A stretch of DNA of 39,212 bases, from NCBI GenBank assembly GCA_947623995.1, contig CANQIN010000005.1, positions 1 through 39,212 of the forward strand, read 5' to 3'. Below are positions 1 through 39,212 of the stretch, piece by piece. Every line of letters starts with the position of its first letter. Within the stretch, counting starts at the first letter, position 1. This stretch comes from an uncultured Bacilli bacterium (GTDB lineage Bacteria; Bacillota_I; Bacilli_A; RF39; UBA660). The notes beneath the pieces are model-generated. The model had not been told where the DNA came from. It was given only the letters and a program-made list of their open reading frames with translations, and ran no database searches. A program made the translations under genes and the position numbers.

Positions 1-88
1 GTACTAGCTCCTGACCTGGTTTACTAGGTTGGCTTATCTCCAACTGTACTAATTAGACTTCACTGTCGCACCATATATATCAAACCTT
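1..88 (-). ncRNA. ffs: Possible SRP RNA (5' part, runs off the window)
   Basis: Read on the minus strand, this stretch starts just downstream of two overlapping promoter-like elements and contains a hairpin (GTTGG...CCAAC) followed by AAACCAGGTCAGG. That last string resembles the 5' side of the conserved SRP RNA helix 8 (consensus around GTCAGG, normally followed by a GNRA-type tip and AGCAGC). The tip and the 3' half would lie beyond position 1, so the decisive AGCAGC side cannot be seen. No tRNA or 5S/23S rRNA pattern fitted better. It could instead be another stable RNA. Confidence 0.35.
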
Positions 89-92
89 TTCT

Positions 93-131
93 ATAATATA
101 TAGTATATCTATTTTCTTTCAAAGACATCAA
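93..131 (-). promoter_or_regulatory. Promoter-like elements for the RNA at the window start
   Basis: Two overlapping minus-strand sigma-A-type candidates are visible: TTGATG (131-126) with an 18-bp spacer to TATACT (107-102), and TTGAAA (122-117) with an 18-bp spacer to TATTAT (98-93). They lie directly between the gatB terminator and the RNA-like sequence, so they probably drive the latter. Confidence 0.45.
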
Positions 132-133
132 GC

Positions 134-158
134 AAAAAGAATAGCATTTACACTATCC
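134..158 (-). terminator. Rho-independent terminator of the asnS-gatB operon
   Basis: On the minus strand GGATAG, an 8-nt loop and CTATTC form a 6-bp stem (one G-T pair) followed by TTTTT. It lies about 40 bp after the gatB stop codon. Confidence 0.7.
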
Positions 159-195
159 TTGACATTTTTTAAATAATAAATCAAATTTTTAAGCA

Positions 196-1626
196 CTACT
201 TTTCTAAATATTTAGTTATTAAATCTTTAGTAATTACTGGATTAGCTTTACCTCTTGTTTCTTTCATTACTTGACCAACAAAGTAATCAAATAAATTAGT
301 CTTACCATTTTTATATTGACTTATTTGGGCTTCACTACGTTCCATAATTTCATTAACTATTTTTTGTAATTCTTCTTCATCACTTATCTGAGCCATTCCA
401 CTATTAATATAAGAATTAGGTTCTTTCTTTTCAGTACAAGATTTATAAAATATTTCTTTTGCTTGTTTAGAAGAAATTGTTTTTTTAAGAAGAGCATCAA
501 TAATTTGTTTTAATAACTTTGGTGTTATATAAAATTCTTTTAAAGATATTTCTTCATGATTAATTTCTCCTAAAACTTGGGTAGTTAACCAGTTAGATGC
601 CGTTTTAGGATTAATACCTAACTCTAAACATTCTTCATAATAATCAACATAAGATTTATCTTTAATAATAACTGAAGCATCATAATCAGATAAACCATAT
701 TCCTTAACATATTTTTCTTTACATTCAAGTGGTAAAAGTGGAATTTCTTTTCTAATTTCTTCTAACCATTCTTCACTAATTTTGTATTTTGGAATATTTG
801 GATCAACAAAATATTTATAATCAATAGCATCTACTTTGCTACGCATATGAATTGTTGTACCACTCTCTTCATCCCAACGTCTCGTCTCTTGCACTACTTC
901 ATCATAATTACCACTACTCTTTAATTTAGATTGTCTTTCAATTTCATATAAAATAGCATCATGCACTCCACCAAAAGAGTTAACATTTTTAATTTCAACT
1001 TTTGTCCCTAGTTCTTTAGCATCTTCTTCCATAATAGAAACGTTAACATCACATCTAATTTGGCCTTTTTTGGTATCTCCTTCCGAAACATCACAAAATT
1101 GATAAATACTTCGCATGGTCTCTAAAAAAGCAACCGCTTCATCAGCACTAGAAAGACATGGTTCGGTTACAAGTTCTAGTAAAGGAACCCCTGCGCGGTT
1201 ATAATCAATACAAGATGTCCCAAAATAATGGTCAAGACTTGCTGCATCTTCTTCTAGATGAATATCATGAATATAAACTGGAACCATCTTGCCATTACAT
1301 TCAATATCAATATGGCCATTAATTCCAACTGGACTTTCCATTTGGGTTATTTGATAACCCTTAGGTAAATCAGGATAATAATAGTTTTTACGGTCAAAAT
1401 ACATATATTTTGGTTGTTTGCAATTTAAAACCATACTCATTTTTAAAGCATCTTTAACACACTTTTTATTAACGACTGGTAAAGTTCCGGGAAATCCCAT
1501 ATCAACAGGTCTGACATTTTCATTAGGAATTTGATTGTAGCTATTTTTAGCACTGGAAAAAACTTTAGAGTTACTTTTTAATTCACAATGCATTTCTAGT
1601 CCAATAACGGCTTTATACTTACTCAT
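196..1626 (-). CDS. gatB: Asp-tRNA(Asn)/Glu-tRNA(Gln) amidotransferase subunit B
   Basis: GatB binds the misacylated tRNA, activates the Glu/Asp side chain with ATP and receives ammonia from GatA, completing Gln-tRNA(Gln) (or Asn-tRNA(Asn)) synthesis in the cytoplasm. The 476-residue length is normal for the family. It opens with AVIGLEMHCEL, and PVDMGFPGTLP and the FDRKNYYYPDLPKGYQITQ stretch, hallmarks of the GatB catalytic cradle, are present. The C-terminal part (about 330-476) matches the helical and YqeY-like tRNA-binding tail and ends in GQVMKETRGKANP. The ATG lies inside the last codons of gatA (8-bp overlap) with GAGGTG just upstream, so the two are translationally coupled. It is the last gene of the operon. 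Confidence 0.97.
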   Translation of the reverse strand: MSKYKAVIGLEMHCELKSNSKVFSSAKNSYNQIPNENVRPVDMGFPGTLPVVNKKCVKDALKMSMVLNCKQPKYMYFDRKNYYYPDLPKGYQITQMESPVGINGHIDIECNGKMVPVYIHDIHLEEDAASLDHYFGTSCIDYNRAGVPLLELVTEPCLSSADEAVAFLETMRSIYQFCDVSEGDTKKGQIRCDVNVSIMEEDAKELGTKVEIKNVNSFGGVHDAILYEIERQSKLKSSGNYDEVVQETRRWDEESGTTIHMRSKVDAIDYKYFVDPNIPKYKISEEWLEEIRKEIPLLPLECKEKYVKEYGLSDYDASVIIKDKSYVDYYEECLELGINPKTASNWLTTQVLGEINHEEISLKEFYITPKLLKQIIDALLKKTISSKQAKEIFYKSCTEKKEPNSYINSGMAQISDEEELQKIVNEIMERSEAQISQYKNGKTNLFDYFVGQVMKETRGKANPVITKDLITKYLEK

Positions 1627-3082
1627 GTTCCACCTCTTTTGCTATTTGACCTTTATAGTCCATCATACTTTCTAAATGGGCTGCTAAATTAATCACTAAT
1701 TCATCATTATAACAATTTCCTGTAATATTTACCCCAACAGGTAAATCATTTACAAAACCATTTGGAATCGTAATTGATGGAAATCCTCCAAAGTTACCAA
1801 TTTGTAAATGTTCATCTAAAGCTTCAGTTCCTTGATGAATCATTTCTACTTTACCATCAAGCATTGGTGCAGGGCCAAGACCAACTGGTAATATAACCGC
1901 ATCATATTTTTCATAAATATTTTTCCATGCATCAACAAGTAATCTTCTTACTCTTTGAGCATTTTTAAAATAGCGTTCTTGATTTTCTTTTTGTAAAACA
2001 TATGAACCAATAACAAAACGTCTTTTAATTAATGGTGAAAAACCTTTAGTTCGATGATCCATCATCATTTCATCCCATTTATCACCACTACCTCTTTTAC
2101 CAAAAATAATCCCCGTCATATTTGATAAATTACTTGTTGCCTCCGCACATGAAATAACAACATAGACACTAGCAAGAGCATCTAGTAAAGTTTTATCAAC
2201 ACTAACTTCTTCTACTTCTAAACCCATTTTTTTACAAATTTCTAAAGTTTTTTGAAAGTTTTCTAAATGACTTTTTAATTCTTCACTAGCATTAGGATAA
2301 TTATCAATATTAACTAATTCTTTAATATAACAGATTTTTTTAGCCATTAATTCTTTACTAACTGCTTCTTCTAAATGAATATCTTTAGAATCCCAAGAAG
2401 TCATATCATTAGGATCAATACCTTTCATTCTATCTACTACAATCGCAGCATCCATTACACTTCTTGTTAAAACCCCACAATGATCAAGACTTGATGCAAA
2501 AGCAAACAATCCATAACGACTAATCATTCCATAAGTTGGTTTATAGCCTACTATTCCACAATATGCAGCTGGTTTTCTAATCGAATCCCCTGTATCACTA
2601 CCTAAAGCATAAGGATATACTCCACTTGCTACCGCGGCCGCAGAACCAGAAGAAGACCCAGCACAGGTTCTTCTTAAATCCCAAGGATTTTTAATAATTC
2701 CGGTATGAGCAGTAGTACCAGTTCCACCCATACCAAATTCATCCATTGCCGTTTTATTTACCATAACGGCTCCCCTTTTTTTTAAGTTTTCCACAGCCGT
2801 TGCAGTATAAAAAGGAACATAATCACATAAAGTATTAGATGATCCCGTACTTAAAACGCCTTTAGTAGAATAATTATCTTTAACCCCAAAAGGAATACCG
2901 GCTAAAATATCATCACTTGAAACTTCATTTTTAGCATCATCTAAAATAGTTACAAAGGCATTACATTTATCTTCTATTTCATGACTTTTTGCTAAAGATT
3001 CTTTAATTAATTCTTCACTTGTAACTTCATTACTCTTTAAAGCTTCATGTATTTCTTTAAGGCTTTTATCCATATAACTCAT
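1619..3082 (-). CDS. gatA: Asp-tRNA(Asn)/Glu-tRNA(Gln) amidotransferase subunit A
   Basis: GatA is the glutaminase of GatCAB: an amidase-signature enzyme that frees ammonia from glutamine and channels it to GatB. Of the Ser-cisSer-Lys triad, the Lys is in GIPFGVKDNYS, the cis-Ser in AGSSSGSAAAVASG, and the nucleophile Ser in GSDTGDSIRKPAAYCG. The usual nucleophile motif is GSDTGGSIR; here the second Gly is Asp (codon GAT at 2585-2587). Length 487 aa is normal. The ATG shares its A with the gatC stop (TAATG), preceded by GGTGGTGGG. A start three codons later is possible but less well placed. Confidence 0.96.
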   Translation of the reverse strand: MSYMDKSLKEIHEALKSNEVTSEELIKESLAKSHEIEDKCNAFVTILDDAKNEVSSDDILAGIPFGVKDNYSTKGVLSTGSSNTLCDYVPFYTATAVENLKKRGAVMVNKTAMDEFGMGGTGTTAHTGIIKNPWDLRRTCAGSSSGSAAAVASGVYPYALGSDTGDSIRKPAAYCGIVGYKPTYGMISRYGLFAFASSLDHCGVLTRSVMDAAIVVDRMKGIDPNDMTSWDSKDIHLEEAVSKELMAKKICYIKELVNIDNYPNASEELKSHLENFQKTLEICKKMGLEVEEVSVDKTLLDALASVYVVISCAEATSNLSNMTGIIFGKRGSGDKWDEMMMDHRTKGFSPLIKRRFVIGSYVLQKENQERYFKNAQRVRRLLVDAWKNIYEKYDAVILPVGLGPAPMLDGKVEMIHQGTEALDEHLQIGNFGGFPSITIPNGFVNDLPVGVNITGNCYNDELVINLAAHLESMMDYKGQIAKEVEHE

Positions 3083-3378
3083 TATCCCACCACCTTAACT
3101 ACTTCGATTTCTCTTCCATCCGTAAAGTCAGCATTAGAAAGTAAATCTTCAATTGGTACTGATTCACCTGCTTCATCTTCTCTTAGACTGCATTCAAAAT
3201 CATCTAAAGCATGAGTCATAGGTTCAACCTTATCAATATTAGGAATATTATTAATTAAATTAATCGTATCATCAATATAATCAAATTCTTCTAAAACCAT
3301 TTTATTTTCTTCATCTGTTAACTTTATTAATAGTTTTTCAGCATAATCTTCAACCATTTCTTTAGTAAATTTACTCAT
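3082..3378 (-). CDS. gatC: Asp-tRNA(Asn)/Glu-tRNA(Gln) amidotransferase subunit C
   Basis: GatC is the small belt-like subunit that holds GatA and GatB together. About 98 residues, typical for the family, with the N-terminal helix pair and the conserved core LINNIPNIDKVEPMTHA, followed by the acidic LREDEAGES segment. I chose the second of two nearby in-frame ATGs: AAGGAAG is too close to the first ATG (3384) but 8 nt from the one at 3378. The gene overlaps the end of aspS by 8 bp and abuts gatA, so expression should be stoichiometric with its partners. Confidence 0.94.
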   Translation of the reverse strand: MSKFTKEMVEDYAEKLLIKLTDEENKMVLEEFDYIDDTINLINNIPNIDKVEPMTHALDDFECSLREDEAGESVPIEDLLSNADFTDGREIEVVKVVG

Positions 3379-5134
3379 CTTCATCTTCCTTTACTATTTT
3401 AATTCCTAATTCTTCTAATTGTAACTCACTTACAACACTTGGTGCTTCACTCATCATATCACTAGCACTTTGCGTTTTAGGAAATGCGATAACATCTTTA
3501 ATATTATCTGTGCCACTTAAAAGCATTGTAAAACGTTCTAGACCAATTGCCAGACCAGCATGAGGAGGTGCTCCATATTTAAATGCTTCAATAAAAAATC
3601 CAAAACGATTTTTAATGTCTTCTTCACTTAGCTCTAAAGCATCAAAGACAATTTTTTGCATTTCACTGTTATGAATACGAACAGATCCTCCACCTAATTC
3701 ATAACCATTAAGCACAATATCATAAGCAATACTTAAAACATCTTTTTTATTAGTTTTTAACATTTCAAGGTCACTTGGCATGGTAAATGGATGATGCATG
3801 GCTTTATATCTTCCTTCAGACTCTGAATATTCAAACATTGGAAAATCTACTACCCATAAGAAATTAAATTGATCTTTAGGAATTAAATTTAATTCGTTAG
3901 CAATTTTTAATCTCAAAGCTCCAAGGGAATCATAAACAACCTTTGGTTTATCAGCAACAATTAAGATTAAATCATTATTAATAATATTTAATTCTTCTTT
4001 CATTTTAGCTAATTTTTCATCTTCTAAGTTTTTAGCAATTACCCCATTAAAAGTATCATTATCATACTTTAACCAAGCAAGACCTTTAGCCCCATAAATC
4101 TTAACAAAATCAGTTAAATGTTCAACATCACTTCTTGAATATTTATCGCCATTATTTTTGACAACTAAACATTTAACAATCCCGCCATTATCAATAACGT
4201 TCGCAAAAACATTCATTTTTGTTCCACGTAAAATTTCCGTTAAATCATTTAATTCCATTGCAAATCTCGTATCTGGTTTATCACTACCAAAACGGTCCAT
4301 TGCTTCTTGATAGCTTATTCTTGGAAAATCTTCTAAATCTAAATTTTTAACTTTTTTTACAACATGTTTAATTAATTTTTCTACTAAAGTAATAATATCT
4401 TCTTGATTTGCAAAACTCATTTCAATATCTATTTGAGTAAATTCTGGTTGTCTATCTGCTCTTAAATCTTCATCTCTAAAACATCTCGCTATTTGATAGT
4501 ATTTTTCAAAACCACCAATCATTAATAATTGTTTAAATATTTGAGGGCTTTGTGGTAAAGCATAAAAAGAACCTTTATTAACTCTTGATGGAACAATATA
4601 ATCTCTTGCCCCTTCCGGTGTTGATTTACATAAAATTGGAGTTTCAATTTCTAAAAATTCTTCATTATTTAAAAATTCTCTTACGGAAGAAGTTATTTGA
4701 TGTCTCATCTTAATTGTTTGTTGTAATTTTTCTCTTCTTAAATCTAAATAACGATATTTTAAACCAACATTTTCATTAATCTCTTTATTATCATAAATAT
4801 TAAAAGGTACAACATCACTTTTACTTAAAACTTCAATATGTTCACACATTAATTCAATTTCTCCAGTCGGAATATTAGGATTAATCATATCATCAGTTCT
4901 CTTAATTAATTTACCATCTACTTTAATACAATATTCATTTTTTAAATCTTCAGCAATGGCAAAATCGTCCTTTAAAAAACTACGATTAAACACTACTTGA
5001 CATATTCCTGAACGGTCTCTTAAATCAACGAATATAACCCCACCCATATCTCTTCTTTTATTAACCCATCCATATAAGGTTAATTCTTTATCTACATCTT
5101 TTACAGTTAGTAATCCATTATTAATTGTTTTCAT
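3371..5134 (-). CDS. aspS: Aspartate--tRNA ligase
   Basis: Class II synthetase that charges tRNA(Asp). It has an N-terminal OB-fold anticodon-binding domain (about 1-105, GWVNKRRDMGGVIFVDLRD), the catalytic core with motif 2 (FRDEDLRADRQPEFTQ) and motif 3 (GLAIGLERFTMLLSG), and the bacterial insertion (about 280-420). Its 587 residues match bacterial-type AspRS. ATG preceded by GAGGAT. It lies 14 bp after asnS and overlaps gatC. Because an AsnRS is present it need not be non-discriminating; the sequence alone does not settle that. Confidence 0.97.
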   Translation of the reverse strand: MKTINNGLLTVKDVDKELTLYGWVNKRRDMGGVIFVDLRDRSGICQVVFNRSFLKDDFAIAEDLKNEYCIKVDGKLIKRTDDMINPNIPTGEIELMCEHIEVLSKSDVVPFNIYDNKEINENVGLKYRYLDLRREKLQQTIKMRHQITSSVREFLNNEEFLEIETPILCKSTPEGARDYIVPSRVNKGSFYALPQSPQIFKQLLMIGGFEKYYQIARCFRDEDLRADRQPEFTQIDIEMSFANQEDIITLVEKLIKHVVKKVKNLDLEDFPRISYQEAMDRFGSDKPDTRFAMELNDLTEILRGTKMNVFANVIDNGGIVKCLVVKNNGDKYSRSDVEHLTDFVKIYGAKGLAWLKYDNDTFNGVIAKNLEDEKLAKMKEELNIINNDLILIVADKPKVVYDSLGALRLKIANELNLIPKDQFNFLWVVDFPMFEYSESEGRYKAMHHPFTMPSDLEMLKTNKKDVLSIAYDIVLNGYELGGGSVRIHNSEMQKIVFDALELSEEDIKNRFGFFIEAFKYGAPPHAGLAIGLERFTMLLSGTDNIKDVIAFPKTQSASDMMSEAPSVVSELQLEELGIKIVKEDEDE

Positions 5135-5148
5135 AATTATCCTCTTTT

Positions 5149-6513
5149 CTAAAATTCACAATTGTTTGGTGTTCTTGGATATGCTATTACATCTCTTATA
5201 TTATCTACACCTGTTAAATAAATTAATAATCTTTCAAAGCCCATTCCAAAACCTGAATGAACACATGTTCCATAACGTCTTAAATTTAGATACCAATACA
5301 TGGCTTCTTCATCCATTTTTAATTCGTCCATACGAGATTTTAATTTTTGATAGTCTTCTTCTCTTTGACTTCCACCCATTAATTCCCCAGCACTGGGCAC
5401 GATTAAATCTACAGCAGCCACGGTTTTACCATCATCATTTTGTTTCATATAAAATGCCTTAATATCTTTAGGCCAATTAGTAATAAAAACTGGGCCATTA
5501 AAATAATTAGTTAGATATTTTTCATGTTCTTTAGCAATGTCTTCACCATAATTAGGTTCAAATTCCCATTTTTCATTGGCATTCTTTAAAAGCGTTATAA
5601 CTTCTTCATGTGTAATTCTTGTAAATTTACTATTAATTAAATCTTCTAATTTTTTAATTAAACCTGGTTCTTGAAATTTCTCTAAGAATTCTAATTCATC
5701 ATGACATTTTTCTAACACATCTTTAACAATATATTTTAAAAATTCTTCTTCAATATTCATTAATTCATCTAAATCACAAAAAACAATTTCTGGTTCTATC
5801 ATCCAAAATTCCGAAGCATGAACTTTAGTGTTAGAATTTTCGGCTCTAAAAGTTGGTCCAAAAGTATATACTTTACTAAAAGCCATCGCAAAAGTTTCAG
5901 CTTGTAATTGCCCTGAAACCGTAAGTCCCGCTTTTTTACCAAAAAAATCATTCTTATAATCAATTTTTTTAACTTTATCTAAAGGTAAAGTTGTAACTTG
6001 AAACATTTCTCCTGCTCCTTCACAATCACTTGCTGTTATTATTGGGGCATGAAAATAAACATAACCATTATTTTGAAAATATTCATGAATAGCCATACTA
6101 GCAACACTTCTAATTCTAAATATAGCTTGATATAAATTAGCTCTTGGTCTTAAATAGGCAATACTTCTTAAAAATTCTTTAGTATGTCTTTTAGGTTGCA
6201 AAGGATAATCCATTGGACAATCCCCTAATAAAGTTATTTCTTTGGCAACTAATTCAATTTCTTGATTTTTTCCTTCACTTTTTTTAAGCGTTCCAACGAC
6301 ATTTAACGCTGAACCATTTTTTAAAGAAGTAATTTTATCAAAATCTTTTAAATCTTTATTATAAACAATTTGTAAATGTTTAAAAGTTGTCCCATCGGAA
6401 AAATCAATAAACCCAAATTCTTTTTGAGGACGATGATTTCTAACCCAACCATTAACCTTAACTTCTTCATTAATTAATTTTTCATAATTATTCCAAATAC
6501 TCTTTAAATCCAT
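5149..6513 (-). CDS. asnS: Asparagine--tRNA ligase
   Basis: Class II synthetase charging tRNA(Asn). N-terminal OB fold (VNGWVRNHRPQKEFGFIDF), then a catalytic core with FRAENSNTKVHASEFWMIEPE-type motif 2 and GMGFERLLIYLTG motif 3; the HSGFG stretch near the C-terminus is typical of AsnRS. At 454 aa it is of normal length. AAAGGAAAG precedes the ATG at a good distance. First gene of the operon, directly behind a T-box leader, so transcription is expected to rise when the cognate tRNA is uncharged. Having both AsnRS and GatCAB suggests GatCAB mainly makes Gln-tRNA(Gln) here (inference). Confidence 0.96.
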   Translation of the reverse strand: MDLKSIWNNYEKLINEEVKVNGWVRNHRPQKEFGFIDFSDGTTFKHLQIVYNKDLKDFDKITSLKNGSALNVVGTLKKSEGKNQEIELVAKEITLLGDCPMDYPLQPKRHTKEFLRSIAYLRPRANLYQAIFRIRSVASMAIHEYFQNNGYVYFHAPIITASDCEGAGEMFQVTTLPLDKVKKIDYKNDFFGKKAGLTVSGQLQAETFAMAFSKVYTFGPTFRAENSNTKVHASEFWMIEPEIVFCDLDELMNIEEEFLKYIVKDVLEKCHDELEFLEKFQEPGLIKKLEDLINSKFTRITHEEVITLLKNANEKWEFEPNYGEDIAKEHEKYLTNYFNGPVFITNWPKDIKAFYMKQNDDGKTVAAVDLIVPSAGELMGGSQREEDYQKLKSRMDELKMDEEAMYWYLNLRRYGTCVHSGFGMGFERLLIYLTGVDNIRDVIAYPRTPNNCEF

Positions 6514-6541
6514 TTTAATCTTTCCTTTCTCAAAAAATAAT

Positions 6542-6745
6542 AAAAACCTAGATTACGTAAGGACGAAAAATTTTTCCGCGGTGCCACCTTACTTCACCCA
6601 GGCTCTTTCTTTTTTTATCACATAAAATGCGTTCTTAAATTTATGAAAGTTGTCTTTCAAAAAGATTTCTTAAAAGCATTTTCACCAACTAGCTTTTCTC
6701 TTATCTAAGAAATTACTTTCCTACTTTTCTTTCCTTAAGAAGTTA
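6542..6745 (-). promoter_or_regulatory. T-box leader (tRNA-sensing riboswitch) of the asnS operon
   Basis: The minus strand carries the T-box core AAGGTGGCACCGCGG (6590-6576). A terminator pairs CCTGGGTGAAGTAAGG (6602-6587) with CCTTACGTAATCTAGG (6562-6547) and is followed by TTTTT; the T-box core lies in its loop region and can instead form the antiterminator. Stem I upstream shows the AGTA element, an AGAGA bulge and a distal loop with GTTGGTGAAAA closed by AAAAGC/GCTTTT. The 3' side of the specifier region reads GAA-A-GAC-AAC (GAC 6654-6652, AAC 6651-6649) before the closing CTTTC, so Asp and Asn codons sit side by side. By family knowledge, binding of uncharged tRNA prevents termination. 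Confidence 0.93.
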
Positions 6746-6750
6746 TTAAT

Positions 6751-6779
6751 ATTTTAAGTCTTTTCAAATAAATAGTCAA
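6751..6779 (-). promoter_or_regulatory. Promoter of the asnS-aspS-gatCAB operon
   Basis: TTGACT (6779-6774), a 17-bp spacer, then TAAAAT (6756-6751) on the minus strand. Transcription would begin near 6744, just before T-box stem I. Confidence 0.75.
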
Positions 6780-6926
6780 TTAATTTTAGTAAATAATTTT
6801 AGTAAATGTAAAATGTAAATTTTTGTTCTAAAAATTAGATTTATCCAAAAAAACATATTATCATAGTTTATATACTAAGAATATATATTTTTATTTATTT
6901 TTTTCATTAATAGCAACTCGTACCAC

Positions 6927-6951
6927 AATCTCATTCGGAATGAATAAGATT
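6927..6951. repeat. Hairpin-forming inverted repeat in the gap before the asnS promoter
   Basis: AATCTCATTC (6927-6936) and GAATAAGATT (6942-6951) form a 10-bp stem (one wobble pair) with a 5-nt loop. No T-run follows on either strand, so it is not a clear terminator. The rest of 6780-6971 is AT-rich and I see no gene in it. Confidence 0.35.
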
Positions 6952-6971
6952 AAATTTATAAAATATTATTT

Positions 6972-7381
6972 TTAAAATGACTTATTTGCAATTTGCTTTA
7001 TTTCTTCTAACATTTTTTCTTTTAGTTTGTCTATATCCGTGAAAAATAAATTTGTGCCTCTCTTTTTAATCATATCATATTTTTAAATAAACTTTTTGTT
7101 TCGTTTTGCAAATCTGTTGGAACTCTTAGTGGTACTCCATCAACAGTATGAACATGGTCTATATATTTTTCTAGTGTTGGAAAAGCATTTTGCAATAGTA
7201 TAGTAGCATCTTCATCGGCAATTGTTCTAACAATTATAGTATTACAAAATCCATACTTCTCAACTTTTTTATCAATAATCTTTTGATATTTATCAATTTT
7301 AGAACTAACAGGAATAAACCATAAAGTAAAAGAAAACTCCATCTTACGATGAAGCTTTTCTACATTTTCAACCAGGATCAT
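6972..7381 (-). pseudogene. Small unknown gene split by a 5-bp tandem duplication
   Basis: A first reading frame (7381-7070, 103 codons) starts at an ATG preceded by AGGTGG, rather far upstream (12 nt), and ends ...SLFKNMI-stop. A second frame (7073-6972, 33 codons) overlaps it by ATGA and continues KKRGTNLFFTDIDKLKEK to ...ANKSF. At the junction ATGAT occurs twice in a row (7078-7069); removing one copy fuses both parts into a 134-residue protein with no other change. I do not recognise the family; the product would be soluble, with no signal peptide or membrane segment. It may be a decayed gene, a reversible frameshift, or two coupled small genes. It lies 65 bp after ppdK on the same strand. 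Confidence 0.55.
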
Positions 7382-7446
7382 TTATTAGTCGCACCACCTG
7401 GAAGCGAAAAACATTTCCACACTTTCTCAAGTGCAACTTAAATATA

Positions 7447-10071
7447 CTATATTTGTTTTTCTTTGATTGCAGCTTGAGCAGCAGCAAGTCTAGCTATAGG
7501 TACCCTAAATGGGGAACAAGAAACATAATTTAAACCAATCTTATGACAGAACTCAATACTAGATGGTTCACCACCGTGTTCACCACATATACCTAATTTA
7601 ATATCACTTCTGGTACTTCTTCCTTTTTGGGTAGCCATTTCTACTAATTGTCCTACACCTTCTTGGTCTAATTTAGCAAATGGATCTGATTCATAAATTT
7701 TATTTTCATAATATGAATCTAAGAATTTACCAGCATCATCTCTTGAGAAACCAAAAGTCATTTGAGTTAAATCATTAGTTCCAAATGAGAAGAATTCAGC
7801 TTCTTCAGCAATTTTATCAGCAGTTAAAGCCGCTCTTGGAATTTCAATCATTGTACCAATATGATAATTAATATCACTATTTAATTCTTTTTTAACTTCT
7901 TCCGCTGTTTCAACAACGATATTTTTAACAAATTTTAATTCTTTAACTTCGCTAACTAGTGGAATCATGATTTCTGGAACAATATCATAACCTTTTTCAT
8001 TTTTAACCTCAATTGCAGCTTCCATTAAAGCTCTTGTTTGCATCTTAGCAATTTCTGGATAAGTAACGGCAAGACGACAACCGCGATGTCCCATCATTGG
8101 ATTAAATTCGTGTAGCTCAGCACATTTTTGTTTTAAATCCTCAACACTAACACCCATATCTTTAGCTAAAGCTTTAATATCTTCTTCTTCAGTTGGTAAA
8201 AATTCATGTAGAGGTGGATCTAAATAACGAACAGTCATTGGTAGACCTTTTAATTCTTCATACATGGCTTTAAAGTCACCTTTTTGGAAAGGTATTAGTT
8301 CATTTAATGCTTCTTCTCTAGCTTCTTTAGTATCAGATAAAATCATTTTTCTAATTTTAGGAATACGTTCTTCATCAAAGAACATGTGTTCTGTACGGCA
8401 TAGACCAATACCTTCAGCTCCTAAATTAACGGCATTTTTAGTATCTCTTGGATTATCAGCATTAGTTCTAACTTTTAAAGTTCTAAATTCATCTGCCCAT
8501 TCCATAATTCTTCCAAAGTTACCAGTAACAGATGCTTCTACGGTTTTAATATCACCTTCATAAATATTTCCAGTACTTCCATCTAAAGAAATATAATCGC
8601 CTTCCTTAAATGTTACACCACCTAGGCTAAATTCTTTTGCTTCTTCATTAATTTTAATGTCGCCACAGCCAGAAACACAGCAAGTACCCATACCACGGGC
8701 AACAACAGCAGCATGAGAAGTCATTCCACCACGAACTGTTAAAATGCCTTCACTAGCAGCCATACCTTCAATATCTTCTGGTGTAGTTTCTAAACGTACT
8801 AGAATAACTCGACCATCTTTACTTTTTTCTTTCGCGTCTTCCGCACTAAAGACAATGCGACCAGCAGCAGCTCCAGGACTAGCAGGAAGTCCAGTTCCAA
8901 CTACTTTACCATTTTTAAGTGCTTCTTTATCAAAAGTTGGATGTAATAATTGGTCTAATGATTTAGCTTCAATTCTTAATACAGCTTCTTCTTTATCAAT
9001 AACACCTTCATCAACTAAGTCACAAGCGATATTAATTGCTGCTTCCGCAGTTCTTTTACCATTTCTGGTTTGTAAGAAATATAATTTACCTTCTTCAATT
9101 GTAAATTCCATATCTTGCATATCTTTATAATGATCTTCTAATTTTTCAGCAATTTGCATAAATTCTTCATATACTTGTGGTAAATCTTCTTTTAATTTAG
9201 TTATAGGTTGAGGAGTACGAATACCTGCCACAACATCTTCACCTTGAGCATTAATTAAGTATTCACCATAAATTCCTTTTTCCCCAGTAGATGGGTTACG
9301 AGTAAATGCAACACCAGTACCTGAAGTGTTACCCATATTACCAAAGACCATAGTTTGAACATTAACAGCCGTTCCCCAATCACTTGGAATATCATTCATT
9401 CTACGATAAACAATTGCTCTTGGATTATCCCATGAACGGAATACCGCTTTTACCGCACCCATTAATTGTACCTTAGCATCTTGTGGAAAATCTTCCCCAT
9501 TCATAGTTTCTTTATAAACACTTTTAAAACGTTTTACTAATTCTTTTAAATCTTCAACATCAAGTTCTGTGTCATAAGTAACACCTTTTGCTTCTTTAAC
9601 TTCATCAATAATTTTTTCAAAGTATGATTTAGGTACTTCCATAACAACATCAGAATACATTTGAATAAAACGACGATAAGAATCATACGCAAATCTTGGA
9701 TTATTTGTTTTCTTAGCAAAACCTTCTACAGCTTCATCATTTAAACCTAAATTTAAAATGGTATCCATCATTCCTGGCATACTAGCTCTTGCCCCAGAAC
9801 GAACTGAAACAAGTAAAGGATTACTATTGTCACCAAATTTCTTACCTTGAATTTCTTCTAATTTACTTAAAGCCTCATATATTTGACTTTCAATTTCTTC
9901 ACTAATACTTTGATTATTATTATAATAATCTGTACAAGCTTCGGTTGAAATTGTAAAACCTTGAGGTATAGGTAAACCTAAATTAGTCATTTCAGCTAAA
10001 TTAGCTCCTTTACCTCCTAAAATATTTCTCATATCTTTATTGCCTTCTTTAAAGGCATATACATATTTCAT
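7447..10071 (-). CDS. ppdK: Pyruvate, phosphate dikinase
   Basis: Interconverts pyruvate + ATP + Pi and phosphoenolpyruvate + AMP + PPi; in anaerobic Bacillota it often works at the PEP-pyruvate node of glycolysis. At 874 aa it has the full three-domain plan: N-terminal ATP-grasp part (NILGGKGANLAEMT near residue 17, SVRSGARASMPGMMDT near 90), the swivelling phosphohistidine domain with GGMTSHAAVVARGMG near 450, and the PEP-binding barrel ending in GICGEHGGEPSS, which holds the catalytic Cys. AAGGAG lies ahead of the ATG. A consensus promoter with an overlapping inverted repeat precedes it. No RNA-type regulatory partner gene is adjacent. Confidence 0.97.
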   Translation of the reverse strand: MKYVYAFKEGNKDMRNILGGKGANLAEMTNLGLPIPQGFTISTEACTDYYNNNQSISEEIESQIYEALSKLEEIQGKKFGDNSNPLLVSVRSGARASMPGMMDTILNLGLNDEAVEGFAKKTNNPRFAYDSYRRFIQMYSDVVMEVPKSYFEKIIDEVKEAKGVTYDTELDVEDLKELVKRFKSVYKETMNGEDFPQDAKVQLMGAVKAVFRSWDNPRAIVYRRMNDIPSDWGTAVNVQTMVFGNMGNTSGTGVAFTRNPSTGEKGIYGEYLINAQGEDVVAGIRTPQPITKLKEDLPQVYEEFMQIAEKLEDHYKDMQDMEFTIEEGKLYFLQTRNGKRTAEAAINIACDLVDEGVIDKEEAVLRIEAKSLDQLLHPTFDKEALKNGKVVGTGLPASPGAAAGRIVFSAEDAKEKSKDGRVILVRLETTPEDIEGMAASEGILTVRGGMTSHAAVVARGMGTCCVSGCGDIKINEEAKEFSLGGVTFKEGDYISLDGSTGNIYEGDIKTVEASVTGNFGRIMEWADEFRTLKVRTNADNPRDTKNAVNLGAEGIGLCRTEHMFFDEERIPKIRKMILSDTKEAREEALNELIPFQKGDFKAMYEELKGLPMTVRYLDPPLHEFLPTEEEDIKALAKDMGVSVEDLKQKCAELHEFNPMMGHRGCRLAVTYPEIAKMQTRALMEAAIEVKNEKGYDIVPEIMIPLVSEVKELKFVKNIVVETAEEVKKELNSDINYHIGTMIEIPRAALTADKIAEEAEFFSFGTNDLTQMTFGFSRDDAGKFLDSYYENKIYESDPFAKLDQEGVGQLVEMATQKGRSTRSDIKLGICGEHGGEPSSIEFCHKIGLNYVSCSPFRVPIARLAAAQAAIKEKQI

Positions 10072-10112
10072 TAAATATAAACTCCTTCCGTAATTAAAAT
10101 TATAAAAAGAAT

Positions 10113-10140
10113 TTAATACTTAATCAAGTAAAATTGTCAA
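10113..10140 (-). promoter_or_regulatory. Promoter of ppdK
   Basis: Perfect TTGACA (10140-10135) and TATTAA (10118-10113) separated by 16 bp on the minus strand. A second candidate, TTGATT with a 17-bp spacer to TATAAT, lies just downstream in the same stretch. Both feed ppdK. Confidence 0.65.
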
Positions 10141-10158
10141 TACTAGTCACAATTTTAC
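10128..10158. promoter_or_regulatory. Inverted repeat over the ppdK -35 box, possible operator
   Basis: GTAAAATTGT (10128-10137) and ACAATTTTAC (10149-10158) are perfect 10-bp inverted arms with an 11-bp spacer, so arm centres are 21 bp (two helical turns) apart. The repeat covers the -35 hexamer of ppdK, a position suited to a repressor. No T-run follows, which argues against a terminator. The regulator is unknown. Confidence 0.45.
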
Positions 10159-10159
10159 T

Positions 10160-10184
10160 AAAAAAAGTTCATTTTACTGAACTT
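10160..10184 (-). terminator. Terminator overlapping the stop codon of the 10174-10947 gene
   Basis: On the minus strand AAGTTCA, loop GTAAAA and TGAACTT form a 7-bp stem followed directly by a run of T. The stop codon of the preceding gene is within the loop. Confidence 0.75.
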
Positions 10185-10947
10185 CACTTGTAATGTTATC
10201 AAAAATATAATTTCCTGTATCTTTTTCATATTTTAAATTAATAGTTAATTTTTTATCTTGATATTCAAGACTTTCATCTTCTTCATTATAATCTTTTAAA
10301 ATAATTAACTTAAGATTATCATCTTTTAAAGTAGCACTATCTAAAGTAATATTAGGTTTTAGACAACTTCCTCCAGCATTTATTCGATAATAAGCATATC
10401 CTTTATTTTTACTATCATAATGATACATTCCGCCAAAAGTTTTGATATCTTCTTTTTGATATTTACTATCTTTTCCAAAAATTTCTTGATATTTATTTAA
10501 AATAATATTTTCAGCTATTATAGATGTATTTTCAAATTTTAGTTTTTCTAAATCATTAGTAAAATCATCAAACATCATACTAGAACAGTAATAAGCATCA
10601 TCAATAGTTAAGCTATTTAATTCATCACAAGAAATATTTTCATAGTATGAACTTGGTATTTCATTTAAAACCAGATGAAGTCTTGCTTCCATTTCATCAT
10701 TTAATAATTCTTCATCAACACATTCTTCTTGAAAATATTTATACATATTAAAATACTTTTCTACTAAACTATCATTTATATCCAAACTTTTTTCTTCTGG
10801 TTCTTCTTTAATTTCTTCTTTTGGCTCTTCTACTTTTTGATTAACATTTCCACTTAAATTAATAATTTTCTTATCAATCAAAATATAGCCTATTAATCCT
10901 AAAACAACTATAACTAATAAACAATTAATAATCACACTTTTTTTCAT
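10174..10947 (-). CDS. Membrane-anchored extracytoplasmic protein of unknown function
   Basis: 257 residues. Residues 4-24 (VIINCLLVIVVLGLIGYILI) form one hydrophobic segment after a short KK start, giving an uncleaved signal anchor; no lipobox Cys. Then comes a charged linker rich in Glu/Lys/Pro (about 38-55) and a soluble domain of about 200 residues with four Cys that could form disulfides outside the cell. The C-terminal part (YAYYRINAGGSCLKPNI, then alternating strands) looks beta-rich. AGGGAAG precedes the ATG. It follows xerD on the same strand with a 45-bp gap and has its own terminator. I do not recognise the family. Confidence 0.8.
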   Translation of the reverse strand: MKKSVIINCLLVIVVLGLIGYILIDKKIINLSGNVNQKVEEPKEEIKEEPEEKSLDINDSLVEKYFNMYKYFQEECVDEELLNDEMEARLHLVLNEIPSSYYENISCDELNSLTIDDAYYCSSMMFDDFTNDLEKLKFENTSIIAENIILNKYQEIFGKDSKYQKEDIKTFGGMYHYDSKNKGYAYYRINAGGSCLKPNITLDSATLKDDNLKLIILKDYNEEDESLEYQDKKLTINLKYEKDTGNYIFDNITSEVQ

Positions 10948-10992
10948 TTTTCAACTTCCCTACTTTCAAATTAATGATAACATAGTTTTATT

Positions 10993-11871
10993 TTATTTTC
11001 TAATCATTTTATCTAAATATTCTTTTCTTTTATATTCGTTAGTCAAATGCGTGTAAACTTGCGTGGTACTTAATTGTTTATGACCTAGTAATTCTTGAAC
11101 ACTTCTAATATCCGCCCCATTTTCAAGTAAATGAGTAGCAAAAGTATGTCTTAGAGTATGAGGTGACATATGATGAACAAAAGCAATTTTTTTAATTCTT
11201 TTAGCAACTATTTGTTCCACACTTTGTCTTTTCATTTGCTCACCCTTTTGATTAAGAAGCAAATAATCATTCTTTTCACTTTTTAAAAAGGTATCTCTAA
11301 CTTTTAAATATTCTTCTAAAGCTTCTTTAGCATAACTGCCAAAATAAGTAATTCGCATGACCCTTCCTTTACCTAAAACTCTAATTTCTTTATTTTTTAA
11401 ATCAATATCTTTCAGTTTAATATTACATAATTCACTAACTCGCATTCCACTAGCATATAAGAGTTCAAAAATAAGTCTTTCTCTAATTAATACTGGGGTA
11501 CTTAAATCATCAAAAGTTAATAGTTCTAAAATTTCTTTATTATTTAAAAAATTAGGTAATTTCTTTTCTTTTTTCGGATTTTCAACTAATAAAAATAAAT
11601 TAGTATTAATAATTTTCTTTTCATATAAATAATTATAATAGCCTCTTAAAGAACTAAGAATTCTTGAAATCGAACTATTATGATAATTTTGTTCATCTAA
11701 ACTTTTTAAAAAATCCCATATTAAATATTTATTTAAATTTAATTCATCAATTTTTCTTTCCAAACAAAAATTTTTAAACATTAAAATATCTCTTTGATAA
11801 TTCTCAATTGTTAAATCACTATAATTTCTTTCTACTTTTAATCTTTCTAAATAATCATTTAAATATTTCAT
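10993..11871 (-). CDS. xerD: Tyrosine recombinase XerC/XerD
   Basis: Site-specific recombinase of the type that resolves chromosome dimers at dif. N-terminal SAM-like domain (about 1-90) and C-terminal catalytic domain with all signature residues: R144 (SGMRVSEL), K168 (LGKGR), H238 and R241 (SPHTLRHTFATHLL), H264 (LLGHKQLST) and nucleophile Y273 (QVYTHL). 292 aa is standard. I use the ATG at 11871; a GTG three codons earlier has no ribosome site of its own, and AGAGTGG fits the ATG. XerC and XerD cannot be told apart from this alone. No attachment sites, cargo or other mobile-element genes lie nearby, so a housekeeping role is likelier than phage integration. Confidence 0.9.
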   Translation of the reverse strand: MKYLNDYLERLKVERNYSDLTIENYQRDILMFKNFCLERKIDELNLNKYLIWDFLKSLDEQNYHNSSISRILSSLRGYYNYLYEKKIINTNLFLLVENPKKEKKLPNFLNNKEILELLTFDDLSTPVLIRERLIFELLYASGMRVSELCNIKLKDIDLKNKEIRVLGKGRVMRITYFGSYAKEALEEYLKVRDTFLKSEKNDYLLLNQKGEQMKRQSVEQIVAKRIKKIAFVHHMSPHTLRHTFATHLLENGADIRSVQELLGHKQLSTTQVYTHLTNEYKRKEYLDKMIRK

Positions 11872-11941
11872 TATTACCACTCTTTAAATAATTGTATCAA
11901 ATAAACTTCCAAATTTACAACAAAAGATGCTTAAAATGTAT

Positions 11942-11947
11942 TATAAT
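11942..11947 (+). promoter_or_regulatory. -10 element upstream of the murT-like gene
   Basis: TATAAT on the plus strand, 20 bp before the ATG at 11967. No convincing -35 hexamer is seen at the proper distance. Confidence 0.4.
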
Positions 11948-11966
11948 ATTGTTGGAGTGTGAAAAA

Positions 11967-13298
11967 ATGATTCGAGCAGTACAAATAATAATTACCAAAA
12001 CAATTACTTTTATCTGTAAGTTATTTCATAAAAATGGTAGTGTTCTACCAGGGGCTTGGGCATATGTTTTAAATCCTCATGTGCTAGACACTATAAAATA
12101 TCCTAAATACGTTATAGGAGTTACTGGTTCAAGTGGTAAAGGCACTACTACTAATTTGATTTATCATATTTTAAAAGAATCAGGTGTTGATGTTGTCTAT
12201 AATTCATCTGGTAGTAATATTATTAATGGTATTATAACTTTAATATTAAATAATTGTAATTTAAAAGGTGAATTTAAACATGATGTTTTATTATTAGAGT
12301 TAGATGAAAAACATTTACACTTAGCTTTTAGGGAAAGCAAACTTACCCATTTAGTTATTACCAATATCACGAGAGATCAACCAGCTAGAAATGGTTCTCC
12401 CGATTTAATTTATAATGAGATTATGAAAACGTTAAACGGCAAGACGACTTTAATTATCAATGCTAATGACCCAGGATTATTAAAAGCCACTCTTACTTAT
12501 CCTGGTAAAGTTATTACTTATGGGATTAATAAAACCAAAGATTCTTATCAAAAATTAACTAATTATAATATTGATTATGCTTATTGTCCTAAATGTCATC
12601 ATAAACTAATCTATGATTTTTATCACTATGGTCACTTAGGAAATTATCACTGTCCTAATTGTGATTTTAATAATTTAAATTTAGATTATACCGCAGATAA
12701 AGTTGATTTAAAAAAACAAGAAATGACCATTAATAACCAACTTGTTCATTTAAATAAAGATATCCTATATACGGCTTTTGCTACTCTTGCCGCTTATAGT
12801 GTTTCAAAAGAAATCGGTTTAAGTGAAAAACAAATCTTATCTGCTTTAAACGTCCATCCAAATGACAGTAAAAGAGCTCATGAATATGTTTTAGATAACC
12901 GCAAAATAACAATGTTAGAAAGTAAAAACGAAAATTCTTTAAGTTATTTTCAATCCCTACAATATATTAAAAATGCCAGTGGTAAAAAATGTGTCTTACT
13001 TGGTTTTGAAAATGTTTCAAGACGTTATTCATATAATGATTTATCTTGGCTTTATGATGTTGATTTTGAACTATTAAATGACACCAATATCACTAATATT
13101 GTTTTAGTTGGAAGATTTAAATATGATGTAGCAACAAGATTAACATACGCTAATGTTGATGAAAAAAAATTTATCTTTGTTGATGATTTAAAAGATATGG
13201 TTAAAATTTTAAAGGAACAAACAACTGGTGATATTTATACAATGGTTTGTTTTGATATGACCGAAATACTTTTAAAAGAATTAAAGGAGGAAGCATGA
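11967..13298 (+). CDS. murT: MurT-like Mur ligase family protein (divergent)
   Basis: MurT with GatD amidates the D-Glu of lipid II to D-isoglutamine. This 443-residue protein has the family plan: N-terminal segment, Mur ligase ATP-binding core (VTGSSGKGTTT, 52-62; ELDE 111-114; NITRDQPARNG), a four-Cys zinc ribbon (C207, C210, C229, C232) and a C-terminal DUF1727-type domain ending with DLSWLYDVDFELL. Departures from usual MurT: the nucleotide loop reads GSSGKG instead of GTNGKT, the NPAG-like motif is NENS (321-324), and the ADGxDxSW region is YSYNDLSW. I chose the ATG at 11967 because GGAG lies 8 nt upstream; a longer frame from 11892 has none. ATGA overlap with the next gene. Confidence 0.85.
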   Translation: MIRAVQIIITKTITFICKLFHKNGSVLPGAWAYVLNPHVLDTIKYPKYVIGVTGSSGKGTTTNLIYHILKESGVDVVYNSSGSNIINGIITLILNNCNLKGEFKHDVLLLELDEKHLHLAFRESKLTHLVITNITRDQPARNGSPDLIYNEIMKTLNGKTTLIINANDPGLLKATLTYPGKVITYGINKTKDSYQKLTNYNIDYAYCPKCHHKLIYDFYHYGHLGNYHCPNCDFNNLNLDYTADKVDLKKQEMTINNQLVHLNKDILYTAFATLAAYSVSKEIGLSEKQILSALNVHPNDSKRAHEYVLDNRKITMLESKNENSLSYFQSLQYIKNASGKKCVLLGFENVSRRYSYNDLSWLYDVDFELLNDTNITNIVLVGRFKYDVATRLTYANVDEKKFIFVDDLKDMVKILKEQTTGDIYTMVCFDMTEILLKELKEEA

Positions 13299-13969
13299 AA
13301 ACATTTAAAATTGCTCATCTATATTATGATTTAATGAATCTTTATGGTGAAAGTGGTAACATCTTAGCTTTAAAAAAACATTTAGAAAAACAAAACTTAA
13401 AAGTTAATATAACTAATTTAAGTATTAATGATGAAATTGATTTTAATAAATATGATTTTTATTATTTAGGAAGTGGTAATGATGAAGCATATTACCTAGC
13501 TTTAAAACATTTAGAACAATATCAAAAAGAAATTAAAGACGCAATTAAAAATCATAAATTTTTCTTAGCAACTGGTAATTCTTTATGTTTATTTGGCGAT
13601 TTAAATATTTTAGATTTTAAACCTGAAAAATGTGAATTTAGAATTGTTGGTGAACAATCCTTTACTTTTAAAAATTTAGAAAATACCATAATTGGTTTTC
13701 AAAATCGTGATTATATTTTAAAACTAGTTAAAGAAGAACATTTATTTGAAGTAAAAAAAGGAACCGGTTATATTCCTAAAGCAATAGTTGAAGGTATTAA
13801 GAAAAACAATTTTTATGGAACTTTTTTATTAGGGCCTCTTTTAATTAGAAATCCTTTATTTACAGAATATTTAGTAAAAGAAATAATGAAATATAATAGC
13901 TTAGATTATAAAATTTATCATGATAAATGGGAAGAAAAAGCTTATGATGAATATCAAAAAAATTTTTAA
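13295..13969 (+). CDS. gatD: GatD-like type 1 glutamine amidotransferase lacking catalytic Cys and His
   Basis: The place and fold-level pattern match GatD, the glutaminase partner of MurT: start DLMNLYGESGNILALKKHL, then FYYLGSGNDEAYYLAL (usually GGGQD), and GTFLLGPLLIRNPLF near the end. However, the nucleophile motif normally like ICGGYQ is ATGNSLC (92-98), with Gly at 94 where the Cys is expected, and the usual HGP motif is LGP (Leu179 in place of His). The GFENHGG stretch is GFQNRDY. A Cys exists four residues later (C98) but without the usual elbow. Length 224 aa is close to GatD. AGGAGG and an ATGA overlap tie it to the murT-like gene. Probably a non-hydrolytic partner; see findings. 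Confidence 0.82.
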   Translation: MKTFKIAHLYYDLMNLYGESGNILALKKHLEKQNLKVNITNLSINDEIDFNKYDFYYLGSGNDEAYYLALKHLEQYQKEIKDAIKNHKFFLATGNSLCLFGDLNILDFKPEKCEFRIVGEQSFTFKNLENTIIGFQNRDYILKLVKEEHLFEVKKGTGYIPKAIVEGIKKNNFYGTFLLGPLLIRNPLFTEYLVKEIMKYNSLDYKIYHDKWEEKAYDEYQKNF

Positions 13970-14037
13970 AATCCTACAAAAATTTTTTTTGATATTACAT
14001 TTAATGTATTTAATTAATGATAAAAAGACGACTTTAT

Positions 14038-14066
14038 TTGTCAAGATAGAAAATTTATGATATTAT
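14038..14066 (+). promoter_or_regulatory. Promoter of rnhC
   Basis: TTGTCA (14038-14043), 17-bp spacer, TATTAT (14061-14066), 18 bp ahead of the ATG. It gives rnhC a transcript separate from the murT/gatD-like pair. Confidence 0.65.
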
Positions 14067-14084
14067 TTATGTGGTGATATATAT

Positions 14085-15026
14085 ATGATTATTGTATTCA
14101 AAGTTAGCGATAAACTAAAAGAAAAAATGGTTGCTTATTATACTGATAAAAAAAGAACTAAAACCCCTCCTTATGCTGTATTTCAAGCAGAAGATGCTGA
14201 TACAGTAATAACTTTATATGAATCAGGTAAAGTTATGTTTCAAGGTATTAGTGCAGATGTTGATGCTAAAATGTGGGCTGAAACCGAAAAAAAATTAACA
14301 GGTATTAAAATTAACATTTCCGAAGGTAAACAAAAACTAGAAAAAACTAGAAAAACTAGAAATGAATTATATAAATTAAGTGTATATGGTTCTGATGAAG
14401 TTGGAGTTGGCGATTTTTTAGGTCCTATTGTGGTAACAGCAACATATGTTTCTAAAGAAAAAGCTGCTTTTGTTGAAAAATTAGGTGTTAGAGATTCTAA
14501 AATTATAACTGATGAAAAAATTAGAGCAATTACTCCTACTCTAATGGAAGAAGTTCCTTATGCTAGTTATACTTTAAGTTGTAAAGAATATAATGAATAT
14601 CAAAAACGTGGTTATAATATGAATCGCATTAAAGCAATTATTCATAATAAAGTTTTATATGAATTAACTAAAAAAGGTTATCCTTATGACAAAATAGTTA
14701 TTGATCAATTTGTTTATCCTGCTAAATATTTTGAACACATTAAAGAGGAAAAAAATATTGTTAAAGATATTACTTTTATGACTAAAGCTGAAAGTGTATG
14801 TGCTGCCGTTGCAGCAGCAAGTTGCATTAGTAGATATATTTTCTTACAAGAACTGGATAAATTATCTGAAGAACTTAATATGACCGTTTTAAAAGGTGCT
14901 GGAGAAGAGGTCGATAAATTAACTGCTCAAATAGTTAAAAAATATGGAAAAGAAAAATTACAAGAAATAGCAAAATGTAATTTTAGAAATATGGAAAAAT
15001 ATCAAGAATACTTAAAAGAAAGCTAA
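14085..15026 (+). CDS. rnhC: Ribonuclease HIII
   Basis: Cleaves the RNA strand of RNA-DNA hybrids (R-loops, primers). 313 aa, usual for RNase HIII. The N-terminal 75-90 residues form the TBP-like substrate-binding domain that separates HIII from HII. The catalytic domain opens with YGSDEVGVGDFLGP (D104, E105), followed by the Asp in GVRDSK and the Asp in VIDQFVYP, completing the DEDD-type site; KAESVCAAVAAASCISRY is the conserved helix. GGTGAT precedes the ATG. The gene ends within a terminator shared with holA. Confidence 0.95.
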   Translation: MIIVFKVSDKLKEKMVAYYTDKKRTKTPPYAVFQAEDADTVITLYESGKVMFQGISADVDAKMWAETEKKLTGIKINISEGKQKLEKTRKTRNELYKLSVYGSDEVGVGDFLGPIVVTATYVSKEKAAFVEKLGVRDSKIITDEKIRAITPTLMEEVPYASYTLSCKEYNEYQKRGYNMNRIKAIIHNKVLYELTKKGYPYDKIVIDQFVYPAKYFEHIKEEKNIVKDITFMTKAESVCAAVAAASCISRYIFLQELDKLSEELNMTVLKGAGEEVDKLTAQIVKKYGKEKLQEIAKCNFRNMEKYQEYLKES

Positions 15027-15039
15027 AAAGCTTTCTTTT
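15014..15039. terminator. Bidirectional terminator between rnhC and holA
   Basis: A perfect 11-bp stem (AAAAGAAAGCT and AGCTTTCTTTT) with an AAAA loop; the T-rich arms serve both directions. The stop codons of both converging genes lie inside or at its edge. Confidence 0.85.
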
Positions 15040-15976
15040 AATATTCAAATAAATTAATTAAAAAACTTTCAAAACCAAGCCACTTATCTTTAAGACCAGC
15101 TTTTATTTCATAATCTAATTTAGTTAAAGATAATAAATTATCTTTAACATCATCAATATGATATCTAGCTTTATTTTTCATTATTTTTTGTAATTGCCAA
15201 TCAGCTAATTTTAATTCTTGCATAATTTCTTTAGAATTATGTTTACTCTCCAAAAAGGAAACCATTAACATTAAACGATATTCCCTAGCTAAAAGATTAA
15301 TTAATTGAAGACTCTCAACCTTTAAACATTTCAAATCTTCTAATAAATCAAAAGATAATTTCATATCTTTTAAAATAACCGCATCAACAAACTTAAATTG
15401 ATTATCTTTAACATTAACACTAATTAATTCTTTTAACGTATTCATAGTAATCATAGCATTTTCTTTCATCAATAAAGGAAACTTATTTATTTCATTAACA
15501 ATTAAATCATAATTATTTACACAAGCATTTACAATATATCTAACCCCACTATCTTCAATTAAATAATTATTCTTCATAATTAATTTTTTAGTTTCGTTTA
15601 TTAATTCGTATCCAACAGGAGCTTTAAGTTCCCTGTACTCGCCTAATTCCTGCCATTTTTTAAAGATACTTTTTCTTTTATCAACAGCATCATAAGTAGT
15701 AAAAATTAATGTTGTATTAGGATTTGGATTACTTAAATAATTAATTAGACTTTCACTATTTTTAGAATTTTCTTTTTCTTTGCCAAATAAACTAACATTC
15801 TTAATTATTAAATATTTTATTTCATTAAACATCGAAACATACCCAGCTTCTTCTAAAATATCACTTAATGATACTTCACTATAATTATAAATAATTTTAT
15901 TAGTTGAATCTTTTATAATTCTTTTTAATTCTTCATCTAATAATATTTTAGAATCACTATTTATTAATATATTCAT
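15038..15976 (-). CDS. holA: DNA polymerase III subunit delta
   Basis: The delta subunit of the clamp loader opens the beta sliding clamp. 312 aa, with the low-similarity but recognisable HolA pattern: NILINSDSKILLDEELKRI at the start, a P-loop-like fold without Walker motifs, the TTLIFTTYDAVDKRKSIFKKW segment, and a C-terminal helical region (LINLLAREYRLMLMVSFLES and KARYHIDDVKDNLLSL). Placement after comEA-comEC is the classical order in Bacilli (comEC-holA), which supports the call. A decayed gene has come to lie between comEC and holA here. Confidence 0.88.
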   Translation of the reverse strand: MNILINSDSKILLDEELKRIIKDSTNKIIYNYSEVSLSDILEEAGYVSMFNEIKYLIIKNVSLFGKEKENSKNSESLINYLSNPNPNTTLIFTTYDAVDKRKSIFKKWQELGEYRELKAPVGYELINETKKLIMKNNYLIEDSGVRYIVNACVNNYDLIVNEINKFPLLMKENAMITMNTLKELISVNVKDNQFKFVDAVILKDMKLSFDLLEDLKCLKVESLQLINLLAREYRLMLMVSFLESKHNSKEIMQELKLADWQLQKIMKNKARYHIDDVKDNLLSLTKLDYEIKAGLKDKWLGFESFLINLFEY

Positions 15977-16028
15977 TTTGCATCACTTCTTTTATATTAT
16001 ATCAAGAATTTATTAAAGTAGATAGTAA

Positions 16029-16903
16029 TTAATTATCAAAAGATAAGACAAATGGATTGTCTACAGTTCCATATTCTTGTTCTAAGTGAGGATTAGGAGT
16101 TATTTTAACTGATGATTTTAAATATAAAGAATTATCGACAAAGATGCTATAGTAGCTATACCCTGATGACTTTATATTAAACACAATACTTGAATATGAT
16201 GAATTTTTGCGTTAATGTCCAAAAATCATTATTAGAAGTTAACCAATCATTTGTATTACAATTACCATTATTGTAAGAATATAAATTTTTTATCAAACAA
16301 TTATTTCTTACTTCCCCACCAACTGTATATCCATAGTAACTTGGATAAATTAAACCAATTCCATTATATTTTTTTCAACAACAGTTTCACTACTCCACTC
16401 ACTTGGATATGTATTCTTATTTCCTGTACTCGTTCCTCTTTCTTTTTCATAAAATTGTTTTACTGTTATATCTGAAGTACTAAAGCCTCCCATGTAATTT
16501 CTTTATCTATCATATTTCTTGCTATGCCATCTAATCCTTTTGGCAAATCTGTTCCTATATTAAAATTGCATTCACTTGCTTCATTATTCTTATAGCAGTC
16601 TCCTGTTCCGCTTTCATAATAGATTCTTTAATTTACTTGTTGTCCAATTATTTGTATCTATCCCAATAGAATTTTCCAAAATTTTTTTGTTCTTTTATTC
16701 CATCTCTTACTATTTTTACTCTTTGTTCAACGTTATCACTATTTACTATTCCAATAATCCAAATTTCATTTTTAAATGATACGTAATTGTTAACATTAAC
16801 ACCAGCATAACGATATTTTGTTTTATTCCAGTTTTCACTTACATCATGACTTACTGCATATAAACCATCTCCACTTCAACAACTGGTACTTTTAAACCAA
16901 TAT
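16029..16903 (-). pseudogene. Decayed 3' part of a surface-protein gene (paralogue of 30773-32455)
   Basis: No long frame is open, but frames can be chained. From the comEC side: GDGLYAVSHDVSENWNKTKY, then YVSFKNEIWIIGIVN and QRVKIVRDGIKEQ; after shifts, YYESGTGDCYKNNEASECNF; then GIGLIYPSYYGYTVGGEV and NDFWTLTQ; after another shift near 16205, SSIVFNIKSSGY, LYLKSSVKITPNP and GTVDNPFVLSFDN-stop. These match the C-terminal domain of the intact protein at 30773-32455 (DGYIGLMYPSDYGYAVGEKN, LWTITP, YLKSTVKITSGNGTIDNPF). The signal-peptide part is missing and the remnant begins at the comEC stop codon. Open frames on the opposite strand here are only shadows. Confidence 0.85.
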
Positions 16904-18955
16904 TTATTTGACAGTTGCTATGTGATAACTATTTTTATTAAATTTAACAATGATACTTCCATTATTATCAGTTCGATATATTTTAGAATTTTCTAAGTTT
17001 TTTAATACACTATCTTTAGGATGACCATAACGATTATTTTTTCCAACACTTATAATACTATATTTAGGTTTTATTTTATCTATAAAATATTTACTACTAC
17101 TTGTATCAGAACCATGATGTCCAACTTTTAAAAAAGTAATATTTTTTAAATTATATTTTTTTAATAAATCATTTTCTTTTTCAATTCCAGCATCACCCAT
17201 AAAAAGAAATTGATAATTTAAATAATTTAAATAAATAACATTAGAATTATCATTTTCATTATTATACCTTTTAGTGTTTAAAAATTGTAATTGTTCTTTA
17301 TCAAATTTTAAAATATCTATTCCTTTTTCATATTTAATTTTTCTTTTATTTAATTCATTAATTATATTAGATTCTAAATCATTAAAATCATCATTATTAA
17401 AAATAACTTTTTTAATTTTAATTTTATTTATTAAATCAATAGTATTTCCAGCATGATCATAATCTCCATGAGTTAAAATTAAATTATCTATTTTATTAAT
17501 ACCTAAACTATTTAAATAAGTAACAATATTATTAACGGTATAATTAATATTTTTCTTCATAGACCACTCTTTACTATTATAATTATAAGTTCCACCTGTA
17601 TCAATTAAAGTAACATTATTTAAATTATTACTAACGAGTAAACTGCTATCTCCTTGTCCTACACTTAAATAAGTTATATTTAATTTTGTAGTTATAAATG
17701 GCAAAAAATGGATTATTAAAATAAAGCATATTAAAATTTTAAAATAATTTTTATTATGATAATAAAAAACTTTATAAAATAGATAAAAATAAATAAGCCA
17801 AAAAATTATATTTACTTTAGGTAATATTAAAATTCCTAATTTAATATTTTCACCTATTTTATTTAAGAAAATAAATAAGGATGTAAAACTATCAAATATT
17901 ATATTAAAGAATGGCAAGATAAAAGTTAATAACGCTAAAGGATATAATATTGTAGATACTAAAGGTATTGCTATTAAATTAAATAATATTGTTAAAAAAT
18001 TTACTTTATAAAAATTAATAGCCGTTATTGGCAAAGTAATAAAGAAAATAAACGTACTAGTTTTTAACAAATCTTTAATTTTATTTTCATTATCAAAATG
18101 ATAAGTTAAAAGTCCAAATGATATTAAAAATGAATAAATAAAACCAATATCATATAAATAAAAAGGATTAATAAATAGCATTAAACATATAACTAATATT
18201 AAAATTTGAATATTAGTTATTTCTAATTTATTAGTAATTATTTTTATTGTATAAAATAAAACACTTCTTAATATAGAAGGTGTAAAGCCTACTAAAAAAG
18301 TATAAAACCATAAAAATATTAAAATAATTTTAGGTTTTTTTAAATACTTACTTTTACTTAAAATTAAAATAAATAATGATATATGCATACCTGATATAGC
18401 AAATAAATGACTAAGACCATTTTCTCTAAATAATTCATTATCTATATCATCTTTAACTCCTAGTAATAAAGCTTTTAAATATTCATTATTATTAATATTA
18501 TTTATTCTTTTATAACACCAATTTTTTAATTTAAAGAAAATATTTTGGGTAGAATATCTTTTTAAATTATTAGCATTAAATAAATAATAAATGTAATGAT
18601 GTTCTAAATATTTTTGATAGGAAAAAACATTAGGTATGTCATTTTCCAAAGGAACTTCTAGTTTTCCTTTAAGAATAAGATAATCATTAAACCCTAATGT
18701 TTTTTCTAATTCTTTTTTTTCTTCTTCAGTTTTTAAATAATAATTTACAATAACCTTTTCTTTAGCTTTAATAGTTAATTTTAATAAATCACCATTAAAT
18801 TCATAATCTAAAACATGACCTTCTAAAAACGTTTCACCTCCATTTAAAATACTTTCATGTTTAACTAAGAAAAGATTAAATACACACCAAATAATTACTA
18901 GACTAATTAAAACTTTAAACAGTAATGTAGTCTTTAATTTTGGCATATACAGCAT
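16904..18955 (-). CDS. comEC: Competence protein ComEC/Rec2, DNA uptake channel
   Basis: Inner-membrane channel through which single-stranded DNA enters the cell during natural transformation. 683 aa: N-terminal hydrophobic segment and OB-like part, a Competence domain (about 190-420) with many membrane helices and the EYLKALLLGVKDDID / LFAISGMHISLFIL stretch, and a C-terminal metallo-beta-lactamase-like domain with LSVGQGDSSLLV, LTHGDYDHAGN (HxDxDH metal motif), MGDAG and KVGHHGSDTSSS. The 5' end overlaps comEA by 41 bp; a second in-frame ATG three codons in is possible. Together with comEA this suggests at least the core of DNA uptake; comEB is not present in between. Confidence 0.94.
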   Translation of the reverse strand: MLYMPKLKTTLLFKVLISLVIIWCVFNLFLVKHESILNGGETFLEGHVLDYEFNGDLLKLTIKAKEKVIVNYYLKTEEEKKELEKTLGFNDYLILKGKLEVPLENDIPNVFSYQKYLEHHYIYYLFNANNLKRYSTQNIFFKLKNWCYKRINNINNNEYLKALLLGVKDDIDNELFRENGLSHLFAISGMHISLFILILSKSKYLKKPKIILIFLWFYTFLVGFTPSILRSVLFYTIKIITNKLEITNIQILILVICLMLFINPFYLYDIGFIYSFLISFGLLTYHFDNENKIKDLLKTSTFIFFITLPITAINFYKVNFLTILFNLIAIPLVSTILYPLALLTFILPFFNIIFDSFTSLFIFLNKIGENIKLGILILPKVNIIFWLIYFYLFYKVFYYHNKNYFKILICFILIIHFLPFITTKLNITYLSVGQGDSSLLVSNNLNNVTLIDTGGTYNYNSKEWSMKKNINYTVNNIVTYLNSLGINKIDNLILTHGDYDHAGNTIDLINKIKIKKVIFNNDDFNDLESNIINELNKRKIKYEKGIDILKFDKEQLQFLNTKRYNNENDNSNVIYLNYLNYQFLFMGDAGIEKENDLLKKYNLKNITFLKVGHHGSDTSSSKYFIDKIKPKYSIISVGKNNRYGHPKDSVLKNLENSKIYRTDNNGSIIVKFNKNSYHIATVK

Positions 18956-19607
18956 CGCCTATTCCAGAGATATTTTTAATATCTTCAATTGTTCTAAAGG
19001 CTCCGCAAGTACTACGATACTGAATGATACTTTCAGCTTTAGATGATCCAATACCATTTAATGTTTCAAGTTCTTCTTTACTAGCGGTATTTAAGTTTAC
19101 TTTACCACTAGTTTTACTAGTCGTATTTTTTTTACTTGACTCACTACTACCACCAATAATAGAAGAATTTTCATTTAAATCATCAATAATATTTGCATCA
19201 CCTAACTTATCGCTTTGCTTCATTTCTTTTACTTCATCTTTTGTATAAACAATAATAACCATTTCATTGGCCAATTTTTTGCTTAAATTAAGATTAGAAG
19301 TATCAGCATTACTCATAAGTCCCCCAGAAGCTTTAATCAAGTCATTAACAACTGAACCAGTCTCTAATTCATAAACACCAGGATTTCTAACAGCACCTTT
19401 AATATCAACCCTTAGTTTATTAGAATCATTTTGCTCTTCTTCATCTTCGTATTCACTCATATCTAAAGTTTCAACAGGACAATGAAAGGCTTCTTCAGCA
19501 CTAGCATCTTTTAAATAAAGTATACCCATCAATATACAAGCAAATGCTAGAAAGCCCGTAATGAAAAGAAATTTCTTTTCAACAATAAAGTCTTTAAAAT
19601 TTTCCAT
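18915..19607 (-). CDS. comEA: Competence protein ComEA, DNA receptor
   Basis: Membrane-anchored receptor that binds double-stranded DNA outside the cell and passes it to the ComEC channel. 230 aa: one N-terminal membrane segment (about 12-32), an acidic linker, an SLBB domain (LRVDIKGAVRNPGVYELETG, about 64-125), a Ser/Lys-rich linker, and two C-terminal helix-hairpin-helix motifs (VNLNTASKEELETLNGIG and IEDIKNISGIGDAVYAKI) that bind DNA. GGAGG precedes the ATG. First gene of comEA-comEC-(remnant)-holA. An 8-bp perfect inverted repeat and the unknown RNA lie directly upstream. Confidence 0.95.
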   Translation of the reverse strand: MENFKDFIVEKKFLFITGFLAFACILMGILYLKDASAEEAFHCPVETLDMSEYEDEEEQNDSNKLRVDIKGAVRNPGVYELETGSVVNDLIKASGGLMSNADTSNLNLSKKLANEMVIIVYTKDEVKEMKQSDKLGDANIIDDLNENSSIIGGSSESSKKNTTSKTSGKVNLNTASKEELETLNGIGSSKAESIIQYRSTCGAFRTIEDIKNISGIGDAVYAKIKDYITV

Positions 19608-19622
19608 AGGTCCTCCTTTCTA

Positions 19623-19644
19623 AGAAGATATATTACTATCTTCT
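19623..19644. repeat. Inverted repeat in the comEA 5' region
   Basis: AGAAGATA (19623-19630) and TATCTTCT (19637-19644) are perfect 8-bp arms with a 6-bp spacer, just upstream of the comEA ribosome site. It may be an operator or a hairpin in the leader. TTGACA occurs upstream of it on the minus strand, but without a clear -10 box. Confidence 0.4.
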
Positions 19645-19687
19645 ACTAATATATTACCTAAAAAATGTCAATTTCCTTTTTTTTGGC

Positions 19688-19721
19688 AAAAAAAAATACA
19701 TTGGTCTGTCAACCAACATAT
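19688..19721 (-). terminator. Strong terminator at the end of the RNA upstream of comEA
   Basis: ATATGTTGGT and ACCAATGTAT pair over 10 bp (two wobble pairs) with loop TGACAG, followed by nine T. The segment TTGACAGA (19712-19705), spanning the loop and its edges, is exactly complementary to TCTGTCAA at 19761-19754 upstream. Confidence 0.85.
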
Positions 19722-19975
19722 CTTTCTGTGGACGAATAAAGTAAATACATATATTGACAGATATAAATACTACTCTCCTATCGAATCCCACATGCACGTA
19801 CAACTTAACAGCCGATAAGACACCCTATTCAACGGTGAAATAGATGACTCAAAAATCACAATAGAAACATCCGATCGGACGATAAAAATCATCAACAATC
19901 TTAAGAAATAAATATACTCCAAAGAAATATAAATATCTCAAAGGTGTTTCAAATCATTTCACCTACCATTAAGCA
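19690..19975 (-). ncRNA. Structured RNA of unknown class, about 285 nt, upstream of comEA
   Basis: This gene-free stretch has its own consensus promoter and a strong terminator and is less AT-rich than its flanks. No coding frame of any length is open in it. Predicted helices seen by eye: AGGTG/CACCT near the 5' end; CGTCC-GATC-GGATG (19881-19868); CTATTtCA-CCGT-TGAATAG (19843-19825, one bulged T); TCTTATCG (19820-19813) with CGATAGGA (19783-19776); and the terminator. An 8-nt match links an upstream single-stranded segment with the terminator loop. I looked for SRP, RNase P, tmRNA, 6S, T-box and common riboswitch signatures and found none that fits. It is either a free-standing small RNA or a leader/attenuator for comEA, whose start is about 80 bp beyond the terminator. 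Confidence 0.6.
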
Positions 19976-19980
19976 TCTTA

Positions 19981-20009
19981 AATATACCATACTCATCTAT
20001 AGCTGTCAA
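19981..20009 (-). promoter_or_regulatory. Consensus promoter of the RNA upstream of comEA
   Basis: TTGACA (20009-20004), a 17-bp spacer and TATATT (19986-19981) on the minus strand. Nearly ideal sigma-A spacing, with AT-rich sequence upstream. Confidence 0.8.
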
Positions 20010-20045
20010 TCACTTTTCTAAAATTTTTCAAAAAAAATTTTCAGT

Positions 20046-20912
20046 TTACATTTTTCGTGTCAAATTTATGTAATGTAAACTTTCAATAATTTTATCTTGT
20101 TCTACTTCACTAGTAGTTTGCAAATTTTTAATTAAATTTTTTTTAGTTTTTAAAAGTGTTTTTTTGTCATATGTTTTAGTAATTTCAGGATTTACTATTG
20201 CTAAATAAACTGGTAATTCTTCTAAATCTTTATTTTCTTTAGCTATCATATTTTGACATTTTTGATATTCTTCCCATTTTATTTTAGCAAATAATTTAAA
20301 AGCATTTGATATATGATAAAATTTATCATATGACCATGATTCATTTAAAGCTTCATTATAAATTTCTATAATACTTTTATAATTTTTAATAACATCATAC
20401 CAATCACTATTATAATAGCAATCATAATTTTTATCTTCTAATGTATTAAATAATACATTGTATCTTAATTTATAAAGTAATTTATAAGTTTTACTTTTAA
20501 TAAAATTAGATTCCATAATCATTTTTTCTTTAGGCATATTTGTTAAATAATTTTTAATAATAATAAAATATTCATATAAATCGCTATAATTTTCTTCAGT
20601 TAAAACTTTATTATAATTATCCTTATCACTTAAATTATTATAATTAAAATCTATATCTTTAAAATTACTAATTATAAATTTAATATTATCACTATATAAA
20701 TTTGTATTACTATTTATTTTTTCTAAATTACGAATTTTAGTTTTATCTTGCCAATATTTTTTTTGAAAATATTTAAAATATTTACTGTAATTAGCATCAA
20801 TTTTTTTCTGATAATTTTTAATCTTACCAATATTTTCTTTTTTTAATTCTTTTAATTGTTTTAATATTTCTTCTAATTTTTGTAATTCTTCTTCAGTATA
20901 CCATATATTCAT
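20046..20912 (-). CDS. Unknown helical cytoplasmic protein
   Basis: 288 residues, rich in Lys, Asn, Tyr and Glu, with no signal peptide or membrane segment. Residues about 5-40 (EEELQKLEEILKQLKELKKE) form a strongly predicted coiled coil; the rest reads as further amphipathic helices, with a Tyr/Trp-rich middle (YDCYYNSDWYDVIKNYK). I recognise no catalytic motif or named family. It has a strong ribosome site (GGAGGGG) and its own promoter, so it is a real, separately expressed gene. The neighbours (unknown RNA downstream, surface-protein gene upstream) do not reveal a job. Confidence 0.8.
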   Translation of the reverse strand: MNIWYTEEELQKLEEILKQLKELKKENIGKIKNYQKKIDANYSKYFKYFQKKYWQDKTKIRNLEKINSNTNLYSDNIKFIISNFKDIDFNYNNLSDKDNYNKVLTEENYSDLYEYFIIIKNYLTNMPKEKMIMESNFIKSKTYKLLYKLRYNVLFNTLEDKNYDCYYNSDWYDVIKNYKSIIEIYNEALNESWSYDKFYHISNAFKLFAKIKWEEYQKCQNMIAKENKDLEELPVYLAIVNPEITKTYDKKTLLKTKKNLIKNLQTTSEVEQDKIIESLHYINLTRKM

Positions 20913-20934
20913 AATTCCCCTCCAAGCATTAAAT

Positions 20935-20963
20935 ATTTTAAGATATTACTACTTATGAGTCAA
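20935..20963 (-). promoter_or_regulatory. Promoter of the unknown gene at 20046-20912
   Basis: TTGACT (20963-20958), 17-bp spacer, TAAAAT (20940-20935): the same hexamers and spacing as the asnS promoter. Confidence 0.7.
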
Positions 20964-21011
20964 GAAGAAATTTTGTCGAATTAAGTAATACTTTTAAGAA
21001 GTTTAACATTT

Positions 21012-21034
21012 AAAAAGCTAGAATATTTTCTAGC
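21012..21034 (-). terminator. Terminator of the BspA-like surface gene
   Basis: Minus strand: GCTAGAA, loop AATA, TTCTAGC (7-bp perfect stem) followed by TTTTT, about a dozen bases after the stop codon. Confidence 0.8.
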
Positions 21035-21046
21035 CTACATCAAATT

Positions 21047-22674
21047 TTAATCAAAACTTACATCTTGCCAAGATTGGTCAGTTGGACGTTCTGGGGCAGG
21101 ACAGCCACCAAACATACCACTGGTTATTGCATTTACATTATGAATAAATTTTGGGCCAAATGTTATTGTTTGTAAATTAATTGTTCCACCAAACATACCG
21201 TGCATGTCTGTTGCATTTGTTGTATCAAAACTACTTAAATCTAAAGATTCTAATTGAGTACATCCAGCAAACATTGTACTCATGTTTTCAACTTGATTAG
21301 TTTTAAATTTTTCTAAATTTACAGATTTTAATTGTGTGCATCCAGCAAACATCTGAGACATATCAGTTACATTAATCGTATCAAAACTACTTAAATCCAA
21401 TGTTTGAACATTTGCGACTCCAGTAAACATCGAACTCATATTTGTAACATGACTAGTATCAACATTTGTAAATATTATATTTTTTCCATTAAAACTAGGA
21501 CTCTGTGAAAATAAATTACTACAATCTTGTGGAAGTATACTATCTTTTATTACTAATGTTTCTAAATTCATCGATATTAGCCACGAATTTTTATTAGTAA
21601 CATGGCTTAAATCAAAATTTACTAAAGTTAAGTTTACTAAAGTCCCTATATTAAACATTTGAGATATATTAGTCACATGGCTTGTATCCCAACCATTTAT
21701 AGTTAATTCTTGTAATTTTAATGCACTAAACATTTGAGACATATTTATAACATTACTTGTATCAATATTAGCTAATCCATCTATTTGAATCACTTTTGTA
21801 AAGCCGCCAAATAACCACCTACTATCTTCATTTCCTTTTATTCCATTTGTTCCTTGTAAATATCCTGTACAATTTTCTTCACTTTCATCACATACTACAT
21901 AACTTTGTACTCCTCCATATCCATCTGCACTTTCATCATATGGGCCATATACTTTTCCACCATCTTCTGCTGTTTTTACACTCTTTTTATTTTCTATTAC
22001 TATCTTCGTTAATTTATCTTTATATCCCCACATTCCATTTGTATCACTTGAAGAAATTTGCCTTATTGTTGTATTTTCTTCTTGATATTCGGTACTTAAT
22101 GTTATCTTTCCTTTCCAACTTGCATTCATATTTGCATCTACCATTTGTGTATCTGGGTCCATATATAGTAATAAATTAAAATCTCTTTCTTCATTTGCTT
22201 TTAATGTGAAATTATATAAACTATAAGCATGTTTTGCATCACTAATAACTTTGTTTGCATCATTTGGTGTTGCTAATTTTTTATTTGTATTTAAGTTTGT
22301 ATTATAATCATCTTCATATAGGATTGCATATATATATATTCATCTTCTAAGACTTTGCCACTTACTGTTAATGATTCTAAATTAATACTTGCACTTGCTA
22401 AATCATTACATTCATTATGGATTGTAAAATGATATGGTTTTGCACTTGCTAAAAACTTTTCTAGTTGTTCTTCATTCATTGGATAAGCTTTATCTAAGCT
22501 TATATCATTTTCTCCAGTAAATGTAATATTTAAACATGCTGTATTAACTACATTCTCACCAGTTTGCTGTCTTGTAAGTATCCAATATGCATAAGTAATA
22601 GTTAATGTTACAATTAATACTGTTATTATTCCTAATATTGAATAAATTAATATTTTCTTTTTATTAGTTTTCAT
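21047..22674 (-). CDS. BspA-like (DUF285) surface protein, out of frame at an AT repeat
   Basis: The first frame (22674-22291, 127 codons) has a hydrophobic signal segment (ILIYSILGIITVLIVTLTI) followed by TYAYWILTRQQTGENVVNTA and a TasA/camelysin-like domain start. It breaks after the (AT)6 tract at 22328-22339. The other frame reads on from the same point (YAILYEDDYNTNLNTN...) through an ATG at 22162 to the stop at 21047, with at least six DUF285-type repeats of about 24 residues (DTSHVTNMSSMFTG, LDLSSFDT..., MFAGCTQL). Removing one AT unit gives one 541-residue protein. Such proteins are secreted and implicated in adhesion in other gut bacteria. Here it is OFF, a phase variant or an assembly slip. 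Confidence 0.8.
22328..22339. repeat. (AT)6 dinucleotide tract inside the surface-protein gene
   Basis: Six AT units in the coding region. Loss of one unit (2 bp) restores a continuous frame across the whole gene, as expected of a slippage-prone switch. Confidence 0.75.
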
Positions 22675-22728
22675 ATTTATCCTACTTTCTATTACTATCT
22701 TAACATATTCTTTAAAAATAATGTAAAT

Positions 22729-22761
22729 AAAAAAAAGAATTTACATTTTTATTGTAAACTC
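22729..22761 (-). terminator. Terminator of rpoB-rpoC
   Basis: Minus strand: GAGTTTACA, a 7-nt loop, TGTAAATTC (9-bp stem with one G-T pair) followed by eight T, seven bases after the rpoC stop. Confidence 0.85.
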
Positions 22762-22768
22762 TTAATTA

Positions 22769-25700
22769 TTATTCTAATGGTGAAGATACACTGTCTAAAC
22801 CATCACCTATTAAGTTTTCTTCTAACATTTCAGCAGCTTCATCATCCATAAATTGTTTTTGTAAAGTAAGTTCAATATCACTGTATTGTCTTGCTCCAGT
22901 ACCAGCTGGAATTAACTTACCTATAATAACATTTTCTTTTAAGCCACGTAAATAGTCAACACTGCCTTTAATAGCCGCATCTGTTAAGACTTTAGTAGTT
23001 TCTTGGAATGATGCAGCAGATAAGAATGAATCAGTTTGAAGACTACTCTTAGTTATACCAAGCATTATTGGACGTCCTTTAGCAGGAATGCCACCATTTA
23101 ATAAGACTGGTTTATTAGCTTCGGTAAATTCATGTAAGGAAATACTTAAGCCTTCAACTAAGTTTGTATCTCCAGGATCAACAATTCTTATTTTATTAAT
23201 CATTCTCTTAACAATGATTTCAATATGTTTATCAGAAATATCAACACCTTGTAATTTATAAACCATTTGAATTTCTTTTAAGATATATTCTTGAGCTGTA
23301 AGTGGATCAGTAACGGCAAGTAATTCTTTTGGTGAAATAACACCTTCAGTTAATTTATCACCGGCTTGAACTGTATCACCAACACTTACTCTTACTTTCA
23401 TGTTGTAGTTTGTAACATGTTCTCTTGCTTCAACATCATTTTCGACAACAATACGGTGTTTACCATTATCTTCTTTAATACTTGCAACTTTACCAGCAAT
23501 TTCGGAAATAGTTGCTTTACCTTTTGGATTACGAGCTTCAAATAATTCTTCAACTCTTGGTAAACCTTGAGTAATATCTTCGCCTGATGCAACACCACCT
23601 GAGTGGAAGGTACGCATGGTAAGTTGGGTACCAGGTTCACCAATTGATTGGGCAGCCATAATACCAACAGCTTCACCAGTTTCAACAATATTACCTGTTG
23701 CAAGGTTACGACCGTAACATTTTTGGCATACACCATTAGGTGTTTTACAAGTTAAGGCACTTCTTATTTCAACTTGAGTTATACCAGCATCAGTAATTTT
23801 CTTAACAATATTTTCGGTAATCATTTCATTTTTATCAATAATTACTTCTTTAGTTTCAGGATTAACTACCTTTTTAGCAGTATATCTACCTAAAATACGT
23901 TCAGCAAGTGGTTCAATTACACTACCATCTTTATCATTAATTAAATCTTTAACAATAACGCCTTGGATACTTCCACAATCGCTTTCTTTAACAATAATGT
24001 CTTGAACAACTTCAACTAAACGACGAGTTAAATATCCAGAGTCAGCCGTACGTAAAGCGGTATCGGCAGAACCTTTTCTTGAACCATGACTTGATAAGAA
24101 GAATTCAGATACACTTAAACCTTCAGAGAAGTTTGATAATACTGGAATTTCAATTGTAGAACCATCTGGCTTAGCCATTAAACCACGCATACCAGCAAGT
24201 TGAGTAAAGTTAGAAATTGAACCACGAGCTCCAGAATTCATCATCATAAATAATGGATTATCAAAGTCACCATCAGCAACTTGTTGTAATTCTTCTTTAA
24301 TAGCATCATTAGCTTTATTCCAAATTTCAATAACTTTGTTATAACGTTCTTCTTCGGTAATTAAACCTCTTGAAAATTGTTTATTAACTTTATCTACTAA
24401 AGCTTTAGAATCAGCAACAACTTGAGCTTTTGTTTTAGAAGGTACAATATCGGCAGCAGAAACCGTAATACCAGCAATAGTTGAATACTTAAATCCTAAA
24501 TCCTTTAATTTATCAAGGAAAATAGAAGTTTCAGTCGTTTTATATCTTTTAAATACTTGAGCAATTATCTTACTTAAAGTACCTTTAACAAATGGTTTAC
24601 TTAAAGGTAAAGCCTTAATTGCTTCAAGGATATTAGAACCTCTTTCAATAAAGTATTTACTTGGTGTAATACCTTCAATATTTTCTTTAGTAGGTTCATT
24701 AATATATGGATAACTATCTGGTAAAATTTCATTAAAGATAATCTTACCACAAGTTGTAATTAAATATTTATCCATTTGTTCTTCGGTAAAGATTTTATGT
24801 TTAAATGAAGATACTGGTAAAACAATTCTCGTATGTAAAGTTATTTCTTTACGATTGTATGCCATTAAAACTTCATTAGAATCTTTATATACTTTACCTT
24901 CGTGTTCTTCGCCTTCTTTTTCTTGAGTTAAATAACAGTTACCTAACACCATATCTTGACTTGGCGTAACAATTGGTTTTCCATCTTTTGGATTTAAAAT
25001 ATTTTGAGCACCAAGCATTAAGATTCTAGCTTCAGCTTTTGCTTCTTCAGATAAAGGAACATGTACAGCCATTTGGTCTCCATCGAAGTCTGCATTAAAT
25101 CCGGTACAAACAAGTGGGTGTAAACGAATAGCTTTTCCCCCAACTAATTTAGGTTCAAATGCTTGAATTCCTAGACGGTGTAGAGTTGGAGCACGGTTTA
25201 ACATTACTGGATGTTCAGTAATAACGTCTTCAACAACATCCCATACACAATCATCTTTAGCATCAATTAACTTTTTAGCACCCTTAATGTTATGAGCTAG
25301 ACCTCTTTCTACTAAACCATGAATAACATGTGGTTTAAATAACTCTAAAGCCATATCTTTTGGAATACCACATTGATACATCTTTAAGTTAGGTCCAACG
25401 ACAATAACACTACGACCAGAATAGTCAACACGTTTACCAAGTAAGTTTTGTCTAAAACGTCCTTGTTTACCTTTTAACATACTAGATAAACTCTTTAATG
25501 GACGATTTCCAGCACCACTTACACTACGACCACGACGACCATTATCAAGTAGGCTATCAACTGCTTCTTGAAGCATTCTCTTTTCATTTTGAACAATGAT
25601 TGTTGGAGCCCCAAGTTCAAGTAATTTTTTTAAACGATTATTACGATTAATAATTCTTCGATATAAATCATTTAAATCACTAGTTGCAAAACGTCCACCA

Positions 25701-26434
25701 TCTAATTGAATCATTGGTCTTAAATCAGGTGGAATAACGGGAAGAGCTTCAATAATCATCCATTCAGGACGATTACCACTTTCTTGAAAAGCAACTAAAC
25801 AATCTAAACGTTTTACTAAACGAATCCGTTTTTGACCACTTGCCCCTTCAAGTTCACTTCTTAATTCTTCTACTTCTTTATCAACATCAACAGCTTGTAA
25901 TAATTCTTTAATAGCTTCAGCACCCATACCTACTCTAAAACTATTACCATATTTTTCATAGTAAGCACGATACTCTTTATCAGATAAAGTTTGTTTTTTA
26001 GCTAAAGGAGCATTTCCTGGATCTAAAACAACATAACTAACAAAGTATAATACTTCTTCTAAATCTCTTGGACTCATATCTAGAACTAATCCCATCTTAG
26101 ATGGAACCCCCTTAAAGAACCAAATATGAGAACAAGGACTAGCTAATTCAATGTGACCCATTCTTTCTCTTCGAACTTTACTTTTAGTTACTTCGACACC
26201 ACAACGGTCACAAACAACATTTTTATAACGTAATCTCTTATATTTTCCACAAGAGCATTCATAATCTTTAGTTGGCCCGAAAATTTTCTCACAAAACAAG
26301 CCATCACGTTCAGGTTTTAAAGTACGATAATTGATAGTTTCTGGTTTTTTAACTTCACCATAAGACCAAGAACGAATATCCTCAGGAGATGCAAGTCCAA
26401 CTTTAATTCCTTTAAAATTATTTACTTCGATCAT
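22769..26434 (-). CDS. rpoC: DNA-directed RNA polymerase subunit beta'
   Basis: Largest catalytic subunit of RNA polymerase. 1221 aa, the length usual in Bacilli. Visible: N-terminal zinc site ([20 protein letters not shown]), clamp and rudder region, catalytic [16 protein letters not shown] with the three Mg-binding Asp, bridge helix and trigger loop ([29 protein letters not shown]), and the second zinc site ([13 protein letters not shown]). ATGA overlap with the end of rpoB, GGTGAGA as ribosome site. Confidence 0.98.
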
Positions 26435-29400
26435 AAAATCTCACCACCCATATTATCTTCTTCACTATCTATGTCAATGTCACCTGGAAATTCTAAATCA
26501 TCTAAATCTTTTTCGTATTCACTATCTTCTTCCTCTTCTTCTACTACTTCTTCTTCGGTTGTAGATTCTTCTGGAATACTTTCTTCATTTAAATCATTAT
26601 TTAAATCAATTTCATCAATTCTAATTAAATCTTCTTTATCTTCTTCTTTTTCAATATCTTTTAAGTCTAATACTTCATCATCATTATTAATAATTTGAAC
26701 ATTTAAACCTAAAGCTTGGAATTCTTTAATTAAAACTCTAAATGATTCTGGAACCCCAGCTTGATTAACGGTATTTCCTTTTACTAAAGCTTCATATACT
26801 TTAACACGACCAATTACATCATCAGATTTGATTGTTAAAATTTCTTGTAAGACATGAGCTGCACCATAAGCATATAATGCCCATACTTCCATTTCACCAA
26901 ATCTTTGTCCACCCATTTGGGCTTTTCCACCTAGAGGTTGTTGGGTAACTAAACTATATGGACCAGTTGCTCTAGCATGTAGTTTATCATCAACCATATG
27001 ATGTAATTTAATCATATACATGACACCAACATTAACTTTATGTTCAAATGGTTCACCAGTACGGCCATTAATAAGAGTTACTTTACCATCTTCTGGCATA
27101 CCAGCTTCTGCCATTTCTTCATGAATATCTTCTAGGTTAGCTCCGTCAAATACTGGAGTTGCATAATGAACACCTAATTTTTTACCAGCCATTCCTAAAT
27201 GAACTTCTAAGATTTGACCAATGTTCATACGTGATGGAACACCTAATGGATTTAACATGATATCTACTGGTGTACCATCTGGTAAATATGGCATATCTTC
27301 TTCTGGTAATACTAATGAGATAACACCTTTATTACCATGACGTCCACTCATTTTGTCACCAACTTGAATTTTACGTTTTTGAATAATGTATACCCTAACT
27401 AATTTAAATACTCCCGCAGGTAATTCATCAGAATTTTCTTTAGTATATACTTTAACATCATGAACTATACCAGCAGCACCATGCTCTACTTTTAAAGAGG
27501 TGTCTCTTACTTCCCTAGTCTTTTCACCAAAAATCGCATGTAATAATTTTTCTTCACTAGTAAGTTCTTGAACACCTTTAGGAGTTACTTTACCAACTAA
27601 AATATCTCCTTCTTTAACTTCGGTACCAATTCTTACAATACCATCAGCATCTAAGTTACGACGAGACTCTTCACTAACATTTGGAATATCTCTCGTAATT
27701 TCTTCAGGTCCTAGTTTAGTATCACGACATTCAATTTCATAAGTTTCAATGTGTAGTGATGTATAAACATCATCTTTAATTAATCTTTCATTTAAGATAA
27801 CAGCATCTTCATAGTTAAAACCATTATAAGTCATGAAAGCAACAGTCATATTTTTACCTAAGGCAAGTTCACCTTGGTCAGTACTTGGACCATCGGCAAT
27901 AACTTGACCAGCCTTAACTTTATCACCTTTTTTAACTAAAGGTACATGATTGATACAAGATGAGGCATTACTTCTTTCATAATTTGCTAAGTAATAGGTA
28001 TCAAGTCCTTTAGCAGTTTTAACTCTAATAGTTTTAGCATCCGCATATTCAACAACACCGTCAGCTTTACAAACAATGGTACTTCCTGAATATTTAGCTG
28101 CTACACATTCAACACCAGTACCAACAATTGGAGCTTCCGTCTTTAATAATGGTACAGCTTGACGTTGCATGTTAGAGCCCATTAAAGTTCGGTTAGCATC
28201 GTCATAATTCAAAAATGGAATACAACTTGTTGTAATAGAGACAACTTGACTTGGTGATACGTCTACAAAATTAACTTTTTCACGTGGAACAAAAATATTA
28301 TCACCATTAATACGAACAACTACACTATCATCAACAATTCGATTATTTTCATCTAAATTAACAGTTGCTTGAGAAATATAGTAATCAGCTTCTTCATCAG
28401 CAGTCATATAAACTACATCATCCATTTGAACAACACCATCAACAACTTTACGATAAGGTGTCATTATAAAACCATATTCATTTACTTTAGCATAACCAGC
28501 TAAAGAAGTAATTAAACCAATGTTTTGACCTTCTGGACTTTCTACTGGGCAAATACGACCATAGTGACTAGCATTAACATCACGAACATCCATTCCGGCA
28601 CGATCTCTTGATAATCCACCAGGTCCTAAACTTGATAAACGACGTTTATCAGTTAACTCTGCAATTGGATTAATTTGATCCATGAATTTTGATAATTGAC
28701 TTGAACCAAAGAATTCTTTTAAAACAGCTGTTACTGGACGAATATTAATTAATGATTTAGGAGTTATATCAGTCATTTCTTGAGTTGTCATACGTTCTCT
28801 GATAACTCTTTCCATTCTTGACATACCAACTTTAAATTGGTTTTGAATTAATTCCCCAACTTGTCTTACCCGACGATTTCCTAAATGATCAATTTCATCA
28901 GTATTACCAATACTATCTTGTAAATTCAAGTAATAACTAATTGCTGCATAAATATCAGGAATAGTTAATCTTTTTTCATCAACACTTTGATCTACACCAA
29001 TAATCTTAATGGTTTTCTTAGGATCATTTTTATCAAATACTTTAATTTCTTGAACCATTTCATAAGAATCTAATTCTTGATTAACAATTGTCTTATGTAA
29101 GCCATAACCACTTTCTAAAACATCTTTTAAACCATCTAATATTTCTTTAGTAATAACCGTTCCTTTTTTAACTATTACTTCTTTATCTACTTTAATATCT
29201 TCAGCAATAGTACAACCCATTAAACGATTTTTAACATTTAATTTCTTATTAAATTTATAACGACCAACTTTAGCTAAATCATAACGGAAATGATCAAAGA
29301 AACGGGTTACGATATGGTTTTTAGCAGAATCTAATGTAGCAGGTTCTCCAGGACGTAACTTTTCATATATTTCAATTAAAGCTTCATCCGTATTTTTAGA

Positions 29401-30075
29401 ACTATCTTTTTCAATAGTATTATCTAAATAAACATTTTCCCCAAAAACACTTTTAATATCTTCATCACTTGATAAACCTAAAGCTCTTAAAAAAGTTGTA
29501 ACTGGAACTTTTCTTGTACGGTCAATACGAACATACATAACATCACGAGCATCAAGTTCAAATTCTAACCAAGTACCACGATTAGGTATCATTTCCCCAG
29601 TTATAATTGGTCTACCATTTTTATCTATTTCATGCTTAAAATAAACACTTGGACTACGAACCAATTGTGAAACAATTACTCTTTCTGCACCATTAATAAT
29701 AAATGTTCCAGCATCAGTCATTAAAGGCATATCCCCTAAGAATATTTCTTGTTCTTTAACTTCACCAGTTTCATGAATAAATACTCTTGCTAAAACCTTT
29801 AAAGGTGCTGCATAAGTAACCATTCTTTCTTTTGCTTCTTTAATAGAATATCTAGGCGTATCAAAAGAATAATCACCAAAATCAATAGTGACATTACCAG
29901 TAAATGATTCTACTGGAAATAATTCTTCAAAAACTTCTTTAATACCAGTTTCTAAGAATTCTTGGTAACTTTTCTTTTGAATTTCTAATAAGTCAGATAA
30001 CTCCATAGTATTCTTACTTTTAGAAAAACTTCTTCTTGTACGATAATCTCCACATTTTTTTAGTTTATAAGCCAC
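26431..30075 (-). CDS. rpoB: DNA-directed RNA polymerase subunit beta
   Basis: Second catalytic subunit of RNA polymerase. I take the GTG at 30075 as start: GGGGTG lies 5 nt upstream and the protein then begins like other RpoB ([18 protein letters not shown]); an ATG 16 codons earlier lacks a ribosome site. About 1214 aa. The rifampicin region reads [14 protein letters not shown]...[15 protein letters not shown]. Compared with E. coli numbering, Q513 is Lys (codon 28689-28687), N518 is Ile and H526 is Asp (codon 28650-28648), changes linked to resistance elsewhere. The C-terminal 80 or so residues are strongly acidic. Driven by a consensus promoter just upstream. Confidence 0.97.
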
Positions 30076-30137
30076 AATTTCACCCCATCCATCTATTTTT
30101 TTGCTTAATAAAAAATTAAACATGTCGCCAATATGAA

Positions 30138-30166
30138 ATTATAAAGGCATTGCAAGTATTTGTCAA
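30138..30166 (-). promoter_or_regulatory. Consensus promoter of rpoB-rpoC
   Basis: TTGACA (30166-30161), 17-bp spacer and TATAAT (30143-30138): a perfect sigma-A promoter. Its -35 box overlaps the last codons of the preceding methyltransferase gene. The 5' leader to the GTG start would be about 55 nt. Confidence 0.9.
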
Positions 30167-30753
30167 TCAATTTTTGCTTTAATTACATAAAAACCTTTAG
30201 ATTTTTCAATTACTTCACACTTAAACTGTAAACTAAGGTCTTTCATCACACTTTTAGCACCTTGATCTTTTCTAATTACAAACCACAAACTACCATCAGG
30301 ATTTAAATGTTCTTTAGCACCATTTAGAATTGCTAAAACAACATTTTTTCCAGCCCTGATTGGTGGATTAGTAACAATTAAATCAAATTTATCAGTAATA
30401 TTTTCATAACAATTAGATAGTATAACTTTCCCATCAATTTTATTCTTTTTAAGATTTTTTTCACATAAATGTATAGCCCTTTCATTAACATCACACATTA
30501 AACAGGAACAAGATTTTATTTTGCTTAAAACAATTCCTATAAAACCATAACCACACCCAACATCAAGTAAACTTTTAAAAGACTCTTCACTTTTTAACAA
30601 GCAATCAACTAGCAATCTACTTCCATAATCAATATGATCTTTAGAAAAAACTCCTAAATCACTAAAAAAAGTGAAAACAATATTATTTTTTTTAAAATTA
30701 ATCGTTCTCATTTCACTTCTTAAATCTTTATTATTAGTAAAATAATGTTCCAA
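30163..30753 (-). CDS. RsmC-like class I methyltransferase (YbxB type)
   Basis: SAM-dependent methyltransferase of the RsmC/RlmG group, likely acting on rRNA guanine N2; the exact target is not known. 196 aa. SAM-binding motif LLDVGCGYGFIGIVLSK, acidic MCDVNERAIHLCEKN, and the catalytic TNPPIRAGK motif typical of this group. The gene sits directly before rpoB, as ybxB does in Bacillus. The start is TTG (30753), with AGGAGTG seven bases upstream; no ATG fits as well. Confidence 0.9.
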   Translation of the reverse strand: MEHYFTNNKDLRSEMRTINFKKNNIVFTFFSDLGVFSKDHIDYGSRLLVDCLLKSEESFKSLLDVGCGYGFIGIVLSKIKSCSCLMCDVNERAIHLCEKNLKKNKIDGKVILSNCYENITDKFDLIVTNPPIRAGKNVVLAILNGAKEHLNPDGSLWFVIRKDQGAKSVMKDLSLQFKCEVIEKSKGFYVIKAKID

Positions 30754-30772
30754 ATTATCACTCCTATAAAGT

Positions 30773-32455
30773 TTAATTTTCTAAAATAAAAGGATTATCA
30801 ATAGTTCCATTACCACTTGTTATTTTAACAGTTGATTTTAAATATGTAACTGGTTTAACACCATATGGGAATCCTACGCTATTTGATACATGAATATTTC
30901 CTAATGAAGATAAGAAAAAACTAAGAGATGCATCATTTATATATTGAACAGGAGTTATAGTCCATAAATCTATATTTGGTTTTAACCAATTATTATTTTC
31001 GCAAATTCCATTATTATATATCTCCATACTGTTTAATAAACAGTTTGTTGCATTTTTTTCTCCAACAGCATAACCATAATCTGAAGGATACATTAACCCT
31101 ATATATCCATCCCATGTTGCTTTTCTCGGAACTGTATCATTACAAAATTTTTCTCCAGTGCCTTCACAGTGTTCCTTGCCATTATGATTGCTTCTTTCTC
31201 CTTCATACATAAATTTGGTTGTTATTTTTGTATTATCATATAATTCTCCAGCTGTTGATGTATTCCACCTTACTTTTGCTATTTTACTCTTTGCATTGGT
31301 GCTAATTCCTGTACTGGTAAAATCACAATCTTCATATTCTTCATTGCCTTTAGAGTAACACATTCCACTTTCATTATTCCAATACAAACTTCTTCCAATC
31401 TCTGGTGTATCACTATACATTTCTGGTGGATTTAGTAGTTTCATTAAATCTGCTTGACTCCACTCATTTATTCCACTATTACTATTTATATCATTTGCAC
31501 TACTATCCCAACTATATTCTCCTATGTCATCTGCTCTAATTATTTTTATTAAACTTTCTTGTTGTTCACCATTATCTAAATTTGTTATATTATTCATGAC
31601 TCCTATGATTCGCCATAATATTGGATTCCCTTCACTATCTCTATCACCTATATCTATATAATTATTTGGATTAGACCCAATATATCTTAAATTGTTATCA
31701 TCGGTTCCTAATTCTTCTCCTAAACTTTCTTTTCCATCATATGCTAAGTTTATTGTATCTAAATTTGCATTTTCTTTCATACAGGTTACTGCATCTTTTC
31801 CTTCTGCTCCACACTTTGCTACTGCACTTCCATATACTTCTCCTATATCATTACTTTCTGTTGCTGCATTTATTACATTGATACTTGCTTCAAATGTTTG
31901 TCCTTCTACTTCATTTCCAGCAATGTCATCTATCCATAAATATAAATTGTAGGTTACTTCTTCTCCATTATTTACTACTCCATCAACTTTTGTTCCTCCA
32001 CTTAATACTCCTGTGTCTAATATATATGATGTCCCTAAATTCTCTACCATTAAATTTTCTAAATCAGTATTTATTCTACTTAATTTACTTCCAACATTTG
32101 GTTTTTCTTCACTACTTTTATATAAAGCATATTTTATTTTACTTGCATCTAAGGTATTTGTACTTAATGTATTTAATGTTAAGACATAATTATTATTAAT
32201 AGTACAGGTATTTGTTATGGTAAATGTATAAGGATTTGTACTTAATCCTATACTATCATTTACTGGATACGTATTATCTAATTTTATACTTTCACTTTGC
32301 TCACTAAATCCTATACTAAAACATCCTACATCCATCTCATTTTCATTTGTTTGTTCTTCGGTTATTATCCACAAAGCATATGATTGGGTTATATATAAAC
32401 ATCCCACTAACATTAATCCAATTATTAATAATGATAATTTATATCTTACTTTCAT
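30773..32455 (-). CDS. Secreted/surface protein with TasA-like leader and DUF6273-like C-terminal domain
   Basis: About 560 residues. The N-terminus has a hydrophobic segment (LSLLIIGLMLVGCLYI, with LVGC as a possible but weak lipobox) followed by SYALWIITEEQTNENEMDVG, the same layout as in the gene at 21047-22674 (TYAYWILTRQQTGEN). Residues about 50-200 look like a beta-rich TasA/camelysin-type domain. The C-terminal 320 residues resemble domains common in uncultured gut Bacilli: YIDIGDRDSEGNPILWRIIG, NEWSQADLMKLLNP, GLMYPSDYGYA, LWTITPVQY, VKPVTYLKSTVKI. Several Cys. I use the ATG at 32455; a TTG three codons earlier is too close to AGGGA. Promoter at 32486-32514. Confidence 0.82.
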   Translation of the reverse strand: MKVRYKLSLLIIGLMLVGCLYITQSYALWIITEEQTNENEMDVGCFSIGFSEQSESIKLDNTYPVNDSIGLSTNPYTFTITNTCTINNNYVLTLNTLSTNTLDASKIKYALYKSSEEKPNVGSKLSRINTDLENLMVENLGTSYILDTGVLSGGTKVDGVVNNGEEVTYNLYLWIDDIAGNEVEGQTFEASINVINAATESNDIGEVYGSAVAKCGAEGKDAVTCMKENANLDTINLAYDGKESLGEELGTDDNNLRYIGSNPNNYIDIGDRDSEGNPILWRIIGVMNNITNLDNGEQQESLIKIIRADDIGEYSWDSSANDINSNSGINEWSQADLMKLLNPPEMYSDTPEIGRSLYWNNESGMCYSKGNEEYEDCDFTSTGISTNAKSKIAKVRWNTSTAGELYDNTKITTKFMYEGERSNHNGKEHCEGTGEKFCNDTVPRKATWDGYIGLMYPSDYGYAVGEKNATNCLLNSMEIYNNGICENNNWLKPNIDLWTITPVQYINDASLSFFLSSLGNIHVSNSVGFPYGVKPVTYLKSTVKITSGNGTIDNPFILEN

Positions 32456-32485
32456 TTTTACCAATCCCTATTCTAAGTTATTAAA

Positions 32486-32514
32486 AGTATACAATAGTTT
32501 TTATTGATTCGCAA
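32486..32514 (-). promoter_or_regulatory. Promoter of the surface-protein gene at 30773-32455
   Basis: TTGCGA (32514-32509), 17-bp spacer, TATACT (32491-32486). It probably also feeds the methyltransferase gene, which follows with a 19-bp gap. Confidence 0.6.
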
Positions 32515-32544
32515 GTTTGTAAAGCAAAAAATCTAACATTGACA

Positions 32545-33855
32545 TTATTTTTTTACTTTAATTGATTTAAATAATTTATGCCATAATTTTTCTGAAGAAT
32601 AATTTAAAATTCCTACTTTATAAATTCTTAAACCATATTTAAAAATCAAAAACATAAATATTCCAGATATAGCTGTAGCAATTCCTAGTTCTAATATAGA
32701 TACTTGTCCTAAAATAAATAATGTTGGTGATATTAAAAACGATAGTATTGGTATAAAAGAAATAACTTTAATAAATAATGAGCCTTCAAAAGTTGTAGCC
32801 ATCATAGCTAAATAATAACCCAAGACTAAAATAATCATTAAAGGCATTTGTAGTTGTTGAAAATCTTCAGTACTAGTTGTCATTGAGGCTAATACTCCCG
32901 AAATAATAGCATATGATATAAAAGAAAAGATAAATAAAATGATAATAATAGGTAATCCTTTTACTAATAAACTTGTTATTCCCAGTTCATTAATAACATT
33001 TATTATCTCGCCAAGTTCTCCACTACTAAGGCTTAAAGAAATACTTCCACCTATAATTACTCTTACTAACATAGCTAGTAAAGCATATAAAATAAATAAA
33101 CAACCTTGAATAGTGACAAATAATGTTGACGCAATAATCTTAGCTAAAAAATGAACTTTGGGCGAAACATTTGAAATAATTATTTCCATACTTTTAGTAG
33201 CTTTTTCATCATTTACTTCAGCCCCAATCATTTGAACAAGTAAAGTAATTAATAAAAAGCATGGTAAAATGAAAATCATCATTACCCCAACCGAAATAAA
33301 TTCTTTATTATCAGCATCTGTTTTTTCAGGATTTAAAGTTTTTATTTCAACATTTACAGGATTAGTTAAAGCCATAATTTCTTCTTCTGTTAAATTATTT
33401 TCTTCAATAACAATTTTAGTTTTTAAACTATTTAGTGAAGTATTAATCAGTTGTTTAGTAATTGTTCCCACTTCATCATAACTAATTATTTTACCACCTA
33501 AATAATTATTATTTTCTTTATCAATAACTAAAACAATTTTATCTAATTCATTTTCTAAAGTAGAAGTTTCTTCATCTTCATTTTTAAAAGATTTTTCTAA
33601 TTTATAATCTTTCATATCTAAATTTAAAGCTGTATTGTTAAAAACACTAACAAATTCATCATAAACATTTAATTTATCAACAACATAAATAGTTGTTAAA
33701 TTATTAAAATCACCACCAAAAAAAGTAATAATTTTATCAATATTAAAAATGCCAATTAATAATATTGCAATAATAATATTAGCAATTTTAAACCATTTAG
33801 TTCCTATTTTCTTCATTAAACTTTGTTTAATTAAAAATTTGAATTTATTCTTCAT
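32545..33855 (-). CDS. ABC-2 type exporter permease (NatB-like)
   Basis: Membrane half of an ABC exporter. About 436 aa: one N-terminal helix (IANIIIAILLIGIFNIDKIITFF), a large extracytoplasmic domain (about 45-200), then five or six helices (FISVGVMMIFILPCFLLITLL onward) separated by the MEIIISNVSPKVHFLAKII segment typical of NatB/YhaP permeases. The ATG at 33855 is preferred because AGGTG lies 6 nt upstream. It overlaps the ATPase gene by 11 bp. Substrate cannot be told; relatives export sodium or unknown compounds. Confidence 0.88.
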   Translation of the reverse strand: MKNKFKFLIKQSLMKKIGTKWFKIANIIIAILLIGIFNIDKIITFFGGDFNNLTTIYVVDKLNVYDEFVSVFNNTALNLDMKDYKLEKSFKNEDEETSTLENELDKIVLVIDKENNNYLGGKIISYDEVGTITKQLINTSLNSLKTKIVIEENNLTEEEIMALTNPVNVEIKTLNPEKTDADNKEFISVGVMMIFILPCFLLITLLVQMIGAEVNDEKATKSMEIIISNVSPKVHFLAKIIASTLFVTIQGCLFILYALLAMLVRVIIGGSISLSLSSGELGEIINVINELGITSLLVKGLPIIIILFIFSFISYAIISGVLASMTTSTEDFQQLQMPLMIILVLGYYLAMMATTFEGSLFIKVISFIPILSFLISPTLFILGQVSILELGIATAISGIFMFLIFKYGLRIYKVGILNYSSEKLWHKLFKSIKVKK

Positions 33856-34744
33856 AATATGCACCTACTTTATTTAAAAATATTTCATTTAATGAAGGAT
33901 CTTCAACCATAAATTTAATAATATTTTCTCCTTTTTTAACAACTTCAAAAACATCATTAATATATTTTTCATCTTCTATTTTAACAATTATTTCATTAGC
34001 ATTATCTTCTACTTCTAAAACCCCTTTAACATTCTTTAATTTTTCTTCATCAACATCTCCAATAATATGAATATTTTTCTTACGATAATCTTTTTTAATT
34101 TGTTTAATACTTCCTTTTAAAACACTTTTACCTTTAACTAATACTACTAAATTATCACAAAACATTTCAACGTGTTCCATTCGATGTGATGAAAAAATAA
34201 TAATCCGATTTCTTTCTTTAAATTCTTTCATAACTTTAACAAATTCTTCAACATTTATTGGATCTAAACCCGTAAATGGTTCATCTAATATTAAAAGTTT
34301 AGGATCATTTATGATGGCACTTATAAATTGAATTTTTTGTTGATTTCCTTTACTTAATTCTTTTATTTTACGATTTTTGTATTCACTAATGTGAAAACGA
34401 TTTAAATAATAATCTAATTTTTCTAAGATATCTTTTTCTTTCATACCTTTTAAAGTTCCATACATTATTATTTGTTCTTTAACTGTTAATTTAGTTAGTA
34501 GGCTTCGCTCTTCAGTTAAAAAACCAATTTGATCAGTAAGGTCATAATTAATTGGTTTGTCATCTAAGGTTATTGTTCCTTTGGTTTGCTCAAGTAGGCC
34601 AATAATCATTCTAAAAGTTGTTGTTTTACCTGCACCATTAACTCCTAATAAACCAAATATTTCGCCTTCTTTAACGGTTAATGATAAATCATCAACTGCT
34701 AAATGATTACCATAATATTTTGTAACATTTTCTAATTTTAACAT
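33845..34744 (-). CDS. ABC transporter ATP-binding protein (NatA-like)
   Basis: ATPase half of the exporter. 299 aa: Walker A GVNGAGKTTT (about 35-44), Q-loop GFLTEE, signature LSKGNQQKIQ, Walker B KLLILDEPFTGLDP, switch His in IIFSSHRMEHVE, and a C-terminal domain of about 80 residues usual in the NatA/YhaQ group. AAAGGAG precedes the ATG. It is coupled to the permease gene downstream and follows mutL by 16 bp, so it is likely part of the yqeG-yqeH-mutL transcript. Confidence 0.93.
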   Translation of the reverse strand: MLKLENVTKYYGNHLAVDDLSLTVKEGEIFGLLGVNGAGKTTTFRMIIGLLEQTKGTITLDDKPINYDLTDQIGFLTEERSLLTKLTVKEQIIMYGTLKGMKEKDILEKLDYYLNRFHISEYKNRKIKELSKGNQQKIQFISAIINDPKLLILDEPFTGLDPINVEEFVKVMKEFKERNRIIIFSSHRMEHVEMFCDNLVVLVKGKSVLKGSIKQIKKDYRKKNIHIIGDVDEEKLKNVKGVLEVEDNANEIIVKIEDEKYINDVFEVVKKGENIIKFMVEDPSLNEIFLNKVGAYYEE

Positions 34745-34760
34745 TGTTGCTCCTTTCTTT

Positions 34761-36503
34761 CTAATTCATTACTCTTTTAAACATTCTTTCTAAATCATAA
34801 TTACTAAATTTAATAATTGTTGGTCTACCATGAGGACAATTATAAGGATTATCACAAGCACATAATTCTTTTAGTAATTCTTCCATTGCTTCTTTTGATA
34901 TATGCATATTAGCTTTAATAGACATTTTACAGGCTAAAGTAATGGCAATACTTTCATTAAATTTAACCGGGTCAATACTTTTTAAACCACCCGTTATTAA
35001 ATCAATTATTTTTCTAATACTTTCTTCTTCATAACCACTTCTAAGCCAAGTTGGATGTCCTTTAAATATTAAGGTGTTTAAACCAAATTCTTCAAAATCA
35101 AAACCAAGTTCTTTTAATTTAGCTTCTTCTTCTTTAACTTTCATCATTTCACTAGAAGATAATTCAATGGTAATCGGAATTAATAAACTAGTTGTATAAG
35201 TTTTTTTAGCTTTTAGGGCAGCCATATTGCGTTCATAATTTACTCTTTCTTGAGCAGCGTGTTGGTCAATTAAATAAACGCCCTCTTCATTTTCCGCAAT
35301 GATATAGGTACCATGAGCAAGACCTACTGGATATAAAACTAATTCTTTCATTTCTTTATTTACGATTACAGCTTCTTCACTATCTTCTTTGAAATTTAAT
35401 TCCGTTTGAACATTTACTGGTTCATCATTATAAGTAGCTGTTTGTTCTTTAATAATATTATTTACAATAGCTTTTTGTTCTATATTATCTTCCCGATCTT
35501 TTAAGGCATTTGGTATTAATAAACTTTTATATAAAGCATCTTTTAAAGTTTTAACAATTAAATTACTTAAAACATCTATTTTACCAATTTTAATATCTTG
35601 TTTAGTGGGATGAATATTTACATCAATTAAAGTTGGATCGGTATTAATTTTTAAAATAACAATTGGATATTTAATATCAGGTTTATAGGTATAATAAGCA
35701 TCATTTATAGCTTTATTAATATCATAATTTTTAACTACCCGGTCATTAACAATTGTTATCATATGATTACGATTACTCTTTAATATTTCTGGTTTACAAA
35801 TATAACCATATAAATCAAAATCATCATTGCTACTTTTTACTAGAATCATTTTAGAAGATACACTTAATCCATATATTTCATGAATTGTTTTAAGTAAATC
35901 ATTTGACCCACTAGTTTTAACAACTAAATGTTTATCATTAGTTAAAGTAAAAGCAATATCGGGATTAGCAAGAGCTAATCTTTCAATAAAAGATACACAA
36001 TTAGCTAATTCGGTTTGTTCACTTTTTAAGTATTTTAAACGAGCTGGCGTATTATAAAATAATTTAGTAACGGTAATGGATGTCCCTTTTCTTAAAGATG
36101 ATGCTTTATCTTCTTTTAATTTACCACCTTCAATAATTATTTCTCTACCATCTTTTCCATCACTCGTTTTTAACACACATTTACTAACACTAGCAATTGA
36201 GGGAAGAGCTTCACCTCTAAAACCTAAAGTACTTATGAAAAACAAATCATCTTCTTTATATAATTTACTAGTCGCGTGTCTTTGAAAAGCTAGTAAGGCA
36301 TCATCTTTACTCATGCCATCACCATCATCAATTACCGTAATTTCTTTCTTGCCACCTTCTAGCAAATTAACTACAATATTATGAGCATGAGCATCAATAC
36401 TGTTTTCACATAATTCTTTAACAATTGAAGCACATTTTTCAACAACTTCGCCTGCGGCAATTTTATTAGCTAAAATTTCACTCATTACTTTAATTTTACT
36501 CAT
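34761..36503 (-). CDS. mutL: DNA mismatch repair protein MutL
   Basis: Mismatch repair matchmaker and nicking enzyme. 580 aa from the ATG at 36503 (GGAAGGTG upstream); an earlier start would lie inside yqeH. N-terminal GHKL ATPase: IAAGEVVEKCASIVKELCENS, DDGDGM, GFRGEALPSI. The C-terminal domain has the endonuclease metal motif DQHAAQERVNYE near 420 and ACKMSIKAN and CPHGRP, so this is the nicking type of MutL used where no MutH exists. mutS is not in the window. Two bases separate it from yqeH. Confidence 0.96.
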   Translation of the reverse strand: MSKIKVMSEILANKIAAGEVVEKCASIVKELCENSIDAHAHNIVVNLLEGGKKEITVIDDGDGMSKDDALLAFQRHATSKLYKEDDLFFISTLGFRGEALPSIASVSKCVLKTSDGKDGREIIIEGGKLKEDKASSLRKGTSITVTKLFYNTPARLKYLKSEQTELANCVSFIERLALANPDIAFTLTNDKHLVVKTSGSNDLLKTIHEIYGLSVSSKMILVKSSNDDFDLYGYICKPEILKSNRNHMITIVNDRVVKNYDINKAINDAYYTYKPDIKYPIVILKINTDPTLIDVNIHPTKQDIKIGKIDVLSNLIVKTLKDALYKSLLIPNALKDREDNIEQKAIVNNIIKEQTATYNDEPVNVQTELNFKEDSEEAVIVNKEMKELVLYPVGLAHGTYIIAENEEGVYLIDQHAAQERVNYERNMAALKAKKTYTTSLLIPITIELSSSEMMKVKEEEAKLKELGFDFEEFGLNTLIFKGHPTWLRSGYEEESIRKIIDLITGGLKSIDPVKFNESIAITLACKMSIKANMHISKEAMEELLKELCACDNPYNCPHGRPTIIKFSNYDLERMFKRVMN

Positions 36504-36505
36504 TT

Positions 36506-37477
36506 TTAAAACACCTTCCCCCAAAATGATGGTAAAACTTCTATTAAATTTTCATCTAAATGATAAACTGTTAAAGTACAAGCATTTTTTATATAACCAA
36601 ATCCAAGACCTTTAATAAAAACATTAGAATAAGCTGGTACTTTAATAATTAATGGTTTTTCATCTAAATACAATTTATTATTATCATATATTTTACTAAT
36701 CTTTAAATTTTTACTAAAAAAACAAGTTATACTACTATCAATATCAATTTTTATTCTAACAATATCTTCTATTAATAAACTAGCCTCTTTTTTAATTGGC
36801 ATATTCTTAGGATGAATTTCTTCATTAATCATCATTTTTTTAAGATAATCATTAGATATTTCACAAAGATATGGAAAACCTACTGTATCATAAACTATCT
36901 TTTTAGTTTTTACTTTAATAAAGTCTAGAGTTGTATTAGGTAACATTGATGTTGTAAGAGGTTTTGCTAGCTCAAACAATTTATTTAATAAAGATGATTT
37001 ACCAACATTAGTCATACCTAAAAAATAGATTGGTTCATTTATATCTTCAATTAAATTTTGTAGTTTAGTTATTCCGATATTTTTTTTCGTACTTACAAAT
37101 AAAATATCTTCTTTTATTCGAAAATTATTTTGAAGCCAAATTTTAATTTTTTCATAAAGAATATTTTGAGGAATAATATCAGCTTTATTAATAATTAAAA
37201 TTTTAGGCATTTTAATTTGATGATAATAATTAAAGGCTTCCCTATTTAAATTAACTAAGTCTAATAGAAAAAAACAAAACCCTTTTTTATTCTCTAATTT
37301 TTTTAAAATATCTTTAGGATTAACTTTTTGATAAGCATCTTTAAAATCATTATAATGAGTTAATTTGTAGCAACGCTTACAATATCCTTTATTTAATACT
37401 TCTAAAGGAATATATCCTAACTTTTTTTCATCAGTACTTTGGAGTTTTACCCCACAACCAAGGCAAGTCTTAATCAT
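36506..37477 (-). CDS. yqeH: Circularly permuted GTPase YqeH, 30S assembly
   Basis: GTPase needed for small ribosomal subunit assembly. 323 aa, somewhat short for the family. N-terminal zinc finger (CLGCG near 4-8, CKRCY near 33-37), then the GTPase motifs in permuted order: G4 INKAD, G5 STKKNIG, G1 GMTNVGKSSLLN, G2 near MLPNTTLDF and G3 DTVGFP. The C-terminal part resembles the RNA-binding domain of YqeH. It overlaps yqeG by 8 bp, a conserved pairing in Bacilli. Confidence 0.94.
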   Translation of the reverse strand: MIKTCLGCGVKLQSTDEKKLGYIPLEVLNKGYCKRCYKLTHYNDFKDAYQKVNPKDILKKLENKKGFCFFLLDLVNLNREAFNYYHQIKMPKILIINKADIIPQNILYEKIKIWLQNNFRIKEDILFVSTKKNIGITKLQNLIEDINEPIYFLGMTNVGKSSLLNKLFELAKPLTTSMLPNTTLDFIKVKTKKIVYDTVGFPYLCEISNDYLKKMMINEEIHPKNMPIKKEASLLIEDIVRIKIDIDSSITCFFSKNLKISKIYDNNKLYLDEKPLIIKVPAYSNVFIKGLGFGYIKNACTLTVYHLDENLIEVLPSFWGKVF

Positions 37478-37991
37478 AATATTCTCCTTTTTTAAATAAG
37501 CCTTTCTTAGTTAATTTTTTAAAAATTTTTTTTTCAATTAAACGATTAATTTTGGTAAAAAACATTTCATGGTCATTAATTGGATTAACTAAAATACTTG
37601 TTAATTGTAATTTATTAGCCCCTAAAATATCAGTTAATAATTGATCACCAATACAAGCTACTTCAATATCTTTGACATGATATAAATCCATTACTTTTAA
37701 GTATTTCTTTTTACTAGGTTTAAAAGCATGATATGCACTATTAATGTTACATTTTTCTTTAAAAGGAGTCACTCTTTTTTTAGAAGCATTAGATACAATT
37801 GCTAAATAAAAACCCATTTCATCTAATTCGCCAAAAAAATCTAATAATTTTTGGTCAGGTATTTCTAATTCTTTAGGCGCGATGGTATTATCTAAATCAA
37901 AAATTAAACATTTAATACCAGCTTTTTTTAATTTTTGATAATTAATTGAATAAATACTTTTTTGATAAATATCAGGTCTAAATATATCCAT
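37470..37991 (-). CDS. yqeG: HAD-family phosphatase YqeG
   Basis: 173 aa HAD hydrolase of subfamily IIIA. Motif I DLDNTIAPKE (nucleophile Asp and acid/base Asp), motif II IVSNAS, Lys in AFKPSKKKY, motif IV IGDQLLTDILGAN. Its substrate is not established in this family; linkage to yqeH is widely conserved. GAGGAAGGA precedes the ATG. First gene of the minus-strand run down to the NatA/NatB pair; divergent from sigK. Confidence 0.94.
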   Translation of the reverse strand: MDIFRPDIYQKSIYSINYQKLKKAGIKCLIFDLDNTIAPKELEIPDQKLLDFFGELDEMGFYLAIVSNASKKRVTPFKEKCNINSAYHAFKPSKKKYLKVMDLYHVKDIEVACIGDQLLTDILGANKLQLTSILVNPINDHEMFFTKINRLIEKKIFKKLTKKGLFKKGEYYD

Positions 37992-38033
37992 AAGCTTATC
38001 CTTCCTCTAACTATAAATAATTATATAATTTTT

Positions 38034-38064
38034 TAAGCTATTTAGCAATTAATAAAATAGCTTA
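38034..38064. promoter_or_regulatory. Inverted repeat between yqeG and sigK, possible operator
   Basis: TAAGCTATTT (38034-38043) and AAATAGCTTA (38055-38064): perfect 10-bp arms, 11-bp spacer, the same geometry as the repeat at ppdK though with other bases. It reaches into the sigK promoter. No T-run follows, so it is not a simple terminator. Confidence 0.45.
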
Positions 38065-38077
38065 TTAATCATAAAAT
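38052..38077 (+). promoter_or_regulatory. Sigma-E-like promoter of sigK
   Basis: ATA (38052-38054), 15-bp spacer, CATAAAAT (38070-38077), fitting the CATANNNT -10 and ATA-type -35 of mother-cell sigma-E promoters. Established knowledge: sigK is transcribed by sigma-E in Bacillus. In AT-rich DNA such short motifs occur by chance. Confidence 0.5.
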
Positions 38078-38096
38078 TTGATGAAGGATGTGAATT

Positions 38097-38789
38097 ATGT
38101 TTTTATTTGAATTAATAAAACAAATGCTATTTTTTACAGGAAGTTATTCTAATCAAGTTTTTCCTGAACCATTAAGTAGTGAAGAAGAACATGAATGTAT
38201 TATTAAAATGCTCCATTCTGATGAAGAAGCTAGAAATAAATTAATAGAACATAATTTAAGATTAGTTGCGCATATTGTTAAAAAATTTGATGTTAAAGAT
38301 AGTGAAACTGATGATTTAATTAGTATTGGAACGATTGGCTTAATAAAAGGGGTTGATTCTTATAATTTAGAAAAAAATATTAAATTAACTACTTATATTG
38401 CTAAATGTATTCAAAATGAAATTTTAATGTATTTTAGAAGTATTAAAGGTGAATCTTATAAAAATATTAGTTTAAATGAATCAATTTGTTATGATAAAGA
38501 TGGTAATGAAATTAATTTAATTGATGTTGTTAAAGATAAAAGCGAAGATTTTGATACAGTTATTCATACAAAAGATAATATTATTTTATTAAATAGTTAT
38601 TTAAAACTTTTAACACCTAGAGAAAAACAAATTATTATTAAAAGATATGGGCTTAATAATACTAAAGAACAAACTCAAAAAGAAATTGCTAAGGAAATGA
38701 ATATTTCTAGAAGTTATGTATCAAGAATTGAAAAAAGAGCTTTAATGAAAATGCTAAAAGAATTTATCAAAAGTAAGAATACTATTTGA
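38097..38789 (+). CDS. sigK: RNA polymerase sporulation sigma factor SigK (pro-form)
   Basis: Late mother-cell sigma factor. 230 aa with a hydrophobic N-terminus (MFLFELIKQMLFFTGSY) like the pro-sequence that holds sigma-K inactive until cleaved by SpoIVFB. Region 2: ARNKLIEHNLRLVAHIVKKF and LISIGTIGLIKGVDSYNL; region 4: LTPREKQIIIKRYGLN and the helix-turn-helix QKEIAKEMNISRSYVSRIEKRAL. These match SigK more closely than SigE, SigF or SigG. The gene is unbroken, with no skin-type insertion. AAGGATG precedes the ATG. The only sporulation gene in the window. Confidence 0.94.
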   Translation: MFLFELIKQMLFFTGSYSNQVFPEPLSSEEEHECIIKMLHSDEEARNKLIEHNLRLVAHIVKKFDVKDSETDDLISIGTIGLIKGVDSYNLEKNIKLTTYIAKCIQNEILMYFRSIKGESYKNISLNESICYDKDGNEINLIDVVKDKSEDFDTVIHTKDNIILLNSYLKLLTPREKQIIIKRYGLNNTKEQTQKEIAKEMNISRSYVSRIEKRALMKMLKEFIKSKNTI

Positions 38790-38794
38790 TTAAA

Positions 38795-39094
38795 TTATTG
38801 TATGCTGGTAATAAAACTTTGAGTCTGTAAATAAAATTGTGTAAATAAAAAATCTTTACAAATAACTACTAATATATTATTTATAATTCCTAATTTAACT
38901 TTTTGAGTTAAAAGACCCATTTTTTGATATATCATTGATCCTATATATTCTTCTACTGATGATTGATGATTTATTCTTGGATATTTTATAAACCAATTTT
39001 CATTATTAAAAATTATTGCCTTTTTTGAGCAATCATGACCACCATAAGCCATTTCTCTTTTAATATAATTATTTAAATTATAAATTTTTATCAT
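38795..39094 (-). pseudogene. Truncated CtkA/HipA-like kinase N-terminus
   Basis: About 99 codons from an ATG at 39094 (AGGTG 9 nt upstream). Residues such as YGGHDCSKKAIIFNNENWFIKYPR, SSVEEYIGSMIYQKMGL and KLGIINNILVVICKDF resemble the N-terminal lobe of CtkA/HipA-related Ser/Thr kinases. The nucleotide-binding and catalytic lobe (usually a further 200 residues or more) is missing: the frame runs into unrelated residues (LFTQFYLQTQ...) and stops 6 bp from the end of sigK. Most likely a deletion remnant. Confidence 0.6.
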
Positions 39095-39152
39095 TTTTAC
39101 CAACACCTTATAAAAATTATATCAATAACTTATGTAATTGTAAATTCTTAAA

Positions 39153-39179
39153 ACATTATCTTTTTATTATCATAGAATA
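39153..39179 (+). promoter_or_regulatory. Sigma-K-like promoter of the last gene (tentative)
   Basis: AC (39153-39154), a 16-bp spacer, CATAGAATA (39171-39179), fitting AC / CATANNNTA of sigma-K promoters. Short motif in AT-rich DNA, so weak evidence. Confidence 0.25.
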
Positions 39180-39198
39180 TATAAGAGGTGAAATGTTT

Positions 39199-39212
39199 AT
39201 GGACAGTAATTA
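39199..39212 (+). CDS. Start of a gene running off the window
   Basis: GAGGTG (39185-39190) lies 8 nt ahead of an ATG at 39199; the codons ATG GAC AGT AAT follow, then the window ends. Product unknown. Confidence 0.55.

Follow-up and report, generated by a model that had tools for sequence, protein, structure and literature searches.

The closest described relatives of the gene pair studied here are the subunits of the lipid II isoglutaminyl synthase MurT/GatD, with structures solved for Staphylococcus aureus (6GS2), Streptococcus pneumoniae (6FQB) and Streptococcus pyogenes (9SQ9). In S. aureus, MurT alone is inactive and GatD is needed with glutamine and with ammonia alike; replacement of GatD C94 by glycine abolishes the use of glutamine but leaves an ammonia-dependent amidation at pH 8.5, no ammonia being used at pH 7.5 (PMC3266927). 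For S. pneumoniae, contact with the ribose of ATP has been proposed for the KNP loop of MurT, which is the loop at K315-N316 in S. aureus (PMC6085368). Two more distant systems bear on the comparison: human carbamoyl phosphate synthetase I (CPS1) has likewise kept a class I glutaminase domain after loss of the nucleophile, and in cyanophycin synthetase (CphA) a single chain bears an ATP-grasp domain and a Mur ligase domain that act in turn (PMC11915815).

The stretch of 39,212 nucleotides analysed here, referred to as the window, comes from an uncultured Bacilli bacterium and carries a gene pair that we denote MurT*/GatD*. The pair resembles the MurT/GatD synthase in both subunit folds, gene order and gene overlap, and in the nucleotide and metal residues and the zinc ribbon of MurT; it differs in lacking Cys94 and His189, in its changed GGG and GFENHGG motifs, in a K-N loop two residues longer and in belonging to a separate clade. 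GatD* is about 30% identical to the solved GatDs. The likeness to CPS1 is a precedent for a subunit working with free ammonia, but CPS1 is a different synthetase in which the Cys has become Ser, whereas GatD* has lost the catalytic His as well as the Cys and has altered motifs in the pocket.

A GatD subunit without glutaminase residues

The original prediction held that the GatD-like subunit had lost its catalytic Cys and His, and both the codons and an alignment with S. aureus GatD bear this out: codon 94 (13574-13576) is GGT, coding for Gly, and codon 179 (13829-13831) is TTA, coding for Leu, and the two align with C94 and H189. The two pocket motifs are altered as had been claimed (Table 1), and the gene is indeed intact and of full length, its frame being open across all 224 aa. 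The coupling to a MurT-like partner was also read correctly, as the MurT* stop and the GatD* start overlap in an ATGA, with a GGAGG ribosome-binding site present. Against the NCBIfam GatD models, GatD* reaches an E value of 4e-25, yet 88.5 bits where 400 are needed for the equivalog; its AlphaFold2 model (pLDDT 94) matches S. pyogenes GatD with a Z of 29.2 and an rmsd of 1.8 Å over 221 aa and has the GatD fold.

Table 1. Positions in the window of the two genes and their diagnostic residues
Feature	Position	Strand	Remark
MurT*	11967..13298	+	443 aa; Mur ligase partner resembling MurT; open frame from TTG 11892
Nucleotide loop GSSGKGT of MurT*	12126..12146	+	Lys kept in 139/140 pseudo pairs
Four-cysteine zinc-ribbon region of MurT* (YCPKC...YHCPNC)	12585..12662	+	
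Loop K320-N-E-N323 of MurT*	12924..12935	+	Two residues longer than canonical MurT K-N
Asp358 of MurT*	13038..13040	+	At the third triad residue site (MurT D349)
GatD*	13295..13969	+	224 aa; fold of GatD, glutaminase residues absent
GSGND	13469..13483	+	Altered GGGxD motif of GatD
T93-G94-N95	13571..13579	+	Stands where GatD has I-C94-G
GFQNRDY	13694..13714	+	Altered GFENHGG motif, by alignment
Leu179	13829..13831	+	At the catalytic His189 site; LGP for HGP

The MurT* start is better set at the ATG than at the upstream TTG because relatives start near there. The protein has MurT_C and Mur_ligase_M domain matches but scores 185.5 of the 800 bits needed for the NCBIfam MurT equivalog; its AlphaFold2 model (pLDDT 86) has the MurT fold, with a Z of 37.3 to S. 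pyogenes MurT. Further features shared with MurT/GatD are the adjacent, co-oriented genes, the MurT nucleotide loop, the Glu and the zinc ribbon, of which C207, C210 and C229 are invariant across 23 MurT*. The nucleotide loop reads KG[TS] in place of KTT in the MurT* subgroup of the window. We take the longer K-N loop to resemble the YNANP spacing of MurF; searching the collected loci by pattern for MurF loops yielded none of use.

Selection was claimed to have kept GatD*, and the substitution rates agree: measured against five close relatives, GatD* has a dN/dS of 0.16-0.31 and MurT* one of 0.05-0.19, which shows purifying selection on both genes among near relatives. The shared replacements at the two catalytic sites, Gly94 and Leu179 in the window, are more than chance because they are common to about 110 relatives and to 140 of the 220 rows compared and dN/dS is low; on the same grounds, a recent pseudogene is ruled out.

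A clade of pseudo pairs

The compared set held 219 distinct GatD/MurT pairs, the one in the window included, which with S. aureus gave 220 rows: 140 of the type seen in the window (pseudo), 78 canonical including S. aureus and 2 mixed. A family-level search took in 145 genomes, class-level searches added further loci, and others were drawn from named metagenome assemblies with Bacilli, Clostridia or Lachnospiraceae in their titles; most of the compared genomes are metagenome assemblies, and claims of absence depend on assembly completeness. GatD-like genes were found in 60 of the 145 family genomes, 58 of them pseudo and two canonical (G023, G044).

At positions 93-95, pseudo pairs have T in 136, G in 139 and N in 129 of 140 cases, the elbow Cys of class I glutaminases thus being Gly in the window and in all but one pseudo pair, and canonical pairs have C94 in 78/78; the His189 site is L in 68, I in 62, T in five and S in three of the 140 and H in 78/78 canonical rows. 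Invariant across the canonical rows are C94, H189, G60, G61 and N148 of GatD and D349 and N267 of MurT; G60 and G61 vary among pseudo pairs, and the D349 site, at which the subgroup of the window keeps D, is D in 77 and N in 44 of 140 pseudo pairs against D in 78/78 canonical. Following the conserved MurT Lys (K315-N316 in S. aureus), the loop has four residues in 140/140 pseudo pairs and two in 78/78 canonical and both mixed pairs. The TGN and NNF..GP motifs of GatD* are conserved to the level of active-site motifs, and the ATP-binding and metal-binding residues of MurT* are kept in nearly all members of the clade. Two loci (L026 and L088), from genomes that each have two pseudo pairs (G086 and G113), encode a MurT* without some nucleotide-loop or Mg-binding residues.

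A tree had been proposed as a check for a separate clade, and in quick maximum-likelihood searches, unrooted and with the trait columns removed, the pseudo pairs formed one side of one branch, with SH-aLRT support of 99 for the joint data, 97 for GatD alone and 98 for MurT alone. The two mixed pairs (L253 and L254) have a canonical MurT loop and a GatD in which only one catalytic residue is lost, with Gly for Cys or Asp for His; as both fall within the canonical side of the tree with the short loop kept, single losses happen but do not yield the pseudo state. Judged from its sequence, the window pair belongs to an old and widespread group of MurT/GatD relatives in gut bacteria. A pseudo pair (KI236_RS07825/07820) is carried also by Vescimonas fastidiosa MM35, a cultured human isolate, and by an entry filed as a bacteriophage (L415, MT837974.1) that looks like bacterial DNA.

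A second, canonical murT-gatD pair, for which the original prediction advised a search, was not found in the window genome: the sole MurT_C match in its 92.8% complete assembly is MurT* itself. The remaining GATase_3 match (L003) is a different sort of ORF; it lies next to genes resembling those for DNA repair and has no adjoining MurT. Among 22 pseudo-pair genomes, a single MurT_C match occurs in 19 and two matches in three, and the second pairs in which GatD was read are likewise pseudo; Clostridia genomes with a match mostly have one GatD-like gene. The pseudo pair normally takes the place of the canonical one in the genome.

Association with an ATP-grasp ligase

A strong match to PF14397, an ATP-grasp ligase family, occurs in 46 of the 58 pseudo-pair genomes against five of the 87 others among the 145 family genomes; the Fisher p of 7e-21, uncorrected for phylogeny, overstates the evidence because the genomes, though of nearly as many genera, share descent. 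Physical linkage lends the co-occurrence separate support: PF14397 is fused to the N-terminus of MurT* in L110 and L356 and adjoins the pair in L363, L364, L365, L369, L216 and L224. In the order of its domains, ATP-grasp and then Mur ligase, the fusion is likened to CphA, which, unlike MurT*/GatD*, makes a storage polymer and has no GatD subunit. The PF14397 gene of the window genome follows a polysaccharide/MurJ-type flippase gene with 11 nt between them; elsewhere its neighbours include an EPSP-synthase family gene resembling MurA and BacA/UppP or SpoIID genes. A strong PF14397 match is missing from twelve of the 58 pseudo-pair genomes, and PF14397 was not found on the Vescimonas replicon searched, the chromosome of that isolate lying outside the collection. 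We found no solved structure with sequence likeness to the PF14397 protein, and our literature search found no paper naming the family. One locus (L402 3392-9923, from G058) has four clustered ATP-grasp (PF14397-like) genes beside apparent polysaccharide genes.

Gene neighbourhoods and cell-wall genes

The window pair has XerC-like, RNase HIII and HolA genes as neighbours, which are uninformative as to function. In other genomes, tight operons join MurT* and GatD* with an ornithine racemase and an arginase (L361 2769-6809), or follow a diaminobutyrate transaminase with MurT*, GatD* and an alanine racemase (L354 7749-12098); in L358 the pair is followed by a transaminase, in L362 it sits with an alanine racemase, and in L042-L044 and L048 it adjoins MurG-MurB-FtsQ. 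Three pseudo-pair genomes free of PF14397 (G086, G087, G105) have the pair with amino-acid genes (L361, L354, L362), a pattern of three cases noticed after the fact. The named amino-acid genes, counted together with PF14397, lie within 1.5 kb of 13/116 pairs against 0/48 (p = 0.011), the list of genes having been picked after looking.

No match to MurC, MurD, MurE or MurF was found in the window genome (G000) or in G021, G043, G058, G077 and G083, where PF08245 finds MurT* only. All six have FtsW/RodA-type and MraY-family genes, to which the window genome adds genes for MurG, FtsQ and PBPs; the combination suggests scavenged stem peptides or parts lost in assembly, and scavenged muropeptides have been proposed for RF39, the probable order of the window organism (PMC10868615). 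A relative of the window organism from the same genus has a MurE of the DNPR, meso-DAP type. Tandem MurE-like genes occur at L348 7607-10395 and also at L300, L301, L308, L309 and L312; in several of these loci the DNPR (meso-DAP) motif marks one gene and DDPH its neighbour.

For relatives whose pair goes with ornithine racemase plus arginase, or with a diaminobutyrate transaminase, the predicted product is group B peptidoglycan, in which a D-Dab or D-Orn bridge runs from D-Glu to D-Ala; no ligase for this D-Glu bridge was found in the literature searched. Leifsonia belongs to a family with group B walls, and the Leifsonia pair, known here from the plasmid copy only, is canonical, unlike the pseudo pairs. 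Group B as a general explanation is weakened by this and by the DAP-type MurE of the relative within the genus, whose wall need have no group B bridge.

Discussion

Just short of an even chance is what we would give to MurT*/GatD* being a non-glutaminase ligase complex that adds an amine, probably an amino acid, to the D-Glu of lipid II. The complex would be a heterodimer of the MurT/GatD type no longer drawing ammonia from glutamine, in which MurT* would use ATP to activate the alpha-carboxyl of D-Glu at stem position 2 of lipid I or II, and a directly bound amine, most likely that of an amino acid, would attack it. GatD* would be a dead but required subunit, its former glutamine pocket, remodelled, shaping the nucleophile site together with the longer MurT* loop, and the separate PF14397 ligase would very probably act in the same pathway; in some relatives, the amino acid may be ornithine (the D-form if racemised) or 2,4-diaminobutyrate. 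We prefer an amino acid as the nucleophile on three grounds: the MurT* loop is altered in all members, the pair is accompanied by a second ligase, and a diamino acid and a racemase are provided by some of the operons. Against this reading count the small number of pairs with such genes beside them, none of these pairs being in the subgroup of the window, and the twelve pseudo-pair genomes with no strong PF14397 match. The fuller picture, in which MurT*, the dead GatD* and PF14397 together build an amino-acid branch on the D-Glu and represent a class of enzymes not described before from Bacilli and Clostridia of the gut, is put forward tentatively.

The main rival, a possibility about which we are somewhat sceptical, is an ammonia-dependent lipid II amidase, in which MurT* would make D-isoglutamine from free ammonia and GatD* would be structural. 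The S. aureus C94G enzyme, carrying the very substitution seen here, still amidates with ammonia at pH 8.5 (PMC3266927), CPS1 without its catalytic Cys uses ammonia (PMC4655335), the canonical pair is usually replaced in the genome, and the gut is presumably a habitat rich in ammonia; yet the mutant took no ammonia at pH 7.5, and free ammonia leaves unexplained the longer loop in all members, the conserved TGN, the tie to the ATP-grasp ligase and the operons with diamino-acid genes. The original prediction had offered three functions, of which ammonia use and a new modification reaction survive; PF14397 co-occurrence and the diamino-acid and racemase operons tilt the balance towards the latter. 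The third, a purely regulatory subunit, has least in its favour, given that the active site of MurT* is altered wherever GatD* is. A GatD* without catalytic residues but with its fold kept could be a mere regulator or scaffold retained by inertia beside unchanged MurT* chemistry, but the parallel MurT* change in 140/140 and the conservation of TGN and NNF..GP like active-site motifs make this very improbable.

That the pair acts on another substrate than lipid II D-Glu, such as another lipid-linked carboxylate or a capsule precursor, we consider unlikely. The pair is kept in the six genomes with no MurC-F match found, and a flippase and PF14397 as neighbours would fit polysaccharides too; these genomes nevertheless have the wall genes listed above, those of the window being consistent with scavenged muropeptides, and elsewhere the pair adjoins MurG-MurB-FtsQ. 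Hardly credible at all is a residual glutaminase with another nucleophile: C98 of the window GatD* lies four residues from position 94, but aligned relatives mostly have E at this site and otherwise A, V, D or N, which rules it out as a substitute, and the catalytic His site is Leu or Ile in 130/140 pseudo pairs. The two outcomes named beforehand as contrary to the original prediction, a working C98 and frame decay in relatives, are thus not what we see, C98 not being conserved and general frame decay being absent.

Cross-linking is affected by the state of the stem D-Glu. Annotation pipelines name the genes of pseudo pairs as glutamine amidotransferase or as members of the Mur ligase family, and should the clade make no use of glutamine, the wall structure predicted for many uncultured gut bacteria is wrong. 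With the pair present in the cultured V. fastidiosa MM35, the question of its function can be tested. Our preferred reading, if true, provides a concrete candidate for an enzyme joining amino acids to D-Glu; if an amino-acid branch is indeed built, there would be undescribed cross-bridges or caps in gut Bacilli and Clostridia, and bridges of a group B-like kind, linked through D-Glu, would gain the type of ligase that has been missing for them.
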